The translations under genes were made by a program, and so were the position numbers. A stretch of 64,000 nt of DNA from Parapedobacter composti. GTDB taxonomy: Bacteria > Bacteroidota > Bacteroidia > Sphingobacteriales > Sphingobacteriaceae. The stretch covers positions 62,001 to 126,000 of the forward strand of contig NZ_FOLL01000004.1 in NCBI RefSeq assembly GCF_900112315.1, in the 5' to 3' direction. The notes under the pieces were generated by a model. It was not told the DNA's origin. It made no database searches and saw only the letters and a list, made by a program, of their open reading frames with translations. Shown here piece after piece: positions 1-64,000 of the stretch. Positions within the stretch are counted from its first letter, which is position 1. Each line of letters opens with the position of its first letter.

Positions 1-123
1 CTGGGCGAGAATGACCTCTTCTTCGGCTGTGATTAAGTCTACTTTACCAATCTCGTGCAAGTATTTGTCTAACGACTGTGACTCACGATTGGTAATGGAT
101 TGTGTGATCTTGAGCTGTCTCAT
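1..123 (-). CDS. rpoD: RNA polymerase primary sigma factor, N-terminal fragment
   Basis: The first 41 codons of a gene that runs off the left edge. The start [15 protein letters not shown], followed by [12 protein letters not shown] and AEEEVILAQ, matches the conserved beginning of the short group 1 sigma factor of Bacteroidota (sigma region 1.2). In this phylum the factor reads promoters with a TAnnTTTG -7 box and a TTG near -33 rather than the E. coli boxes. The start codon is the ATG at 121-123, with a perfect TATTTTTG box 37 bases upstream. The identification is strong although only the N-terminus is visible; the DNA-binding regions 2 to 4 lie outside the window. Confidence 0.93.
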
Positions 124-159
124 TTAATCTGTTAAGTACCTACCTTTCTAAAAAGTTCG

Positions 160-167
160 CAAAAATA
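160..167 (-). promoter_or_regulatory. -7 promoter box for rpoD
   Basis: On the minus strand the bases read TATTTTTG, an exact match to the Bacteroidota -7 consensus TAnnTTTG, 37 bases before the rpoD ATG. No clear TTG is seen at the expected -33 distance. Predicted 5' leader of about 30 bases. Confidence 0.5.
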
Positions 168-311
168 CGGATTTCTTAATCATAATAACTGATTTTTTTG
201 GAAAAAGTTGTCTGATTTAGAGGAAATTATAAGATATTTTTGCACTTTTTAAAGCATCAAAAATTGTTCCAAAAACAGGAGCGTGGCAGTAATGATCAGC
301 CAAATCACCAA

Positions 312-1250
312 TTATGAAGGAAATGTGACAGAAGAAGGGCGATATCCCCGAAGAAAGGACACCACATCCATTCGCTTTTTGCCCTCCAATTGCAGCTCTA
401 AAACCTGAATATAACCGTCTGTACAGGCAAATTTCAGCAAGGTTTTACCGTCTGTGAAGTAAGTGCCCGGCTCATGCTGCACGGCTGTTTTCTCTTTCTT
501 AGCCCTGAATATTTTCAACGTTTTGCCATCGAACGATGTATAAGCCGTAGGATAAGGACTTAGTCCGCGGATGTGGTTATGGATGGTATCCACTGGGCGC
601 TGCCAGTCAATTTGACAGTCTTCTTTGAAAATTTTCGGAGCATGCTTCAGCGCAACGCCTGCCGCCAGTACTTCTTGGGGTACCGGCACGGCAGTGCCCG
701 CGGCGATGGCCCTGACCGTCCTGACCAACAGGTCAGCACCGACAACCATCAGCTTGTCGTGGAGGTCGCCCGCCGTATCGTCAGCCGCAATGGGCACTTT
801 CTCCGAAAATAGGATGCTGCCGGTATCGATTTCGTGGCGGAGCATGAATGTGGTGACGCCGCTCTGGTTTTCCCCATTGATTATGGCGTGGTTGATGGGG
901 GCTGCGCCGCGGTATTGGGGCAGGAGGGAAGCATGGAGATTTACCGTGCCAAGAGGGGGCATATTCCAAACCGATTCGGGCAGCATACGGAAAGCAACAA
1001 CTACCTGTAAATCGGCTTTCAAAGCCGCCAGTTCGGTCAGGAAACCGGGGTTCCGCAGCTTCTCCGGCTGCAATACCGGCAGCCCCCGGGCTAAGGCAAA
1101 CCGCTTCACGGCCGATTGGTGCAGCTTCTGCCCCCTGCCGGCCGGCTTGTCCGGCGCGGTAACGACAGCGACGACGTTTTCTCCTGCCTCAAGCAACGCC
1201 TCCAACGAGGCTACGGCAAACTCCGGTGTACCCATGAATACAATGCGCAT
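312..1250 (-). CDS. fmt: Methionyl-tRNA formyltransferase
   Basis: Transfers a formyl group from 10-formyl-tetrahydrofolate to Met-tRNA(fMet), making the initiator tRNA. The protein of 312 residues starts MRIVFMGTPEFAV, the usual N-terminus of the family. The formyltransferase core follows, with the catalytic stretch NLHASLLPQYRGAAP (Asn and His of the active site) and then HEIDTG, which carries the catalytic Asp. A smaller C-terminal OB-fold tRNA-binding domain completes the usual length. The reading frame stays open 21 codons further upstream, but the family start and the divergent promoter region favour the ATG at 1248-1250. It is divergent from the permease gene at 1329. No def gene is next to it. 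Confidence 0.96.
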   Translation of the reverse strand: MRIVFMGTPEFAVASLEALLEAGENVVAVVTAPDKPAGRGQKLHQSAVKRFALARGLPVLQPEKLRNPGFLTELAALKADLQVVVAFRMLPESVWNMPPLGTVNLHASLLPQYRGAAPINHAIINGENQSGVTTFMLRHEIDTGSILFSEKVPIAADDTAGDLHDKLMVVGADLLVRTVRAIAAGTAVPVPQEVLAAGVALKHAPKIFKEDCQIDWQRPVDTIHNHIRGLSPYPTAYTSFDGKTLKIFRAKKEKTAVQHEPGTYFTDGKTLLKFACTDGYIQVLELQLEGKKRMDVVSFLRGYRPSSVTFPS

Positions 1251-1294
1251 AGAACTGATTACCTCCGATTCTTCGAATTGTGATTTTTTCAAAT

Positions 1295-1302
1295 TACCTT
1301 TG
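1295..1302 (+). promoter_or_regulatory. -7 promoter box upstream of LolC/E-like permease
   Basis: TACCTTTG is an exact TAnnTTTG box 27 bases before the TTG start at 1329, inside the 78-bp gap between the divergent fmt and permease genes. No TTG sits at the ideal upstream distance. Confidence 0.45.
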
Positions 1303-1328
1303 CGAAGGTACAAATTATATCGAGAGGC

Positions 1329-2549
1329 TTGAACTTCCCGTATTTTTTAGCGAAAAGAATTGCTGTAAGCGGCCAGCGGACGTTTTCCAAACTCATTGTG
1401 CGGGTCGCCATCGGTGCTATCGCGCTCGGTGTAGCCGCAATGATGCTTTCCATAGCGGTATTAAAAGGATTCAAAGGGGAAGTGACGGCCAAGCAACGCG
1501 GCTTCTTCGGAGACATCATGCTGAATACATACGACCTCAACACGTCGTTCGAGCAAGCGCCGTTTCGGCTCAGCCCTGCCGATATCCAGGAGCTGAAGTC
1601 TATACCCGGAGTGTCTGACCTGCGGTATTACGCCACCAAGCCGGGTATCATCAACGTTAATGATGAGGTGGAAGGTGTCTTGTTCAAGGGAATCGATGCC
1701 CAGTACGACCAACGCTTCCTTGCCGATGTACTGGTGGCGGGAAGCTCCCTGGATTTTGCGGACAGCATCAAAGCAAACGGGCAGATACTGATTTCTCAAC
1801 ACACGGCAAACAGGCTGCAGTTGCATGTGGGCGATGATTTTATCATGTATTTTGTGCAGGAGCCGGTGCGGAAACGCAAGTTCGAAATTGCGGGAATATA
1901 CCACACGGGTGTGGAAGAGTTGGATAAAACCTATGTGGTGGGCGCATTGCCCTTGATTAGGCGGCTGAACAACTGGGAAGATGATGAGGTAGGGGGATAC
2001 GAGATTTCCATCGCTGATTTTGATGGCCTTTATGAAGTGACTGCCGAGGTGCAAGATAAGTTGCCCATAGAAGTGGATGCGGTGAACGTGCGCGATCAGC
2101 TGCCCGAGATATTTCAGTGGCTCGATCTGCTGGACGTCAACACGGTGATCATCCTGGTGCTGATGATGGTTGTAGCCGTAGTAAACATGGTCTCTGCTTT
2201 GCTCATCACTATTCTGGAACGCACATCCATGATTGGTGTACTGAAAGCCTTAGGATATACGGATGGCGGTATCCGGAAAGTGTTTTTGTACCACGCTGCG
2301 TACCTGGTGGGGTTAGGGTTGCTGCTGGGGAATGTACTGGGCATCGGATTGTATGCTTTCCAGCACAATACGCGCTACTTCAAATTGGATGAGGCATCCT
2401 ACTACGTGTCTTATATCCCCGTCAGCATCACCACCCTCGAAGTGGTATTGCTTAATATGGGCGTAGCCGCTATCGCCCTGGCTGTACTGCTGGTGCCTTC
2501 GTACCTTATTAGCAGGATTAGCCCTGTGAAGGCCATCCAATTCCGGTAA
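1329..2549 (+). CDS. FtsX-like ABC transporter permease (LolC/LolE type)
   Basis: Inner-membrane permease of the MacB/LolE superfamily, 406 residues, the usual family length. The N-terminus MNFPYFLAKRI is followed by a first membrane helix around residues 25-47. A periplasmic domain of about 210 residues comes next, then three helices (about 270-300, 320-345 and 370-395) forming the FtsX domain and ending SPVKAIQFR. The family extracts lipoproteins from the inner membrane for delivery to the outer membrane, usually with a LolD ATPase. No ATPase gene is adjacent, so the partner must lie elsewhere. The start codon is TTG, chosen because the translated N-terminus matches the family; no ATG lies near it. 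Substrate is inferred from family only. Confidence 0.82.
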   Translation: MNFPYFLAKRIAVSGQRTFSKLIVRVAIGAIALGVAAMMLSIAVLKGFKGEVTAKQRGFFGDIMLNTYDLNTSFEQAPFRLSPADIQELKSIPGVSDLRYYATKPGIINVNDEVEGVLFKGIDAQYDQRFLADVLVAGSSLDFADSIKANGQILISQHTANRLQLHVGDDFIMYFVQEPVRKRKFEIAGIYHTGVEELDKTYVVGALPLIRRLNNWEDDEVGGYEISIADFDGLYEVTAEVQDKLPIEVDAVNVRDQLPEIFQWLDLLDVNTVIILVLMMVVAVVNMVSALLITILERTSMIGVLKALGYTDGGIRKVFLYHAAYLVGLGLLLGNVLGIGLYAFQHNTRYFKLDEASYYVSYIPVSITTLEVVLLNMGVAAIALAVLLVPSYLISRISPVKAIQFR

Positions 2550-2585
2550 AATGACGGTTGGCTAGAAAAACGGCTTAATTTTAAC

Positions 2586-2593
2586 TATCTTTG
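2586..2593 (+). promoter_or_regulatory. -7 promoter box upstream of antiporter gene
   Basis: TATCTTTG, an exact TAnnTTTG match, 51 bases before the antiporter ATG. A TTG lies at 2558-2560, but the 25-base spacer is longer than usual. Confidence 0.45.
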
Positions 2594-2643
2594 AAGCAGG
2601 GTTGACGTGGTAAGACGGAGAACGGATGTATTAAATTGAATTT

Positions 2644-4776
2644 ATGGGCAGAGATATTTTCAACCATTTAAACCATGCTTTTGAAACGCCGCTGAGTAAT
2701 CCGGTGCTTATTTTCGCTCTAATCCTGTTCATTATCCTGCTGTCTCCGATACTCCTGCGCTGGATCAAGATACCCGGCATCATCGGGCTTATACTTTCGG
2801 GGGTGATTATCGGACCGCACGGGCTTAACCTGCTGGAAAAAAATTCGGCGGTAGACTTGTTTTCCACCATTGGGTTGCTGTATATCATGTTTATCGCCGG
2901 TTTAGAGCTGGATATGAACGAATTCCGCAAAACGCGCCATAAGAGTGTGCTGTTCGGTTTTTTCACGTTCGCTATCCCGATTGCCATAGGTTATCCCGTA
3001 TGCCGCTATGTCTTGGAATATGATGTGCTTGCCAGCATCATGATTTCCAGCATGTTTGCAACCCACACGCTGGTGGCCTATCCGGTGGTAAACAGCTACG
3101 GTATATCCAAGAACGAGGCGGTGGCCATTACGATAGGGGGAACCATCCTGACGGACACGGCCGTGCTGATCATCCTCGCCGTGATTATCGGTGCTTCGCA
3201 GGGACAGCTTGACCAACAGTTCTGGGTTACCCTGGGTATATCGTTTGCGATATTTCTGTTTATCATGTTTGGCATTATCCCCCGCGTGGCAAAATGGTTC
3301 TTCCAGAAAGTGGAAGCAGAAAAGACCTCTCATTATATTTTTGTACTGTCTGTGGTGTTCCTGGCTGCTTTCCTCGCCGAGCTGGCCGGACTTGAACATA
3401 TCATAGGGGCATTCGTTGCCGGATTGGCGCTGAATAAGCTAATCCCGCATTCTTCGGCGCTGATGAACCGTATCGAGTTTATCGGCAATGCGATATTCAT
3501 TCCGTTTTTCCTGATAAGCGTGGGCATGATTGTCGATGTAAGCGTGCTGGCCAATGGCCCCACCGCGCTGCTGATTGCTTCAACGCTGACCATAGCGGCC
3601 ATTTTCAGCAAGTGGGTAGCCGCTTGGTTCACCCAATTATCTTTCGGTTACTCCGCGGCCCAGCGGAAGGTGATTTTCGGGCTAAGCAGCGCGCATGCAG
3701 CAGCTACCCTTGCAGTGATTATGGTGGGGTACCGGAATAACATTATTGATGAAAACGTGCTGAACGGCACAATTGTGCTTATCCTCGTTACGTGTATCGT
3801 GGCGTCATTGGCCACGGAATCAGCGTCCAAGAAAGTGGTGCTGGCCGGAGACCAGGATGAGATAACCAGCGAACGCAATGTGGCGCGCGAAGAGCAGCTG
3901 ATGCTGCCCATCGCCAACCTGAACAATATGGAGGCGCTGCTGGACTTCGCCACGTTAATAAAGAGCAAACATTCGCCCCATCCCATTACGGTGCTGACCG
4001 TGGTACCCAACAATGAGATGGCCGAACATAATTTGCAGCGCGCGCGAAAAAACCTCGATTCAACAGCCAAGTATGCCTCGGGCAGCGAAATGGAAGTCAG
4101 CGTTACGGCAACCATCGACCATAATATTGCCAATGGCATCAGTCGGGCGGCCCGCGAGGTTGGGGCCGATGGTATCCTGTTGGGGTGGCCCAGCAAGCCC
4201 GGCATCATCGAAAAGATGGTGGGTGAGAAAACGGAGAGTATTCTGAATCAGACAGACACCAGCTTGTTCATGTGCCACGTGGACAAACCATTGGTAACGC
4301 ATGGACGCATTGTGCTTTTCTGTCCGCCGCTGTCTGAGTCGGAGCTCGGGTTTGACTATTGCATGGAAAAGGTATTGCGGCTATCCCAGGAGCTTACTGT
4401 GCCGGTGCAGTGCGTTTGCGATGAGCGCACGGAGCATGCCTTATCCGACTACTTGAAGCGCAACAAAAGCAGCACACGGATGTTGTTTTCACTACATAAT
4501 GAATGGGATGACCTCGGCTCGCTTCGTCAGTACGTAAAAGACAATGATCTCATCGTTTTCCTTTCGGCAAGGCAGGGGGAGGTATCATACCGCCACTCGT
4601 TTGATGGGATTCCCAAAAAGTTGGCTCAGGTATATGCCCAATACAACCGCGTGCTGGTGTTTCCGAAGCGAAGGGCAGGGTATCAACTGGACGAGTATGA
4701 AGATGTTTCCACCGCCCCGATTTTACAACGCATCGGACGGGGCATTGAAAATATTTTTACACGAGATAAGCATTAA
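2644..4776 (+). CDS. CPA2-type Na+(K+)/H+ antiporter with C-terminal UspA-like region
   Basis: A 710-residue membrane exchanger. Residues about 15-395 form 12 to 13 membrane helices of the Na_H_Exchanger fold; the stretch [20 protein letters not shown] and the later [19 protein letters not shown] are typical of the Kef/NapA-like CPA2 branch. Residues about 425-700 are soluble and look like two universal-stress-protein units, a common regulatory tail in Bacteroidota antiporters, here without a TrkA-N domain. It probably exchanges monovalent cations for protons at the inner membrane, so affecting pH and salt tolerance; the ion cannot be told from sequence. The gene ends 5 bases before icd, so the two are likely cotranscribed. 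Confidence 0.87.
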
Positions 4777-4781
4777 TCCGC

Positions 4782-6071
4782 ATGGCAACGACGAAGATTT
4801 CAAAAAAGGACGACGGCACGCTTCATGTGCCCGATGATGTCGACATCCCGTTTATCATCGGAGATGGCATAGGACCGGACATCTGGCATGCTTCGGTGCG
4901 TGTGTTTGATGCAGCCGTTGCGAAGGCTTACGGCGGCCGGCGGAAGATAAACTGGAAGGAGGTGCTGGCCGGAGAGAAGGCTTTCCAGGCCACCGGCGAA
5001 TGGCTTCCCGAAGAAACGCTATCCACCATCGCCGAACATTTGGTTGCGATTAAGGGGCCGCTGACCACGCCAGTGGGCGGAGGGATACGCTCACTGAACG
5101 TGGCGATACGCAAAGCGCTCGATCTGTATGTGTGTCAACGGCCGACAAGGTGGTTCCAAGGTGTGCCATCGCCCGTGAAGCATCCGGAGCGGGTGGATAT
5201 GGTTATCTTCCGGGAAAATACAGAAGACATCTATACCGGAATAGAGTTCGAGGCGCGGTCGGCCGAATGCAGCCGGTTGAAAGCGTTTCTCAAAGACACG
5301 ATGGCCGTGGATTTCGGATTTACCGATGATACAGCCCTCGGTATCAAAACCGTATCGGAAACCGGCTCAAAAAGACTGGTGCGGGCGGCTATCGAACATG
5401 CTATCCGGCTGGGCCTACCGTCTGTAACCCTGGTTCACAAAGGAAACATCATGAAATATACCGAAGGGGCCTTTAAGAACTGGGGGTATGAGGTGGCCGA
5501 AACGGAGTTCGCTGAGCAGACCTATACCTGGGGCCAGTGGGAACGAACCAAGGCGGCTAAAGGTGAGCAGCAGGCCAATGAGGAACAGAGACTGGCAGAG
5601 GCACAAGGTAAGGTAATTGTCAAAGATGTTATTGCGGATAATTTCTTGCAGCAGATATTGCTGAATCCGGCGGATTACGCGGTAATTGCCACGCTGAACC
5701 TGAACGGCGATTATATTTCCGATGCACTGGCCGCCATCGTCGGAGGTATCGGTATTGCTCCGGGTGCCAATATCAATTATGTCACGGGCCACGCCGTATT
5801 CGAAGCCACGCATGGTACCGCCCCGAGGTTTGCCGGCACTGATAGCATGAACCCATCGTCGGTCATCCTCAGCGGGGTAATGCTGTTGGAGTATATTGGC
5901 TGGCCCGAAGCGGCAACCCTGATTGTGGAGGCGCTTCAGGAGACAATTTTGCAAAAAACCGTCACCATCGATTTTTTTAACCAAATGGAAAACGGAAGAC
6001 TGCTGAAAACAAGCGAATTTGCTTCGGCCATCGTGGATAAAATAAAAGCCGGGTTCATCCGTTCGTTATAA
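4782..6071 (+). CDS. icd: NADP-dependent isocitrate dehydrogenase
   Basis: Oxidative decarboxylation of isocitrate to 2-oxoglutarate in the TCA cycle, with NADP as cofactor. The 429-residue protein belongs to the bacterial homodimeric type: [12 protein letters not shown] near residue 25, the substrate loop [18 protein letters not shown], the REN motif in [17 protein letters not shown], then [20 protein letters not shown] and the metal and NADP site region [11 protein letters not shown]. It begins 5 bases after the antiporter stop, suggesting one transcript. The product 2-oxoglutarate is the substrate of the glutamate dehydrogenase encoded at 16422-17753. Confidence 0.96.
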
Positions 6072-6103
6072 CATAAGGACGCAATTTTTTTAATCAATAA
6101 TAC

Positions 6104-7465
6104 ATGGCTAATATACTGCTGGTAGAAGACGATACCACATTTGCCGCAATATTGGAAAACTTCCTCCGGAAAAAGGGGTTTGACATTGTCGTGAAATACA
6201 GCGTGAAGAGTGGGATAGAGGCGCTGAAAAACAATACGTTTCACCTGATTTTGCTCGACTACCGCTTGGGCGACGGCATCGGTTTAGACGTGGTGGATGC
6301 TGTCCGTGCGGAGGGCAAGGCGATACCTTCCATTATCATGACAAGTTTCAATGATGTGCGGACAGCGGTAAAGGCCATCCGTCAGGGGGTGTTCGACTAC
6401 ATCACCAAACCGGTGAACCCCGATGAGCTCCTGATGGTGGTGAACGAAGCGCTGGAAGGGAAGTCGGCCGAAAAGGAACGCCCGGCCTCCAAAGCGCGCT
6501 CAGCCAAACTGGATACACCTGCCGATTTTGTAGAAGGTACCAGTCCGGCCGCCCGTAAACTTCATGAGTACATCGCCTTGGTGGCGCCCACGGATATGTC
6601 TGTGCTGATTCGGGGCGAGAGCGGGACGGGCAAGGAATATGTAGCCCGTTCAATCCACCGGATGAGCATGCGCGCCGACATGCCGTTCGTGTCCATTGAC
6701 TGCGGTACACTTTCCAAAGAACTGGCGTCGAGCGAACTCTTCGGCCACATCAAAGGGTCATTCACAGGAGCATTGAACGATAAGACGGGGCAGTTTGTGG
6801 AAGCTTCCGGAGGCACACTTTTCCTTGACGAAATCGGCAACCTATCATATGACGTGCAGGTGAAACTGTTGCGGGCCCTGCAAGAAAAGGTGATACAACC
6901 CGTTGGGGCCAATAAAACCGTCAGTGTAGATGTGCGGGTAATTGCCGCCACCAATGAAGATCTGCTCGGGACGGGCAAGTTCAGGGAAGACCTTTACCAT
7001 CGCATCAACGAATTTGAGATTATTGTGCCGGCATTGCGCGACCGCCGGTCGGATTTCCAGCAATTTGCCGATTTTTTTATTGCACATGCCAACGAAGAGC
7101 TGGGACGGGATGTGCAAGCGCTTTCTGACGAAGTCAACGAAATATTCCAGGCGTACGATTGGCCGGGTAACCTCCGGGAGCTGAAAAATGTTATCAAGCG
7201 CATGGTACTGCTCTCTCCGGGCAACGTAGCAGAGGTGGCGGCCCTGCCGGAAGAAATGGTCTTTGCTATTAAAAACCAAGGCATAGCGGAGCCGGAGCCT
7301 TCCGCCGGTAATCCCGACCTCCGCCTGCATAGCGAAGCGCACGAACGCAAACTGATCCTTGACGTGCTGCAAAAAGCAAGGTATAACAAAAGCAAGGCGG
7401 CGCAGATGCTCAACATCGATCGCAAAACCTTGTATAATAAGATGGAGAAGTATGGGATTGAATAA
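6104..7465 (+). CDS. NtrC-family response regulator (sigma-54 activator type)
   Basis: A 453-residue transcription regulator with three modules. The receiver (residues 1-118) has the acidic pair ED and the phosphorylation site Asp52 in LLDYRLGDG, plus TKP at 101-103. The AAA+ domain (about 140-370) has Walker A GESGTGKE at 171-178 and LFLDEIG at 239-245. A Fis-type helix-turn-helix follows, ending in NKSKAAQMLNIDRKTLYNKM. The sigma-54 contact loop reads GSFTGA (218-223) instead of GAFTGA, a conservative change seen in some true activators. No histidine kinase is next to it, so it is an orphan; its targets are unknown. It starts 32 bases after icd and may share that transcript. Confidence 0.93.
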   Translation: MANILLVEDDTTFAAILENFLRKKGFDIVVKYSVKSGIEALKNNTFHLILLDYRLGDGIGLDVVDAVRAEGKAIPSIIMTSFNDVRTAVKAIRQGVFDYITKPVNPDELLMVVNEALEGKSAEKERPASKARSAKLDTPADFVEGTSPAARKLHEYIALVAPTDMSVLIRGESGTGKEYVARSIHRMSMRADMPFVSIDCGTLSKELASSELFGHIKGSFTGALNDKTGQFVEASGGTLFLDEIGNLSYDVQVKLLRALQEKVIQPVGANKTVSVDVRVIAATNEDLLGTGKFREDLYHRINEFEIIVPALRDRRSDFQQFADFFIAHANEELGRDVQALSDEVNEIFQAYDWPGNLRELKNVIKRMVLLSPGNVAEVAALPEEMVFAIKNQGIAEPEPSAGNPDLRLHSEAHERKLILDVLQKARYNKSKAAQMLNIDRKTLYNKMEKYGIE

Positions 7466-7538
7466 TCCGGCGGGTGTACGACAGACTTAACCGCAATCCG
7501 ATTTCCGTTGAATTATTTGCAATATATTATCGGAATTA

Positions 7539-7572
7539 TTGAATGAATTTCAATAGATAATTGCTATTTTTG
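7539..7572 (+). promoter_or_regulatory. Promoter for serC-serA
   Basis: TATTTTTG at 7565-7572 is an exact -7 box, with a TTG at 7539-7541 giving a 23-base spacer, at the long end of the usual range. It lies 43 bases before the serC ATG in the 150-bp gap after the response regulator. Confidence 0.5.
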
Positions 7573-7615
7573 CCGCCAATTAAATCGGGATACACCTTAT
7601 TCAACATTAGTAACG

Positions 7616-8683
7616 ATGAAACACAACTTTGGAGCGGGACCATGCATATTGCCCCAGGAAGTTTTTGAGGAAGCCGCCCGCGCGGTGGTGAATTTTAATG
7701 ACACTGGCTTGTCTATCCTCGAAATATCGCACCGGAGCAAGGAGTTTGAAGCGGTGATGGCTGAAACTGAGCGTTTGGTACGTGAGCTGCTTGCCGTACC
7801 GCACGGGCATTCCATCCTTTTCCTGCAAGGAGGGGCCAGCACCCAGTTCGCCATGGTGCCGATGAACCTGTTGCCTCCGGGGGGCAAGGCGGCCTACCTC
7901 GATACCGGCACATGGGCCAGCAAAGCCATCAAGGAAGCCAAAAAAATCGGCGATGTATCCGTAGTGGCTTCTTCATCTGACGCAAACTATACATACATTC
8001 CCAAGGGGTATGAAGTACCCGGCGATGCCGCTTATTTCCACTATACCTCAAACAACACCATCTTCGGAACGGAAGTGTTTGAAACGCCTCAAAGCCCCGT
8101 ACCCGTGGTGTCCGACATGTCGTCGGATATCCTGAGCCGCAGAATCAATGTAGCGGATTTCGGGCTTATCTATGCGGGTGCGCAGAAGAACATGGGGCCC
8201 GCAGGTGTGACGCTGGTTATCGTAAAGGACGAACTGCTCGGCAAAACAGGCCGTACGTTGCCTGCCATATTCGACTACCAGCCGCATATCGCTGCAGGAT
8301 CGATGTACAACACGCCGCCTGTTTTCTCCATATATGTTTCCATGCTCAATCTCCGGTGGCTGAAAGCCAAGGGGGGAGTGGATGTCATTGAACAGGAGAA
8401 CATCATCAAGGCCCGCACGTTATATGACGAAATCGACCGGAACCCCCTGTTCAGGGGAACGGCAGCACCGGAAGACCGCTCGCGGATGAACGTGACGTTC
8501 GTAACCGAAAACAAGGAACACGAGGCGCCATTCCTCGAACTTGCCAAGGAACGCGGATTGGTTGGCCTGAAGGGGCACCGCAGCGTGGGCGGTTTCCGGG
8601 CATCCATTTACAATGCGTTGAGCATTACCGGAGTGAATGCATTGGTAGACGCCATGCAGGAATTTGAAGAGCAAAATAAATAG
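7616..8683 (+). CDS. serC: Phosphoserine aminotransferase
   Basis: PLP enzyme of the phosphorylated serine pathway: 3-phosphohydroxypyruvate plus glutamate gives phosphoserine plus 2-oxoglutarate. The start MKHNFGAGPCILP and the following EISHRSKEF are family hallmarks. The PLP-binding lysine lies in YAGAQKNMGPAG, and the C-terminus carries GLKGHRSVGGFRASIYNA. At 355 residues it has the standard length. It is followed 11 bases later by serA, whose product makes its substrate; both steps are therefore on one transcript, although the phosphatase serB is not in the window. Confidence 0.97.
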   Translation: MKHNFGAGPCILPQEVFEEAARAVVNFNDTGLSILEISHRSKEFEAVMAETERLVRELLAVPHGHSILFLQGGASTQFAMVPMNLLPPGGKAAYLDTGTWASKAIKEAKKIGDVSVVASSSDANYTYIPKGYEVPGDAAYFHYTSNNTIFGTEVFETPQSPVPVVSDMSSDILSRRINVADFGLIYAGAQKNMGPAGVTLVIVKDELLGKTGRTLPAIFDYQPHIAAGSMYNTPPVFSIYVSMLNLRWLKAKGGVDVIEQENIIKARTLYDEIDRNPLFRGTAAPEDRSRMNVTFVTENKEHEAPFLELAKERGLVGLKGHRSVGGFRASIYNALSITGVNALVDAMQEFEEQNK

Positions 8684-8694
8684 ACTTGGGGAAC

Positions 8695-9642
8695 ATGAAA
8701 ATATTAGCAAACGACGGAATCGATCCGCTGGGTAAGCAACTGCTTGAAAATGCAGGGTTTACAGTAGACACCAACCATATACCGCAAAACGAACTGGCGC
8801 TTAAATTACCCGACTACGATGCCATCACGGTGCGCAGTGCAACAAAAGTGCGCAAAGACCTGATAGATGCCTGCCCTAATCTAAAACTCATTGGTAGGGG
8901 AGGTGTCGGGATGGACAATATCGATGTGGAATATGCCCGCTCCAAAGGCATCGCCGTGGTAAACACGCCTGCAGCATCGTCTCTTTCCGTGGCGGAACTG
9001 GTGTTTGCCCACCTGTTGAGTGGCGTACGCTTCCTATACGATGCGCAACGTAAAATGCCCGTGGAGGGGGACACCAACTTCGGCGGTCTGAAAAAGGCTT
9101 ACGCCAAAGGGGTGGAGCTGCGCGGCAAAACACTGGGCGTTATCGGTTTCGGGCGTATCGGCCGCGAAACAGCCAAAGTCGGCCTCGGATTGGGAATGGA
9201 TGTCATCGTGAGCGATCTCTTTGAAGCACCGAAGACGCTTCCATTGACGCTTTCTGGCGGCATCACGGTTGATGTGCCTATCACACAAGTGGAACTTCAG
9301 GAGCTTTTCCAACGGGCGGATTTCATTTCCCTGCATGTACCGTTTACGGAAAAGCCCATTATTGGCGAAGCAGAATTCGGACTACTGAAGCCGGGCGTAG
9401 GTATCGTCAACGCGTCACGAGGCGGCGTGATAGATGAGTCGGCGCTTATCGCCGCGCTGGACAGCGGCAAGGTGGCTTTCGCCGGACTGGACGTTTTTGA
9501 TAACGAGCCTACACCCCGGAAAGACCTGCTCACCCATCCGAAGGTATCCCTGACCCCGCATATCGGGGCCGCAACCGGAGAAGCCCAGGAACGGATAGGT
9601 GAAGAACTGGCTAACCTGATCATTCAACACTTGAAGAAATAG
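8695..9642 (+). CDS. serA: D-3-phosphoglycerate dehydrogenase (short form, no ACT domain)
   Basis: First enzyme of serine synthesis, oxidising 3-phosphoglycerate to 3-phosphohydroxypyruvate with NAD. The 315-residue protein has the D-2-hydroxyacid dehydrogenase fold: NAD site LGVIGFGRIGRETA, the catalytic Arg in NASRGGVIDE, a Glu in the NEPTPR region, and the catalytic His in TPHIGAATGEAQER. It lacks the C-terminal ACT regulatory domain, so serine feedback of the usual type is not expected. The ATG at 8695 is preferred over the in-frame TTG at 8686 because a GGGG ribosome-binding stretch precedes it. Coupled closely to serC. Confidence 0.94.
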   Translation: MKILANDGIDPLGKQLLENAGFTVDTNHIPQNELALKLPDYDAITVRSATKVRKDLIDACPNLKLIGRGGVGMDNIDVEYARSKGIAVVNTPAASSLSVAELVFAHLLSGVRFLYDAQRKMPVEGDTNFGGLKKAYAKGVELRGKTLGVIGFGRIGRETAKVGLGLGMDVIVSDLFEAPKTLPLTLSGGITVDVPITQVELQELFQRADFISLHVPFTEKPIIGEAEFGLLKPGVGIVNASRGGVIDESALIAALDSGKVAFAGLDVFDNEPTPRKDLLTHPKVSLTPHIGAATGEAQERIGEELANLIIQHLKK

Positions 9643-9678
9643 TTTCCACTGTACCAAGGACATGAGGATAAGGTTACT

Positions 9679-9686
9679 TATCTTTG
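9679..9686 (+). promoter_or_regulatory. -7 promoter box for lysC-lysA
   Basis: TATCTTTG, an exact TAnnTTTG box, 61 bases before the lysC ATG. No convincing TTG is present upstream. The predicted leader includes a small hairpin (TGCGGG / CCCGCA, 9702-9723) but no terminator-like T run. Confidence 0.45.
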
Positions 9687-9747
9687 CGCCCTTGGTTCCT
9701 GTTTGCGGGGCGTAGTACCCGCAGATAGTTTATTCAGTATACCATCG

Positions 9748-11061
9748 ATGAAAGTATTAAAATTCGGAGGGACATCCGTGGGAAGCGCTGAACGAATTAA
9801 AGCGCTGCTTGATATCGTTAATCCAAATGAACGTCAGATCATCGTTCTTTCCGCGGTGGCAGGCACCACCAATGCATTGGTAGAAATAGCCCAGGCGTTT
9901 ACCGCGGGCGACAAGGATAAGGCTGATGCGTTAATCAGCGCGTTGCACGTGAAGTACGATGCGCTGGTGGCTGAACTTTTCACTACAGATGAAGGCCTGA
10001 AAAACGGCAAGGAATTGATTGATTATCACTTCGGATTAATCGCTTCTTTCTCCAACCAGCTGTTCACCCCGATAGAGGAGAAAATCATCCTTGCACAGGG
10101 CGAGCTGATTTCCACCACGCTGTTCCACTTCCACCTGACGGAGTTGGGCATCCGGTCGAAGCTGCTCCCTGCGCTCGATTTCATGAAAATCGATGAAGAC
10201 AATGAGCCGAAAATCGACTTCATCCGCGATAATCTGAATGAACTATTGCTGCAATCCAGCGACCATAACTTTTTTATAACTCAGGGATATATCTGTCGTA
10301 ACGCATTCGGTGAAATTGACAACCTGCGCCGCGGGGGGAGCGACTATACGGCCTCGCTTATCGGTGCCGCCATCGGTGCCGACGAAATCCAGATATGGAC
10401 CGATATTGACGGAATGCACAACAACGACCCGCGTATTGTCAATGGAACCAGGCCCATTGCCCACCTGAGTTTTGACGAAGCTGCCGAACTGGCTTACTTC
10501 GGCGCCAAGATCCTGCATCCGCAAAGCGTTTTTCCGGCCCAGCGTTTCAACGTCCCGGTACGGTTGCTGAATACCATGGAACCGCAGGCGCCCGGAACGC
10601 TCATCAGTAAAGAAGGGGCAGCCAAAGGGGTGGTGCGTTCCATCGCTGCCAAAGATGGCATCACAGCCATTCGCATCCATTCGTCGCGCATGCTGCTGGC
10701 CTACGGCTTCCTGCGCCGGGTTTTCGAGGTGTTCGAACGCTATAAAACCCCGATTGACATGATTACGACATCAGAGGTTGCGATATCGCTGACCATAGAC
10801 GATACCACATACTTGACGGAAATCGAACAGGAATTGAAAGACTTCGGCTCTGTTGAAATCGATCGTGAACAGACCATCGTTTGTGTGGTTGGCGATTTCG
10901 GACTGGATACGCACGGCTACGCGTCGCGGGTGCTGGATGCGGTAAAACACATTCCTGTCCGGATGATTTCTTACGGAGGAAGCAATTACAACATTTCCAT
11001 GCTGCTGCAAACGGAATATAAAGTGGAAGCTTTGCGATCGCTGCACAACAGACTTTTTTAA
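9748..11061 (+). CDS. lysC: Aspartate kinase (monofunctional, ACT domains)
   Basis: Phosphorylates aspartate in the first step of lysine, threonine and methionine synthesis. The start MKVLKFGGTSVGS is the kinase signature, and the frame upstream of it (15 codons) does not resemble the family. Residues 1-280 hold the amino acid kinase domain, with RRGGSDYTASLIGAA around the ATP and substrate site. The C-terminal 140 residues read as tandem ACT domains (for example IDMITTSEVAISLTID and VRMISYGGSNYNISML), indicating feedback control by an amino acid. No homoserine dehydrogenase is fused. It is followed 13 bases later by lysA, pointing to lysine formation as the operon's purpose. Confidence 0.93.
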   Translation: MKVLKFGGTSVGSAERIKALLDIVNPNERQIIVLSAVAGTTNALVEIAQAFTAGDKDKADALISALHVKYDALVAELFTTDEGLKNGKELIDYHFGLIASFSNQLFTPIEEKIILAQGELISTTLFHFHLTELGIRSKLLPALDFMKIDEDNEPKIDFIRDNLNELLLQSSDHNFFITQGYICRNAFGEIDNLRRGGSDYTASLIGAAIGADEIQIWTDIDGMHNNDPRIVNGTRPIAHLSFDEAAELAYFGAKILHPQSVFPAQRFNVPVRLLNTMEPQAPGTLISKEGAAKGVVRSIAAKDGITAIRIHSSRMLLAYGFLRRVFEVFERYKTPIDMITTSEVAISLTIDDTTYLTEIEQELKDFGSVEIDREQTIVCVVGDFGLDTHGYASRVLDAVKHIPVRMISYGGSNYNISMLLQTEYKVEALRSLHNRLF

Positions 11062-11074
11062 CCCTTAGCAATAA

Positions 11075-12244
11075 ATGATGTTTGATACCGGGCTCGTTGC
11101 CGCCTTTTCTCATAAAGAGACGCCGTTTTACTACTATGATCTGGCATTGCTGCAACGCACATTGGACCAAGCAAAACAGGCGGCTACTGCGCATGGCTTC
11201 CACGTGCATTATGCACTTAAAGCGAATTTCAACGACCGTGTGCTGGACCTTATCCGCGACGCCGGATTCGGAGCCGACTGCGTTAGCGGCAATGAAGTGA
11301 AAAAGGCAATCGAAACAGGCTTCAGTCCCGATGCCATAGTGTTTGCGGGTGTAGGCAAGTCCGACAAAGAGATTCAATATGCACTTGATCACGACATTTT
11401 CGCGTTTAACGTGGAGTCGGTTCAGGAATTGAAGGTCATTGATGGTTTGGCGGCCGTACGGGGGAAGAAAGCTAATGTTGCCCTCCGCATCAACCCGAAC
11501 GTCGATGCGCAGACGCACCATTATATTACCACAGGGCTGAACGAAAACAAATTCGGCATCTCGCACTGGGAACTCGGCGATGCCATTGACACCCTCAGGG
11601 CCTGCCAACATATAGAACTGATAGGTATCCATTTCCATATCGGATCGCAGATAACCGATCTCAATGTATTCAAGAGCCTTTGTGTTAAAGTCAATGAACT
11701 GAACAGTTGGTTTGATGAACGCGGATTCCGCCTCCGCGTATTGAACGTAGGCGGGGGATTGGGGGTCGACTACCACGACCCTGATGCCAACAGCATACCC
11801 GACTTCCGGTCGTATTTCCAGGTGTTTGCAGATTTTATCGAACGCAAACCGGGCCAGGAAGTTCATTTTGAACTGGGGCGGGCGTTGGTATCGCAATGCG
11901 GCAGCTTGATAAGCCGTGTGCTGTATGTCAAGCACGGCATTAAGAAAAATTTTCTGATTCTGGACGCCGGGATGACCGAACTTATGCGGCCGGCGTTATA
12001 TCAAGCCTATCACAAGATAGAGCGTTTGGGTGCACCTTCCGCATCCGAAGCTGAACTGGTGCATTATGACGTGGTCGGACCCATCTGTGAAAGCAGCGAC
12101 TGTTTCGGCAAAGAAGTACTGCTTCCACCGTCAGCCCGCGGCGATCTGATCGCTATCCGTACCGCGGGAGCCTATGGCGAAGTCATGGCTTCGCGCTACA
12201 ACCTGCGCGACGAGATTCGCTATGTTTACGGTGAGCGCCATTAG
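11075..12244 (+). CDS. lysA: Diaminopimelate decarboxylase
   Basis: Last step of lysine synthesis: meso-diaminopimelate loses CO2 to give L-lysine, with PLP. The 389-residue fold-III protein has the PLP lysine in HYALKANFN (near residue 50), the His stacking on PLP in GIHFHIGSQ, the phosphate-binding LNVGGGLGVDY, and the C-terminal active-site ESSD and GAYGEVMASRYN. Two adjacent ATG codons (11075 and 11078) are possible starts. It is in an operon with lysC. The last 4 bases overlap the stop of the convergent regulator gene. No dap genes are present here. Confidence 0.95.
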   Translation: MMFDTGLVAAFSHKETPFYYYDLALLQRTLDQAKQAATAHGFHVHYALKANFNDRVLDLIRDAGFGADCVSGNEVKKAIETGFSPDAIVFAGVGKSDKEIQYALDHDIFAFNVESVQELKVIDGLAAVRGKKANVALRINPNVDAQTHHYITTGLNENKFGISHWELGDAIDTLRACQHIELIGIHFHIGSQITDLNVFKSLCVKVNELNSWFDERGFRLRVLNVGGGLGVDYHDPDANSIPDFRSYFQVFADFIERKPGQEVHFELGRALVSQCGSLISRVLYVKHGIKKNFLILDAGMTELMRPALYQAYHKIERLGAPSASEAELVHYDVVGPICESSDCFGKEVLLPPSARGDLIAIRTAGAYGEVMASRYNLRDEIRYVYGERH

Positions 12245-12861
12245 GCATTAAATAAGGCGAGCATCTCCGCAGTATTGCGTACACCCAGCTTATGCAGGAT
12301 ATTTTTGCGGTGGGTCATTACGGTATATACAGAGAGGAACAGCATATCGGCAATTTCCTGATTGGTATGGCCGTTGCGTACCAAGCCGGCGATTTCAAGC
12401 TCCCGCCGTGAAAGCCTGAATTTATTCAGGAATTTATCGTCAAATATGCCGTTGGTTTCCTGCGGCATGGCGGCACGGTCATAGTCAAACCGGTTTTCGC
12501 CCCGGTGTATGGCTTTTATGGTATCGATCAGGTGCTGTGCGTCGGTGTCTTTATGCAGGTAACCGTTAATGTCCAGCTCCCGGCATTTGGCATAAATATG
12601 CTCGTCGGCATACATGCTCAACACCACAATCTTGCAGGACACGAAATTGTTCTTCAGTAAGCGGATAGTGGCCGGACCGTCCAATACAGGCATATTCAGG
12701 TCAACCAGCACCATATCCACGGTATTGGTCTTCAGGTATTCAACAAGCTCCTTTCCGTTTGAGCAGATTTTAACAACCGATAATTCCGGATCCGACCGGA
12801 GGATCAGGGCAATGCCCTCTGACATGAGCTTATGGTCATCAGCGATGGCGATCGTTATCAT
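12241..12861 (-). CDS. NarL/FixJ-type response regulator
   Basis: A 206-residue DNA-binding regulator. The receiver has IADDHKLM and the phosphorylation site Asp54 in VLVDLNMPVLDG, and K at GYLHKD. A linker leads to a LuxR-type helix-turn-helix at about 145-206 (LSRRELEIAGLVRNGHTNQEIADML and then SVYTVMTHRKNI). The histidine kinase gene ends 6 bases before its start, so kinase and regulator form a cognate pair. This gene is last in a four-gene operon beginning at 14844. The convergent lysA overlaps its stop codon by 4 bases. Its targets cannot be deduced from this window. Confidence 0.93.
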   Translation of the reverse strand: MITIAIADDHKLMSEGIALILRSDPELSVVKICSNGKELVEYLKTNTVDMVLVDLNMPVLDGPATIRLLKNNFVSCKIVVLSMYADEHIYAKCRELDINGYLHKDTDAQHLIDTIKAIHRGENRFDYDRAAMPQETNGIFDDKFLNKFRLSRRELEIAGLVRNGHTNQEIADMLFLSVYTVMTHRKNILHKLGVRNTAEMLALFNA

Positions 12862-12867
12862 GGTTTG

Positions 12868-13647
12868 CTATTCCTGTGGAATGCGGAGTGTGATACTGGT
12901 TCCAAGGCCGGGGGAAGAGGCTATCCGGATATCACCCCCGATAAGTTTAGCCCGATCATGGAGATTGACAAGCCCTGTTCCCCGATATCCATGCTCCGGA
13001 TCAAAGCCCAAACCGTCATCGGCAATGGACAGTATACAGCTCCCATTTTCAGTGGCTAACTTAACAAATATCTGGTTAGCTTCCGCATGTTTCAGGATAT
13101 TGTTTATACATTCCTGAAATATCCGGATGATCATCAGCCGTCTTTGGCTATCTGCCGGTTCGCAAAATCCTTCGTGTGCAAAGGAGATTTTCATCGTCCC
13201 TGCTTTCTGTACCTTGGCAAGCTCCTGCGCGATGAAATCCCGGAGCGTATAGCGGTCCACACGATTGATGTTCAGGGTGTGCGCCAGCGACCGGATATCG
13301 CGGATTGCCTGATCAATCAAAAGCGTGACATCGGTCTTTTGCTGAAGTTGCGGACGGGAGAGGTATAGCTTGATCAATGAAAGCACCTGGCCCACATTGT
13401 CGTGGAGCTCTTGCCCCACGTACTTTAGGGTTTCTTCCCGGATTTCCACTTTTGCTTTTAATACGGAACGCTCATACTGCGCCATCAATTGCTGTTGTTC
13501 TCTGATGTGCCGGATTTTTCTCCGCTGGTAAAAAATGACCATCACGAACATGAAAACCCCGATCAATGCCAGCATTAAACTGCCGAACAAGATAGCTATT
13601 ACAATCTCGTTGCCTGAGGTTTCCATGGATTGAGCTGTTCCTGTCAT
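12868..13647 (-). CDS. Membrane sensor histidine kinase (HisKA_3 / NarX type)
   Basis: A 259-residue kinase with one membrane helix (about residues 14-40), a short coiled-coil linker (42-75), and a dimerisation domain with the phospho-accepting His82 in VGQELHDNVGQVLSLIKLYL. The HATPase region has the N box in QECINNILKHAEANQ, a G1 box at ADDGLGFD and a glycine-rich RGTGLVNLHDRA. There is essentially no extracellular sensor, so the signal may come through the membrane segment or from a partner, most simply the 7-helix protein encoded 9 bases upstream. It phosphorylates the NarL-type regulator downstream (inference from gene order). Confidence 0.91.
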   Translation of the reverse strand: MTGTAQSMETSGNEIVIAILFGSLMLALIGVFMFVMVIFYQRRKIRHIREQQQLMAQYERSVLKAKVEIREETLKYVGQELHDNVGQVLSLIKLYLSRPQLQQKTDVTLLIDQAIRDIRSLAHTLNINRVDRYTLRDFIAQELAKVQKAGTMKISFAHEGFCEPADSQRRLMIIRIFQECINNILKHAEANQIFVKLATENGSCILSIADDGLGFDPEHGYRGTGLVNLHDRAKLIGGDIRIASSPGLGTSITLRIPQE

Positions 13648-13656
13648 TCTTTTCGG

Positions 13657-14307
13657 TTACGGATCGTCGGCCGGTTTGTGAAGCAGGATCCCCACAATAT
13701 ACATCGTGTACAATACGAATGCAAATATACGCATCATCACCGATCCGAAGTAGGTATTATTCAGCACGAAATAGTTCCAGAAAATTGTCGTAAGCGTACT
13801 GCTCAGGTAAAAGAAAAAAACAGCCGTAACTATCCAGAATGACGCATTGCGGACAGGATTTGTTTTGTGCCCGTCGTCTGATGTAATGACCCCATGGAAA
13901 TACAGCAGGCTGAACAAAACCAGCGAAACAGCCATGGCCGTGCGTGAATATGTCATGAAGAACGTAAATCCCTGTATAAAAAACAGGTTGACGAAGTAAA
14001 ATAAAAGGTTCAGCACCGTGACGATGGCAACGATGTTGCCCTTAGCACGGTGCTGCACGAGGCTATGGAACAGGAAGCCAAAGTACAAAATATTGATTGG
14101 GAGGGATAAATTAAATATAAAATGATTGGAAGCATGTTCAGTAAGGATAAACGAGTAGACGGATGCCACTAATTGATAGCCGAACTGGAACAGCAGAAAA
14201 TAAGGAAACATCCGGAGTGCCGGATTCTCCAGTTGTTTCCTCCGGTAAAAACCTATTCCAGAGCCGATGAGCATCAACCCCAACAATACCACAGTCGCAG
14301 CGTTCAT
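13657..14307 (-). CDS. Seven-helix membrane protein of unknown function
   Basis: A 216-residue integral membrane protein not recognised by family name. The sequence alternates seven hydrophobic stretches (about residues 3-20, 33-55, 65-83, 90-112, 117-135, 155-175 and 185-206) with short basic or polar loops such as YRRKQLENP and VQHRAKGN, and no obvious enzymatic motif. It lies between the small Pro/Cys-tailed protein and the histidine kinase, 9 bases before the kinase start. A likely role is as membrane sensor or input partner for a kinase that lacks its own sensor domain, but this is inference. It could also be a transporter-like accessory protein. Confidence 0.6.
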   Translation of the reverse strand: MNAATVVLLGLMLIGSGIGFYRRKQLENPALRMFPYFLLFQFGYQLVASVYSFILTEHASNHFIFNLSLPINILYFGFLFHSLVQHRAKGNIVAIVTVLNLLFYFVNLFFIQGFTFFMTYSRTAMAVSLVLFSLLYFHGVITSDDGHKTNPVRNASFWIVTAVFFFYLSSTLTTIFWNYFVLNNTYFGSVMMRIFAFVLYTMYIVGILLHKPADDP

Positions 14308-14343
14308 GGATCCCTTTGCTTGAAATTCAATACGTGCGGGCCG

Positions 14344-14844
14344 TTATAATCGCTGGCCGGGCGGGGAGGGGGGCGGACACAGGTCCACGTCATCCGCGGG
14401 TAACCCGGCTTGGGACGGTGCGATTGGCAGTACAACGGTGCCGATCTTTCCGTCGGAGGCATGTGCGGCCGGTTGGGCGCCCGGGATGTTCAGGCAATCC
14501 ACGCTGTTTTCCATGGTCGGATTATCGGGATCACCAGACTTCGTAGCCACCATTACCACCGTATGCGCCTTCTTGTATTCCTGCTTTTTCAGTTCAAATC
14601 CCGGATAGTCGTCTGCAATGGCATAATAGAACCGGATGCCGTCTGCATCGTTGAGGCTCATGAGCTCCAGTAAAGCCGCTTTGCTTACCCAGAATGAACG
14701 GGGCTCCTCAACCTTTTTACCCAGTTCCCTGCTTCGCTGCGCTGCCGCGGGTTCCCGCCGCTGCTTATCGTAAGCATTGACCATTTGCTGCGCCAGTTCC
14801 ACGGGGATCAGGGTCAGCTTGCTTTTCTTTCCGTTTTTTTCCAT
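14344..14844 (-). CDS. Small protein with Cys-Pro-Pro C-terminal tail, unknown function
   Basis: A 166-residue protein with no signal peptide or membrane helix. The N-terminal half is basic (MEKNGKKSKLTLIPVELAQ). The middle has a conserved-looking block, DADGIRFYYAIADDYPGF then KKAHTVVMVATKSG. The end is rich in Pro and Asp, with DDVDLCPPPSPPGQRL. Two cysteines (one in VDCLNIPG, one in DLCPPP) could form a disulfide or bind metal. It is the first gene of an operon with the 7-helix protein, histidine kinase and response regulator, and a 20-bp palindrome of the kind found near the PAS/LuxR gene lies 61 bases upstream. I do not recognise a function; a signalling or stress-related role is a guess. 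Confidence 0.6.
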   Translation of the reverse strand: MEKNGKKSKLTLIPVELAQQMVNAYDKQRREPAAAQRSRELGKKVEEPRSFWVSKAALLELMSLNDADGIRFYYAIADDYPGFELKKQEYKKAHTVVMVATKSGDPDNPTMENSVDCLNIPGAQPAAHASDGKIGTVVLPIAPSQAGLPADDVDLCPPPSPPGQRL

Positions 14845-14904
14845 CGTGTAAGGTATTAATGATTAGTTGTTGCCGCTAACATCGGAAAAACGGTTGGATT
14901 GGAC

Positions 14905-14924
14905 AATACACCAAAATAGGTATT
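14905..14924 (-). promoter_or_regulatory. Palindromic operator-like element (copy D)
   Basis: The plus strand reads AATACACCAAAATAGGTATT, directly after the rnhA stop and 61 bases upstream of the four-gene operon at 12241-14844. It shares the layout of three other elements in the window (46716, 51685, 55195): AATAC arms, central A/T tetrad, GTATT arm. It is the most diverged copy. No exact -7 box follows it, so its role is less certain than for the other copies. Confidence 0.4.
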
Positions 14925-15380
14925 TTACAGACCGGATTCAAACGCCACATCTGCCTTCCACGCTGCGGCGTTCTGCGATGCCTGCACCGCCAAGCGATCG
15001 CAGCGCTCGTTTTCCGGATGCCCTGCATGGCCCTTTACCCATACGAAACGTACTTTGTGAATCCGGTAAACCTGAAGAAAACGCATCCATAGATCCGGGT
15101 TTTTCTTGCCCGCAAATCCTTTTTTTACCCAGCCATGCAGCCACCCCTTCTCCACGGCATCAATAACATACTTAGAGTCGGAATAGACAATAACTTCCTG
15201 GCCGGGCTTCTTGATCGCCTCCAGCCCCTTGATGACGGCCAATAGTTCCATGCGGTTATTGGTGGTTTTACGGAACCCTTCGGACAGTTCCTTGTAATGC
15301 GGCCCCGACCGTAGGATAACCCCATAGCCGCCCGGGCCAGGGTTGCCGCTTGACGCCCCATCGGTATACAGTTCGATCAT
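14925..15380 (-). CDS. rnhA: Ribonuclease HI
   Basis: Cuts the RNA strand of RNA-DNA hybrids. The 151-residue protein has the full RNase H1 active site: Asp in IELYTDGASSGNPGPGG, Glu in NNRMELLAVIKGLEA, Asp in VIVYSDSKYVIDAVEKGWLHGW, and the C-terminal WVKGHAGHPENERCDRLA with the conserved His and Asp. Length and motifs are standard for a bacterial type 1 enzyme without an N-terminal hybrid-binding domain. The ATG at 15378-15380 is preferred over a TTG three codons earlier. Divergent from the sirtuin gene with 70 bp between them. Confidence 0.96.
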   Translation of the reverse strand: MIELYTDGASSGNPGPGGYGVILRSGPHYKELSEGFRKTTNNRMELLAVIKGLEAIKKPGQEVIVYSDSKYVIDAVEKGWLHGWVKKGFAGKKNPDLWMRFLQVYRIHKVRFVWVKGHAGHPENERCDRLAVQASQNAAAWKADVAFESGL

Positions 15381-15450
15381 GGGCAACAAAGGTAGCCATT
15401 CGGGCTGGAATCCCTCGTTAAATTCATCGGAAATTGCTTATTTTGTGCAA

Positions 15451-16152
15451 ATGAAGCATATCGTTGTATTTACAGGAGCCGGCATATCAGCGGAAAGCGG
15501 GCTGAAGACGTTCCGCGGCGATGATGGGCTATGGGAGGGATACCGGGTAACGGATGTGGCCACACCGCAGGCATGGGCGCGCAACCCCGGATTAGTGCAA
15601 CAGTTTTACAATGAACGCCGGAAAGCCGTGCTGGAAGCGCAGCCCAATCCGGCGCACCGTGCCCTGGTAACACTTGAGGAAAAGTACAACGTCTCCATCA
15701 TCACGCAAAATATCGATGATTTACACGAGCGGGCGGGGTCCGGTTCGGTGTTGCACCTGCATGGGCTGATTACCCAATCGCGGTCAACCGTGAACCCTAA
15801 CCTGACTTACCCCGTTAAGGGATATGAAATCCACATGGGCGAGCGCTGCGAACTGGGCAGCCAGCTCCGTCCGCATGTCGTATGGTTCGGAGAAGCGGTT
15901 CCGGCGATGGGGGAGGCCATACCGATCTGCCGCCGGGCCGATATCTTTATCATTATCGGAACGTCCCTGCAAGTTTATCCGGCAGCCGGATTGTTAGATG
16001 AAGTGCCGGCGACCGCCGTCAAATATTTCGTGGATCCAGCCGCTTCACAACTGGCCGGGAATACCGATGTAATCTGCATTGACGATAAGGCCAGCGTGGC
16101 GGTGCCCCGGATAACAGCCCAACTGATGGCCGCGTTTCCCGACCCGCGCTGA
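15451..16152 (+). CDS. cobB: NAD-dependent sirtuin deacylase, lacking zinc cysteines
   Basis: Removes acyl groups from protein lysines using NAD. The 233-residue protein begins MKHIVVFTGAGISAESGL (NAD-binding GAGIS), followed by TFRGDDGLW, TQNIDD and the catalytic His in LHLHG. The motif FYNERR keeps the Tyr-x-x-Arg pair that in class III sirtuins (SIRT5, E. coli CobB) favours succinyl or malonyl groups. The usual four zinc-binding cysteines after LHLHG are absent: the segment holds a single Cys before SQLRPHVVWFGE. Similar zinc-free forms are, as far as I recall, common in Bacteroidota. The frame is open 36 codons upstream, but that part overlaps rnhA on the other strand and does not look like the family. 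Confidence 0.9.
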   Translation: MKHIVVFTGAGISAESGLKTFRGDDGLWEGYRVTDVATPQAWARNPGLVQQFYNERRKAVLEAQPNPAHRALVTLEEKYNVSIITQNIDDLHERAGSGSVLHLHGLITQSRSTVNPNLTYPVKGYEIHMGERCELGSQLRPHVVWFGEAVPAMGEAIPICRRADIFIIIGTSLQVYPAAGLLDEVPATAVKYFVDPAASQLAGNTDVICIDDKASVAVPRITAQLMAAFPDPR

Positions 16153-16159
16153 GAACTAT

Positions 16160-16408
16160 CTAATATTCATGCCGTTTATACGCATCGTTGAACGCCCGGC
16201 GCATTTCGGTGAACTGAGCCGAAACCGATTGGCTGAACACCTCGTCTATCAGTTGAAACACCCCGTTAACGCCGTCCGTGACATCAATTTCCGGTATTTT
16301 GTAAACCTGTTCCAGCGTACCTTGTTCAAATTTGATGATGAATTTCTGGTTCATGGAAAACACCGTGATTTTAAAATCAGGGTGGGGGAGTTCGGCAATC
16401 GTTCTCAT
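16160..16408 (-). CDS. Small conserved protein (82 residues), unknown function
   Basis: A small soluble acidic protein beginning MRTIAELPHPDFKITVFSMNQ and continuing KFIIKFEQGTLEQVYKIPE. The first half looks like a small beta-sheet domain and the second half (FQLIDEVFSQSVSAQF and on) is helical. The gene lies 13 bases downstream of gdhA on the same strand, so it is probably the second gene of that transcript. The stop lies 7 bases from the convergent sirtuin stop. The sequence resembles short conserved proteins I associate with Bacteroidota, but no function is known to me. Confidence 0.7.
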   Translation of the reverse strand: MRTIAELPHPDFKITVFSMNQKFIIKFEQGTLEQVYKIPEIDVTDGVNGVFQLIDEVFSQSVSAQFTEMRRAFNDAYKRHEY

Positions 16409-16421
16409 GGCTTATCGTTCA

Positions 16422-17753
16422 TTATACGAGTCCTTGCGCTTTCATTGCGGCGGCCACTTTCACGAATCCGCCGATATTGGCGCCTTTCAGGTAATTGATG
16501 GCACCGTGTTTATCCTTCCCATAATGGACACAGGTATCATGGATGTCGTGCATGATCTTTTTGAGCCGGTTTTCCACCTTTTCGGCAGTCCATTGCTGAC
16601 CGATCCGGTTCTGTGACATTTCAAGTCCGGATACAGCTACACCGCCAGCATTGGCCGCTTTGCCGGGAGCATAAAGTATACCCGATTTCAGGATGGTTTT
16701 GACGGCTTGCTCGGTGCAGGGCATATTGGCGCCTTCGGCGATGCATATGCAGCCATTTTCGAGCAACATGCCGGCGTCGTGTTCGTCAAGTTCATTTTGC
16801 GTGGCGCACGGAAGGGCAATATCACATGCAAACCGCCAGGGCTTTTGCCCGGGATGATACTCAGCGTCATAGCGTTTGGGGTATTCCCCGAAATTCCGGT
16901 TCAGCGAATTCACATAATCCAGTTTTTCCAGGGAGAACCCGTTTTTATCGTATATGGTGCCCTCGCTATTAGAAACCGTAATTACCTTGGCTCCGAGAGC
17001 AATTGCTTTTAACGCGGCATAATAGGCAACATTGCCCGCTCCGGAAATCGCCACCGTTTTCCCTTTCAGCACACCTCCGGTTTCATAAAGCATACGCTCA
17101 ACGAAATAAAGCAAACCGAATCCGGTCGCCTCGGGCCGCATAAAGCTTCCGCTCCAAGCAGTTCCTTTGCCCGTAAGCACCCCGGTAAAGTTGTTCTGCA
17201 ACCGCTTATACTGGCCGAACATATAGCCGATTTCGCGTTCACCCACACCAATATCCCCGGCCGGAACATCGGTTTCCGAACCAACATGGCGGCATAGCTC
17301 TGCCATGAAGCTTTGACAGAAACGCATGATCTCGTTATCCGATTTGCCTTTGGGATTGAAATCCGCTCCGCCCTTGGCACTTCCCAGGGGCAAGCCAGTC
17401 AGACTATTCTTGAACGTCTGTTCAAAAGCAAGGAATTTCAGGATACTTAAATTGACTGTCGGCGAAAACCGCAAACCACCTTTATATGGGCCAAGCGCAC
17501 TGTTCATCTGCACCCTGTAGCCGCGGTTGACGTGTATTGCATTGCTGTCGTCCTGCCAGACCACACGGAACGATATGGTCCGTTCCGGTTCAATCATGCG
17601 TTCGAGCAATCGCTGGCGGACCAATTCCGGAGCATGCGCTTCAAGGTAAGGGATAACGTCCTCCGCGACCTCGCGCACCGCTTGGAGAAATTCAGGTTGA
17701 TGGGGATTTGTTTCCGAAACGTAATGAATAAAAGACGTTAAATAACTTGACAT
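16422..17753 (-). CDS. gdhA: NADP-specific glutamate dehydrogenase
   Basis: Aminates 2-oxoglutarate to glutamate with NADPH, the main ammonium entry point when ammonium is plentiful. The 443-residue hexameric-type enzyme has the substrate motif KGGLRFSPTVN, the catalytic lysine in PLGSAKGGADFNPKGKSD, a dinucleotide fold around AISGAGNVAYYAALKA, and the C-terminal GGVAVSGLEMSQN. Length and sequence fit the NADP-dependent E. coli GdhA group. It is followed by the 82-residue gene. Upstream there is a TAATTTTA sequence that is one base off the -7 consensus; regulation is otherwise not visible. Confidence 0.96.
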   Translation of the reverse strand: MSSYLTSFIHYVSETNPHQPEFLQAVREVAEDVIPYLEAHAPELVRQRLLERMIEPERTISFRVVWQDDSNAIHVNRGYRVQMNSALGPYKGGLRFSPTVNLSILKFLAFEQTFKNSLTGLPLGSAKGGADFNPKGKSDNEIMRFCQSFMAELCRHVGSETDVPAGDIGVGEREIGYMFGQYKRLQNNFTGVLTGKGTAWSGSFMRPEATGFGLLYFVERMLYETGGVLKGKTVAISGAGNVAYYAALKAIALGAKVITVSNSEGTIYDKNGFSLEKLDYVNSLNRNFGEYPKRYDAEYHPGQKPWRFACDIALPCATQNELDEHDAGMLLENGCICIAEGANMPCTEQAVKTILKSGILYAPGKAANAGGVAVSGLEMSQNRIGQQWTAEKVENRLKKIMHDIHDTCVHYGKDKHGAINYLKGANIGGFVKVAAAMKAQGLV

Positions 17754-17923
17754 GGAAATTTAATATAGTGTTTATCAAGTCGGTAAAATTAAAAAGAAAA
17801 CGCGGATTCTTTGAAAAAATGTCAAAATCTGCCCCAGATAAACGCATAATTCTTATTTTTAACCCGCATTGGCACGCAGCTCCATTGCGTTGACTTCCAT
17901 CTCCCCATAATTGACGTTATGTT

Positions 17924-17966
17924 AAATAATAAAAACGGCAGCCCTCGCCTGAATTGCGGCTGCCGT
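17924..17966 (-). terminator. Rho-independent terminator of the sulfate assimilation operon
   Basis: A perfect 9-bp stem, ACGGCAGCC (17935-17943) with GGCTGCCGT (17958-17966), with a 14-base loop. On the minus strand it is followed by a run of T-rich bases (complement of 17921-17934), 21 bases after the cysN stop codon. Confidence 0.85.
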
Positions 17967-17987
17967 ATTGGTATGTATAAGATGGGG

Positions 17988-19235
17988 TTACTCGGATTGG
18001 GTAATCATCAGCGCGGCAACGGTCAGGTTATTGCGCGCATCGATTAAGATGGCGCCGCCGTTAGCTTTGTTTGCCACGTAAGAATCAATGGCCAGCGGGT
18101 CGGCCGATTTGAACTGGACTTTACCGATATCATTCAACCCGAAATCGCCGCCCGGCGATTTTTCCAGCGTTTGCATGTCAACGCGGTAAACCACGTCCTG
18201 TATTTTCACCTTGGCCACTTTGCCATGGTGCTGCAATAGGTATACCTGGCCGGTATCAAGCGGGCGTGTATCCATCCAGCAGATTTCCGCTTCGAACTGT
18301 TGCGACACAGCCGGCTGTTCATTTTGCTTGACCAGAATATCGCCCCGGCTGATATCGATATCGTCCTTCAGGTGAATAACCACGGATGCGCCGTCCTCGG
18401 CAACATCCAGCGTTTGCGCGGCCAACTCTATGCGTTCGATAACGCTGCTGAACCCCGAGGGCAGCACAACTACCGGATCCCCTACCCGGAATTCGCCACC
18501 GACGACGCGGCCTGCATACCCCCGATAGTCATGAAGTTCGTCTGTCTGCGGCCTGATGACCCATTGCACGGGAAACCGGGCCTGCGCGGTTTCCCTCGCT
18601 TTGCTGACAGTAACCGTCTCCAAGAACCCAAGCAGTGGTTTCCCTGTATACCACGGCATGTTTGCCGACGGGTTAACGATGTTATCACCCTTTAAAGCAC
18701 TGACAGGGATATAGTCGACTTGGCGGATATTCAGGCTTTCTGTAAGCCGCTCGTAGTCTTCTTTCACCTTATCGAACACCGCCCAGTCATAATCGACCAT
18801 GTCCATCTTGTTCACGCAGACCAAGACATTGGGAATAGCCAGCAACGATACGATGAATGAGTGCCTGCGCGTCTGTTCTACAACCCCCTTCCGGGCATCG
18901 ATCAGGATGATGGCCAGGTCGGAATTGGAAGCACCGGTAACCATGTTGCGGGTATATTGGATATGTCCGGGCGCGTCCGCAATAATGAATTTGCGCGCTT
19001 CAGTTTGGAAGTATTTGTATGCTACATCGATGGTGATACCTTGTTCCCGCTCGGCTTTCAGCCCATCGGTCAGTATCGCCAAATCCAGCGTACCGTCGTT
19101 ATTCTTGCGGTTGGCGCGTTGTATGGCCTCTAATTGGTCGTCCAGCACCGAATTCGTGTCATATAACAGCCTCCCGATAAGGGTACTTTTCCCGTCGTCC
19201 ACACTGCCCGCTGTGATGAATTTGAGTATATCCAT
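17988..19235 (-). CDS. cysN: Sulfate adenylyltransferase subunit 1 (GTPase)
   Basis: GTPase subunit of ATP sulfurylase, which couples GTP hydrolysis to formation of adenylyl sulfate (APS) by CysD. The 415-residue protein starts MDILKFITAGSVDDGKSTLIGRL, with the P-loop GSVDDGKST. DAPGHIQYTRNM is the G3 box and VNKMDMVDYD the G4 box, followed by two beta-barrel domains like those of EF-Tu. It is not fused to an APS kinase, in agreement with the APS reductase type of CysH in the same operon. The frame is open 49 codons upstream into the cysD region, but the family start is clear. Last gene of the operon, before a strong terminator. Confidence 0.95.
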   Translation of the reverse strand: MDILKFITAGSVDDGKSTLIGRLLYDTNSVLDDQLEAIQRANRKNNDGTLDLAILTDGLKAEREQGITIDVAYKYFQTEARKFIIADAPGHIQYTRNMVTGASNSDLAIILIDARKGVVEQTRRHSFIVSLLAIPNVLVCVNKMDMVDYDWAVFDKVKEDYERLTESLNIRQVDYIPVSALKGDNIVNPSANMPWYTGKPLLGFLETVTVSKARETAQARFPVQWVIRPQTDELHDYRGYAGRVVGGEFRVGDPVVVLPSGFSSVIERIELAAQTLDVAEDGASVVIHLKDDIDISRGDILVKQNEQPAVSQQFEAEICWMDTRPLDTGQVYLLQHHGKVAKVKIQDVVYRVDMQTLEKSPGGDFGLNDIGKVQFKSADPLAIDSYVANKANGGAILIDARNNLTVAALMITQSE

Positions 19236-19269
19236 TACTATCAGATTATCGTTCGTCTTTTCTTTGTTA

Positions 19270-20160
19270 TTAAAAATATCCGCTCTTTTTGCGGTCTTCC
19301 ATGGCGGCTTCAGATACTTTATCGTCCATCCTTGCACCGCGTTCGCTAATCTTGGATAAGCGAATTTCTTCGATGATATCATCGATATGGTAGGCCTCCG
19401 AGGGTACAGCTGCGGTGCAGGTCATGTCTCCTACCGTACGGAAGCGTACTTTCCGGTATTCGATTACATCTTCGTGATCGATATTCAGGAACTCCGCTGC
19501 CGCCATCAGCTGGCCATTGCGGGTAATGACATCCCGTTCGTGTGAGAAATAGATGGACGGAAGTTTAATGTTCTCCCTGCGGATGTAGTTCCAGACATCC
19601 AGTTCTGTCCAATTGCTGATGGGAAATACACGTACGTTCTCCCCTTTCTGGATTCGGCCGTTGTAGATGTTCCATAATTCAGGCCGTTGCCGTTTCGGAT
19701 CCCATTGGCCAAACTCATCGCGCACCGAAAAGATCCGTTCTTTGGCTCGTGCTTTTTCCTCATCCCTCCGCGCGCCGCCGATACAGGCATCAAACCCGTG
19801 CTCGGCAATCGTGTCGAGAAGGGTAACAGTCTGCAATGCGTTACGGCTTGCGTTTTTTCCCTTTTGTTCCACCACTTTGCCGGCGTCTATGCTATCCTGT
19901 ACGTATCCTACGATCAACCTTTCGCCCAGCCGGGCCACAAGCTCGTCACGGAACGCGATGGTTTCCGGAAAATTATGCCCGGTATCGATGTGTACCAGGG
20001 GAAAGGGAAATTTACCCGGCCGGAATGCCTTTTCAGCCAGGTGGACCAACGTAATGGAATCCTTTCCTCCGGAAAACAGCAACGCAGGCTTTTCGAACTG
20101 CCCGGCCACTTCACGCAGAATGTATATAGCCTCTGCCTCTAAATGGTCTAAATAATCCAT
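19270..20160 (-). CDS. cysD: Sulfate adenylyltransferase subunit 2
   Basis: Catalytic subunit of ATP sulfurylase: ATP plus sulfate gives APS and pyrophosphate. The 296-residue protein has the PP-loop LLFSGGKDSITLVHLAEKAF near residues 28-40, the following VHIDTGHNFPET, and CIGGARRDEEKARAKERIFS, all typical of the PAPS reductase/sulfurylase fold. The C-terminal end (MEDRKKSGYF) is the standard CysD tail. It precedes cysN by 34 bases, as expected for the heterodimer partners. Upstream lies cysH with a 42-base gap. Confidence 0.96.
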   Translation of the reverse strand: MDYLDHLEAEAIYILREVAGQFEKPALLFSGGKDSITLVHLAEKAFRPGKFPFPLVHIDTGHNFPETIAFRDELVARLGERLIVGYVQDSIDAGKVVEQKGKNASRNALQTVTLLDTIAEHGFDACIGGARRDEEKARAKERIFSVRDEFGQWDPKRQRPELWNIYNGRIQKGENVRVFPISNWTELDVWNYIRRENIKLPSIYFSHERDVITRNGQLMAAAEFLNIDHEDVIEYRKVRFRTVGDMTCTAAVPSEAYHIDDIIEEIRLSKISERGARMDDKVSEAAMEDRKKSGYF

Positions 20161-20202
20161 GTTTGTTGTCTGTATTATAATAATGTGTTCAATCTTACCG
20201 CA

Positions 20203-20907
20203 CTATGACGCCGCATGTAGCCCGCATTCTTTCTTGCTTTGGTCTTCCCACCACCAGCGCCCGGCCCGGAAGTCCTCCCCTTCCCTGACCGCCCGTGTGC
20301 ACGGTGCGCAGCCGATACTCGGAAATCCTTTGTCATGCAACGGATTATACGGAATGTGGTTCGCCTTTGCATACGACCATACCTGATCCAATGTCCAATC
20401 GTATATGGGATGAAACTTGGCGAGCTGGTTGCCGGCATCCCATTCCACCTGCGACATGCCCTGCCTGTTGTCTGACTGTTCTGCCCGGATGCCGGTTATC
20501 CAGCATACTGCGCCTGCCAATGCCCGCCGGAGCGGTTCTATTTTACGGATACGGCAGCATTCTTTCCGGTTTTCAACGGATTCATAGAAGCTCGACGGAC
20601 CTTTTTGGCTAATGAGCCGTTGTACGGCTTGAGTGTCGGGAAAATAGGCCTCAATGTCTTTTCCATAGGTTTCCAGCGTACGGTTCCACACGTAATACGT
20701 TTCGGGGAACAGGCGGCCGGTTTCCAGCGTAAATACCCGTATGGGCAGGTCGTTGCTGAAAATAAAATGGCTAATCACCTGATCTTCTATCCCGAAGCTT
20801 GTGGAAAACACGATCTCACCGGGAAACCGGTCGGCCAGTATCGTCAGTGCTTCCGTCACCGGTTTGCCTTCTGCCAATTGTTTTATCTCATCCAGCAATA
20901 TGTTCAT
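20203..20907 (-). CDS. cysH: Adenylyl-sulfate (APS) reductase, iron-sulfur type
   Basis: Reduces APS to sulfite and AMP using thioredoxin. The 234-residue protein carries the two cysteine pairs that bind a [4Fe-4S] cluster in APS-specific enzymes: KECCRIRKIEPL near residue 115 and GCAPCTRAV near 200. The C-terminal KKECGLH contains the catalytic cysteine. The cluster pairs are absent from PAPS-specific enzymes, so APS is the expected substrate, which fits the lack of an APS kinase gene. The start codon overlaps the end of the siroheme synthase gene by 4 bases (ATGA type), so translation is coupled. Confidence 0.94.
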   Translation of the reverse strand: MNILLDEIKQLAEGKPVTEALTILADRFPGEIVFSTSFGIEDQVISHFIFSNDLPIRVFTLETGRLFPETYYVWNRTLETYGKDIEAYFPDTQAVQRLISQKGPSSFYESVENRKECCRIRKIEPLRRALAGAVCWITGIRAEQSDNRQGMSQVEWDAGNQLAKFHPIYDWTLDQVWSYAKANHIPYNPLHDKGFPSIGCAPCTRAVREGEDFRAGRWWWEDQSKKECGLHAAS

Positions 20908-21503
20908 GCGTCCTCCTTTGATGCTATAAGCGAAGCGGTATGTGCATTCAGCTGTTTCACTTTATCGGTGAAATCTCCTTTCAGCAAATCCCGCAACTGG
21001 CTCATGTAGGTTAAAGTTTCGTCAATCTCCTCCGGCAGCGCGTCATTCAGCAGTTCCTTTATCCGCTTGGCGATGGTGGGTGATTTGCCGTTGGTGGATA
21101 TCCCCAATTTAAGGTTCCCTTTCTTGACCACAGATCCCAGGTAGAAATCACAGAGTTCCGGTTTGTCCGCCACGTTGAGCAGCAAATGCCGTCTGCGGCA
21201 CGCCTGGCGGATGCGGTTATTCAAGGCCGGGTTATTTGAGGCCACCACCACCAGGTCCACGTTGTCCAAATCATGTTCGTCAAAAGCGCGTTCGTATAAC
21301 CTTACCCCGGGAAAATCTTTGGTAAATGTGCGGACGCCTTCGCTTATCTGCTTGGCGACCACCGTGACGGAAGCATACGGACTATTTCCCAGTAACGCCG
21401 TGAGTTTTTCAAGCGCTACATGGCTACCGCCTACCAGAAGCGTATGCAACTGGTTCAATTGCAGAAAGACAGGAAACAATTCGTTGCTGGCTGCCGTTGT
21501 CAT
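20904..21503 (-). CDS. Precorrin-2 dehydrogenase / sirohydrochlorin ferrochelatase (siroheme synthase N-terminal domain)
   Basis: A 199-residue protein matching the N-terminal half of CysG (Met8p-like): NAD-binding LLVGGSHVALEKLTALL, VVASNNPALNNRIRQACRR, and the conserved NVADKPELCDFYLGSVVKKGNLKLGISTNGKSPTIAKRIKE block. It converts precorrin-2 to sirohydrochlorin and inserts iron, giving siroheme for sulfite reductase. The methyltransferase half of CysG is a separate gene (21500-22270) that overlaps it by 4 bases. Both are in the operon with the siroheme enzyme that needs the cofactor. Confidence 0.92.
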   Translation of the reverse strand: MTTAASNELFPVFLQLNQLHTLLVGGSHVALEKLTALLGNSPYASVTVVAKQISEGVRTFTKDFPGVRLYERAFDEHDLDNVDLVVVASNNPALNNRIRQACRRRHLLLNVADKPELCDFYLGSVVKKGNLKLGISTNGKSPTIAKRIKELLNDALPEEIDETLTYMSQLRDLLKGDFTDKVKQLNAHTASLIASKEDA

Positions 21504-22270
21504 ACCGCTATGCTGTTATGTTGCTGTACGGCAAAATGCTCATGCTTAGCCACCACGTCGCCGATAATGATTACCGCCGGAGCCGCAATTTGCAGTTGCT
21601 TTACCCGCGCCGATATGGTGTCCATGGTACCGAGCGCCACTTTTTCGTCTGGGAGTGATCCGTTTTGCACCACGGCCACGGGCAGACCGCCCTTTCCCTC
21701 GCGCTGGTAAATTCCGGTGATTTCGGCGAGCTTATTGAGCCCCATTAAAACGACGACTGTGGCGTTCGTTTTGGCTGCGGCATACAGGTCGTCGGAAACG
21801 ACACCCGCCGTGGTTGCACCGGTGATAACCCAGAAACTCTCACTTATTCCTCGGTATGTCAGCGGGATTCCCTGCAATCCGGCCAAAGCAATGGCGCTGG
21901 AGACGCCGGGGATGGCCGCGGCAGGGATATGGTGCTTGGCTGCGAAATCAAGTTCCTCCCCTCCCCGTCCAAACACAAACGGGTCGCCGCCCTTAAGGCG
22001 TACAACATGGCCATGGGACCGCGCATACGCTACCATCATCTCGTTGATCTGCTGCTGGCTATATGCATGGTGGTTAGCCCGCTTCCCTACAAACACATGG
22101 ACGGCCTCCTTGGGCGTGTATTCCAGTAACGCCTCATTAACCAGCGCATCATAAAGCACCACATCGGCGGTTGCCAACGCCTTCAACCCCTTAAGGCTTA
22201 TGAGGTCGGCATCGCCCGGCCCTGCTCCCACCAACGTTATTTTTGGATAACGGTTCATTCGTTCAATCAT
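21500..22270 (-). CDS. cobA: Uroporphyrinogen-III C-methyltransferase
   Basis: Adds two methyl groups from S-adenosylmethionine to uroporphyrinogen III, giving precorrin-2. The 256-residue protein has ITLVGAGPGDADLISLKGLKAL at the N-terminus, VVRLKGGDPFVFGRGGEE in the middle and PAAAIPGVSSAIALAG and LTYRG after it, all hallmarks of the SUMT family. The natural start may be either the first Met (22270) or the Met five codons later, just before NRYPKI. It lies 6 bases downstream of the sulfite reductase gene and overlaps the next gene by 4 bases. No vitamin B12 genes are nearby, so siroheme is the probable product. Confidence 0.95.
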   Translation of the reverse strand: MIERMNRYPKITLVGAGPGDADLISLKGLKALATADVVLYDALVNEALLEYTPKEAVHVFVGKRANHHAYSQQQINEMMVAYARSHGHVVRLKGGDPFVFGRGGEELDFAAKHHIPAAAIPGVSSAIALAGLQGIPLTYRGISESFWVITGATTAGVVSDDLYAAAKTNATVVVLMGLNKLAEITGIYQREGKGGLPVAVVQNGSLPDEKVALGTMDTISARVKQLQIAAPAVIIIGDVVAKHEHFAVQQHNSIAV

Positions 22271-22276
22271 TAGTTA

Positions 22277-24385
22277 TTATGCGCTGACCGTGTCACTGGA
22301 TTCCCTTTTGGCAAGTGACGCTCCGTAAAATGCCGTGGCAGCAGCCAGGTATTCTTTTGCAAAGGATTCCGACGGCTCGTGCTTATTGATTTCCAGCACC
22401 TGCGCACCAAAGCTGCCCGCGAAGGGAAACTCTCCCGTTTCAACGAAATGCGTGTCAAAATCTTTGATGATGGCGTGCTGTGAACTGCTGTGGACGCCCT
22501 TATCGAGCAGCAACGCCTTTGCGGCGCTGACAAATACGCTGTATGCATGATAAATGGCATCCGCATAAGCCCCGGCGTTGAAGCTTTCGTTGGCCCACCC
22601 GAGTTTTTCCTCCGCTTCAAACAACAACGTGGCAACCAAATCAATCACCACACCTGCACATTCGCCCACGCCAATTGCGGTCTGGAAAGTTTCTTCATGG
22701 CCCCAATCCACGAACTCATCATCCGTTAAGGTAGTGAGATCGGCCAGGGGTTTCAGCAACCGGTAGAAATAATCTTTTGTCTGCCTGTCGTAATACTGGT
22801 GGAACAGCTCGCCCTCATGCGCATTCGCTGCATAATCGTCCAACAGGAGGCGCAATACATCCGTCACTCTTTTGGAGGGCACTTTTACAACCCTATCTGC
22901 GGCACGCCCGATGCCATCGCCAAGGGTACCGCCCCCAAGCATCACCTGGGCAGCCGGCACCACTTTACCTGCCGCTTTCAACGAACTGCCATGCAGCCCG
23001 ATATGAGCCAGCCCATGCTGGCCGCAGGAGTTCATGCAGCCGCTGATTTTAATCTTCAGCTCCCGGTTATACACCAGATCTGCATACTCATCGTAAATCA
23101 ATTTTTCAAGCACCCGGGCCATTTCCGTGCTATTTGAAATGCCCAGGTTACACGTATCCGTACCGGGGCAGGTCGTCACATCGGCTACGCTGTCGAATCC
23201 CGGGGCTGCCAGCCCGAGTTCGTCCAATACCGCATAGATATGCGGCAGGGATTCCTTGCGGACAAATTTAAATAAGAAGCCTTGGTTTTGCGTGATGCGG
23301 ATTTCGTCAGCAATGTGTCCCCGCAAACCGTCAACCAACTTCCTGGCCTTCCAGGTAGGCAGGTCGCCGGTAGACACCTTTACGTATACGATGTAGAACC
23401 CAGCTTGCTTCTGTGGTGACACATTTGTTTTTTCCCATAATTCATAAGCTACTGGATTTTCAATTGTTACCGATGGCACCTGAACCGTTTCCGGAGGTTC
23501 GGGCTGGGGTACCGTATCGCGATCAATCACAAATGACTTCACCTTGTTGGCCGTACGTTCCTCGTCTATCAGACGCAACACCTCTTCCAGTCCTATTTTT
23601 TGAATCAAAAACTTAAACCGTGCCTTGTTGCGATTGTTACGTTCGCCGTAACGGTCGAATACCCGGATAACGCTTTCTGAATAGGGAATCAGTTGGTCTT
23701 CCGGCAGAAACTCATGCACCACATGCGCAATCATCGGCTGGGCGCCCAGTCCGCCCCCGAGCATCACCTTAAAACCACGCTGCTCTACGCCATTCACCGT
23801 CCGGATTTTCGGGATAAATCCTAAATCGTGTGCATAGGTAAAAGCCGTATCCCGCACACTGGAGGAAAATGCGAACTTAAACTTGCGTCCCATTTCCTGG
23901 CAAATCGGATTGCGGAGAAAATAAGCGAACAACGCATGCGCGTATGGCGACACATCAAAGGGTTCTTCCGGATCGATGCCTGCCGTGGGCGAGGCCGTAA
24001 CATTGCGCACGGTGTTTCCGCAGGCTTCCCGCAGGGTTATATCATCCTGCGCCAGTTTAGCCCACAATTCAGGCGTCTTATCAAGACTCACATAATGGAT
24101 TTGAATGTCCTGGCGGGTGGTCAGGTGTAGATTGCGGCTCGCATATTCGTCTGAAATATCAGCAATGCGCAGCAATTGTTTAAACGTTACTTTGCCGAAG
24201 GGCAATTTAATCCGCACCATCTGAACCCCCGGCTGCCGCTGGCCATAAACGCCGCGGGCAAGCCGCAGGCTGCGGAACTTTTCATCGGCAATTTTGCCTT
24301 CATGAAACGCCCGGATCTTGCGTTCGAGTTCGATGATTTCTTTTTCGACAACGGGATTTTCCAGTTCGGTCCTGAAACTTTGCAT
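22277..24385 (-). CDS. Siroheme sulfite (nitrite) reductase with C-terminal HEPN-like domain
   Basis: Six-electron reductase, sulfite to sulfide, in the cytoplasm. The 702-residue protein has two ferredoxin-like and siroheme half-domains. The cluster and siroheme ligands are Cys406 and Cys412 (TTCPGTDTCNLG) and Cys450 and Cys454 (SGCMNSCGQHG), and HLTTRQDIQIHYV lies near residue 88. Residues about 585-695 are an extra all-helical region (YADAIYHAYSVFVSAAKALLL) that resembles a HEPN domain but has no R-x4-6-H nuclease motif. The assimilatory context (cysHDN, siroheme genes) makes sulfite the likely substrate; nitrite cannot be excluded. It is the first structural gene of the operon, behind the attenuator described separately. 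Confidence 0.9.
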   Translation of the reverse strand: MQSFRTELENPVVEKEIIELERKIRAFHEGKIADEKFRSLRLARGVYGQRQPGVQMVRIKLPFGKVTFKQLLRIADISDEYASRNLHLTTRQDIQIHYVSLDKTPELWAKLAQDDITLREACGNTVRNVTASPTAGIDPEEPFDVSPYAHALFAYFLRNPICQEMGRKFKFAFSSSVRDTAFTYAHDLGFIPKIRTVNGVEQRGFKVMLGGGLGAQPMIAHVVHEFLPEDQLIPYSESVIRVFDRYGERNNRNKARFKFLIQKIGLEEVLRLIDEERTANKVKSFVIDRDTVPQPEPPETVQVPSVTIENPVAYELWEKTNVSPQKQAGFYIVYVKVSTGDLPTWKARKLVDGLRGHIADEIRITQNQGFLFKFVRKESLPHIYAVLDELGLAAPGFDSVADVTTCPGTDTCNLGISNSTEMARVLEKLIYDEYADLVYNRELKIKISGCMNSCGQHGLAHIGLHGSSLKAAGKVVPAAQVMLGGGTLGDGIGRAADRVVKVPSKRVTDVLRLLLDDYAANAHEGELFHQYYDRQTKDYFYRLLKPLADLTTLTDDEFVDWGHEETFQTAIGVGECAGVVIDLVATLLFEAEEKLGWANESFNAGAYADAIYHAYSVFVSAAKALLLDKGVHSSSQHAIIKDFDTHFVETGEFPFAGSFGAQVLEINKHEPSESFAKEYLAAATAFYGASLAKRESSDTVSA

Positions 24386-24410
24386 GGATGTTGTTTAGCT
24401 TTATGTATAA

Positions 24411-24484
24411 TAAAAAACCTCCCTAAATCAATTAGCGGAGGCTGTCTTCTACTTATGCAGCGGACACGGTGTGTAACAGCCTCC
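24411..24484 (-). promoter_or_regulatory. Transcription attenuator of the sulfate operon (antiterminator/terminator pair)
   Basis: Read on the minus strand, GGAGGCTGT (24476-24484) can pair with ACAGCCTCC (24437-24445), a perfect 9-bp stem. The CCTCC end of the second arm can pair instead with GGAGG (24418-24422), extended by CTAA/TTAG within the loop, giving a hairpin followed at once by six T (24412-24417). The two structures are mutually exclusive. The terminator ends about 25 bases before the sulfite reductase ATG. This is the arrangement of trp-type attenuators; the Cys-Cys leader peptide gene sits just upstream. Confidence 0.78.
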
Positions 24485-24486
24485 CT

Positions 24487-24519
24487 TTAAACAAGGGCCA
24501 TACAACAGGGCACCGGCAT
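24487..24519 (-). CDS. Putative cysteine leader peptide MPVPCCMALV
   Basis: A 10-residue open reading frame, MPVPCCMALV, with tandem TGT-TGT cysteine codons followed by a Met codon. Its TAA stop lies 2 bases before the first arm (GGAGGCTGT) of the antiterminator. A ribosome finishing at the stop would cover that arm and let the terminator form; one stalled on the cysteine codons would leave it free. An in-frame ATG five codons upstream exists, but the -7 box places the transcript start at about that position, so the shorter form is preferred. A second frame through the hairpin also carries Cys codons but has no ATG. Function is inferred from layout only. Confidence 0.6.
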   Translation of the reverse strand: MPVPCCMALV

Positions 24520-24538
24520 AATCGTTTGTTCCATAAGG

Positions 24539-24546
24539 CAAATATA
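24539..24546 (-). promoter_or_regulatory. -7 promoter box of the sulfate operon
   Basis: On the minus strand the bases read TATATTTG, an exact TAnnTTTG box, about 20 bases before the leader peptide ATG. No TTG is found at -33. The predicted transcript start is near 24532. Confidence 0.5.
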
Positions 24547-24693
24547 CGTAATGTATATAGAAATAGTAGAATAAATTTTTCAATTTAATCCATACGTCAT
24601 CATAAACGATTTATAATGAACATATTACGATATGTATTTGAACGCTTTTAAAAGTCTGTTGCCTGCCATTATATAAAGTCTATCAATTTTATA

Positions 24694-24701
24694 TATATTT
24701 G
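24694..24701 (+). promoter_or_regulatory. -7 promoter box for pstSCAB
   Basis: TATATTTG, exact TAnnTTTG, 20 bases before the pstS ATG. The intergenic stretch 24547-24693 between the divergent sulfate and phosphate operons is AT-rich and holds no other element I can support. Confidence 0.45.
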
Positions 24702-24721
24702 TCGCCGTCAATAATGCGGGC

Positions 24722-25711
24722 ATGAAGATAAGATTAGCCAGACGTTTTAACGCACTTTTTGGGGTTGCCGGGATACTACTGTTCCTCCCGTTTTGGAGCT
24801 GTGCGCCGAAAAATTCATCCGGAAGGGACGGCAAGAATGGTTTGCGCGGCACGGTCAGTATTTCGGGTGCATTCGCTTTATATCCTTTGGCGGTCATGTG
24901 GAGCGAGGAGTTCAAAGCCATTTACCCCGATGTCCGTTTTAACATTTCAGCCGGCGGCGCCGGTAAAGGGATTGCCGATGCGCTGAGCGGCATGGTGGAT
25001 ATCGGGCTGGTCTCAAGGGATGTCCATGAGCAGGAATTCGACCGCGGCGCATATGTGGTCCACGTGGCGAAAGATGCGGTGGTGGGCACTGTCAGTGCCC
25101 GTAACCCCAATCTTGACGCCATACTGGCAAGGGGGTTAACGCAGGAGGAACTGCAGAAAATTTTCGTTACGGGTACCGTATCCCGGTGGAATGAGGTGGA
25201 CCCATCATTTACGGCTCACGACTTGCACGTGTATGTCCGATCGGATGCGGCGGGGGCAGCAGAAACGTGGGCGGCATTTTTCGGGAAATCACAAGAAGAC
25301 CTCAGGGGGATCGGCATTTTCGGCGATCCGGGCGTCGTACAGGCCATACAGCAGAACCCTTTGGCCATCGGGTTCAACAATATCAACTATGTTTATGACC
25401 TCAAAACAAGGAAGCAGGTGGCCGATATCCGTGTGATACCCATTGATGTGGACGGCGATGGAACCATCGGACCGGACGAGGCATTTTATGGCAGTATCGA
25501 CAGCCTGACCGATGCAGTGGCAAGGGGAGCTTACCCCGCCCCACCGGCTCGCAATCTGTCATTCCTGATAAAGGGCAAACCTGAGGATGTGGTTGTGGTG
25601 GAGTTCATCAGGTTTGTGCTCACCAAAAAATCGCAGTCTATTCTGCTGGAAAACGGCTATATTCCGCTGAATGACGAACAGTTGGAGGAGGAACACGCTA
25701 AACTGAACTGA
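24722..25711 (+). CDS. pstS: Phosphate ABC transporter substrate-binding lipoprotein
   Basis: Binds phosphate in the periplasm and hands it to PstCA. The 329-residue precursor has a signal peptide with a lipoprotein cleavage site (FLPFWSC, Cys near residue 27). The PBP-like domain begins GTVSISGAFALYPLAVMW, followed by FNISAGGAGKGIADALSGMVDIGLVSRDV, with the Ser/Gly phosphate contacts, and GFNNINYVYD near the hinge. It is first in a pstSCAB operon without phoU. Phosphate is the usual substrate of the family; a related oxyanion such as tungstate or molybdate is less likely given the pst-type permeases that follow. Confidence 0.9.
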   Translation: MKIRLARRFNALFGVAGILLFLPFWSCAPKNSSGRDGKNGLRGTVSISGAFALYPLAVMWSEEFKAIYPDVRFNISAGGAGKGIADALSGMVDIGLVSRDVHEQEFDRGAYVVHVAKDAVVGTVSARNPNLDAILARGLTQEELQKIFVTGTVSRWNEVDPSFTAHDLHVYVRSDAAGAAETWAAFFGKSQEDLRGIGIFGDPGVVQAIQQNPLAIGFNNINYVYDLKTRKQVADIRVIPIDVDGDGTIGPDEAFYGSIDSLTDAVARGAYPAPPARNLSFLIKGKPEDVVVVEFIRFVLTKKSQSILLENGYIPLNDEQLEEEHAKLN

Positions 25712-25712
25712 T

Positions 25713-26606
25713 TTGAAATTTCGGATAATAAAAGACAGATTGATTGCTAATGCGATGCTGGTCCTTGCCATCGCGTCGATGTCCTTTGTTTTACTGATAG
25801 GCATCGGTCTTTATTGGAGAGCATCGCCGTTGTTCGAGACCCACAGCCTATGGTCGTTATTCAGCGGAAGCGAGTGGTCGCCCGCTTCCGGCAAGTTCGG
25901 CTTCTACCCGTTTATCATGGGAACACTGTGGGTCACGTTTATCGCTGTTGTGGTGGCACTGCCCTTATGCTTGCTTACCGCCATCTATCTGACGGAATAT
26001 GCCAAATCGAGCGTACGCAAGGTTATTCTGCCCCTGGTGAATATCCTTGCCGGCATTCCACCTGTCATTTATGGCGTATGGGGTATCTTTTTTGTGGTAC
26101 CGATAGTGCGGGAATATGTAGGCCCCGCGTTCACCGAGTATTCCAGCGGATATACCGTGCTGACCGGCGGAGTGGTGCTTGCCGTAATGATTTTTCCCAT
26201 ATTGGTGAGCATAGTGTCTGAAGTGCTGCGCACCATCCCCAAGGAATTAAAAGACGCTTCCCTGTCGCTGGGCGCAACAAAGTGGGAGACCATCAAGAAA
26301 GTTGTGCTCAAGCGGGCGCTTCCGGGCGTATTTGCCGCTACGGTTTTGGCAATATCGCGCGCATTCGGCGAAACGGTGGCCGTGCTGATGGTATGCGGCA
26401 ATGTGCCGTTGGCTCCTGGATCCGTCTTTGATGGCGGGTATCCGCTACCCGCGCTTATAGCTAACAATTTCGGCGAAATGATGTCCATACCGCTATACGA
26501 TGCAGCGCTGATGTTTGCTGCGTTATTGCTGTTTGTCATCATTTTCCTGTTCAACTGGGGTTCACGTATTATCTTAAATCGTATTGAACATAAATACAGT
26601 TCCTGA
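25713..26606 (+). CDS. pstC: Phosphate ABC transporter permease PstC
   Basis: Inner-membrane channel subunit, 297 residues, with six predicted helices (first at about 13-35) and the EAA-type loop for ATPase contact in LKDASLSLGATKWETIKKVVL. The sequence GIPPVIYGVWGIFFVVPIVRE is characteristic of PstC. The start codon is TTG, one base after the pstS stop; the ATG found 15 codons further in would remove the N-terminal amphipathic segment, so TTG is preferred. It pairs with PstA, which follows with a TGATG overlap. Confidence 0.92.
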   Translation: MKFRIIKDRLIANAMLVLAIASMSFVLLIGIGLYWRASPLFETHSLWSLFSGSEWSPASGKFGFYPFIMGTLWVTFIAVVVALPLCLLTAIYLTEYAKSSVRKVILPLVNILAGIPPVIYGVWGIFFVVPIVREYVGPAFTEYSSGYTVLTGGVVLAVMIFPILVSIVSEVLRTIPKELKDASLSLGATKWETIKKVVLKRALPGVFAATVLAISRAFGETVAVLMVCGNVPLAPGSVFDGGYPLPALIANNFGEMMSIPLYDAALMFAALLLFVIIFLFNWGSRIILNRIEHKYSS

Positions 26607-27457
26607 TGGGTATTAGAAAGCGAAAAGCAGAAGAATGGGTTTTCAAGGCGCTGATGGTGGCTGCTTGTTTGGTGGTCAGCTCAAGCCTTTTCCTTATTGT
26701 GGGAACCATTGTGGTAAAGGGTGTGCCTTACCTCACGTGGGACATGGTCACCCAGGTACCCCAAGGGGGGTTCTATATCGGTAAGGAAGGCGGGGTGCTC
26801 AATGCGATTATCGGTTCCCTTTACCTCGCGGGGGGAGCCACGGTGCTGGGACTGCTGGTCAGCATTCCCATTTCAATCTACCTGAACATTTACCTGAAAC
26901 ATGGGAGCTTGCTGGGCAAATCGGCCAAATTGGCTTACGATGTGCTGTTCGGCATCCCCTCCATCGTATATGGCGCATTTGCATTCAGCATCATGATATG
27001 GCTCGGCGTGCGGGCGTCTTTGCTGGGCGGTATCATTGCGGTGACCCTGCTCATCATCCCCATTCTGGTGCGCACATTGGATGAAGTGATTGCCACGGTA
27101 CCGCGGGAACTGAAGCATGCGGCGCTATCCCTGGGCGCTACGCGGTGGGAAGCCGCCAAAGTGGTGCTTAAACAGATTAAGCCGGGCATCTATACGGCGG
27201 TATTGCTTGCTTTCGGCCGCGGCATCGGTGATGTTGCCGCAGTGCTGTTTACAGCTGGATTCAGCGATAATATCCCGAAGTATATCGATGAACCGGCCGC
27301 CACGCTGCCCCTGGCGATATTTTTCCAGTTGAGCAGCCCGATTCCCGAAGTACAGGGGCGGGCGTATGCCTCTGCGCTTATCTTGACCATCATTATTCTC
27401 GTGATTGTGGTGGTCTCGCATTTTCTTTCGGCCAAACACTCGAAACATAATCTGTAA
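26606..27457 (+). CDS. pstA: Phosphate ABC transporter permease PstA
   Basis: Second channel subunit of the phosphate importer, 283 residues and six helices. The PstA hallmark FGIPSIVYGAFAFSIMIWLG and the coupling loop LKHAALSLGATRWEAAKVVLKQIKPG are clear. A long extracellular loop (LTWDMVTQVPQGGFYIGKEGG) follows the first helix. The ATG shares one base with the pstC stop (TGATG), so translation is coupled. The ATPase gene begins one base after the stop. Confidence 0.93.
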   Translation: MGIRKRKAEEWVFKALMVAACLVVSSSLFLIVGTIVVKGVPYLTWDMVTQVPQGGFYIGKEGGVLNAIIGSLYLAGGATVLGLLVSIPISIYLNIYLKHGSLLGKSAKLAYDVLFGIPSIVYGAFAFSIMIWLGVRASLLGGIIAVTLLIIPILVRTLDEVIATVPRELKHAALSLGATRWEAAKVVLKQIKPGIYTAVLLAFGRGIGDVAAVLFTAGFSDNIPKYIDEPAATLPLAIFFQLSSPIPEVQGRAYASALILTIIILVIVVVSHFLSAKHSKHNL

Positions 27458-27458
27458 T

Positions 27459-28220
27459 ATGACGCAACATCCGCTCATCAGTGTAAAGAACCTGAATGTC
27501 CACATCGATGGACACCATATCCTCAAGGACATTAACATCAATATTCCTGATAAAAGCGTTACATCCATTATCGGTCCGTCCGGCTGCGGTAAAACCACGC
27601 TGCTCAAAACATTCAACCGGTTGCTGGATGATACGGCAAACGTCAGCGTAACCGGCAGCGTCCTGGTGGACGACGAAGACATCTACGCGCCCCATGCTGA
27701 AGTAACCCACATCCGCCAGAAAATGGGGCTGCTTTCGCAGCGCCCTTACCCCCTGCCGATGTCTATATTTGACAATGTGGCCTACGGTCCGAGAATCCAC
27801 GGCATACGGAAGAAGAGCGAACTGGAGGCCATTGTGGAGAAACAGCTGAAAGACACCGGACTCTGGGAAGAAGTGAAAGACCGGCTGCACAGCCCGGCGG
27901 CTAAACTATCCATCGGCCAGCAACAGCGGCTGTGCTTAGCCAGGGGACTGGCTGTAGAGCCTGAAATTATCCTGGGCGACGAATCCACTTCAGCACTTGA
28001 TCCCGTATCCACCCATAAAATCGAAGACCTCTTCGTGCGGCTAAAAGAAAAATACACGATTGTGCTGGTGACACACATCCTCCGCCAAGCCCGCCGCATT
28101 TCAGACTATATCATTTTTGTCTACATGGGAGAAATCATCGAATTCGGCCCTACCGATGAAGTACTGCTCAACCCCAAAGAAGAGCTTACCCGCCAATATG
28201 TGAAAGGATTTATCAGTTAA
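27459..28220 (+). CDS. pstB: Phosphate ABC transporter ATP-binding protein PstB
   Basis: ATPase of the phosphate importer, 253 residues. Walker A is GPSGCGKTTLLKTFNRL, the signature motif LSIGQQQRLCLARGL, and the D-loop SALDP. Two departures from the common PstB sequence are visible: the signature reads LSIGQ rather than LSGGQ, and the Walker B neighbour is DEST rather than DEPT. The catalytic Asp and Glu are intact, so it should be active. Start chosen at the ATG 1 base after pstA, because the 18 codons upstream lie inside pstA and do not match the family. No phoU gene follows. Confidence 0.92.
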   Translation: MTQHPLISVKNLNVHIDGHHILKDININIPDKSVTSIIGPSGCGKTTLLKTFNRLLDDTANVSVTGSVLVDDEDIYAPHAEVTHIRQKMGLLSQRPYPLPMSIFDNVAYGPRIHGIRKKSELEAIVEKQLKDTGLWEEVKDRLHSPAAKLSIGQQQRLCLARGLAVEPEIILGDESTSALDPVSTHKIEDLFVRLKEKYTIVLVTHILRQARRISDYIIFVYMGEIIEFGPTDEVLLNPKEELTRQYVKGFIS

Positions 28221-28274
28221 ATCGAAATAGCCCATACCCCGGCCCCCTGTGCTGCGCCGGGCACGGCACCGGCG

Positions 28275-29711
28275 TTACACTGCCGCCGTTTTCCAGCGCC
28301 CCCTGCTGAACAACCAAAGGGTGAACAGGCCCACCGAGGTTTCCGACACGAATACACCCCAGAATACGCCTGAATGCCCCCACCCCAGCACCTCTGCCAA
28401 CAAATACGATAACGGAATCTGGATTAACCAGAAAAACACCACGTTTATTTTGGTCGGTGTGCGGGTGTCCCCCGCGCCGTTGAAGGCCTGTACGGATACC
28501 ATCCACCAGCCATAAACGAAAAAGGAATACGACAGGATGCGCAACCATTCCCCTCCGATGGCTATCACCTGCGCGTCATCGGTGAAAATACGCATCAGCG
28601 GCTCGTTAAAGAAAAAGTAGCCGGCCGATATGGCCAGCAAAAACACCATGTTATAAAGCCCGATATGCCATACGGCCGCCTCCGCACGTTCAGGGCGGCC
28701 CGCCCCCAGGTTCTGCCCCACCAGCGTAGCAGCCGCATTGGCCAGTCCCATCGCCGGCATCATGGTAAACATCATAACCCGCAAAGCGATAGTAGCTCCC
28801 GCCACCGCCTCGCTCCCGATGCCGGCGAGGATACGCATCAGGAAGATCCACGACGTCATGGACACGATCATCTGGCCGATACCTCCGACTGATGTACGCA
28901 AAATGGAAAACGCGGCTTTTGCATCCCAATACAGCTGCGAAAAACGCACATGGATATGCCGGCCGCCTTTTCCGAAAAGTACCCGCAACTGCATGGCCAC
29001 CCCTATTCCCCTCCCCACATTCGTTGCGATGGCCGCCCCTTCCAGTCCCATTGCGGGTATAGGCCCCCAGCCGAATATAAAAATAGGATCGAGAATGATA
29101 TTCACTGCATTGGCAACGAGCAGTACCCGCATGGCGATAGCCGCATCGCCTGCTCCCCGGAATACCGCATTGATAACGAACAGCAACATGATAACCACAT
29201 TCCCCCCAAGCATCCATTGGGTATAGCGGTAGCCTTCAGCAATACCTTTGGCGTCGCTCCCCATCAGCGCCAGTAATTCCTTGGGGTAGATGATTCCGGC
29301 AATCGCAAACGGCAGGGACGCGAGCACAGCGATAAACAGCGACTGAACAGCGGCCAACGCGGCCCCTTCTTTGTTTTTTTCGCCGACACGCCGGGCCACC
29401 ACTGCCGTAACGGCCATGGAAAGCCCTATGCCGATGGAATACAGCAGGTACAGAAACGTTTCGGTGAGTCCCACGGTGGCCACGGCCCACGCACCCAGCT
29501 TGCCCACAAAAAAAATGTCCATGACGGCAAAGGTCGATTCCATGACCAATTCAAGAATCATCGGCGCAGCCAGCAATAAGATGGCCCTTTTTAATCCGAT
29601 CTGGGTGTAATCGGCTTCTGTGCCGCGTATGGCATTTTTGATTTCCTGCCAAAGGGTTCCCCGCCTGTCCGCGTGCACCGCGGTGTTGTCATTTGTCTGA
29701 TAGCCCATCAT
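28275..29711 (-). CDS. MATE family multidrug/metabolite exporter
   Basis: A 478-residue antiporter with twelve predicted helices in two similar halves, of the NorM/DinF superfamily: LAAPMILELVMESTFAVMDIFFVGKLG in the first half and the mirrored PAMGLANAAATLVGQNLGAGRPERA in the second. The first 45 residues are a soluble extension with no known motif. It exports drugs or organic cations using a Na+ or H+ gradient; the substrate cannot be told. Convergent with pstB (54-bp gap). No TetR or MarR regulator is adjacent. The gap of 96 bases to 29808 separates it from the receiver-like gene on the same strand. Confidence 0.9.
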   Translation of the reverse strand: MMGYQTNDNTAVHADRRGTLWQEIKNAIRGTEADYTQIGLKRAILLLAAPMILELVMESTFAVMDIFFVGKLGAWAVATVGLTETFLYLLYSIGIGLSMAVTAVVARRVGEKNKEGAALAAVQSLFIAVLASLPFAIAGIIYPKELLALMGSDAKGIAEGYRYTQWMLGGNVVIMLLFVINAVFRGAGDAAIAMRVLLVANAVNIILDPIFIFGWGPIPAMGLEGAAIATNVGRGIGVAMQLRVLFGKGGRHIHVRFSQLYWDAKAAFSILRTSVGGIGQMIVSMTSWIFLMRILAGIGSEAVAGATIALRVMMFTMMPAMGLANAAATLVGQNLGAGRPERAEAAVWHIGLYNMVFLLAISAGYFFFNEPLMRIFTDDAQVIAIGGEWLRILSYSFFVYGWWMVSVQAFNGAGDTRTPTKINVVFFWLIQIPLSYLLAEVLGWGHSGVFWGVFVSETSVGLFTLWLFSRGRWKTAAV

Positions 29712-29807
29712 GATTGTTTTTACCGCTAACCAAGTAGCTGGCCAAATTTAGTGCATGCAATTGACATACACCATGTGCGAAAGAGACAATCCGGGGGGGT
29801 ATTTGCG

Positions 29808-30248
29808 TTATTTGAAACTACCGGTTTCCTGGAACGCTCGGCAAAGCTTTTCGGCAATAATCTCTGCTGCAGCGGTTTTGACGAGGGCGATATCCACGTC
29901 TATAAGCTGTATAGGCTGAAGGCGTGGCAGGTTTGCGCGATCCACGAAGACCGCGATCTTGGCCCCCGGATATTTCTTCCGGAGCGCCTCAAGGTGCGGC
30001 GTGTATTGCTGGTTAAGAAAATAGCGCTCTTCAAGTATTATCAGATCGTATACCTCGCCCTCCCGTATCAGTTCCGTCCGTATTCCAGACTGGCTTATCG
30101 CACTCGCACAGACGTCGGGCAAGTAATAATTTACGGTTTTCAGGAGGGCGCTCCGTTCCGGGGCGATGTCATCGATGATGAGTACCCGGAGCCCCCTCTT
30201 GGTCCTCGATATCGAAGCGAGGTACTGGTTGATACTGTTCGGATCCAT
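29808..30248 (-). CDS. Degenerate response-regulator receiver protein (Glu at the phosphorylation site)
   Basis: A 146-residue stand-alone receiver-like protein. RVLIIDDIAPERS keeps the acidic pair (Asp26, Asp27), and ALVKTAAA keeps the conserved Lys (124). The segment YDLIILEERYF has Glu73 where the phospho-accepting Asp is normally found, and the conserved Thr/Ser after IAVFV is missing. It therefore probably cannot be phosphorylated, and the Glu may mimic the phosphorylated state. No output domain is attached. It is transcribed toward the MATE gene, but no partner kinase is near. A constitutively 'on' protein-protein adaptor is a reasonable guess. Confidence 0.6.
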   Translation of the reverse strand: MDPNSINQYLASISRTKRGLRVLIIDDIAPERSALLKTVNYYLPDVCASAISQSGIRTELIREGEVYDLIILEERYFLNQQYTPHLEALRKKYPGAKIAVFVDRANLPRLQPIQLIDVDIALVKTAAAEIIAEKLCRAFQETGSFK

Positions 30249-30308
30249 TTAGCAGTTTACTGGATAGTTAAAATATTAGTCATTGTTTGTGTAAACCGAA
30301 CCGGTTGA

Positions 30309-30364
30309 GTGCTTCAGGTGCGGATGCCCTGCTGCGCCTCGCGTCGTTTTATCCTCTCACGATT
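30309..30364. other. Start of a 548-bp gene-free stretch before the XRE regulator
   Basis: From 30249 to 30796 I see no credible gene. The part to about 30440 is GC-rich and contains one large inverted repeat (listed separately); from 30480 on it is AT-rich, with no T-run terminators, tRNA-like cloverleaf or known riboswitch. The last 50 bases carry a perfect palindrome in front of the regulator gene. Confidence 0.5.
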
Positions 30365-30430
30365 GGTGGTAGCCGGATTTCAGCATGACGGTTAACACTG
30401 CCACGGCGTGACATAAATCCGGCCACCACC
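30365..30430. repeat. Long inverted repeat, 16-base arms
   Basis: GGTGGTAGCCGGATTT (30365-30380) and AAATCCGGCCACCACC (30415-30430) are complementary over 16 bases with one A/G exception that could pair as G-U on one strand. The loop is 34 bases. There is no T run on either side, so it does not look like a terminator. It could be a small structured RNA, a REP/MITE-type remnant or the scar of a mobile element. Confidence 0.5.
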
Positions 30431-30750
30431 AGCAAACCTGAGCTTGAACAAGATGAACAGCAAAAATGTGAGCTGGCTACAGACCTAACTGTTATATTGC
30501 TTCATGCTTCAAAATGCGATAAAATGAGTTGATTCGGTTGAAATTCCTGGCAAAGACAAACGTGTTTTAATTTAATTTATCATACAGTTTATTGATTTTC
30601 ATATTATTCAATCACTACACTATTAGGATATTCGGGGCTTTGGCATCATTTATGGTTAGGCAGCAAAATCTATTTGTACGCTCGTTATTGGTCTGTTCAT
30701 AGGAGCAACAATACTTAGAAACAACGTGGCTAATATATAGAATATATCTT

Positions 30751-30780
30751 AATAAATTCTAATAATTATTAGAATTTATT
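30751..30780. promoter_or_regulatory. Perfect 30-bp palindrome upstream of XRE regulator
   Basis: Two 15-base arms, AATAAATTCTAATAA and its exact complement TTATTAGAATTTATT, with no spacer, ending 16 bases before the regulator ATG. The position fits an autoregulatory operator overlapping the transcription or translation start region. Confidence 0.6.
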
Positions 30781-30796
30781 CAATTATTTGCTTAGC

Positions 30797-31177
30797 ATGT
30801 CAACTCCGCTGAAAAGAATAAAGCATTTTATTGATTTAAAAGGGATAACGGTTAGTGCGTTTGAAAAATCAGTTGGCTTTTCAAACGGCTCATTCAGTGG
30901 TCAATTAAAAAGAAACAGGACGATTGGTGTAGATAAATTAGAACATATACTAAAAACTTATCCCGACCTGAATGCCGAGTGGGTATTGACCGGTCGCGGG
31001 CACATGTTAAGGGATGCGGAAAAGGAAAGCGACACCCCTCCCCCCGCCTTCCAGGAGGCTATAACCGTTATGGAACGGAACTATGAACGGACCATTGAAT
31101 CGTTGAACCAGGTCATCGCGGCACAGCAGAAAACCATTGCCGTGCTGGAACAATTAGTGGCCCGGAAAGGGGAATAA
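30797..31177 (+). CDS. XRE-like helix-turn-helix regulator with coiled-coil tail
   Basis: A 126-residue DNA-binding protein. Residues 1-75 form a lambda-repressor-like helix-turn-helix (LKRIKHFIDLKGITVSAFEK, then NGSFSGQLKRNRTIG), ending with AEWVLTGRGHML, a block common in Bacteroidota phage-type repressors. Residues 88-126 (ITVMERNYERTIESLNQV and QQKTIAVLEQLV) are a predicted coiled coil for oligomerisation, in place of a peptidase S24 domain. The start is the ATG at 30797; a TTG three codons earlier is possible. A perfect palindrome just upstream suggests autoregulation. No phage genes are adjacent, so it may be a domesticated repressor. Confidence 0.8.
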   Translation: MSTPLKRIKHFIDLKGITVSAFEKSVGFSNGSFSGQLKRNRTIGVDKLEHILKTYPDLNAEWVLTGRGHMLRDAEKESDTPPPAFQEAITVMERNYERTIESLNQVIAAQQKTIAVLEQLVARKGE

Positions 31178-31243
31178 CCCGCCGCAGGAAATCCGCCATA
31201 TCGGGGCAACCGGCTGAAGGCCTGCAACGCGGATCGGCGGAGA

Positions 31244-33436
31244 TTAGTTCCCCAACTCAGACATAAACTTAATGCGCATCAATTGGATTTCTTCATACGT
31301 GTAATCGTCCGGCCCGAGGTCGCGGAGTGCCTGATCGATTGAATCCACCTCGGCACTGCGAAAATAATCGAACACTTCATCCTGCCGCTCTTCGTCAATG
31401 ATTTCATCCACAAAATATCCGAGGTTAAGTTTGGTTCCCGAATTGACGATGGATTCCACTTCTTTCAGTAAATCTTCATAACTGATACCCTTGGAATGGG
31501 CGATGTCTTCCAGACCGATTTTGCGGTCAATATTCTGTATGATGGATACCTTGAGTGCAGACTTGTTCGCCGTGCCTTTGATAACCAGGTCCTGCGGGCG
31601 ATCTACTTCGTTTTCTTCGACGTATTGTTTTATCAGTTCAACGAACTGTGAGCCAAACTTCATGGCTTTGCCTGCACCCACTCCATGTATTTGTTTCAAC
31701 TCGTCGAGCGTAATCGGATAGTGCGTGCACATTTCCTCCAATGACGGATCCTGGAATACCACAAACGGCGGGAGCCCCTTTTGTTTGGCAATTTTTTTCC
31801 GCAGTTCTTTCAGCATCTTGAGCAGTTGGGTATCCACGGCCCCGCCACCCTGCTGTAAGGGTTCGTCGCTGCCGTCTTCTGTAGCGGCTTCCATGGGCTT
31901 GTTCAGGATGAACTTAATACCGTATGGGCTTTCGATAAAGCGTCTACCGGTTTCCGTGAGCTTCAGCAATCCATAGTGGTCAATATCCTTCGCAAGGAAA
32001 TTATTCAGCACGGCCTGCCGGATAAGGGATTTCCAATAGATAATCCCCTGCTCTTTTCCGCTACCGAACAAAGGGTGGCTGTCGTGCTTATAAGACGCAA
32101 TCGGCTGATTGTTCTGCCCGATGAACACATTGATGACGTGGTGGTCATCGAACTTCTCACCTTGCTCCTGGATGAATTTCAAGACATCCAATAAAGCGTC
32201 TTCCCCATCAAAGTATGTTTGCTGTGCGCTGCAGTTATCGCACATGCTGTTGCAGCCGGTCTCATCGAAATTCTCACCGAAATAGTGAAGTATTTGCTTA
32301 CGGCGGCACACCGACGACTCCGAGTAGTCGATAACCTCCTTCAGGATCTGTGTACCGATTTCCCTTTCGGATACCGGTTTGTCCTTCATGAACTTGGTCA
32401 GCTTTTCAATATCCTTTTCCGAATAAAACGCCAAGCAATGGCCTTCCCCCCCATCGCGTCCCGCACGTCCGGTTTCCTGGTAATACCCTTCCATGCTCTT
32501 GGGGATATCGTGGTGGATGACATAGCGCACATCCGGTTTGTCGATGCCCATGCCAAAGGCAATGGTGGCTACGATAACTTCCACATCCTCCATGAGGAAC
32601 TTGTCCTGCGTTTCGGCCCGGGTTTTGGCATCCAGCCCGGCATGGTATGGCAATGCCCGGATGCCGTTGATGTTAAGTATTTCGGCAATTTCCTCTACTT
32701 TTTTCCGGCTCAGGCAGTATATGATGCCGGATTTGCCGGTGTTGTTCTTGATGAAACGCACGATTTCCTTGACCACGTTTTTCTTGGGGCGCACCTCATA
32801 AAACAGATTGGCCCGGTTGAAAGACGACTTGAACAGCGTGGCGTCATTCATCTGCAGGTTCTTGCGGATATCGGATTGCACCTTCGGCGTAGCCGTTGCC
32901 GTAAGGGCAATCACCGGTATATTGTTGTCAATGGCATTGATAACCGACCGTATTTTGCGGTACTCCGGACGGAAGTCGTGCCCCCACTCTGAGATACAGT
33001 GCGCCTCATCCACCGCCACGAACGACACGGTAATCAACTTGAGGAACTCCATGTTTTCGGCCTTGGCCAGCGATTCCGGTGCTACGTAGAGCAACTTGGT
33101 TTTGCCAGACATCACATCTTGCTTAACGCGGGTAACGTCGCTCTTGTTTAACGATGAATTTAAGAAGTGGGCGATGCTGTCGTCGCCCCCGAAAGACCGG
33201 AGCTGATCCACCTGGTTTTTCATCAATGCTATCAGCGGGGAAATCACGATAGCCGTACCTTCGCTCATCAACGCGGGCAACTGGTAACAGATGGATTTTC
33301 CACCGCCCGTAGGCATGATAACGAATGTGTCTTTTTTTTGTAAGATATTGGTGATTATTGCTTCCTGATCACCCTTAAATGTATCAAAACCAAAAAATTC
33401 CTGTAAATTGTCGAATAATCTTTTCTCTATTTCCAT
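31244..33436 (-). CDS. recQ: ATP-dependent DNA helicase RecQ
   Basis: A 3'-5' helicase of the RecF repair route and replication-fork processing. The 730-residue protein has the full RecQ layout: Walker A MPTGGGKSICYQLPAL near residue 42, DEAH box in AVDEAHCISEWGHDFRPEY, and motif VI HHDIPKSMEGYYQETGRAGRDG. The zinc site is C-RRKQILHYFGE-C-x3-C-x2-C, and the RQC winged helix follows. A C-terminal HRDC domain (around 540-620) and about 100 extra residues (VDEIIDEERQDEVFDYFRSAEV) complete it, as is usual in Bacteroidota RecQ. The gene stands alone, with its own promoter box. Confidence 0.96.
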   Translation of the reverse strand: MEIEKRLFDNLQEFFGFDTFKGDQEAIITNILQKKDTFVIMPTGGGKSICYQLPALMSEGTAIVISPLIALMKNQVDQLRSFGGDDSIAHFLNSSLNKSDVTRVKQDVMSGKTKLLYVAPESLAKAENMEFLKLITVSFVAVDEAHCISEWGHDFRPEYRKIRSVINAIDNNIPVIALTATATPKVQSDIRKNLQMNDATLFKSSFNRANLFYEVRPKKNVVKEIVRFIKNNTGKSGIIYCLSRKKVEEIAEILNINGIRALPYHAGLDAKTRAETQDKFLMEDVEVIVATIAFGMGIDKPDVRYVIHHDIPKSMEGYYQETGRAGRDGGEGHCLAFYSEKDIEKLTKFMKDKPVSEREIGTQILKEVIDYSESSVCRRKQILHYFGENFDETGCNSMCDNCSAQQTYFDGEDALLDVLKFIQEQGEKFDDHHVINVFIGQNNQPIASYKHDSHPLFGSGKEQGIIYWKSLIRQAVLNNFLAKDIDHYGLLKLTETGRRFIESPYGIKFILNKPMEAATEDGSDEPLQQGGGAVDTQLLKMLKELRKKIAKQKGLPPFVVFQDPSLEEMCTHYPITLDELKQIHGVGAGKAMKFGSQFVELIKQYVEENEVDRPQDLVIKGTANKSALKVSIIQNIDRKIGLEDIAHSKGISYEDLLKEVESIVNSGTKLNLGYFVDEIIDEERQDEVFDYFRSAEVDSIDQALRDLGPDDYTYEEIQLMRIKFMSELGN

Positions 33437-33447
33437 TGCGCCTTTCG

Positions 33448-33455
33448 CAAATTTA
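33448..33455 (-). promoter_or_regulatory. -7 promoter box for recQ
   Basis: The minus strand reads TAAATTTG, an exact TAnnTTTG box, ending 12 bases before the recQ ATG, giving a very short leader. Confidence 0.45.
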
Positions 33456-33490
33456 GCCAGACTGATATCAAAAGAATGCCCAAAATAACA

Positions 33491-33498
33491 TATTTTTG
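33491..33498 (+). promoter_or_regulatory. Possible -7 box in the recQ-manC intergenic region
   Basis: TATTTTTG matches TAnnTTTG on the plus strand, 250 bases before manC. The 311-bp gap 33437-33747 otherwise has a GC-rich patch (33540-33665) with an open frame (read CSVWMDGGSGSGWMRVLK) that lacks a normal start codon and ends at TGA 33664-33666. It could be a gene remnant or leader RNA. I see no terminator or known riboswitch. Confidence 0.3.
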
Positions 33499-33747
33499 CG
33501 CATATCAGTATCTAAAATTATAAATAATATTTGGGAAAAGCAATTCCGTATCAAAAATGTCACTGAAGACACCGTACGCCCAAACACAAGGTGTTCCGTC
33601 TGGATGGACGGGGGATCGGGCAGCGGTTGGATGCGCGTGCTGAAGACCCGCGGCACCTCGGGTTGACCGGTCATTAGTTAAATACTGTAAAAGAAATGCG
33701 TAAAGCAATTAAACCGAAATAAACTGATAAAATAAGACAGAATACAC

Positions 33748-34830
33748 ATGAAGAATTATTATGCCGTTATCATGGCTGGCGGTATCGGAAGCCGGTTCTG
33801 GCCGGTAAGCCGTACCAGCTTGCCCAAGCAGTTTATCGACATGTTAGGAACGGGTAAGACACTTATCCAAGCCACCTACGATCGCTTCCGGAAAATCGTT
33901 CCCGAATCCAATATTTTCGTGGCCACAAACGAATCGTATGCAAGCCTGGTCCGCGAGCAATTGCCTAACTTGACGCCCCAGCAATTGATACTGGAGCCGA
34001 TTATGCGCAACACCGCTCCGTGTATCGCTTATGCGAGTCACAAAATACAACAGCTGAACCCCGACGCCACGGTGGTAATCGCCCCGGCGGATCACCTTAT
34101 CCTTGATACGGAAGCTTTTGTAAGCGACATCACCAAGGGGCTTAAATGCGCGGAGCGCCACGACTGGCTGATTACGCTGGGGATCAAACCCTCACGCCCG
34201 GATACGGGCTACGGCTATATCCAATACGGGAAAAGCGCTTCGGTGCAGGGATTTAAGAAGGTCAAGACGTTTACGGAAAAGCCGAACCTGGAACTGGCCA
34301 AAACCTTCCTGCAGAGCGGCGACTTTCTCTGGAATGCGGGAATTTTCATCTGGTCGGTCAAATCCATCATCCAGGCCTTCGACAAGTATCAGACGGAAAT
34401 GAACGATGTTTTCAAAGAAGGCAGCGAGGTCTATAATTCCGCACGTGAAGCCAAGTTTATTTCCGGTGCTTTTGTGCGCTGCGTCAATATTTCCATAGAT
34501 TTTGCCATCATGGAAAAAGCGGACAACGTTTACGTCCTCCCTTCGGACTTCGGATGGTCTGATTTGGGCACCTGGGCTTCCATTTATGAACTGGCGGAAA
34601 AGGATTACCTTGGCAACGTGTCATCGTCTGCCGAGAATGTCATTGTCTACGATTCGTCCAACTGTATGATCCACGCCCCCAAGGATAGGCTTGTTATCAT
34701 CAAAGGGCTGCACAATTTCATCGTGGTGCAGTCGGACGATACGCTGATGATCTGCCCGAAAGACCAGGAACAGGGAGTTAAACAGATCGTTGCCGATGTA
34801 AAAGATAAATTCGGGAATAAATACATCTGA
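33748..34830 (+). CDS. manC: Mannose-1-phosphate guanylyltransferase
   Basis: Makes GDP-mannose from mannose 1-phosphate and GTP for surface polysaccharides and glycoproteins. The 360-residue single-domain enzyme begins with the pyrophosphorylase motif AVIMAGGIGSRFWPVSRTSL followed by PKQF, and has EPIMRNTAPCIAYA, ADHLI and the FTEKP and FLWNAGIFIW blocks typical of the family. The C-terminal isomerase domain found in bifunctional ManC is absent. The stop shares a base with the next ATG (TGATG), so it is coupled to the enoyl-CoA hydratase gene, an odd pairing in function. Confidence 0.93.
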   Translation: MKNYYAVIMAGGIGSRFWPVSRTSLPKQFIDMLGTGKTLIQATYDRFRKIVPESNIFVATNESYASLVREQLPNLTPQQLILEPIMRNTAPCIAYASHKIQQLNPDATVVIAPADHLILDTEAFVSDITKGLKCAERHDWLITLGIKPSRPDTGYGYIQYGKSASVQGFKKVKTFTEKPNLELAKTFLQSGDFLWNAGIFIWSVKSIIQAFDKYQTEMNDVFKEGSEVYNSAREAKFISGAFVRCVNISIDFAIMEKADNVYVLPSDFGWSDLGTWASIYELAEKDYLGNVSSSAENVIVYDSSNCMIHAPKDRLVIIKGLHNFIVVQSDDTLMICPKDQEQGVKQIVADVKDKFGNKYI

Positions 34831-35588
34831 TGGATTCTGGGTTTGTAACAACTGACTTCAGGGATAACGGCCTGGCGGCTGTCACATTCGGCCATCCGGC
34901 GCACAACGCCCTGCCTTCCGGCTTGCTTGCGGAACTTACGGCCGCGCTTCGTCACGCGGGCGGGCAGCCCCATGTCCGCCTTATCCTTCTGCAAAGTGCC
35001 GGCGACCGTACGTTCTGCGCCGGAGCGAGCTTTGACGAGCTGCTGGCGCTGGAAGATGAAGAAGCGGGCACGGCATTTTTTCGGGGCGTGGCCGATGTGA
35101 TCAATGCCATACGTACCGTTCCGAAGCTCGTCATCGGAAGAACGCAGGGCAAAGCTGTTGGTGGGGGTGTCGGCTTCATGGCCGCATGTGATTACTGCTT
35201 TGCCACGGAGCAGGTTGCTGTACGGCTGAGCGAAGTTAGCCTTAATATCGGCCCGTTTGTGATTGCCCCGGCATTGGAACGCAAGATTGGCCTCGCGGCA
35301 TTTACGGAACTGGCACTTAACCCCTCCCGTTTTTTTGACGCTCAGTGGGCCCTGCAAAAGGGGCTCGTCCATCACCTGTCGCCCAGCATCGGCGCAATGG
35401 ACGATGCCATCCGGCAATTTTGCGGACCGTTGCTGGACAAAAATACCGAAGCGCTCAGTGCGCTGAAACGCACCTTGTGGAGGGGTACAGAAGACTGGGA
35501 TGAACTGCTCGCCCGGCAGGCGGCCATCAGCGGCCGCTTGGCGTTGAGCAACGATGCAAAACTATTACTACGGAAACTTAAAAAATAA
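34830..35588 (+). CDS. Enoyl-CoA hydratase/isomerase family protein
   Basis: A 252-residue crotonase-fold protein. The oxyanion-hole segments are FCAGASFDELLAL and GKAVGGGVGFMAACDYCFAT, and a catalytic Glu is present in RLSEVSLNIGPFVIAPALERKIG. The sequence around FVIAPALERKIG resembles methylglutaconyl-CoA hydratases of leucine breakdown, but a general acyl-CoA hydratase is possible. Its ATG overlaps the manC stop by one base and its stop overlaps the next gene's ATG (TAATG), so all three are probably translated from one message. Confidence 0.85.
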   Translation: MDSGFVTTDFRDNGLAAVTFGHPAHNALPSGLLAELTAALRHAGGQPHVRLILLQSAGDRTFCAGASFDELLALEDEEAGTAFFRGVADVINAIRTVPKLVIGRTQGKAVGGGVGFMAACDYCFATEQVAVRLSEVSLNIGPFVIAPALERKIGLAAFTELALNPSRFFDAQWALQKGLVHHLSPSIGAMDDAIRQFCGPLLDKNTEALSALKRTLWRGTEDWDELLARQAAISGRLALSNDAKLLLRKLKK

Positions 35589-37492
35589 TGCGGAACCTGC
35601 TGTGCGCCCTATTGTTCGCCTCACTGACATTTGCCCTTCCGCTATGCGGCCAGGTGCATTCCGGCAACAAAAAGGCCCAGGCAGCCTTCGCACGGGCGTC
35701 CGAGCAACTGCGTAACCGCCAATATGCGCAGGCCATCCGGTCGCTGGAGGCCGCGCTGGCTCTTGATACCGCTTTCGCGGCAGCGCACCAGCAGCTTGGC
35801 GATATCCGCCGCCAGCAGAAAGATTATGAACAGGCGGTACGACACTATCAGCACGTTGCCCGGTTAGACCCGGCGCTGACGGCGCTTACGTGGTTCGGGC
35901 TTGGCGAAAGCCTGTTGCATACCGGAAGATATGCCGAGGCTTTGCAGGCGCTGCGGAAGTACCTCACCACGCCGGGGTTGAGTGCCGAAGGGCAACGGCG
36001 CACCACCAAATACATTGCCGACTGCACCTTTAGCCTGGAGGCGTTGAAACAGCCGCGGGCGTTCTCTCCAAGAAACGCCGGGAGCGCCATCAACAGCGAG
36101 CATGACGAATACTTCCCGCGGCTGACGGCCGATCACCGGACCATCATATTCACCCGCAAGGTGGCAGACAATGAAAATTTCTACGAAAGCACGCAGGACA
36201 GCAGCGGTCAATGGACGGTTGCCCATCCGCTTCCGGGCGAAGTGAACTCCGACCTGTATAACGAAGGTGCCCATTGCATTTCCCCCGACGGCAAATACCT
36301 GTTCTTCACCGGCTGCAACCGGCCTGACGGCATGGGAAGCTGCGACATCTACGTTTCCAGGCGGGAAGGCGACCGGTGGGGCCAACCGCATAACCTGGGG
36401 GCGCCCGTCAACACCCGTGGCTGGGAGGCGCAGCCATCGCTCGCGGCCGATGGCCGTACGCTGTATTTCGTAAGCAACCGCACCGGAGGGCAGGGCGGAT
36501 ATGACATCTGGCGATCAGCGCTCCTGGACGACGGGCAATGGGCGCCACCGGAAAATCTTGGGCCCGCCGTCAATACGCCCGATGACGAAAGCTCGCCCTA
36601 CATCCACGCGGATAATCAAACGTTGTATTTCGTATCGGACGGATGGCCCGGCTTCGGCGGAAAAGATATTTTCAAGAGCCGGCTGAACAAGGAAGGGATA
36701 TGGCAGCAGCCCGTCAACATCGGCTACCCCATCAACGACCACCACGAACAACGGGCGCTTTCCGTAAGCATGAACGGCAAGTGGGCTTATTTCGCAACCC
36801 ACAGGCCAGACGCCCTTGGCGGGCTGGACATTTACTTCTTTGAGCTCCCCCCTGCCGTGCAACCGCATCCGGTGGCCTACCTAAAGGGCGTAATCGTGGA
36901 TGCGGACAACAGGGAACCCCTGCAGGCGACGGTCACGGTGACCGATGTCTCGGCCAACCAGGTGCTTTACCGGGAACAGTCCGATTACGAGAACGGATCG
37001 TTTCTCGCTCCCCTGCCTTTTGGCAGGACCTATGCGCTCCACATCAAACAACCGGGTTACCTTTTCTTTTCTGAACATTATGCGCTTGATGATTCAGCTA
37101 AAATCAACGATGCATATGAAGTGCGTATTGAGCTTTCCCGCATAAAAACCGGGAGCACCGAAACACTCAACAATATTTTCTTCGACGTGGATCGCTATGA
37201 ATTGCTGCCGCAGTCGAAAACGGATTTGGATCACCTGGTGGAGTTCCTGAACATAAACCACGGGGTACGTGTTGAAATCGGTGGGCATACGGATAACACC
37301 GGGAACGAAGCCTATAATCAGTCGCTGTCGGAACGCCGCGCAAAAGCGGTGCACGACTACCTCGTCAATGCCGGTATTTCCGCCTCACGGCTGCGTTATA
37401 AAGGTTATGGACAATCGCAACCCGTAGCCAGTAACGATACCGAGGAAGGACGGCGACTTAACAGGCGGACCGCTTTCAAAATCATTGACTAA
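35588..37492 (+). CDS. PorE-like TPR / beta-propeller / OmpA-domain protein (type IX secretion accessory)
   Basis: A 634-residue exported protein. After a signal peptide (about residues 1-21) come TPR units (about 27-135), then PD40/WD40-like propeller repeats with the recurring pattern DGRTLYFVSN and DIWRS (about 165-420). A carboxypeptidase-regulatory-like fold (LKGVIVDADNREPLQATVTV) follows, and finally an OmpA peptidoglycan-binding domain (FFDVDRYELLPQSK, and VEIGGHTDNTGNEAYNQ, SERRAKAV). This order (TPR, propeller, CRD, OmpA) is that of PorE, which anchors the Porphyromonas type IX secretion complex to peptidoglycan. The Cys in LPLCGQ may be a lipoprotein site but the context is poor. 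Functional link is by architecture only. Confidence 0.8.
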   Translation: MRNLLCALLFASLTFALPLCGQVHSGNKKAQAAFARASEQLRNRQYAQAIRSLEAALALDTAFAAAHQQLGDIRRQQKDYEQAVRHYQHVARLDPALTALTWFGLGESLLHTGRYAEALQALRKYLTTPGLSAEGQRRTTKYIADCTFSLEALKQPRAFSPRNAGSAINSEHDEYFPRLTADHRTIIFTRKVADNENFYESTQDSSGQWTVAHPLPGEVNSDLYNEGAHCISPDGKYLFFTGCNRPDGMGSCDIYVSRREGDRWGQPHNLGAPVNTRGWEAQPSLAADGRTLYFVSNRTGGQGGYDIWRSALLDDGQWAPPENLGPAVNTPDDESSPYIHADNQTLYFVSDGWPGFGGKDIFKSRLNKEGIWQQPVNIGYPINDHHEQRALSVSMNGKWAYFATHRPDALGGLDIYFFELPPAVQPHPVAYLKGVIVDADNREPLQATVTVTDVSANQVLYREQSDYENGSFLAPLPFGRTYALHIKQPGYLFFSEHYALDDSAKINDAYEVRIELSRIKTGSTETLNNIFFDVDRYELLPQSKTDLDHLVEFLNINHGVRVEIGGHTDNTGNEAYNQSLSERRAKAVHDYLVNAGISASRLRYKGYGQSQPVASNDTEEGRRLNRRTAFKIID

Positions 37493-37508
37493 CATAAATT
37501 TAACCGGC

Positions 37509-38426
37509 ATGGAAAACCGCTTTCATTTTATTTTTTGGCCATTGGTCGTCTTGGGCCTGGAATGCAGCGCTCAGGTGGTGGCTCCCGGAGCCCAGTTGCA
37601 GTTGGTGGGTAACCAGTTCACTTTTACCGAAGGGCCGGCGGCTGATCGCGATGGCAATGTCTATTTCACGGATCAACCCAACAACCGGATATGGAAGTAT
37701 AGCATAGACGGGAGACTGTCTGTATTCATGGAAAATGCCGGCCGGTCCAACGGGCTCTATTTCGACAAAGACGGTTCGCTGATTGCCTGTGCTGATGAGC
37801 GATTCGAACTATGGCGGATAAGCATGGACAGACAAGTAGAAAAACTGGCCGTTGATTACCGCGACTCGTTGTTCAACGGCCCGAATGACGTATGGGTGTC
37901 GCCGCAGGGTTTTCTTTATTTCACCGATCCCTATTACCAGCGGGATTACTGGACGCGGAAAGCGCCCGGCATGCAGGTACAGGCCGTATACCTGTACCGT
38001 AAGGGCCGGGTAACGCGTGTAGACGATGATCTGAAAAAGCCGAACGGCATCATCGGGACGCCGGACGGCAGGTTCCTCTACGTAGCGGATATCGGCGACA
38101 GCAAGATTTACCGATACAACATCAAGCGCAATGGAATGCTTGCCGGCCGCCAGTTCTTCGCGCCCCAGGGTTCTGACGGCATGACCATCGATGAACAGGG
38201 TAACATCTATCTTACCGGCAAGGGCATAGATGTATATAATCCGAAAGGCGAGAAAATCGCCCACATTCCTGTGCCGTCAAACTGGACCGCCAATGTCTGC
38301 TTCGGCGGCCCGGACAATGACCTACTGTTCATCACCGCCACCGATAAGGTATTTACCTTGAAGATGGCTGTAAAAGGCGCTACGCGTGTTGCCCAGCATG
38401 CTTCCCCTCGGCAAACTCCTCGATGA
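37509..38426 (+). CDS. SMP-30/gluconolactonase-like secreted protein
   Basis: A 305-residue six-bladed propeller protein with a signal peptide (FHFIFWPLVVLGLECSAQ). The metal-site pattern of the family is visible: FTEGPAADRDGNVYFTDQ (Glu), the Asn-rich NGPNDVWVSPQGFLYFTD, and GSDGMTIDEQGNIYLTG (Asp). It probably hydrolyses a sugar lactone in the periplasm, with Ca2+ or Zn2+. The start is the ATG at 37509; an in-frame ATG eight codons earlier overlaps the previous gene. The last 47 bases overlap the end of the convergent PfpI gene. Confidence 0.86.
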   Translation: MENRFHFIFWPLVVLGLECSAQVVAPGAQLQLVGNQFTFTEGPAADRDGNVYFTDQPNNRIWKYSIDGRLSVFMENAGRSNGLYFDKDGSLIACADERFELWRISMDRQVEKLAVDYRDSLFNGPNDVWVSPQGFLYFTDPYYQRDYWTRKAPGMQVQAVYLYRKGRVTRVDDDLKKPNGIIGTPDGRFLYVADIGDSKIYRYNIKRNGMLAGRQFFAPQGSDGMTIDEQGNIYLTGKGIDVYNPKGEKIAHIPVPSNWTANVCFGGPDNDLLFITATDKVFTLKMAVKGATRVAQHASPRQTPR

Positions 38427-38943
38427 TCTTTTCGTTAAAGTCCGGCAGGTCGTTCGGTGTGCGGCTCGTTACCAGTCCCTGATCTACCACCACGGCGCTG
38501 TCCTCCCATTGCGCACCGGCGTTGATCAGGTCTTTCCTGACGTTCTTTACGGAAGTCATCCGCCGGCCTTCCACCACTTCGGCATCGATCAGCACCTGCG
38601 GACCGTGGCATATCGCGGCAACGGGCTTGCCGGCATCAAAAAACGCCTTCACAAAAGCCAGTGCCTTCTCATTTACCCGCAGTTTGTCGGGGTTAATAAC
38701 CCCGCCCGGCACCAACAGCGCATCATAATCGTCCGGGTTTGCCTCATCTAACGGAACATCAACATCAAAGTCAAGGCTCCATTCATCGCCTTTCTTCGCC
38801 CGCACCATTTCCTTGGCCGGCGAGACGATATGCGTGGTTGCACCAGCCAGCTGCATGGCATCACGCGGACTGGTCAATTCAATCTCTTCAAATCCATCGG
38901 CCGTCAAAATAGCCACTTTCCGATTTTTCAGTTTATCAGCCAT
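38380..38943 (-). CDS. DJ-1/PfpI family protein (YhbO/YraA type)
   Basis: A 187-residue cytoplasmic protein of the class I glutamine-amidotransferase-like superfamily. The nucleophile elbow is AAICHGPQVLIDAEVV (Cys about 117, followed by His), with an upstream Glu in ADGFEEIEL. Members act as deglycases, chaperones or stress proteases; which activity holds here cannot be read. The ATG at 38941-38943 is strongly favoured because GGAGGA precedes it by a few bases; an in-frame ATG ten codons upstream lies before that site. The C-terminus (AEGKHAGQHA) overlaps the convergent SMP-30 gene by 47 bases. Confidence 0.9.
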   Translation of the reverse strand: MADKLKNRKVAILTADGFEEIELTSPRDAMQLAGATTHIVSPAKEMVRAKKGDEWSLDFDVDVPLDEANPDDYDALLVPGGVINPDKLRVNEKALAFVKAFFDAGKPVAAICHGPQVLIDAEVVEGRRMTSVKNVRKDLINAGAQWEDSAVVVDQGLVTSRTPNDLPDFNEKIIEEFAEGKHAGQHA

Positions 38944-39018
38944 GATTTCATCCTCCTTTTTTAAGATTGGCATTTTTAAATAGTTACAGGAAAGTAAGGG
39001 GATTTGTTTTCCGGAATC

Positions 39019-39678
39019 TTACCTTTCCGGCGGCTTCCACTCCCACACGCCGTTTCCGGCTACGGGGTAAATCTGGGCGCCCCGCGAAGGCCGCAGCAGA
39101 TGCAGGCCCGTTAACGCGCCGAAGGCGGGCAATAACAATGTCTGGCGATGGCGGTAGAAACAGGGCAGCCGGTAAGCCTGTCTTCCCGCCGCCGGGATAA
39201 GGCACCCTGGATGCACGTGCCCTGCAATGTTGAACTGGAGCGGACTCACGTGCGCCATTGGATGGTGCGTGCAGACGATGTGGGGAGCTACGGAAAACGC
39301 CGGCAGCACATCAACGTCATTTTCCACCAGTAAGTTTTCCGGCAGGATATCATGATTGCCCCGGGTAAGCACAAAACGGATGCCCGGATTATCCTCACGG
39401 AAACGCTCAAAAACCAGCCATTCGCTGTTCAGTTCGCTATGGAAGAGATCGCCCAAAAAAACCACCGTACGAACCGGATACAGGTCCATCAGCGATTGCA
39501 GCCGCACAACGTCGTTATCTTTCCGCGGGGTCGGCATGAAAATACCGGCCTTGCGGAAATGCGCAGCCTTTCCCAAGTGCCAATCGGCAACGACAAGCGT
39601 TTCCTGATCGGGAAGCAGGAGCGCCCTTTCGGGAAGCAAAACAGCGGGGGTGTCCGTAAGATGGATAGTCTTTCCCAT
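39019..39678 (-). CDS. pdeM: Ligase-associated metallophosphoesterase PdeM
   Basis: A 219-residue calcineurin-type phosphoesterase. Metal motifs are VVADWHLGKAAHFRKAG, FLGDLFHS, LTRGNHD, HHPM and AGHVHPG. This family is usually encoded beside an ATP-dependent ligase, an Lhr-like helicase and a beta-CASP exonuclease as a DNA damage response set, and all four are present here within 6 kb. It starts 4 bases after the helicase gene, so it belongs to that transcript. Its DNA substrate is not known to me. Confidence 0.92.
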   Translation of the reverse strand: MGKTIHLTDTPAVLLPERALLLPDQETLVVADWHLGKAAHFRKAGIFMPTPRKDNDVVRLQSLMDLYPVRTVVFLGDLFHSELNSEWLVFERFREDNPGIRFVLTRGNHDILPENLLVENDVDVLPAFSVAPHIVCTHHPMAHVSPLQFNIAGHVHPGCLIPAAGRQAYRLPCFYRHRQTLLLPAFGALTGLHLLRPSRGAQIYPVAGNGVWEWKPPER

Positions 39679-39682
39679 GCTA

Positions 39683-42103
39683 TTACGCTTCCAACTGTGC
39701 CTTCAATTTTTCCAGTCGAGCCTGCCAATCCTCGTTGCTGTACCGCTCGCGGAACGATTCTGCAAATACCGGAAAGGCAAAGGGCGTGAGGTTAGCGGGC
39801 CGCTGCAACACGATGCGGTGCGTGCTTATCCGGTCAAACGCTTTGTACATGCGCGATGCCTCCAACTGGAAATCATACACCTCATCATAAGCCTGCCGCA
39901 ACAGCAGGTTGCCGGGGTCGTAATCCTCAAATACCGAAAAGAACAAACCCGAATTCGCCTGGAGATGCTTGGTCTTCATGGGTTTGCCCGGATAGCCCTG
40001 AAACACCAGGCCCGCTATGCCGGCGATATCCCTGAACTTACGCCGTGCCATTTCCCGGATATTAATACCGTTCCGTATATCATCAAACAACTTTTCGGTT
40101 GAAAATAACCCGCGCCGCAGCGCCTCTTCCAGCGGTATCGGATCATCGCAGAGCAACTCAAACCCATACTCATTGCTCGCGATACTGAACGAAGCTTTCC
40201 GTATGCTGCTGAGCCGGTAGGCTATCACGGCTGCCATGCCCTCATGCACCAGCTTGCCCTCAAACGGAAACACGAAAAGGTGGTGGCCGTACCGCGTACG
40301 GATGTATTCCACCAGCAGCTCATCTTCGGCAGGCAACTCGGATATCCTTCGCTGCTCATCGAACAACGGCTGCAGGAAAAGCAGTTCTGCCGGGTAGGCA
40401 GGCGGTTTTCGTTCGTTGAGTTCCGCAAACGTATGCCGCAACGCTATGCCGAAATTGTCCGAAATCGGAAAGCGCCCTCCCATCCATGAAGGCACGGCCC
40501 CCTTCCTGCCCGCCGCCGGGCGGACAACGGCCTGTATGTCCTTTACGCGGACCAGTTCCAGCAGTCTACCCGAAAACCAGAACGTATCGCCGGGTTGCAG
40601 GCGCGAGATAAACCATTCTTCAATGGTGCCAAGGTGTTTGCCACCCAGGAGTTTCACCTGCATCATCGCATCGGAAACAATAGCACCGATGCTCAGGCGG
40701 TGCCGCATGGCTACCCGTTTGCTGGTGACCTGGTAGCGGCCGTTTTCGGCGACCACTTTATGGAACTCTTCATACGTGTCCAGCGTGCGTCCCCCCTTGG
40801 TAACCAACAACAGGCATTCATCAAACTCCTCCCTCGTCACGGAAGCATAACAATGCGTGCGTTTTACTTCGGCATACAGTTCATCGGCGCGGAATCCATC
40901 AGACACCGCCAGGGAGACCATGTACTGCACCAGCACATCAAAAGAACGCACATACGGCAGGCGCTGTTCCAGCAATCCGTTATATACCGCATAACGGATT
41001 GCCGCCCCTTCCATAATCTCGAGCGAATGCGTGGGCAGGAAATAGATTTTACTGGTTTCACCGGGGCGGTGTCCGCTCCGGCCCGCACGCTGGATGAAAC
41101 GGGCAACCCCTTTCGGAGATCCGATTTGCACAACGCAATCCACCGGTCGGAAATCCACCCCCAAATCAAGGCTGCTGGTGCACACCACGGCCTTTAATAT
41201 GCCGCGGTGCAGGGCGTCTTCCACCCAGGCACGGAGTTCATTGCTAAGCGAACCGTGGTGGATGGCTATGGCACCTGCCAAATCCGGCGCTGCCGCCAGC
41301 AGCTGGTGGTACCAGATTTCAGCCTGTGAACGGGTATTGGTAAACAGCAGCGTCGATTGATGGGCATAGATGATGGGCAACACCTGGTTTATCATTTTGG
41401 TGCCCAAATGCCCCGCCCAGGGAAACTTTTCCAGCGCTTCCGGAAGGAGCGTTTCCATCCGGATGTCTTTTTTCAGGTCGGCCTGCACCAAAACGCCTTC
41501 CGCTTCCGCCCCAAGCAATATATCCATGGCCTCCTCCAGGTTGCCGATGGTTGCCGAGATGCCCCACACGCGGAGCGCCGGGCAGATGGTACGCAACCGG
41601 CTGAGCGCCAGTTCTACGAGTACTCCTCTTTTGCTGCCCACCAGTTCGTGCCATTCGTCTACCACAACAAATTCCAGCTCACTGAAATAATCCCGGTATC
41701 CCTTTGAGGCCAGCAGCAGGTGGACGCTTTCCGGTGTGGTAATCAAGGCTTGCGGGGGCGCTTTTCGCTGGCGTTGCCGCTCATTGATATCCGTATCTCC
41801 CGTACGCAGCCCGATGCGGTAGTCGAGTTCCAGATCTTCGCTCACCCGCCGGGTGGCCTGGAGGATTTCGGCTGAAAGTGCCTTAAGCGGTGTAATCCAA
41901 AGGCAGTGAAGCCCCTTTTTTCGGCGTTCCATACGGTAGTACCGCTGGAGTACGCCAAACCACACAGCAAAGGTCTTTCCGTACCCTGTAGGCGCATTCA
42001 GCAATCCCGAACGGCCGTCAGCAATAGCTGCCCAGGTATCCTGCTGGAAACGGTGCGGCTGCCAGCCTTTATTAAAAAACCATGTATCTGCAAATACGTT
42101 CAA
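39683..42103 (-). CDS. Ligase-associated DEXH-box DNA helicase (Lhr-like)
   Basis: An 806-residue superfamily 2 helicase. It has Walker A LNAPTGYGKTFAVWFG near residue 37, VVVDEWHELVGSKRG (DExH), TLLFTNTRSQAEIW, and VARFIQRAGRSGHRPGE (motif VI), followed by the winged-helix and beta-sheet region of Lhr-type proteins. It belongs to the ligase-associated repair set with the ligase and exonuclease upstream and pdeM downstream. The predicted start is TTG at 42101-42103, as no ATG lies close enough to keep the N-terminal motif. An exact promoter (TTG-N19-TATCTTTG) sits just upstream, so it can be expressed apart from the ligase. Confidence 0.92.
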   Translation of the reverse strand: MNVFADTWFFNKGWQPHRFQQDTWAAIADGRSGLLNAPTGYGKTFAVWFGVLQRYYRMERRKKGLHCLWITPLKALSAEILQATRRVSEDLELDYRIGLRTGDTDINERQRQRKAPPQALITTPESVHLLLASKGYRDYFSELEFVVVDEWHELVGSKRGVLVELALSRLRTICPALRVWGISATIGNLEEAMDILLGAEAEGVLVQADLKKDIRMETLLPEALEKFPWAGHLGTKMINQVLPIIYAHQSTLLFTNTRSQAEIWYHQLLAAAPDLAGAIAIHHGSLSNELRAWVEDALHRGILKAVVCTSSLDLGVDFRPVDCVVQIGSPKGVARFIQRAGRSGHRPGETSKIYFLPTHSLEIMEGAAIRYAVYNGLLEQRLPYVRSFDVLVQYMVSLAVSDGFRADELYAEVKRTHCYASVTREEFDECLLLVTKGGRTLDTYEEFHKVVAENGRYQVTSKRVAMRHRLSIGAIVSDAMMQVKLLGGKHLGTIEEWFISRLQPGDTFWFSGRLLELVRVKDIQAVVRPAAGRKGAVPSWMGGRFPISDNFGIALRHTFAELNERKPPAYPAELLFLQPLFDEQRRISELPAEDELLVEYIRTRYGHHLFVFPFEGKLVHEGMAAVIAYRLSSIRKASFSIASNEYGFELLCDDPIPLEEALRRGLFSTEKLFDDIRNGINIREMARRKFRDIAGIAGLVFQGYPGKPMKTKHLQANSGLFFSVFEDYDPGNLLLRQAYDEVYDFQLEASRMYKAFDRISTHRIVLQRPANLTPFAFPVFAESFRERYSNEDWQARLEKLKAQLEA

Positions 42104-42123
42104 CGGCAGTATAACCCCTTGAA

Positions 42124-42153
42124 CAAAGATACGGTTTTGAGCAGATTTACCAA
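42124..42153 (-). promoter_or_regulatory. Promoter of the helicase-pdeM unit
   Basis: On the minus strand TTG (42151-42153) is followed after 19 bases by TATCTTTG (42124-42131), a near-ideal Bacteroidota promoter. The leader would be about 15 bases long. Confidence 0.65.
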
Positions 42154-42229
42154 CGCCTTATCCCCGTAATTCCCTTACATTGTTAAAAACCATATTAACC
42201 TTGATTATAAAATAAGCCAACATTAACAA

Positions 42230-42291
42230 TTCATCGTATTTTCATCGTATTTCTATCGTATTTTCATCGTATTAAATACGATGAAAATACG
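42230..42291. repeat. Array of 11-bp direct repeats with an inverted copy
   Basis: Four consecutive 11-bp units on the plus strand: TTCATCGTATT, TTCATCGTATT, TCTATCGTATT and TTCATCGTATT (42230-42273). After one base comes the inverted unit AATACGATGAA (42275-42285) and a further AATACG. The last direct unit and the inverted one form 17-base arms around one base (42257-42291). The 11-bp period puts each unit on the same face of the helix. The array lies 77 bases upstream of the helicase promoter. Confidence 0.8.
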
Positions 42292-42421
42292 TTAATCATA
42301 GGTATCTGTATAGTTTTTCAGTCAATTTATTATTGAACTTTGATAGGCTCAATATCGGCTTTGACATATACCGGTTATGAGCGGTTCCCCGACACGATCC
42401 AAAGCGCACCGTTCCGCTCAT

Positions 42422-44014
42422 TTACATTGCATCAAGCAGCTGCTGCAAATCCGCGCGCGTGTTCGCCTCGCCGGCCTTTTTGTCGCGCCGCCAGCGCAAG
42501 ATGCGCGGAAAGCGCAGCGCCACGCCCGACTTATGCCTGCTGCTTTCCTGGATCCCCTCAAAAGCGATTTCGAACACGTGGTAGGGCTCCACGCTACGCA
42601 CGGGTCCGAAACGCTCCAAGGTATGTCGCTTTATCCATCCATCCAGTTCGGCGATTTCCTTGTCGGTAAGTCCGGAATAGGCCTTCGCAAAGGGCACGAG
42701 CGTGCCATCGTCGCCCCATACAGCAAATGTATAATCGGTATAGAGATTAGCCCGCCTTCCATGGCCGCTTTGCGCATAAATCAACACCCCGTCTACTGTC
42801 AGCGGATTAGTCTTCCACTTCCACCATTGACCTTTCCGGCGGCCGCTTCCGTACGCGCTGTCTTTGCGCTTGAGCATCACCCCCTCACAGCGGAAATCCC
42901 GGGCCCGCTGACGAAAAATCTCCACCTCGCCCCAATGGTTAAAGGGCATCAGGTCTGACAGCAGCAACACATCAGGAATGGCGGTGGAAGACAATAACGT
43001 TTCCAGCAGGTTTCTGCGGTATTGCATGGGCATTTCCCGGATATCCTGCCCTTTCCATTCCAGCAGGTCAAAGCATACCATCGCCAGCGGCGCCTCCCGG
43101 AGTATTTTCGGCGACAGCGCCTTCCGCCCGATACGCGTCTGCATCACCTGGAATGGCAGCGGTTGTCCGGCCCGCCAGGGGATTATTTCACCATCGATAA
43201 CCGTGCCGTCCGGCAACACGTCTTTCAGTGGTCCGAACTCTGGAAATTTATCCGTGAGCAGATCCTCCCCCCTGCTCCATACGAAAAGCTGTCCATTGCG
43301 TACGATAATCTGTCCGCGGATGCCGTCGAGTTTCTTTTCGATGTACCACTCCGCGATGTCTCCGAGCAATTCCGGCGCGCCTTCCAACTGGTAGGCTAAG
43401 TAGAACGGATACGGCTGGAAATCCCGTATGCCGCGTTCCGGTTCTGCAAATAGCGTCGCCATTGTTTCTTTTGCAGGCAGCCATTTGCCCATCAAACGAT
43501 GGGCTACCGCAGCCTCATCGATGTCCAGGTAAACAGCCAGTGCCTTAATCACCAACTGGCGGGATACGCCCATCCGGAAGTTGCCGGTAATCAGCTTCGT
43601 GAAAACAAACCGTTCGTCTTTGCCGAGATGCCGCCAGTAGTTGGTGATGATTTCCTCTTTTTTTTCATCGTTCAGTTCCGGCAACGTTGCGAGTTCCTCA
43701 ATAACCGATGGCAGCGGATAATCGACAGCCGACGTGCCTGGCGGCAGCATAAGCGCTATGGCCTCGGCCAGGTCGCCCACGATATGGTACGATTCCTCAA
43801 ACAGCCATTGCGGGATTCCGCCCATGTCAGCCGCCCAACGTTTAAGGTCGGCCGTCCGCACAGGCCGCTTCGGGCGGTTACCTATCAGCAGCGCAATGGC
43901 GTACAGTTTGCTCCGGTCGTCGGTCAGCCGCAGGTAGTCCACGATGGCGGCCACCTTGTCGTTTGTCTTGGTGGTCCGGTCGATCGCCACAAACAGCTCC
44001 GTAAACAACTTCAT
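42422..44014 (-). CDS. ATP-dependent DNA ligase (ligase-associated repair cluster)
   Basis: Seals DNA nicks using ATP. The 530-residue enzyme has an N-terminal DNA-binding domain (about 1-200) and then the adenylation domain with the nucleophile Lys228 in EKKLDGIRGQ. VWSRGEDLLTDKFPE, PLAMVCFDLLEWKG, EGVMLKRKDSAYGSGRRKGQWWKWK (motifs IV and V) and an OB-fold end follow. This is the bacterial LigB/LigC-like type found with the exonuclease, helicase and phosphoesterase encoded beside it. The start overlaps the exonuclease gene by 4 bases. The 318-bp gap after it, before the helicase, contains the 11-bp repeat array. Confidence 0.94.
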   Translation of the reverse strand: MKLFTELFVAIDRTTKTNDKVAAIVDYLRLTDDRSKLYAIALLIGNRPKRPVRTADLKRWAADMGGIPQWLFEESYHIVGDLAEAIALMLPPGTSAVDYPLPSVIEELATLPELNDEKKEEIITNYWRHLGKDERFVFTKLITGNFRMGVSRQLVIKALAVYLDIDEAAVAHRLMGKWLPAKETMATLFAEPERGIRDFQPYPFYLAYQLEGAPELLGDIAEWYIEKKLDGIRGQIIVRNGQLFVWSRGEDLLTDKFPEFGPLKDVLPDGTVIDGEIIPWRAGQPLPFQVMQTRIGRKALSPKILREAPLAMVCFDLLEWKGQDIREMPMQYRRNLLETLLSSTAIPDVLLLSDLMPFNHWGEVEIFRQRARDFRCEGVMLKRKDSAYGSGRRKGQWWKWKTNPLTVDGVLIYAQSGHGRRANLYTDYTFAVWGDDGTLVPFAKAYSGLTDKEIAELDGWIKRHTLERFGPVRSVEPYHVFEIAFEGIQESSRHKSGVALRFPRILRWRRDKKAGEANTRADLQQLLDAM

Positions 44015-45003
44015 GGCTCGTCCTCCTCGGCAGCAGCCCCCTGCAGGTGCACTTCAGACGCCCGGAGTCCGTAGCGTTCGTGCAGCCACCGGGCAAAAGG
44101 TCTCTCATAGCCATGCGTAACGTATACATGTTCGGCACCCGTGGCGGTCACCGCACGATTGAGCTGTTCCCAATCGGCATGGTCAGAAAGCACAAATCCG
44201 CGGTCTACCCCTTTGCGCCGCCGCGCACCGCGCAACTGCATCCACCCACTGCACATCGCCACACGGTAAGGCATCAATTTTTTCAGCCACGGGGAACCCA
44301 AGGCCGATGGCGGAGCTACAACGGCATAGCCCCTTCGTTTTTGGAGGTTCGTTTCCGGAGAGAGGTACTCACCCGGAAAACGGTAACCGTCGGCGATAAG
44401 CGCCGCATTCACATTGGCCACGGCTCCGTGCAGGAATACCGGGCCCAGAGCAACATCCAGGTGCCGCAGGAGGGTCTGCGATTTTCCAAGCGCATAACCC
44501 AGCAACACCGTATTCATGCCCTCGGAAGCATTTTGTGCCCACCAGGTGTTGATTTCAGAAAAGACGGCCTCCATACGCGGAAACCGGTAGATAGGCAGGC
44601 CAAAGGTAGATTCGGTTACAAAATGGTGGCACCGCACCGGCTCATAAGGCGTGCATACCCCATCGTCGGCCAATTTATAGTCGCCTGACACCACCCATAT
44701 CTCGCCCGCATATTCGAGCCGTACCTGCGCCGAACCAACGATGTGCCCCGCCGGATGCAGGCTTATCCGTACGCCATTGGCCGTGAAGGATTCCCCGTAG
44801 TCCAGCACCTGCACGGCGATCTCCGGTCCCAGCCGAAGCCGGAGAATAGGCGCCGTATGCCGGTGGCACAGATAACATCCCATACCCCACCGGGCATGGT
44901 CGCCATGCCCATGGGTGATGACGGCCCGCTTCACGGGCTGCCAAGGATCGATATAGAGATCCGCCTGTGGGCAATAAATGCCCTGTTCAGTAAATTCCAG
45001 CAT
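44011..45003 (-). CDS. Ligase-associated exonuclease (metallo-beta-lactamase / beta-CASP fold)
   Basis: A 330-residue nuclease of the RNA/DNA-processing metallo-beta-lactamase group. The zinc motif HGHGDHARWG is at 31-40, HPAGHIVGSAQVRLEY, VVSGDYKLADDG, and a C-terminal LSDHADWEQL and THGYERPFARWL follow. It is the first gene of the ligase-associated repair set and overlaps the ligase start by 4 bases. Predicted to trim DNA ends before ligation, by family only. Divergent from the thioesterase gene, each with its own -7 box. Confidence 0.92.
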   Translation of the reverse strand: MLEFTEQGIYCPQADLYIDPWQPVKRAVITHGHGDHARWGMGCYLCHRHTAPILRLRLGPEIAVQVLDYGESFTANGVRISLHPAGHIVGSAQVRLEYAGEIWVVSGDYKLADDGVCTPYEPVRCHHFVTESTFGLPIYRFPRMEAVFSEINTWWAQNASEGMNTVLLGYALGKSQTLLRHLDVALGPVFLHGAVANVNAALIADGYRFPGEYLSPETNLQKRRGYAVVAPPSALGSPWLKKLMPYRVAMCSGWMQLRGARRRKGVDRGFVLSDHADWEQLNRAVTATGAEHVYVTHGYERPFARWLHERYGLRASEVHLQGAAAEEDEP

Positions 45004-45017
45004 CGTTGGATGGTAAA

Positions 45018-45025
45018 CAAAAATA
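45018..45025 (-). promoter_or_regulatory. -7 promoter box for exonuclease-ligase
   Basis: The minus strand reads TATTTTTG, an exact TAnnTTTG, 14 bases upstream of the exonuclease ATG. Confidence 0.45.
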
Positions 45026-45032
45026 GTCCCCC

Positions 45033-45060
45033 TTGGTTTATGTAATTATTGCTATGTTTG
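45033..45060 (+). promoter_or_regulatory. Promoter for the thioesterase gene
   Basis: TTG (45033-45035), 17-base spacer, then TATGTTTG (45053-45060). It overlaps the region of the divergent exonuclease promoter; the leader would be about 70 bases. Confidence 0.5.
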
Positions 45061-45135
45061 ATGCAGTCTGTATGACTGCTGCTCGGCTGTCACGTGCAGC
45101 AGCCATGCCGGATCCATCCGATTAAAAAAACAATT

Positions 45136-45582
45136 ATGCAGATCAAGAACGTTTTCTACGAAGGACAGGTCATTTGGGCACAGATTGATGCCAACAGGCA
45201 CTTACGGCATTCCGCCTATGCCGATTTCTGCGCGCAAGCCAGAAGCAATATGCTGGATAAAATCGGACTTTCGCTCGGCCGGATTGCCGAGGCCGGCATA
45301 GGGCCCGTGCTTTTCCGCGAAGAACTGGTATATCTGCGGGAGATACACCTTAACGATGCCGTGGCGGTAACGGTTGAGCTGACCAGATATAACGCCGCCA
45401 ATTCGCGGTTTTCGTTCCGTCATGAAATTTACCGGTCGGACGGCACGAAATGCGCCGTGGTTACGGTGGATGGCGCCTGGCTGGATCTCCGTAAGCGGAA
45501 GCTTACCGTTTTACCCGCCGACTGGCAGGCCATCGTGGAGCAGCTCCCCAGGAGCGAAGACTACCAGGAGGTATCCACCTGA
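45136..45582 (+). CDS. Hotdog-fold acyl-CoA thioesterase
   Basis: A 148-residue thioesterase of the 4-hydroxybenzoyl-CoA/YbgC type, which hydrolyses acyl-CoA or acyl-ACP. The pattern YEGQVIWAQIDANRHLRHSAYADFC is the active-site helix region; the usual catalytic Asp is present in AQIDANRH, with the following His. VLFREELVYLREIHLNDAVAV is the second conserved strand. The ATG at 45136 fits the family start better than an in-frame ATG 14 codons upstream. It is followed by a bidirectional terminator shared with hsp20. Confidence 0.88.
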   Translation: MQIKNVFYEGQVIWAQIDANRHLRHSAYADFCAQARSNMLDKIGLSLGRIAEAGIGPVLFREELVYLREIHLNDAVAVTVELTRYNAANSRFSFRHEIYRSDGTKCAVVTVDGAWLDLRKRKLTVLPADWQAIVEQLPRSEDYQEVST

Positions 45583-45591
45583 TGCCCCGAA

Positions 45592-45630
45592 GAAGAAAAA
45601 ACCCGCGAAGCTCCTGGCCTCGCGGGTTTT
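45592..45630. terminator. Bidirectional terminator between thioesterase and hsp20
   Basis: An 8-bp stem ACCCGCGA (45601-45608) with TCGCGGGT (45620-45627), preceded by nine bases rich in A and followed by TTTT, so it can stop transcription from either convergent gene. Confidence 0.85.
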
Positions 45631-45666
45631 CCAGCTGGTTACCCAATTAATCCTCCGCATTGATGC

Positions 45667-46107
45667 TTACTGCACTTCAATCAAGCGGGAAGCTATCTTG
45701 GCTTCTTCTTTTTTGGCGATGTCGACCCTCAAAACACCATCTTTGTAGTTGGCGCTGATTTGGTTGTGGTCAATACTGTCCGGCAACGTAAATGAACGGG
45801 TAAATGAAGTATAGCTATATTCACGCTTGCTGTACTTTTTGTTTTCCTCAGCGTTTTCTACCTTCTTCTCGCCGGAAATCGTCAGTACATCACCGTCCAC
45901 ATTGATTTTAAAATCCCCCTTGTCCAGACCCGGAGCCGCCAGCTCGATATGGTAAGCATCGTTGGTCTCGGCTACATTCACCGCGGGAACCCGTGAAATG
46001 AAGCGATCCGAAAAAAACGAATCATTAAAAACCGGGCTGAAAAAGTCATTTACCCAATTATCCACGCCCCTGTTTTTGTTGCTGTTTGAAAATTTAACCA
46101 ATGTCAT
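45667..46107 (-). CDS. Small heat-shock protein, Hsp20/alpha-crystallin family
   Basis: A 146-residue ATP-independent chaperone that holds unfolding proteins. The alpha-crystallin domain runs from about residue 40 to 135 (AVNVAETNDAYHIELAAPGLDKGDF, then DVLTISGEKK), with the A-x-x-x-(n)-G-V-L motif in SANYKDGVLRVDIAKKEE. The C-terminal IEV motif region (ASRLIEVQ) is present. A strong GGAGGA ribosome site precedes the ATG. Two copies of a TGAC-N5-GTCA palindrome lie about 80 to 120 bases upstream and may be the heat-shock or stress operator. Confidence 0.94.
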   Translation of the reverse strand: MTLVKFSNSNKNRGVDNWVNDFFSPVFNDSFFSDRFISRVPAVNVAETNDAYHIELAAPGLDKGDFKINVDGDVLTISGEKKVENAEENKKYSKREYSYTSFTRSFTLPDSIDHNQISANYKDGVLRVDIAKKEEAKIASRLIEVQ

Positions 46108-46183
46108 TGTTCAATCCTCCTTTGCTTTTAATTTCTGGTAACCGCTTTCCAAAAGATATACCAACAGGAAAATCAAACTGTTT

Positions 46184-46230
46184 AAATGACTTTTTGTCAT
46201 CAAATTAAAATAACAAATGACTTTTTGTCA
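46184..46230. promoter_or_regulatory. Twin TGAC-N5-GTCA palindromes upstream of hsp20
   Basis: The 16-base sequence AAATGACTTTTTGTCA occurs twice without change, at 46184-46199 and 46215-46230, 31 bp apart (about three helix turns). Each has the dyad TGAC-TTTTT-GTCA. They lie between folB and hsp20, so hsp20 is the natural target. An identical, phased pair is a likely binding site for a dimeric regulator. Confidence 0.6.
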
Positions 46231-46235
46231 CCAAT

Positions 46236-46607
46236 CTAATTTTCCCGCTGCCAGAACAACGCAACCTGGGCTTTGGCATGATCGCCGCCGAAAGGAGGCC
46301 GGAGCTTGGTAATAGCTACCTCCGCATCGCAGATGAAGGGAAACTCCTGCAACACACGGTTCAGTATCGCTTCTACCACGGTTTCCAACAGTTTGCGTGG
46401 TTGCTGCATTTCGTCTTTAACGATGCTGTACAACACTTCGTAGTTTACCGTATTAGTGAGCACATCTTGCTGTTCTCCCGTTTTGGTAAACCCCACGTGC
46501 AAGGCCACGGTAAACTCATTTCCAAGCAGCTGTTCTTCCGGATAGAAGCCATGATAAGCAAAAAAGCGCAAATCGGTAAGCGCCACCCGTTGACGGACTT
46601 TTTCCAT
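46236..46607 (-). CDS. folB: Dihydroneopterin aldolase
   Basis: Folate pathway: cleaves 7,8-dihydroneopterin to 6-hydroxymethyl-dihydropterin and glycolaldehyde. The 123-residue protein has VALTDLRFFAYHGFYPEEQLLGNEF (the substrate-binding Tyr and the conserved Glu), TNTVNYEVLYSIV and the C-terminal ITKLRPPFGGDHAKAQVAL with the catalytic Lys. Length is standard. The -7 box TAGGTTTG ends only 4 bases before the ATG, so the message may have almost no leader. No other folate genes are in the window. Confidence 0.93.
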   Translation of the reverse strand: MEKVRQRVALTDLRFFAYHGFYPEEQLLGNEFTVALHVGFTKTGEQQDVLTNTVNYEVLYSIVKDEMQQPRKLLETVVEAILNRVLQEFPFICDAEVAITKLRPPFGGDHAKAQVALFWQREN

Positions 46608-46611
46608 ACAG

Positions 46612-46619
46612 CAAACCTA
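46612..46619 (-). promoter_or_regulatory. -7 promoter box for folB (near-leaderless)
   Basis: Minus strand TAGGTTTG, an exact TAnnTTTG; only the four bases CTGT separate it from the folB ATG, and a TTG lies 21 bases upstream. Transcription would start at or inside the start codon region. Confidence 0.45.
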
Positions 46620-46634
46620 CCGATAATACAGCAA

Positions 46635-46703
46635 TTACACCAAATCAAATACCTGTGCAAACCTGATGATATCCGCTGATGTTTGTTGACCCCCGCATCG
46701 CAT
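46635..46703 (-). pseudogene. Remnant of a PAS/LuxR-type regulator gene (C-terminal end only)
   Basis: The minus strand encodes TSADIIRFAQVFDLV followed by a stop, almost identical to the end of the intact regulator at 54452-55153 (DIIRFAQAFNLV). The DNA around it (CTGTGCAAACCTGATGATATC on the plus strand, one base over the quoted core) is shared too. Only about 15-22 codons remain. A 20-bp operator-like palindrome like that of the intact gene sits 13 bases upstream, so an internal deletion may have removed most of a paralogue. Confidence 0.6.
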
Positions 46704-46715
46704 AGCAAAATGAAA

Positions 46716-46735
46716 AATACCCAAAAGTGGGTATT
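46716..46735. promoter_or_regulatory. Palindromic operator-like element (copy A)
   Basis: AATACCCAAAAGTGGGTATT has perfect 8-base arms around AAAG. On the plus strand an exact -7 box TAAATTTG follows 21 bases later (46757-46764), pointing to the small gene at 46865 and the exported protein at 47004. On the minus strand it faces the LuxR remnant. Confidence 0.65.
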
Positions 46736-46756
46736 TCCTGAACGATGACCGCCGGG

Positions 46757-46764
46757 TAAATTTG
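46757..46764 (+). promoter_or_regulatory. -7 promoter box upstream of the 46865-48761 genes
   Basis: TAAATTTG, an exact TAnnTTTG, centred about 100 bases before the small reading frame. The palindromic element copy A would be centred near -45, a position typical for an activator site. Confidence 0.5.
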
Positions 46765-46864
46765 TACCATAATAGCCGAAACTTACGTAATTGACAACCT
46801 AACGAGACACTGTGCCCTGAAATAGGATAGAAAGTGTAGCTATCATAGCAAGCAAACAATATCA

Positions 46865-46990
46865 ATGAACAAAAACACAACGGAGATGAAACAGGCCAAG
46901 AGAAGCCTGGACGAATGGGTTGCGAAACAGAGAAGAGAGGGATATCAAGTTATCCTTACGGATTTTCGTTCTCGGTGCAGGGATTTGTAA
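46865..46990 (+). CDS. Possible 41-residue peptide
   Basis: An ATG-started frame encoding a basic, helical, soluble peptide (MNKNTTEMKQAKRSLDEWV at the start, ending RSRCRDL). It lies between the promoter with operator copy A and the exported protein gene, ending 13 bases before that ATG, so it would be translated from the same message. A ribosome site is not evident. I cannot recognise the family; it may be a leader peptide or a small protein, or the frame may be chance. Confidence 0.35.
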   Translation: MNKNTTEMKQAKRSLDEWVAKQRREGYQVILTDFRSRCRDL

Positions 46991-47003
46991 AATAACGAAA
47001 GAA

Positions 47004-48761
47004 ATGAAAACAGTCAACTTAATCTTAATTCTATCTTTTTGGTCCGTTGCCCTATGGGGGCAGACAAACTTTGTGGATAGCACTTCATGGATCCAGTATA
47101 ACTTTCAAACAGGGAGTTATTTAAAGGACATCAAGCGGATTAAGGTACACACCCCGGTGGTTTTTGAGATTCGGAACATCAATCCATTTGCCTATACTGT
47201 AACTGTAACGCCTAAAGATTCGGTTGTGGCAAGATCTTCTTTTGACAAGGAACTGCTGGAAGCAATTACGAATTCGGAACTCCAAAAAGGAGCTGAAAAG
47301 TTATCGGCTACGCAGGTCGAAGTAAATAGTAGTGTGGCGAACCAAGCGCCGGAATTGGTGACAGCTGATTTCAAAAACGGAACGGACGGGAAATCGAAAA
47401 ACCAGGAATCTTTTAACAAGATTTCTGAAATTGTTAAACTGCAAGAACAGAGCTGGGAGTTGAAGGAAAAGCTTCAATCTTATCAAGACAGCTTGAACCG
47501 GATAGAAAGCCATATATCGAAAATAGGGAACGACACCACTAATGCTCAATCTAAAGACAGCGCAGCGATAGCAAAAGTGAAGGAAATGGAGGAAATAAGG
47601 AAAGCCGAATATGATACCCTGCAGTCCGAGGCAAAGAAACGCCTGACGGAAATCGAGTATAAGACAAAGAAATTGCAAAAAGAAGTCAATGACGCGTTGA
47701 AAACATACGAGAGCCTGCTATCTACCTTTATTCAAAAGTATGATGCCTTTCTCATCGACAGCCGTTATCTTCTCAGAATGCTGCGTTACACCAATTCGAT
47801 CAATGCCGTAGCGGATAACCCGCAACTGGATTACAACCTGTTTAAACGGCAATTCAAAGGAGATGTTGATAGGATGTCAGCGGAGCTCTTCAAAAGCCTC
47901 AATGAAATAGACAATTATAAACGTAGTCATTCCGAATTAGCGGATGCCTATTTCCGGTTGATTTACACACCGGCGTTGGACAGTATCATGGAACCCAGCG
48001 GTATTGCCAAAGCGCAGGCCTACCCCAATTTTTTGAAAGCAAAAGCCGATGGACTTTCGAAATGGTTCGCAGATTATGCGGCTGACAATATTATAAAACA
48101 AGCCATTTGGGTAGCATCAATTCTCAGTGACAGCACGCAATACAATTTTCATTCAAGCCCAATCCAGCCGGAGAACGACTTGCTGCAGTTTGAGGTCAAG
48201 ATTGCTAAACGGCGCCCTGTCCATCCAAACGCACTGTACCGGGAAAAGAATTTCACTTACCGCCAGCCTTTGTATGGAGGCACACGGGTCGACTTCAGTC
48301 TTGGATTGGCCGCAAGCTATTATTGGAATGCTCCCACCTATGAGTTAGATACAGAATCGCGGATAACCAAGGCCGGTCCAGACCATATGGTTGCGCCCGC
48401 CGTGTTGGGTATGGTTACCATGAGCCGGCGAAGAACCGGGTATATCGCTTGGGGTGGCAGCGCCGGACTGGGGCTGGACATCAATGAAGGCAAGATTCAA
48501 CTGAGCAACTTCTTTATCGGCCCCACAATGCTTTTGGGAAAATCCGAACGCATATTCCTGTCATTAGGCGCGTCATTGAAAGATGTAGGCCGTTTGAAGT
48601 CGGGATATGAATACACAATTGGTGATAAGTTGGGAACTGAGATCCCTCCCACCTCGGATTTATCTTCTTATATGGCCAAACACTATAGAATCGGGGTCTT
48701 TGCTTCGATTACTTATAGCCTTACCAAAGACGCCTTGGCGATGATTAAAAACCTCAGGTGA
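47004..48761 (+). CDS. Exported protein with coiled coil and beta-rich C-terminus, unknown function
   Basis: A 585-residue protein with a signal peptide (MKTVNLILILSFWSVALWG, cut before QTNF). Residues 25-70 include a beta-rich part, 115-260 are charged and helical with heptad-like patterning (a coiled coil), and 265-400 are mainly helical. The last 170 residues have alternating hydrophobic strands with many aromatic ends (DFSLGLAASYYWNAP, IAWGGSAGLGLDI, RIGVFASITYSLT), like an outer-membrane beta-barrel. It may be a periplasm-to-outer-membrane protein. The start at 47004 is chosen for the signal peptide; the frame is open upstream to 46920. The gene ends 19 bases before an IS3 element. Confidence 0.6.
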   Translation: MKTVNLILILSFWSVALWGQTNFVDSTSWIQYNFQTGSYLKDIKRIKVHTPVVFEIRNINPFAYTVTVTPKDSVVARSSFDKELLEAITNSELQKGAEKLSATQVEVNSSVANQAPELVTADFKNGTDGKSKNQESFNKISEIVKLQEQSWELKEKLQSYQDSLNRIESHISKIGNDTTNAQSKDSAAIAKVKEMEEIRKAEYDTLQSEAKKRLTEIEYKTKKLQKEVNDALKTYESLLSTFIQKYDAFLIDSRYLLRMLRYTNSINAVADNPQLDYNLFKRQFKGDVDRMSAELFKSLNEIDNYKRSHSELADAYFRLIYTPALDSIMEPSGIAKAQAYPNFLKAKADGLSKWFADYAADNIIKQAIWVASILSDSTQYNFHSSPIQPENDLLQFEVKIAKRRPVHPNALYREKNFTYRQPLYGGTRVDFSLGLAASYYWNAPTYELDTESRITKAGPDHMVAPAVLGMVTMSRRRTGYIAWGGSAGLGLDINEGKIQLSNFFIGPTMLLGKSERIFLSLGASLKDVGRLKSGYEYTIGDKLGTEIPPTSDLSSYMAKHYRIGVFASITYSLTKDALAMIKNLR

Positions 48762-48842
48762 TTTTTGGACTTCGCCCGAATATAATTCCCCCAAAACTTT
48801 GGACAGATTTTGTTAAAAAATTAAGTGATATCTGGTTTTCCA

Positions 48843-49708
48843 TTATGCTGCTTTTTTTGGCACCATTTTGTAAACGGTCTTTGGGATTTGATCTTCCAGA
48901 CTCTGGTGTCTTCTTTCCGAGTTATAGTATTCAAAATAGGTTTGTAACCCCTGATAGCACTGCAAGCCATCGCTGGCGGGGAACAGATATACATGTTCGT
49001 ATTTAACACTCCTCCATAACCGTTCGACGAAGATGTTGTCGATCGCCCGTCCATTACCATCCATGCTGAGCCGGATTCCCTGATGAGGATGAGTGACCCA
49101 ATCACAGAATTCATAAGCGGTGAACTGGCTGCCCTGATCGGTATTAAGTATTTCCGGAACGCCATACTGTTCTGTGGAGGCTTGCAGGGTCTGCCTGCAC
49201 CATTCCGAGCTCATCGTATTAGACAAAGACCAGCCCACTACATAGCGGCTGTACAGGTCAATAATGGCACATAAATACGGATACCCGCCCTGGACGGGAA
49301 TATAGGTGATATCCATAGCCCAAACCTGATTGCAGCGTTCTACCTTTACATCCCTAAAAGATATTTATAAACCCGGTGCTGCGATCCCTTACCACGTTTA
49401 CTCGTGTTGGGTTTAGGTCCAACGGCCGAGAGCCCCATCAGACGGTAAAGGGGCTCAATGCGTTTGGGATTGATCTGATAACCCTTATCTTTCCGTAGCC
49501 AGGTGGTCGTCCGCGGGACACCCAGCCAAGGGTGCAGCATATATTCTTCGTCGATCAGACGCATCAGCTCTAGGTTAAGCCTGCTCTGGGTTACCGGTTT
49601 ATAGTAAAAACTACTGCGCGATACCCCAACCAACTCACCTTGTCGGCCAATACTCAAACGCCTCGCCTTGTCAATCAGCTGCAGTCGCTGCCGTCTATTT
49701 CTGTTCAT
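48843..49708 (-). pseudogene. IS3-family transposase orfB, frameshifted
   Basis: Integrase-type (DDE) transposase broken by a one-base loss. The first part encodes the HTH_21-like region (RRLSIGRQGELVGVSRSSFYYK, one over the quoted core) up to RVYKYLLGM and then stops at 49346. The second part (from 49316) continues in another frame with the catalytic residues intact: DITYIPVQGGY (Asp), NTDQGSQFTAYE (Asp) and DNIFVERLWRSVKYEHVYL (Glu). Adding one base near 49354 restores KYLL-RDVKVERCNQVWAMDITYI. The total of 866 bases is one short of a multiple of three. It overlaps orfA by 4 bases, the usual coupling. Confidence 0.88.
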
Positions 49709-49980
49709 GACAAGGCTTTTTTTAAAAAATCAATCTCAATCTTCTGCTGACCGATTACCTTCAGGTAGTGCTCTTCTTTCTCCTGGGCTTCAGTCTTGGC
49801 GTCCTTGACCGGCTGGTCAAAAACTGAGCCCGCGTTTTGCAGAAACTGGGCCTTCCAAGCGCTGATCTGCGCAGGATGGATCTCATGCTTACGACCCAAT
49901 TCCTGGATCGTGTAACGCTCGCTCAAGGCCTCCAAAACAACTTTGGTCTTGAAGTCCGAAGTGAATTTCCTTCTACTCAT
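49705..49980 (-). CDS. IS3-family transposase orfA
   Basis: A 91-residue DNA-binding protein with the IS3/IS911 helix-turn-helix (RRKFTSDFKTKVVLEALS, then IQELGRKHEIHPAQISAWKAQFL) and a C-terminal leucine-zipper-like helix (KVIGQQKIEIDFLKKAL). It binds the terminal inverted repeats. The stop overlaps the orfB start by 4 bases, where a programmed frameshift normally makes the OrfAB fusion. It is intact, although its partner is not. Confidence 0.92.
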   Translation of the reverse strand: MSRRKFTSDFKTKVVLEALSERYTIQELGRKHEIHPAQISAWKAQFLQNAGSVFDQPVKDAKTEAQEKEEHYLKVIGQQKIEIDFLKKALS

Positions 49981-50055
49981 AATACAGTAAATTTAAACAA
50001 AGTTATAATTTAATCTACTGCCCCAGTTTCCGGGGGAATTATACTCTGGTATAAA

Positions 50056-51621
50056 TCACGGTCCGACATCCCTTACCAGATAAGCTTCAACGGCTTTCTT
50101 TTCTGAGGAAAAACGCACGCCGATAGCCACTTTCTTTCGGCCGTCGGACTGGAACGGGCGGAAATAATCCTTTTCGATGATCTGGTTCAGCGCCGTTTCG
50201 GCAGGCTGGTCCAGCTTGAACTCCAGCACGTAGATGTGCGTGGGCGTGAACACCGTGATGTCCGGCCGCGTAGCGGCGTAGTTCCGGTCGCTCTCCATCA
50301 TCACATCCAGCAGGCCGAAGGTATTCTGGATGATGGCGTGGTAAAACTGTTCTTTCGCTCCCGCCCACAGTGTGTTGGGAATGTGGGAAAACAGCGTATC
50401 GACCAGTGTCATCACCTGTTTGATGTCCCCGGCACGGAATGCCTGCAAAAGGCGCAGCACGTTGGGGCGTACCTTGCCCGAGGTTTCGTAACTGTACGCA
50501 GATAGCAGGAATACCTGCATGCTTTCCCTTACTTCCAGATTGGGGAAGTCCAGTGTATATATCCGGGTTTTTGCATCGTAATCCTTGACAGTCAGGTACC
50601 CCGTCTGGAAAAGGATGGTCACCGGTTCGATGCTGTCGGGGCCGCCGTAGGCTACGCTGTGCCCCAGCAGGTCGTTGAGCGACTCCGGCCCTACGAGCAC
50701 TTCCCCGCTGGGAAATTCCAGCCTCGGGTTGCGGCGGATCATATCGTAGAAAAATGCGGGTGTACCGGTCTGGAACCAATAATTCTGAAACTCCCGGCTT
50801 TTCAAAAAGTTGAGCAAAGAAAACGGATTATACAATGTATCTGTTCCTCCCCACGTATAGCCGTTGTACCAATGCTTGATGGTTTCGAGGATAGCAGGGT
50901 CGGCGGCCCGGAGTTCTTCGATTTCCGGGGCGAATGTCCGCTCCAGCTCCGGCTGGGTAATGCCGACCAGCGGATTGAACTGCCTGCCGAGTGTGATGTC
51001 TTCCAGATGATTCAAGTCCGAAAACAGACTCACCTTACTGAACCGGCTCACGCCGGTGAGCAATAACAGCCGGATATGTTCGTCCTGCCCCTTCAATACC
51101 GAGTAGAAGCTCTTCATCACCGAGCGGTGTGCTTCCAGTTTGGCCGGATCATCGAGATAGTCGATCAGCGGCTTGTCGTATTCGTCGATTAATATCACCA
51201 CCTGCCCATGGGTGGTCGACGCCTTGACAATCAGCTCTTTGAATTGCTGGTCATAGCTGAAATCGCTCAGCTGTATGCCGAGTTGTGCTGCATTGTCGGC
51301 AAGCCCTCGGTGGATGGCCGCTTCCAGCCCCTCCGTGCGGACACCCAGGTCGGCAAAATTGAAATGGATTACCGGATGGGTTTTAGACCAGTCCCATTTA
51401 TCGTATATCCACAATCCTTCAAACAGCGCTTTGTTCCCCTTAAAAAGCTCCTCTATTGTGTCCAGCAGGAGGCTTTTGCCAAAACGCCGGGGGCGGCTCA
51501 GGAAATAATAAACACCGGTAGTTACTAGCTGGTAGATGATCTCCGTCTTGTCGATGTAGATATAACCGTCTTCCCGGATTTTCCGGAAGCTCTGGAGGCC
51601 GATGGGGTATTTGCGTAACAT
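50056..51621 (-). CDS. AAA-ATPase-like / PD-(D/E)XK nuclease-like protein (DUF1703 type)
   Basis: A 521-residue protein of a family with many copies in Bacteroidota. The N-terminal part (about 1-270) has an AAA-ATPase-like fold with Walker A SRPRRFGKSLLLDTI near residue 40 and Walker B QVVILIDEYDKPLID. The C-terminal 120 residues are PD-(D/E)XK nuclease-like: TRPDITVF then IYVLEFKL give the Asp and the E-x-K pair. Biological role is unknown to me; such copies are often mobile or variable. It lies 13 bases from the right end of the IS3 element and ends in VRDVGP, consistent with an intact C-terminus. Confidence 0.86.
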   Translation of the reverse strand: MLRKYPIGLQSFRKIREDGYIYIDKTEIIYQLVTTGVYYFLSRPRRFGKSLLLDTIEELFKGNKALFEGLWIYDKWDWSKTHPVIHFNFADLGVRTEGLEAAIHRGLADNAAQLGIQLSDFSYDQQFKELIVKASTTHGQVVILIDEYDKPLIDYLDDPAKLEAHRSVMKSFYSVLKGQDEHIRLLLLTGVSRFSKVSLFSDLNHLEDITLGRQFNPLVGITQPELERTFAPEIEELRAADPAILETIKHWYNGYTWGGTDTLYNPFSLLNFLKSREFQNYWFQTGTPAFFYDMIRRNPRLEFPSGEVLVGPESLNDLLGHSVAYGGPDSIEPVTILFQTGYLTVKDYDAKTRIYTLDFPNLEVRESMQVFLLSAYSYETSGKVRPNVLRLLQAFRAGDIKQVMTLVDTLFSHIPNTLWAGAKEQFYHAIIQNTFGLLDVMMESDRNYAATRPDITVFTPTHIYVLEFKLDQPAETALNQIIEKDYFRPFQSDGRKKVAIGVRFSSEKKAVEAYLVRDVGP

Positions 51622-51684
51622 GTAACGAAGATACGTCTTTTAAGCGGAAGCCGAAAGCGGAATCCAACGGAGGGGACGAATAAA

Positions 51685-51719
51685 AATACCTACTTTTGAG
51701 TATTTTATGCATATGTTTG
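51685..51719 (+). promoter_or_regulatory. Operator-like element copy B with -7 box
   Basis: AATACCTACTTTTGAGTATT at 51685-51704 (arms AATACCTA and TGAGTATT around CTTT), then after 7 bases TATGTTTG (51712-51719), an exact -7 box. The element covers the -33 region of this promoter, which drives the exported protein gene at 51779. The centre tetrad is the complement of AAAG in copies A and C. Confidence 0.6.
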
Positions 51720-51778
51720 ATCTCCTATTTTTACAATAGACTGATATCCTCTTCGGCCGGAAAAAGAAACGTCATCAG

Positions 51779-52426
51779 ATGAAAGTAAAAGTCATTCTGT
51801 TCACCCTAATTATCAGTCATATATCTTTATCGTTGCGAGCTCATACGATGAGTGAGACCGCTGCATGGCACGCGGTTTACGGAAACCAGCGGGATACACT
51901 GGCGATGCTCGTAAGCCGCATAGCCGGATTGCAGCAACAGGCACATGGAAGCCGGCATGGGGCCGGCGAAGACAAAATACGCCTGCAGTTTGCCGGCGAT
52001 AATTTCCGCGTAGCGGAAAACGGGGAGTTCCGCTACCGGGCTGTTTTTACCAAGCGGGGTGAGAAACCCATGGTCATCGATAAAACGGTTGATTTTACCG
52101 GTATCGCTTCGATTTATCCCCTGCCCACCTCGGCTGATGATATCGGTGCACTCCTGATACGTTACGATAGCGGCGATACGGTCTCGTTTTTCTACAGGGA
52201 CAGCGGTACGGCAGGCGGTGAATTGCTGGGCTACGTCCTGGACCTGGTGTATCACGTGAATAAAGCGAACGGAATAAACCTGGACAGGCTGTTTTCCGAC
52301 TGGGAAACCGATGTAATAAGGGACCAGACATACGATTCGGTTTCGCGGTTCATTGCCCGGCATCCCGACAGTTTCCTTACGGAGTTTGCCCGCATGGTAC
52401 GCAACAATAAACAGTCAAAAGATTAA
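51779..52426 (+). CDS. Small exported protein, unknown function
   Basis: A 215-residue protein with a signal peptide (MKVKVILFTLIISHISLSLRA) and a soluble mature part. I do not recognise a family. Features are an acidic middle with alternating beta-like stretches (GEFRYRAVFTKRGEKPMVID and GALLIRYDSGDTVSFFYRD) and a helical C-terminus (VSRFIARHPDSFLTEFARMV). It is headed by the promoter with operator copy B and followed 3 bases later by another unknown gene, so the two form an operon. Confidence 0.6.
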   Translation: MKVKVILFTLIISHISLSLRAHTMSETAAWHAVYGNQRDTLAMLVSRIAGLQQQAHGSRHGAGEDKIRLQFAGDNFRVAENGEFRYRAVFTKRGEKPMVIDKTVDFTGIASIYPLPTSADDIGALLIRYDSGDTVSFFYRDSGTAGGELLGYVLDLVYHVNKANGINLDRLFSDWETDVIRDQTYDSVSRFIARHPDSFLTEFARMVRNNKQSKD

Positions 52427-52429
52427 CAC

Positions 52430-52807
52430 ATGACCACACATTCCTATCCTTCACCGCCTGACATCCCTGCCTTGCAACTGGTCTACCGAAGCTATGCAGG
52501 CATACACAGTCTGCTGCGGTTGTTGTCGGCCGGTTTACCGGAACTGCAGCTTGAGTTTTCACCGGACAGCTTCATGGCTTTTTATGAGGATTTCCGGAAT
52601 CGGGAAACGGAAATCGACCATGCTGCGGGGGAAGCGCTGGAACCCGAATTTTACTGGACAAAGGGCGACGGCTGCTGGGTGCGTGTGTGTTTTGAAGCGC
52701 ACGAGGGCTATTATGAATGGGGCTGCTATACGTCGCCGCCCAACGTTGACCGCCTCCGGGCGTTTTTCGAGGACGTGAACAGCAACAACGCTAACTCAAC
52801 TGACTAA
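52430..52807 (+). CDS. Small soluble protein, unknown function
   Basis: A 125-residue acidic protein without signal peptide or membrane helix. The central part (PDSFMAFYEDFRNRETEIDH) is helical, followed by a Trp- and Tyr-rich C-terminal segment (YWTKGDGCWVRVCFEAHE and GYYEWGCYTSPPNVDRL) with two Cys. It begins 3 bases after the stop of the exported protein gene, so it is probably translated from the same message. No family is recognised. The aromatic-rich end suggests a compact beta fold. Confidence 0.55.
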   Translation: MTTHSYPSPPDIPALQLVYRSYAGIHSLLRLLSAGLPELQLEFSPDSFMAFYEDFRNRETEIDHAAGEALEPEFYWTKGDGCWVRVCFEAHEGYYEWGCYTSPPNVDRLRAFFEDVNSNNANSTD

Positions 52808-52849
52808 CATAATTTCTTTTTGTAACTTTAGTGCTTATAGATACAAAAA

Positions 52850-53667
52850 ATGGCAAAAGGAAGAATTCTACAAGTTATACAATCGAGTATAAAGGTCATT
52901 ACCCAAGACGAAGCCGATTTTATAAGCCTTACAGATATTGCCCGACATAAAGATGCTGGACATACGGACGATATCATCAAAAATTGGATGAGAAACCGGA
53001 ATACCATTGAATTACTGGGTTTTTGGAAACGATATACAACCCTAATTTAAACCCGTCGAATTCGACGGGTTTAAAAAACAAGCCGGATTAAACAGTTTTG
53101 TGATGACCCCAAAACGTTGGATAGAAAGCACCAATGCCATTGGAATAGTATCAAAATCGGGAAGATATGGCGGAACTTATGCACACAAAGACATCGCTTT
53201 AGAGTTTGCTTCATGGATTTCCATAGAATTTAAGCTCTACGTTATCAAAGAATTTCAACGCCTAAAAGACGATGAAAACAACCGGCTGAAATTAGAATGG
53301 AACTTGCAACGGACATTAGCCAAATGTAAATTATCATATCCACACAGACGCCATCAAAGAAAATCTGATACCAAACAAAATTACCAAACAACAGGCAAGT
53401 TTTGTTTACGCCAACGAAGCCGATTTGTTGAATGTTGCCCTGTTCGGGATTACCGCAAAAGAATGGCGAGACAACAATCCTGACAAAGACGGAAATATCA
53501 GAGACGATGCAACATTGGAACAATTAGTCGTATTAAGCAACATGGAAAGTATTAACGCTTTACTTATCCGACAAGGGCTATCACAAAAAGAACGTCTCAT
53601 CGAACTCAATAAAGTGGCGATAACCCAAATGAAATCTTTACTTGAAAGTAATGCAATCAAAAATTAA
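52850..53667 (+). pseudogene. KilA-N domain protein gene with three frameshifts
   Basis: Fragments that together give a full-length KilA-N protein. First, DEADFISLTDIARHKDAGH and NWMRNRNTIELLGFW; then, in another frame, FKPVEFDGFKKQAGLNSFVM, TPKRWIESTNAIGIVSKSG and AHKDIALEFASWIS; then, in a third, NEADLLNVALFGITAKEW and a final helical part. Restoring one G near 53026, one T near 53046, and removing one base near 53325 reconnects them; the total of 818 bases plus one net base is a multiple of three. KilA-N proteins are DNA-binding and of phage or mobile-element origin. The gene looks dead. Confidence 0.85.
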
Positions 53668-53840
53668 AATAAGGGAACGAAATAACAATGAATCCAAAGA
53701 GACCGGGATCGCGAATTTTTAACCTTTATCCTGATAAAAAAACTATTTTTTTTACCTGAAAGCACAGAATAAGACTGAAAAATACCAGAAACAGGGTGTT
53801 TTTTTGCTTTTGCCCCGTTAAAAATTTCATCGATTGAATC

Positions 53841-54443
53841 ATGCAAATCACCTTCAAACGCCCCGTCAGCATCATCCAGATTTTCCGCAATATTCATGTT
53901 TACGGTAAAGAGGGGAAAGCGTATGCGGACAGGGCTGAGCAACTGGCATGGAAAGAAATCTCCTCGAAAGCGGGCTACATACAAGACCAGCAACTTTTCC
54001 TGCCCCGGACCATTGTGGATGACCCCAGTTTCAGCGGCTGCGACCTGATTACGATGGAAGACAATAATGATACCGGCCAGGGCACACCCAATCGTTGTTT
54101 CCATTTTGCAAGACGCAACGTACTTGACATTTTCGAGTTAAAAAAAGGCCCTCCGATTGAACTTCACCTCCGGTACGACCATTTCGAAGTCGGCATGCCC
54201 AAAAGGAACAACTTTAAATTGTGTGAGCTGAAAATCAATGAGCCTGTTGAAATCAAAATCAATGGCAAGCTGGATCATACGCTCACCGTCGGGCGCGCAC
54301 GGACATTCAAAGAGCAGCATTACATTTTTGAATACCTCGGAGACTTTGACGCTTGCCAGTTGCTGCGGGAGCCCTGTCCACCCTATGGAAAGAAAATCCC
54401 CGTACACCGGAAAACCGTGGATCTGATCAAGCCGCTCTGGTAA
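53841..54443 (+). CDS. Soluble protein, unknown function
   Basis: A 200-residue protein with no signal peptide or membrane helix, starting MQITFKRPVSIIQIFRNIHV. The sequence has a basic N-terminal half and a long beta-rich part (IELHLRYDHFEV, ELKINEPVEIKINGKLDH, EQHYIFEYLGDFDACQLL). Two cysteine-containing segments (CDLITMED and REPCPPYGKK) do not form an evident metal site. It starts 173 bases after the KilA-N remnant and its stop is 8 bases from the end of the convergent PAS/LuxR gene. I do not recognise the family; it could be part of the mobile stretch. Confidence 0.55.
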   Translation: MQITFKRPVSIIQIFRNIHVYGKEGKAYADRAEQLAWKEISSKAGYIQDQQLFLPRTIVDDPSFSGCDLITMEDNNDTGQGTPNRCFHFARRNVLDIFELKKGPPIELHLRYDHFEVGMPKRNNFKLCELKINEPVEIKINGKLDHTLTVGRARTFKEQHYIFEYLGDFDACQLLREPCPPYGKKIPVHRKTVDLIKPLW

Positions 54444-54451
54444 ATCGCTTG

Positions 54452-55153
54452 CTACACCAGATTGAATGCCTGTGCAAACCTGATGATATCATAGTGTGTT
54501 TTTGCACCTAATTTCCGTTTGATGTTTCTCCGGTGGGTATTCAGCGTCTTTTGCGAGATATAAGCCCGTTCGCTGATGTTTGTTGGATTTTCGCCCGAGG
54601 CGATGTATTGCAGCAATTCCTTTTCCCGTTTGGTCAACGAGGCGAAACGATGGTAATTATCCTTCAGCAACAGGTTTTCGGCCATGAGCCGTTCCGCCTT
54701 CTCGGCGAGGTGATGGTTTGGATCCAGTTGCAGGGCAAAGGTGAGCGACAGCAGCGGCCTATCTTCTTCATCGTAAACGAATGGCCGGGATGCACTCAGG
54801 TACCATTCAAAAGATTGGTTCTGCCCGGTGGCCACCTGTTGGAAAAAGGAAAACCATTGTGTTTGGTTAGGAACCTTCAGCAACTCCATGAACTTAGGCA
54901 GGTAGAACTGCACATCGTCCGGATTGAAAAACTTGGTGAAATAGTCCTGTCCAAGCTGCCGTATTTCTTCTTGGGTAGCCCCCAGCGCCTGCAAGCCACG
55001 CTGTGACATGTAAACCACGGTAAAATCACGCACATCATGGATGATATAAACCGGCAGTTCATCAGCAATCGCCTCAAGCGCAGCCAGTTTTCGCACGGCC
55101 ACATTGCGCACCGCATCACTGCAATTGAATCCAGCAGGCAACAAATCGGTCAT
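54452..55153 (-). CDS. PAS-domain LuxR-family transcription regulator
   Basis: A 233-residue regulator with a PAS-like sensor (about residues 25-150; YIIHDVRDFTVVYMSQRGL and then QNQSFEWYLSASRPFVYDE) and a C-terminal LuxR helix-turn-helix (LTKREKELLQYIASGENPTNISERA and KTLNTHRRNIKRKLGAKT), ending DIIRFAQAFNLV. It is of a type common in Bacteroidota. A 20-bp palindrome (copy C) and a -7-like TAACTTTA sit just upstream, consistent with autoregulation. The same palindrome stands at three other loci in the window. A decayed relative of this gene is at 46635. Signal and mode of action are not known. Confidence 0.86.
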   Translation of the reverse strand: MTDLLPAGFNCSDAVRNVAVRKLAALEAIADELPVYIIHDVRDFTVVYMSQRGLQALGATQEEIRQLGQDYFTKFFNPDDVQFYLPKFMELLKVPNQTQWFSFFQQVATGQNQSFEWYLSASRPFVYDEEDRPLLSLTFALQLDPNHHLAEKAERLMAENLLLKDNYHRFASLTKREKELLQYIASGENPTNISERAYISQKTLNTHRRNIKRKLGAKTHYDIIRFAQAFNLV

Positions 55154-55194
55154 CAGTCTAAGTTTTAGGTTATTTCGCCCGGTAAAGTTAAAAA

Positions 55195-55214
55195 AATACC
55201 CGAAAGTGAGTATT
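55195..55214 (-). promoter_or_regulatory. Palindromic operator-like element (copy C)
   Basis: The plus strand reads AATACCCGAAAGTGAGTATT, arms around AAAG. On the minus strand it is followed after 4 bases by TAACTTTA (55183-55190), one base from the -7 consensus, and then the PAS/LuxR ATG 30 bases later. Position suggests autoregulation. The rest of the 280-bp gap to 55434 shows only an AT-rich stretch. Confidence 0.6.
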
Positions 55215-55433
55215 TTTTTTCATAGAAAAAGTTCATAACACTGTTCGTCACATTGCAGGTTATATTTTTACGGCTGGGCAAATAGTGGCTGGTATAGGGA
55301 AGTACGCCTCCGGGCCTTTTTTTTTGAAGACTGCTAAAAACGCGAAAAGAAGGCGGTTTACCGGATAACCATCGGGAATTACCTATTCATTAAACCAGAT
55401 TTTATCCCTATACTTGTATGCTAAATAGACGAT

Positions 55434-56606
55434 ATGAGCCAATATAAAGCGCCGGATTATTACCTCCTGGACGAACTCATCGGTGAGGAGCACCGGCTTA
55501 TCCGCGACAGCGTGCGGCAGTGGGTCAACAGGGAGCTGCTGCCGATCATTGAAGAATATGCCCAGCGGGCGGAGTTTCCGCGCCAGCTGCTTCCCGGCAT
55601 GGCACAGTTGGGGCTGTTCGGCCCTACCATCCCCGAGGAGTATGGCGGTGCCGGGCTCGACTACCTGGCGTACGGCATCATGATGCAGGAGCTGGAACGG
55701 GGTGATTCGGGCATCCGCTCAACGGCTTCTGTGCAGGGGTCGCTGGTGATGTACCCCATCTATGCGTTCGGCAGCGAGGAGCAGAAAAGGAATTACCTGC
55801 CCAGGTTGGCCAACGGGGAACTCATTGGCTGCTTTGGCCTTACCGAGCCTGACCACGGCTCCAACCCGGCGGGAATGATCTCGCGCTTTGAGGACGACGG
55901 GGATCATGTGGTGCTCAACGGCGCCAAGATGTGGATTTCCAATGCGCCCTTTGCCGATATCGCCATCGTGTGGGCCAAAAACCCGGAAGGAAAGGTACAG
56001 GGCATCATCGTGGAGCGCGGCATGGAAGGGTTCAGTACGCCGGAAACGCACAATAAGTGGAGCTTGCGGGCTTCGGCTACGGGCGAACTGGTGTTTGACA
56101 ACGTGCGCGTACCCAAAAGCCATATCCTGCCGGGTGTTACGGGGATGCGCGGACCGTTGAGTTGCCTCAATCAGGCCCGCTATGGTATTGCATGGGGCGC
56201 GCTGGGCGCGGCAATGGATTGCTATGACACCGCGCTGCGCTACGCCAGGGAACGGGAGCAGTTCGGCAAGCCTATTGCAGGGTTCCAGCTGCAGCAGAAA
56301 AAACTGGCCGAAATGATCACGGAAATTACCAAGGGGCAATTGCTGGTATGGCGCCTGGCCACGCTGAAAAATGAAGACCGCGCTACGCCGGCCCAGATAT
56401 CCATGGCTAAACGCAACAGCGTGGCCACAGCACTCCACGTGGCCCGAGAGGCCAGACAGGTGCTTGGCGGCATGGGCATCACCGGCGAGTACCCCATCAT
56501 GCGGCACATGATGAACCTGGAATCCGTGGTTACCTACGAGGGTACTCATGATATCCATCTGCTGATTACGGGGATGGACGTCACGGGAATAAATGCGTTT
56601 AGTTAG
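55434..56606 (+). CDS. Acyl-CoA dehydrogenase, glutaryl-CoA dehydrogenase-like
   Basis: FAD enzyme of 390 residues, acyl-CoA dehydrogenase fold with three domains. GDSGIRSTASVQGSLVMYPI and TEPDHGSNPAGMISRFE, LNGAKMWISNAPFADIAIVW, and QVLGGMGITGEYPIMRHMMN are characteristic, and the catalytic Glu is in TYEGTHDIHLLITG. The R-S-T-A-S-V-Q segment and the YEGTHDIH end are those of glutaryl-CoA dehydrogenases, which oxidise and decarboxylate glutaryl-CoA in lysine and tryptophan breakdown. The substrate is inferred from resemblance only. It starts 281 bases from the divergent regulator and is followed by a DUF1080 gene. Confidence 0.88.
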   Translation: MSQYKAPDYYLLDELIGEEHRLIRDSVRQWVNRELLPIIEEYAQRAEFPRQLLPGMAQLGLFGPTIPEEYGGAGLDYLAYGIMMQELERGDSGIRSTASVQGSLVMYPIYAFGSEEQKRNYLPRLANGELIGCFGLTEPDHGSNPAGMISRFEDDGDHVVLNGAKMWISNAPFADIAIVWAKNPEGKVQGIIVERGMEGFSTPETHNKWSLRASATGELVFDNVRVPKSHILPGVTGMRGPLSCLNQARYGIAWGALGAAMDCYDTALRYAREREQFGKPIAGFQLQQKKLAEMITEITKGQLLVWRLATLKNEDRATPAQISMAKRNSVATALHVAREARQVLGGMGITGEYPIMRHMMNLESVVTYEGTHDIHLLITGMDVTGINAFS

Positions 56607-56649
56607 CCTAACGCAACGGCATGTAAATAAACCAAGTAAGATAATAGTA

Positions 56650-57393
56650 ATGAATTGTAACGCGTTAATTTCTACCGGAGCACTGGCGCTGTTGGCGCTT
56701 CCGGTGTTGGCACAGCAGACTAAAATGAAACCTGAAGAAACTGAAGTATGGGAGCCGGAACCGCGCGTGGTTACCACGGCACCGGACAAGGCGCCGTCAG
56801 ATGCCATCGTATTGTTCGACGGTACGTCGCTGAGTGAATGGGTGAGCGCTAAGGATGGTTCTTCGCCCGCCGAATGGGATGTGGCCGACGGTGCTTTTAC
56901 CGTGGTAAAGGGCAAGGGAAATATCCAGACCAAACAGGAGTTTACGGATTACCAGCTGCATGTGGAATGGCGGACACCGACGGAAATCGAGGGCGAAGGC
57001 CAGGGCCGCGGCAACAGCGGCGTCTTCATGCAGGGGCGTTATGAAGTGCAGGTGTTGGATAGTTATAATAACCGCACTTATTCCAACGGTCAGGCGGCCA
57101 GTCTATATAAACAGCGTATGCCACTGGTGAACGCGACCAAGGCGCCCGGTGAATGGCAGACGTATGATATTATCTGGACGGCACCGCGCTTCAATGCGGA
57201 TGGCATCTTGATAAGCAAAGCCCGCGTAACAGTGCTACACAACGGTGTTCTGGTGCAGAATAACGTGGAGCTCGACGGCGCAACCCAGTTTATCGGTATT
57301 CCCAAATACCAGGCGCATGGACCGGGCCCTATCGTATTGCAGGACCACGGAAATCCGGTGAGTTTCCGCAATATCTGGATTAGGCCGCTTTAA
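56650..57393 (+). CDS. Secreted DUF1080 (3-keto-disaccharide hydrolase-like) protein
   Basis: A 247-residue exported protein with a signal peptide (NALISTGALALLALPVLAQQ). The mature part has the DUF1080 jelly-roll pattern: AIVLFDGTSLSEWVS, WDVADGAFTVVKGKGNIQTK, YQLHVEWRTP, GNSGVFMQGRYEVQVLDSY and a C-terminal IVLQDHGNPVSFRNIWIRPL. Some members cleave 3-keto-glycosides; others are only known as carbohydrate-related. The Met at 56650 is chosen for the signal peptide; the frame is open upstream into the previous gene. It is 43 bases from the acyl-CoA dehydrogenase stop and is followed by heptamer repeats. Confidence 0.87.
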   Translation: MNCNALISTGALALLALPVLAQQTKMKPEETEVWEPEPRVVTTAPDKAPSDAIVLFDGTSLSEWVSAKDGSSPAEWDVADGAFTVVKGKGNIQTKQEFTDYQLHVEWRTPTEIEGEGQGRGNSGVFMQGRYEVQVLDSYNNRTYSNGQAASLYKQRMPLVNATKAPGEWQTYDIIWTAPRFNADGILISKARVTVLHNGVLVQNNVELDGATQFIGIPKYQAHGPGPIVLQDHGNPVSFRNIWIRPL

Positions 57394-57449
57394 TGGTGAC
57401 TGGTGACTGGTGACTGGTGATTGGTGATTGGTGATTGGTGGTTGGTGTT
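57394..57449. repeat. Tandem heptamer repeats
   Basis: Eight 7-base units directly after the DUF1080 stop: three TGGTGAC, three TGGTGAT, then TGGTGGT and TGGTGTT. The array is low-complexity and could vary in number by slipped-strand replication. Confidence 0.85.
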
Positions 57450-57465
57450 CGTGAAGCCAACCACC
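57437..57465. terminator. Hairpin between convergent DUF1080 and asnB genes
   Basis: GGTGGTTGG (57437-57445) and CCAACCACC (57457-57465) form a perfect 9-bp stem with an 11-base loop, at the end of the heptamer array. There is no T run, so if it stops transcription it does so without the usual tail. Confidence 0.4.
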
Positions 57466-57481
57466 AACCACCTTCCACTAA

Positions 57482-59179
57482 TCACAATGCTTCGGCTACT
57501 TTGGATTTCTCTTTTTCGTAGCTTTCGTTGTGGACTGCAGCGACGGCGCGTCCGGACGGGTCGTTCAGGTTCTGGAACGATGCGTCCCAAGCCAGCGCCT
57601 CGGGCGTGCTGCAAGCCACGGATTTAACCGAAGGCACGGTCAATGCAGCAGTGTCTGACGGGAAATGCTCGGCGAAAATAGACCGGTATAGGTATTCCTC
57701 CTTGTTCTTCGGCGGATTGATGGGAAACCGCTCTGCGGCACCTGCAAGCTGTTCGTCGCTTACGCGTTCCTCGGCTTGTGCTTTCAACGTATCTATCCAG
57801 CTGTACCCGACCCCGTCGGAAAACTGCTCCTTTTGCCGCCACGCAATGCTTTCGGGCAGGTAGTCTTCAAAGGCTTTGCGCACAATCCATTTTTCCATGC
57901 GCCCTTCCCTGATCATTTTGTCTTCGGGATTGAGCCGCATGGCAATGTCGATAAACTCCTTATCCAGGAACGGCACCCGGCCTTCTACGCCCCAGGCGGC
58001 AAGTGACTTGTTGGCCCGCAGGCAGTCATACAGGTGCAGCTTACCCAGCTTACGGACCGTCTCCTCGTGGAACTCCTTGGCATTCGGCGCCTTATGGAAA
58101 TAGAGATAGCCGCCAAACAGTTCGTCCGACCCTTCTCCGGAAAGCACCATCTTGATGCCCATGGATTTAATGACCCGCGCCAACAGGTACATCGGCGTAG
58201 ACGCGCGCACGGTGGTTACATCATACGTTTCTAAATGATAGATAACATCGCGGATGGCGTCCAGGCCTTCCTGGATGGTAAAGTTAATCTCGTGGTGGAT
58301 GGTGCCGATATGGTCGGCCGCCTTCTTGGCCGCCACCAGGTCCGGTGATCCTTTCAGCCCCACGGCGAACGAATGCAGCCGTGGATACCAGGCTTTTTCC
58401 TGATCGTTTGATTCTACCCGTCGGGAGGCGAATTTCTTGGTTATGGCCGCAATGACCGACGAGTCTAAACCGCCGGATAGCAGCACTCCGTAAGGCACGT
58501 CAGACATCAGCTGGCGGTGCACGGCGTCTTCCAGGCCCTTGCGTAGGGTGTCGATATCGGTTACGTTATCTTTCACATGGTCATACTGTTCCCAGTCGCG
58601 CGTATACCACTTCTTCGGCTCGCTGCCTTCCTTGCTGTAAATGTAATGCCCCGGAGGGAATGTTTCTATGTGGCTGCAATACCCCTCAAGCGCCTTCAGC
58701 TCGGAGGCTACAAAAACCGTCCCCTTTTCATCGCGACCGATATAGAGCGGGATGATGCCGATGTGATCACGCGCAATAAGGTACGCGTCGCGCTCAGCGT
58801 CATACAGCGCAAACGCGAAGATTCCATTCAGGTCTTCAATGAAATGCGGTCCTTTCTGTTCATATAAGGCCAAGATGACCTCACTGTCACATTGTGTGGA
58901 AAATTGGTAGCCGGGCAGTTGGTTCCGGAGCTGCTGGTGGTTGTATATCTCGCCGTTTACGGCAAGCACGATATTCCGGTTCGGGCTGTACAAGGGCTGT
59001 TGCCCGGATTTGGGATCAACAATTGCTAAACGTTCATGCGCTAAAATAGCTCTTTCTGAGCTATATATCCCCGACCAGTCCGGTCCGCGATGACGGATTT
59101 TCTTCGACATCTTCAGTACCTGGGGACGTAACTCTTCCGACTTTGTCTTTAAGTCAAAAGCTCCGATGATTCCACACAT
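57482..59179 (-). CDS. asnB: Asparagine synthase B (glutamine-hydrolysing)
   Basis: Makes asparagine from aspartate, ATP and glutamine. The 565-residue protein begins MCGIIGAFD, with Cys2 as the glutaminase nucleophile after Met removal, and has RLAIVDPKSGQQPL and NGEIYNHQQLR in the amidotransferase part. The synthetase part has the PP-loop LLSGGLDSSVIAAITKKF, LSGEGSDELFGGYLYFHKAP and GVEGRVPFLDKEFIDIAM. Length is standard. Preceded by a 416-bp gap with an AT-rich promoter region on each strand. Convergent with the DUF1080 gene. Confidence 0.96.
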   Translation of the reverse strand: MCGIIGAFDLKTKSEELRPQVLKMSKKIRHRGPDWSGIYSSERAILAHERLAIVDPKSGQQPLYSPNRNIVLAVNGEIYNHQQLRNQLPGYQFSTQCDSEVILALYEQKGPHFIEDLNGIFAFALYDAERDAYLIARDHIGIIPLYIGRDEKGTVFVASELKALEGYCSHIETFPPGHYIYSKEGSEPKKWYTRDWEQYDHVKDNVTDIDTLRKGLEDAVHRQLMSDVPYGVLLSGGLDSSVIAAITKKFASRRVESNDQEKAWYPRLHSFAVGLKGSPDLVAAKKAADHIGTIHHEINFTIQEGLDAIRDVIYHLETYDVTTVRASTPMYLLARVIKSMGIKMVLSGEGSDELFGGYLYFHKAPNAKEFHEETVRKLGKLHLYDCLRANKSLAAWGVEGRVPFLDKEFIDIAMRLNPEDKMIREGRMEKWIVRKAFEDYLPESIAWRQKEQFSDGVGYSWIDTLKAQAEERVSDEQLAGAAERFPINPPKNKEEYLYRSIFAEHFPSDTAALTVPSVKSVACSTPEALAWDASFQNLNDPSGRAVAAVHNESYEKEKSKVAEAL

Positions 59180-59395
59180 ATATGAATGAGTTAAGTGTTA
59201 CTTACAATTATATGCTGCAAAGTAACGAATTAAATATTGAAGTTTGCAACAAAATATGTAATTTTTAATGATTTTTTCAATAAAAAGACATTTTTTAAGA
59301 AATACTATTAACAAAACAACCGATAGACTGTCACAATTCCAATACAACTCCAACATGTTGAAACGTGGATATCGAACAGTGAATGGATATGTTTT

Positions 59396-59426
59396 TTGGT
59401 TAGCCGCTGTATAAAAACTATTTTTG
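59396..59426 (+). promoter_or_regulatory. Promoter for purN-purH
   Basis: TTG (59396-59398), 20-base spacer, TATTTTTG (59419-59426). This gives a leader of about 160 bases before the purN start. The rest of the 417-bp asnB-purN gap (59180-59395) is AT-rich, with no further element that I can support. Confidence 0.6.
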
Positions 59427-59428
59427 CG

Positions 59429-59474
59429 TGCCCAAAGATAATGGCTTTGTTGAATTTATTCAACGTTTGGGGCA
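59429..59474 (+). other. Structured leader of purN (nested hairpin)
   Basis: TGCCCAAA (59429-59436) pairs with TTTGGGGCA (59466-59474) with one bulged G, enclosing a smaller stem GTTGAA / TTCAAC (59449-59454 and 59459-59464). It begins at about the predicted transcript start. No T run follows, and no known purine riboswitch pattern is recognisable. The structure could protect the message or be regulatory. Confidence 0.35.
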
Positions 59475-59596
59475 TTTGTTTTATTTAACGAACTTTTCTA
59501 AGTTTGGATACGCCATACGTTGCGCAAACGGAGGGCCTATCACTCCGGCGGTGCGGTTAGGGCACTGCGGAAAGACGCATATCAATCATTAATAAC

Positions 59597-60169
59597 GTGA
59601 AGAAACGAATCGCTATTTTTGCTTCAGGCTCCGGTTCGAATGCCCAGAAGATCATGGAGCACTTTAAACATCATGACACTGCCGAAGTGGCGCTCATCCT
59701 GAGCAATAATCCGGACGCTTACGTATTGCAACGGGCAGATAATTTTGAGGTGCCCACGCATGTCTTCGACAGGCAGGCGTTTTACGAAACCGATGAGGTG
59801 GTACGGTTGCTGGAAAAACTCCACATCGACCTGGTGGTGCTGGCCGGTTTTCTCTGGCTGGTGCCGCAAAACCTGCTGCAAAAATTCCCCAATAAAATCA
59901 TCAACATCCATCCGGCGTTATTGCCGGCTTATGGGGGCAAAGGAATGTATGGCGACCGCGTGCATCAGGCGATACTGGATGCGGGGGAAGAGGAATCAGG
60001 CATTACCATCCATTTTGTAAACGAGCATTTCGACGAGGGGGAGATTATTTACCAGGCGCGTTTCCGCATCGAGCCGGGCGACAGTCTGGAGGTGGTCAAA
60101 TTCAAGGGCCAGCAACTGGAACATCTGCATTATCCCAAAATAATTGAAAACCTCCTGAAGAAGATGTAA
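59597..60169 (+). CDS. purN: Phosphoribosylglycinamide formyltransferase
   Basis: Third step of purine synthesis: formylation of glycinamide ribonucleotide using 10-formyl-tetrahydrofolate. The 190-residue protein begins with the phosphate-binding IAIFASGSGSNAQKIMEHF, followed by VLAGFLWLVPQNLLQKFPNK, the active-site NIHPALLPAYGGKGMYG with the catalytic Asn and His, and GITIHFVNEHFDEGEIIYQ (Asp). The start codon is GTG. It is followed 35 bases later by purH, which catalyses the last two steps of the same pathway. Confidence 0.95.
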   Translation: MKKRIAIFASGSGSNAQKIMEHFKHHDTAEVALILSNNPDAYVLQRADNFEVPTHVFDRQAFYETDEVVRLLEKLHIDLVVLAGFLWLVPQNLLQKFPNKIINIHPALLPAYGGKGMYGDRVHQAILDAGEEESGITIHFVNEHFDEGEIIYQARFRIEPGDSLEVVKFKGQQLEHLHYPKIIENLLKKM

Positions 60170-60204
60170 GTTTGCGGCTCGTAAATTAAATAGCTACATT
60201 ATAC

Positions 60205-61731
60205 ATGAGCCATCCTGTCAAAATAAAAAATGCGCTGGTCTCCGTTTATTACAAAGAAGGCCTTGCCCCGTTAATCCGCTTGCTGCACGAATTCGGTGTT
60301 ACCTTTTATTCTACCGGCGGCACCGAAACATTTATCCGTGAACTGGGGTACGACGTGGTGCCGGTAGAGGACCTTACCGGTTATCCTTCGATACTTGGGG
60401 GGCGGGTAAAAACGCTGCACCCGAAAGTCTTCGGCGGTATCTTATCGCGCAGGCCCCTGGAAGCCGACGGCCAGCAGTTGCAGGAATACGAAATACCGGA
60501 AATAGACCTGGTGATTGTAGACCTCTACCCGTTTGAAGAGACCCTGGCGTCTGGAGCGGCTGAGCAGGACATCATCGAGAAAATAGATATCGGCGGGATA
60601 TCGCTTATCCGTGCGGCAGCCAAGAATTTCAACGACGTGGTCATCCTTGCTTCCAAAAATGACTATGGCCGGCTGGCGGATATCCTTGCCGAAAACGAAG
60701 GGTATACTTTTTTGCAGCACCGCAAGGATTTTGCCAAGCGGGCGTTCAACGTGTCGTCGCACTACGATACGGCGATCTTTGAATACTTCAACCAGGACGA
60801 ACCGCTTCAGGTATTCAAAAAAAGCGAACAGCAGGCACAGGTACTCCGCTACGGCGAGAATCCTCACCAGCGGGGTGTCTTCTATGGCCAGCTGGATAAA
60901 CTGTTCGACAAACTGAACGGAAAAGAGCTGTCTTACAACAACCTGGTGGATATAGACGCCGCCGTGGCGCTGATAGACGAGTTTGAGGCGCCCACTTTTG
61001 CCATCCTGAAACATACCAATGCCTGCGGTGTGGCGTCGCGCAGCGATCTGCTGTCTGCTTGGCTCGATGCACTGGCCTGCGACCCGGTTTCGGCCTTTGG
61101 CGGGGTAATTATCTGCAATGGTGAAATCGATGCAGAAACGGCGGCCGAAATCAACAAGCTCTTTTTTGAGGTGCTTATCGCACCCGGCTATTCAGCGGAA
61201 GCTTTGCAGCTGCTGGCCGGCAAGAAAAACCGGATATTGCTTAAGCGGAAGCCCACCGTGCTTCCTCCCACGCAGTTCAAGTCGCTTTTAAACGGCGTCA
61301 TCGAGCAAGACAAAGACGCGGTTATTGAAGGCGCTGAACAAATGGAGCCGGTAACAGACCGGCAGCCTACGGAGCGGGAACTGGAAGACCTGTTCTTTGC
61401 CAATAAAATCGTTAAACATACCAAATCAAACGCCATTGTCCTTGCCAAAGACGGGCAGCTGTCTGCCAGCGGCGTGGGCCAGACTTCGCGGGTGGATGCG
61501 TTGCGCCAGGCTATCCTGAAAGCCAAATCGTTCGGGTTTGACCTCAATGGCGCGGTGCTGGCTTCTGACGCGTTCTTTCCCTTCTCAGACTGTGTGGAAA
61601 TCGCCGCCGAGGCGGGCATCACGGCCATCGCCCAGCCGGGCGGGTCGATACGCGATAAAGAATCGGTGGAGATGGCAAACGAGAAAGACGTGGCCATGGT
61701 GATTACAGGAGTGCGGCATTTTAAACATTAA
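60205..61731 (+). CDS. purH: Bifunctional AICAR transformylase / IMP cyclohydrolase
   Basis: Last two steps of purine synthesis: formylation of AICAR and ring closure to IMP. The 508-residue protein has an N-terminal cyclohydrolase domain (ALVSVYYKEGLAPLIRLLHE, VEDLTGYPSILGGRVKTLHP, and IDIGGISLIRAAAKNFNDV) and the C-terminal transformylase (LRYGENPHQRGVFYG, LKHTNACGVASRSDL with Lys-His, AFGGVIICN, SDAFFPFSDCVEIAAEAGI and AIAQPGGSIRDKE). Length is near that of the E. coli enzyme (529). It is second in the purN-purH operon and is followed 15 bases later by the DUF72 gene. Confidence 0.97.
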   Translation: MSHPVKIKNALVSVYYKEGLAPLIRLLHEFGVTFYSTGGTETFIRELGYDVVPVEDLTGYPSILGGRVKTLHPKVFGGILSRRPLEADGQQLQEYEIPEIDLVIVDLYPFEETLASGAAEQDIIEKIDIGGISLIRAAAKNFNDVVILASKNDYGRLADILAENEGYTFLQHRKDFAKRAFNVSSHYDTAIFEYFNQDEPLQVFKKSEQQAQVLRYGENPHQRGVFYGQLDKLFDKLNGKELSYNNLVDIDAAVALIDEFEAPTFAILKHTNACGVASRSDLLSAWLDALACDPVSAFGGVIICNGEIDAETAAEINKLFFEVLIAPGYSAEALQLLAGKKNRILLKRKPTVLPPTQFKSLLNGVIEQDKDAVIEGAEQMEPVTDRQPTERELEDLFFANKIVKHTKSNAIVLAKDGQLSASGVGQTSRVDALRQAILKAKSFGFDLNGAVLASDAFFPFSDCVEIAAEAGITAIAQPGGSIRDKESVEMANEKDVAMVITGVRHFKH

Positions 61732-61746
61732 ACAAAAGGCAGGCGT

Positions 61747-62619
61747 ATGAAATTCGGAAGCGTTGACAACCCCGAGGCAGTGGACTTTACGCTCCCTCCT
61801 ACCCATCCGGATACCTTTGCGCTGCTGGGTAAGGAGAAAACGGACGCGGAGTTAACGGTATCTGTGGGGTGCGCCAAATGGAACCGACAGGATCTCAAAG
61901 GATTCTACCCCAGGGGCACCAAGGATGAACTGGTCTATTACGCCACCCAGTTCAACAGCATCGAACTGAACGGCACGTTCTACAATTCGCCCGACAAACA
62001 GCAGGTGGAGACCTGGAAGGCCAAAACACCCGCCGATTTCAAGTTTTTCCCCAAGGTGCCGCAATCCATCAGCCACTACGGCCGTCTGCTGAATGTGGAT
62101 GATAAAATGACAGCGTTCTGTGATGCCATTGCCCTGTTTGAAGAGCAGTTGGGGGTCAGTTTCCTGCAATTGCACGACAACTTCAAGCCCAAAGATTTCC
62201 AGCGCCTGGAGCAGTTCATCCGCAAGTTTGCCAACGCTGTCCCCCTGGCGGTGGAAGTGCGCAATGCCGAGTGGTTTGCCGACGCCGATGTAAGCCAGCG
62301 CTTGTACCGCTTATTGGAAGAAACTGGGGTCGCCAACATTATCGTGGATACCGCAGGGCGCAGGGATATGCTGCATATGCGGCTTACGACGCCCACGGCG
62401 TTTGTGCGTTATGTAGGTGCCAACCACCCGACGGACAAAAGGCGGCTGGATGACTGGGTGGCCCGCATCCGGGAATGGCGGGATGCCGGCCTGCGCTCGC
62501 TGTACTTTTTCGTGCATCAGAACGTTGAGCTTGAATCGCCCTTACTGTCCACCTATTTTATCGGCGAACTGAACAAGGCACTGGGGCTTAACGTCCGCGG
62601 CCCGGCCCACCTGTTGTAG
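61747..62619 (+). CDS. DUF72 family protein (YecE-like)
   Basis: A 290-residue protein of the DUF72/YecE family, a TIM-barrel fold of unknown role. Typical blocks are VGCAKWNRQDLKGFYPRGT, QFNSIELNGTFYNSPDKQQVETW, FKFFPKVPQSISHYG, VSFLQLHDNFKP and ARIREWRDAGLRSLYFFVHQN. It sits 15 bases after purH on the same strand, but no purine-related function is known for the family. A barrel-type enzyme on a nucleotide or carbohydrate is possible; this is speculation. Confidence 0.9.
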   Translation: MKFGSVDNPEAVDFTLPPTHPDTFALLGKEKTDAELTVSVGCAKWNRQDLKGFYPRGTKDELVYYATQFNSIELNGTFYNSPDKQQVETWKAKTPADFKFFPKVPQSISHYGRLLNVDDKMTAFCDAIALFEEQLGVSFLQLHDNFKPKDFQRLEQFIRKFANAVPLAVEVRNAEWFADADVSQRLYRLLEETGVANIIVDTAGRRDMLHMRLTTPTAFVRYVGANHPTDKRRLDDWVARIREWRDAGLRSLYFFVHQNVELESPLLSTYFIGELNKALGLNVRGPAHLL

Positions 62620-62642
62620 CAGCCTTCGGCCATTACGGTGGG

Positions 62643-63386
62643 TCAGTCGTCGAATTTCTCGAGCTGCCTGAGCAAGGTCGCGAAATCTTTTGGATAAGCT
62701 GCCTCAAAATGGTATTCTTCGCCTTCAATGGAAAAGTGCAGTTCACGGGCGTGGAGGGCAAACCGCCGCATGATGGGCTGCTCTTCCTGCCCCTTGCCCA
62801 ACGTAAATCCCCGCTTCTTGATCTGTGAGAGGTAAACGGGCTGTCCCTTATACAGCGTGTCGCCCACGATGGCCGCGTGCTGGGTGGCCAGGTGTATGCG
62901 AATCTGGTGCATCCGTCCGGTAACCGGACGGCATTCTACCAATGTGTAATGCTTGAAATAGCGCAGCGACCGGAAATAGGTTTCGGCACGCTTGCCGTTG
63001 GCACGATCGATGGTGACATTCTTGTTGCCCAGGTTCAGGATGGGCAGATCCACCAACAGGTCTTCGAAAACGTGTGTGCCCCCGATGACGGCATGGTAAA
63101 CCTTCGTTACCCTGCGGCGTTCAAATTCGATGGACACCAGCCGGTAAGTTTCGGGGTTTTTGGCTATCAGCAGCAGTCCGGAGGTTTCCTTATCCAGCCG
63201 ATGGCACACCTGCGCGTCGGCGTGGTATTTCTTCGCCAGCCGCAGTACGCTCAACTCTCCCCCCTCGCGCTCGTCCAGCGACGCCAGAAACGGCGGTTTG
63301 TTGATGACAATCAGGTTGTCATCTTCATGGATTACCATATCGGCAAATTGGGGAAATTTGTTCCCGCGCACGTCAAGCGTTTTCAT
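62643..63386 (-). CDS. RluA-family RNA pseudouridine synthase
   Basis: Converts uridines in rRNA or tRNA to pseudouridine. The 247-residue catalytic domain has IVINKPPFLASLDERE, the active-site VCHRLDKETSGLLLIAKN with the catalytic Asp, GRMHQIRIHLATQHAAIVGD and a C-terminal FALHARELHFSI. There is no S4 RNA-binding domain at the N-terminus. Family members include RluA, RluC, RluD and TruC; the exact target is not evident. The ATG at 63384-63386 is preferred; the frame is open 60 codons upstream into the adjacent gene, without family resemblance. Confidence 0.9.
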   Translation of the reverse strand: MKTLDVRGNKFPQFADMVIHEDDNLIVINKPPFLASLDEREGGELSVLRLAKKYHADAQVCHRLDKETSGLLLIAKNPETYRLVSIEFERRRVTKVYHAVIGGTHVFEDLLVDLPILNLGNKNVTIDRANGKRAETYFRSLRYFKHYTLVECRPVTGRMHQIRIHLATQHAAIVGDTLYKGQPVYLSQIKKRGFTLGKGQEEQPIMRRFALHARELHFSIEGEEYHFEAAYPKDFATLLRQLEKFDD

Positions 63387-63429
63387 AGCGCAAAAATACA
63401 CATTACGGGGCAATTCAGGGAACCCCGCA

Positions 63430-64000
63430 TCAATACTTATAAAACCCCTGCCCGGATTTCCTGCCCAGCTGGCCGGCCGCCACCATATTGACCAGCAGCG
63501 GGCATGGGGCATACTTGGGTTGCCCGAAGCCTTCATGCAGCACCCGCAAAATCGAAAGGCACACATCCAGGCCGATGAAGTCGGCCAGCTGCAGCGGCCC
63601 CATGGGATGCGCCATACCGAGTTTCATCACGGTGTCAATCGCTTCCGCGTCTGCTACTCCCTCATAATAGGCGTAAATCGCTTCATTAATCATGGGCATC
63701 AAAATCCGGTTGGCCACAAAGCCGGGATAATCGTTCACTTCTACCGGAACTTTATCCAGCCGTTCAGAAAGTGCTATCACCGTGCTTGTTGTATGCTCGG
63801 AAGTACGGTATCCTTTAATCACTTCTACGAGTTTCATGACCGGCACCGGATTCATGAAATGCATGCCGATAACTTTGTCGGGGCGATGCGTGGCCGCAGC
63901 GATTTTCGTGATGGAAATGGAGGATGTATTGGAGGCGAGGATGGTATCTTTGCTGCACAGGCCGTCCAGGTCGCTGAACAGTTTCAGCTTGACAGACTCG
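63430..64000 (-). CDS. 3-hydroxybutyryl-CoA dehydrogenase, truncated by window edge
   Basis: The C-terminal 189 residues of an NAD-dependent 3-hydroxyacyl-CoA dehydrogenase, whose start lies beyond 64000. [17 protein letters not shown] (the catalytic Ser/Asn region), [17 protein letters not shown] (the catalytic His and Glu), [22 protein letters not shown], and [21 protein letters not shown] are characteristic. Single-domain members of this length act on 3-hydroxybutyryl-CoA in beta-oxidation or butanoate and polyhydroxybutyrate metabolism. The end [11 protein letters not shown] is complete, so only the NAD-binding N-terminus is missing. It lies 43 bases upstream of the pseudouridine synthase. 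Confidence 0.93.

Follow-up and report, generated by a model that had tools for sequence, protein, structure and literature searches.

Conserved cysteine leaders and terminators upstream of sulfite reductase operons point to a cysteine-responsive attenuator in Parapedobacter composti and its relatives

The sulfate assimilation operon and its leader region

The window, which is the whole stretch of 64,000 nucleotides of Parapedobacter composti DNA analysed here, carries on its minus strand an operon for sulfate assimilation whose first gene, for sulfite reductase, begins with an ATG at position 24385 (Table 1). The gene order proposed in the first-pass annotation, i.e., sulfite reductase, cobA, siroheme synthase N-domain, cysH, cysD, and cysN, was confirmed by searches with profile families. 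The HEPN domain of the sulfite reductase lies at about residues 586 to 651 and is an unusual fusion for that enzyme family. A phosphate-transport (pst) operon (window 24722-28220, plus strand) is divergent from the sulfur operon.

Table 1. Positions in the window of the operon and of the elements that precede it, with the evidence for each
Feature	Position	Strand	Evidence
Conserved promoter-proximal motif CTACTATTTCTATATAC, candidate operator for an Rrf2-type regulator	24553..24569	(-)	Consensus in 68 leader promoters; exact copy once in genome
-7 promoter box TATATTTG	24539..24546	(-)	Sequence; Bacteroidota consensus TAnnTTTG, position per PMC9723704
Leader ORF MEQTIMPVPCCMALV*, 15 codons + TAA	24487..24534	(-)	Orthologous leaders: same start position, Cys codons
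Tandem cysteine codons TGT TGT, codons 10 and 11, predicted stall site	24502..24507	(-)	Sequence; Cys richness of surveyed leaders
Element 1 (ATGGCCCTT), pairs with element 2 in a predicted protector hairpin	24493..24501	(-)	Minimum free energy (MFE) fold of full leader; predicted 1:2 hairpins in seven Parapedobacter sequences
Element 2 (GGGAGGCTGT), antiterminator 5' arm, 1 to 2 nt past the stop codon	24476..24485	(-)	Folding
Element 3 (ACAGCCTCC), antiterminator 3' arm overlapping terminator 5' arm	24437..24445	(-)	Folding; Mucilaginibacter covariation of the equivalent helix
Intrinsic terminator hairpin GCCTCCGCTAATTGATTTAGGGAGGT, -12.4 kcal/mol	24417..24442	(-)	Folding; conserved
Terminator T run TTTTTT, after GGAGG	24412..24417	(-)	Sequence
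Sulfite/nitrite reductase-type hemoprotein with C-terminal HEPN domain, first operon gene	22277..24385	(-)	Pfam NIR_SIR, NIR_SIR_ferr, HEPN; NCBIfam
cobA, uroporphyrinogen-III C-methyltransferase	21500..22270	(-)	NCBIfam above cut-off
Siroheme synthase N-terminal domain protein, CysG N-terminal type	20904..21503	(-)	TIGR01470 above cut-off
cysH, phosphoadenylyl/adenylyl-sulfate reductase	20203..20907	(-)	NF002537 and TIGR02055 above cut-off
cysD, sulfate adenylyltransferase small subunit	19270..20160	(-)	TIGR02039 above cut-off
cysN, sulfate adenylyltransferase large subunit	17988..19382	(-)	TIGR02034 above cut-off

Between the promoter and the operon lies an element composed of a short leader ORF with two Cys codons and a terminator. 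The leader nucleotides ATGGAACAAACGATTATGCCGGTGCCCTGTTGTATGGCCCTTGTTTAA (24534-24487, minus strand) encode MEQTIMPVPCCMALV*. The frame first recognized here, MPVPCCMALV, is present on the minus strand with its tandem TGT codons and TAA, but it starts 15 nt (5 codons) further upstream, at ATG 24534. This outer start is common to relatives (e.g., MKQTNKITMLCCMAVLK and MKQTNEQKMYCCMPLE), and because the leader frame extends to it, the true 5' limit of the element is at about 24534 rather than 24519. At a Cys frequency of 1%, the chance of finding two or more Cys in 14 codons is P = 0.008. Beyond the stop codon, the minus strand reads TAA, then AG, then GGAGGCTGT (24484-24476). This arm, its partner ACAGCCTCC (24445-24437), and the GGAGG followed by six T (T run 24417-24412) were all found where the first-pass annotation had placed them.

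Exactly 4 nt separate the -7 box TATATTTG from the leader ATG at 24534, and the arrangement of box, four nucleotides, start codon, and TGYTGY occurs once in a pattern scan of the 4.6-Mb P. composti genome. In Flavobacterium psychrophilum, the TAnnTTTG box is placed at -12 to -5 relative to the transcription start site in the promoter description of PMC9723704, so that +1 would coincide with the first base of the leader start codon. The leader mRNA is therefore predicted to be leaderless, its start codon lying at or within ~1 nt of the transcription start. Few mRNAs of the Bacteroidota are otherwise leaderless: the share is 5.5% in F. psychrophilum (PMC9723704), and in Bacteroides thetaiotaomicron ~3.7% of 5' UTRs are shorter than 10 nt (PMC7366714).

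The motif CTACTATTTCTATATAC adjoins the -7 box and is retained in Parapedobacter congeners that lack the leader. An Rrf2-family regulator gene is located directly upstream of sulfite reductase in one Mucilaginibacter (L014:808-1245). The occurrence of the motif in leader-bearing and leader-less relatives, together with the position of this regulator gene, makes a second, promoter-level layer of control beside attenuation likely. The same observations would also fit an operon under promoter control only, by an Rrf2-type regulator, with the leader left as a relic. We give this reading very little weight because covarying alternative helices and Cys codons would not have been maintained in so many genera if the leader were a relic, and because promoter control and attenuation are compatible.

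Cysteine leaders and terminators in related genomes

Regions upstream of orthologous sulfite reductase genes were sampled at the level of genus, family, and phylum. Leader ORFs with Cys codons were found together with terminators in Parapedobacter, Pedobacter, Mucilaginibacter, and other Sphingobacteriaceae, seven genera in all, and the same arrangement of leader and terminator occurs in dozens of related species. Leaders from the same genus read MKQTNKITMLCCMAVLK, MKQTNKLMAPCYMAHR, MKQTNEQKMYCCMPLE, MKQVSVQEMCNCMPLE, and MKQFMHNLMPCTNAVK, all with a terminator downstream; examples from Pedobacter are MNKTTMIKNNMMFLCCRRSA and MNFNFIQNQNYMLRMYCCCKTK, and from Mucilaginibacter MTTIFVTNHNNLIFCCMRINTSRL and MKINHTNCPCCKINCYCCMNSDNPLL. 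The Cys codons, stems, and T run, which the first-pass annotation had proposed to look for in relatives, are thus kept across seven Sphingobacteriaceae genera and in several other families.

Cysteine is strongly enriched in these peptides. The 70 leaders with terminators contain 168 Cys codons (11.6% of codons), while shuffled sequences contain 38 ± 5.5. Both TGT (89) and TGC (79) are used, which indicates that the amino acid is what is selected. When the first start codon was taken blind to Cys, a short ORF was obtained in 67 regions with a terminator, and in 57 of these it encoded at least two Cys. Tandem CC was present in frame in 47 of 71 and in the other two frames in 3 and 5. As a control, frame +1 yielded 117 Cys codons, ~80% of which arise from ATG|T overlaps; such frames are mostly interrupted by stop codons and nearly devoid of tandem CC. 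Met codons account for 8.6% of leader codons (start excluded) and often stand beside Cys in Pedobacter, Mucilaginibacter, and Parapedobacter, possibly reflecting a methionine input or an RNA constraint.

The start codon, ATG in all but the 6 of 70 leaders that use GTG, lies exactly 4 nt past TAnnTTTG in 46 of the 70, and this spacing is universal among the leaders of Parapedobacter, Pedobacter, and group g21 in that set. The fixed distance from promoter to start suggests that leaderless leader peptides could serve as a useful search signature for other attenuators in the Bacteroidota.

Cys leader and terminator are strongly associated among 137 distinct regions (Fisher p = 7e-19), with 69 regions having both, 50 neither, 8 the leader only, and 10 the terminator only. 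The two are therefore mostly retained or lost jointly across relatives. This bears on the possibility that the product of the ORF is a small Cys-rich protein with a function of its own, in metal or redox binding, and that the terminator is ordinary punctuation. Cys-rich microproteins exist, and the peptides found here carry up to 6 or 7 Cys; however, only the start and the Cys residues are conserved, while length (about 13 to 30 aa), order, and other residues vary, and leaders are mostly lost along with terminators. The one recurrent C terminus, the RL* of Mucilaginibacter, is accounted for by an RNA element that lies over the stop codon, as described below. We consider a small-protein function highly improbable.

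In most sequences, the last Cys codon is found 6 to 30 nt before the stop codon and element 2 at about -8 to +20 relative to it. Leaders of group g7 and two leaders of group g18 are exceptions: a distance of 45 nt separates their Cys codons from the stop, which is at odds with the simple geometry. In two further regions upstream of sulfite reductase (L008 and L050), the terminator is kept and the 5' start codon opens a frame other than that of the tandem Cys codons, owing to a frameshift, decay, an assembly error, or the use of another start.

Rival helices and the predicted mechanism

The region from the interior of the first arm to the T run folds better than 200 of 200 shuffled sequences (z = -3.2 and -3.8); the stability of the whole leader as free RNA is not unusual relative to shuffles (z = -1.05). 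The first-pass annotation held that a stalled ribosome and a ribosome at the stop codon leave the RNA in two different folds. In the window, before element 4, the partner of element 3 in the terminator, has been made, a ribosome stalled at Cys leaves a preterminator RNA that folds as the antiterminator at -22.1 kcal/mol, while with a ribosome at the stop codon the antiterminator is barred and the same region reaches only -8.2 kcal/mol. In the finished transcript, the minimum in the stalled state still contains the terminator (-23.4 kcal/mol versus about -22.1 kcal/mol for the antiterminator before element 4). Because the terminator belongs to the stalled-state minimum once element 4 has been made, read-through must depend on the order of folding, i.e., on kinetics. 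The attenuation decision in the trp operon is likewise kinetic.

All seven terminator-bearing Parapedobacter regions are predicted to be able to form the 1:2 hairpin, the antiterminator, and the terminator, and the antiterminators of the seven reach -9.5 to -20 kcal/mol before element 4 exists. Folding predicts the protector (1:2) hairpin in the window and in the six other Parapedobacter regions, an addition to the trp-like reading of the first-pass annotation that would make the design fully trp-like. The consensus fold of the seven Parapedobacter sequences contains the terminator alone, because the alternative helix competes with it and the alignment is poor. The antiterminator was therefore tested by hand and on an alignment of Mucilaginibacter sequences.

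The leader stop codon of Mucilaginibacter (..CGG CTG TAA) is overlapped by element 2 (GGCTG or GGCTA); this overlap explains the recurrent C-terminal RL of these leaders. Element 2 pairs with CAGCC or TAGCC on the 5' side of the terminator. Columns 15 and 49 of the alignment, which pair in the antiterminator, are G-C in 8 sequences and A-U in 7 with zero exceptions, a covariation score reached by 0 of 500 shuffles and far above that of slid controls. Column 49 has a second partner in the terminator, column 61, with which it forms C-G in 7 sequences and U-A in 7, so that the three positions switch together between G/C/G and A/T/A. One base thus changes in step with each of two competing partners, and this is direct evidence that the helices exclude one another, as had been claimed from the P. 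composti sequence. Furthermore, the helix core GACTG:CAGTC of Pedobacter varies to GGCTG:CGGTC and to AACTG:CAGTT, the latter in L058. Across 69 sequences, pairing between the stop region and the 5' side of the terminator was on average moderately stronger than in shuffles (mean z -1.26) and reached p < 0.05 alone in only 30%.

An alternative terminator and antiterminator in front of a sulfur operon would also fit a metabolite riboswitch or a T-box that governs the terminator, the ORF being incidental. We regard this as a very slim prospect: the sequence outside the pairing elements is free to vary, with no conserved aptamer-like core, and conservation falls instead on the start, frame, and Cys codons of the ORF. 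A search with 4,227 Rfam families for a riboswitch or T-box was empty, both at gathering level in the window and at E ≤ 1 in 24360-24620.

The remaining alternative is that the ORF acts by translational coupling or RNA accessibility in the manner of mycobacteria, Cys stalling opening the start site of sulfite reductase and the hairpin being incidental. In the mycobacterial work as summarized in PMC9031893, which cites Canestrari 2020, and as predicted in PMC1262725, leaderless poly-Cys ORFs work without a terminator, and the Bacteroidota leaders are likewise predicted to have a leaderless poly-Cys start. We nevertheless judge this alternative very unlikely, although a little less so than those above, because almost every region with a leader has a T-run terminator ahead of the gene start, gains and losses of leader and terminator mostly coincide, and the covariation involves the 5' arm of the terminator and its rival helix rather than the start site.

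The element is thus very probably a transcription attenuator worked by the ribosome, with charged tRNA-Cys as its signal and the sulfate assimilation operon as its target, and the conservation of Cys codons, stems, and T run lends strong support to the cysteine version of trp-like attenuation put forward in the first-pass annotation. The sequences show the anatomy, its conservation, and the covariation of the rival helices, from which we infer leaderless initiation, stalling, and a response to cysteine, in the following order. Transcription by RNA polymerase would begin on the A of ATG 24534 or no more than about 1 nt away from it, and the spacing of the box suggests that a ribosome would load on the leaderless start. 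With ample Cys-tRNA, the ribosome would reach the TAA and cover element 2, leaving elements 3 and 4 to pair, and the terminator would form and halt transcription before sulfite reductase. With scarce Cys-tRNA, the ribosome would stall at Cys codons 10 and 11 and cover element 1; element 2 would be free to pair with element 3 while element 4 is still being made, and polymerase would read into the operon. If there were no translation, the 1:2 hairpin would form and the terminator would again be favored. Since the arrangement recurs in dozens of related species, the operon is very probably switched on only when ribosomes run short of cysteine. This offers a specific, testable answer to the question of how, in many Bacteroidota, sulfate assimilation is adjusted to the need for cysteine.

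Known attenuators and phylogenetic distribution

Leader-peptide attenuation is a classical mechanism. Attenuators of the trp/his type share with the P. composti element tandem codons for the end product, a terminator before the first structural gene, a stop codon beside the antiterminator arm, and a protector hairpin, which is predicted here. The P. composti element differs in that it appears to sense cysteine, precedes genes for sulfate assimilation, has a start predicted at the 5' end of the mRNA, and resides in a member of the Bacteroidota.

Cysteine attenuation with an intrinsic terminator has been predicted computationally for uORFC-8-2, upstream of cysS in Rhodobacterales (PMC8632094). 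There too, a short ORF with tandem Cys codons is followed by a terminator-like stem and a U run, but the phylum and the gene are different (sulfite reductase, and in one relative cysH, rather than cysS), a leaderless start has not been reported for uORFC-8-2, and there is no evidence of homology. Poly-Cys leaders without terminators have been predicted for mycobacterial cys operons (PMC1262725) and, according to the account in PMC9031893 of Canestrari 2020, were shown to act via translation. The mycobacterial ORFs resemble the Bacteroidota leaders in their contiguous Cys codons before cysteine or sulfur operons, and in a leaderless start and the use of cysteine-dependent ribosome speed as the signal (both predicted in Bacteroidota); they have no conserved terminator hairpin and are translational, whereas the conserved terminator and rival helix of the Bacteroidota point to transcription.

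Within the phylum, leader-peptide attenuation has been suspected before amino acid operons of F. psychrophilum (PMC9723704), and sORFs have been described in long 5' UTRs of B. thetaiotaomicron (PMC7366714). These cases share the phylum and the general mechanism proposed, and the passages found in their main texts name no case involving cysteine or sulfur assimilation. The literature searched, an incomplete coverage of main texts, contained no report of a cysteine attenuator in the Bacteroidota or before a sulfite reductase operon. The suggestion that the P. composti element might be new therefore agrees with this search as regards cysteine in the Bacteroidota, but it needs to be narrowed, given the precedents for cysteine attenuation outside the phylum and the general leader-peptide attenuation suspected in Flavobacterium. 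The present analysis extends leader-peptide attenuation to cysteine and sulfur in the Bacteroidota, with evidence from covariation. More tentatively, as a proposal that we find plausible rather than probable, these leaders may form a class of cysteine attenuators that is widespread in the Bacteroidota and has so far gone undescribed, in which ribosomes load on a 5'-terminal leader start codon and initiation is coupled to promoter escape; the module would be portable (sulfite reductase, cysH), could be tandem, and might read methionine besides cysteine, given how often Met codons adjoin the Cys codons.

Mapped on a tree of the sulfite reductases, the trait clusters within much of the Sphingobacteriaceae, and parsimony on this quickly built tree gives at least 18 state changes for the leader. 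The element is missing from two Parapedobacter congeners (L005 and L009), which represent losses, and from several Mucilaginibacter. Nor is it universal in the order Sphingobacteriales, since no Cys leader was found upstream of sulfite reductase in any of the 21 Sphingobacterium regions sampled or in several other genera surveyed. Such gains and losses, together with duplications, make up a natural set for comparing the parts of the attenuator. When 251 genomes of the family were scanned for the box, start, and TGYTGY pattern, the matches besides sulfite reductase leaders were mostly scattered chance matches, and no second regulon member was found. In Flavobacteriaceae-type operons, the 7 kb upstream of sulfite reductase contained no convincing leader except in L197, where the leader lies between an upstream gene and sulfite reductase.

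Outside the Sphingobacteriaceae, Cys leaders and terminators are found in Chitinophaga and Adhaeribacter. Leaders with terminators also occur in other Bacteroidota families, at L031 (MKSKIQIQKSTMCYMCCCCMRMRKGYVDR), L209 (MNDITFKAGTIRIAMMCCCCCMMNDSSGSDL), L197, L207, and L213. The leader at L207, MLDANNPCCCCCCC, contains seven consecutive Cys codons and precedes a cysH-like gene, not sulfite reductase; the first gene downstream of the leader therefore varies, while the sulfur pathway is constant. At L213, two complete modules of Cys leader and terminator, MKAKKSNMKMMNNGMCCCCAFLWRG and MINQNKMMCCCCKSTERWKW, are arranged in tandem before one sulfite reductase gene, both within the last about 350 nt before that gene and at the end of a contig.
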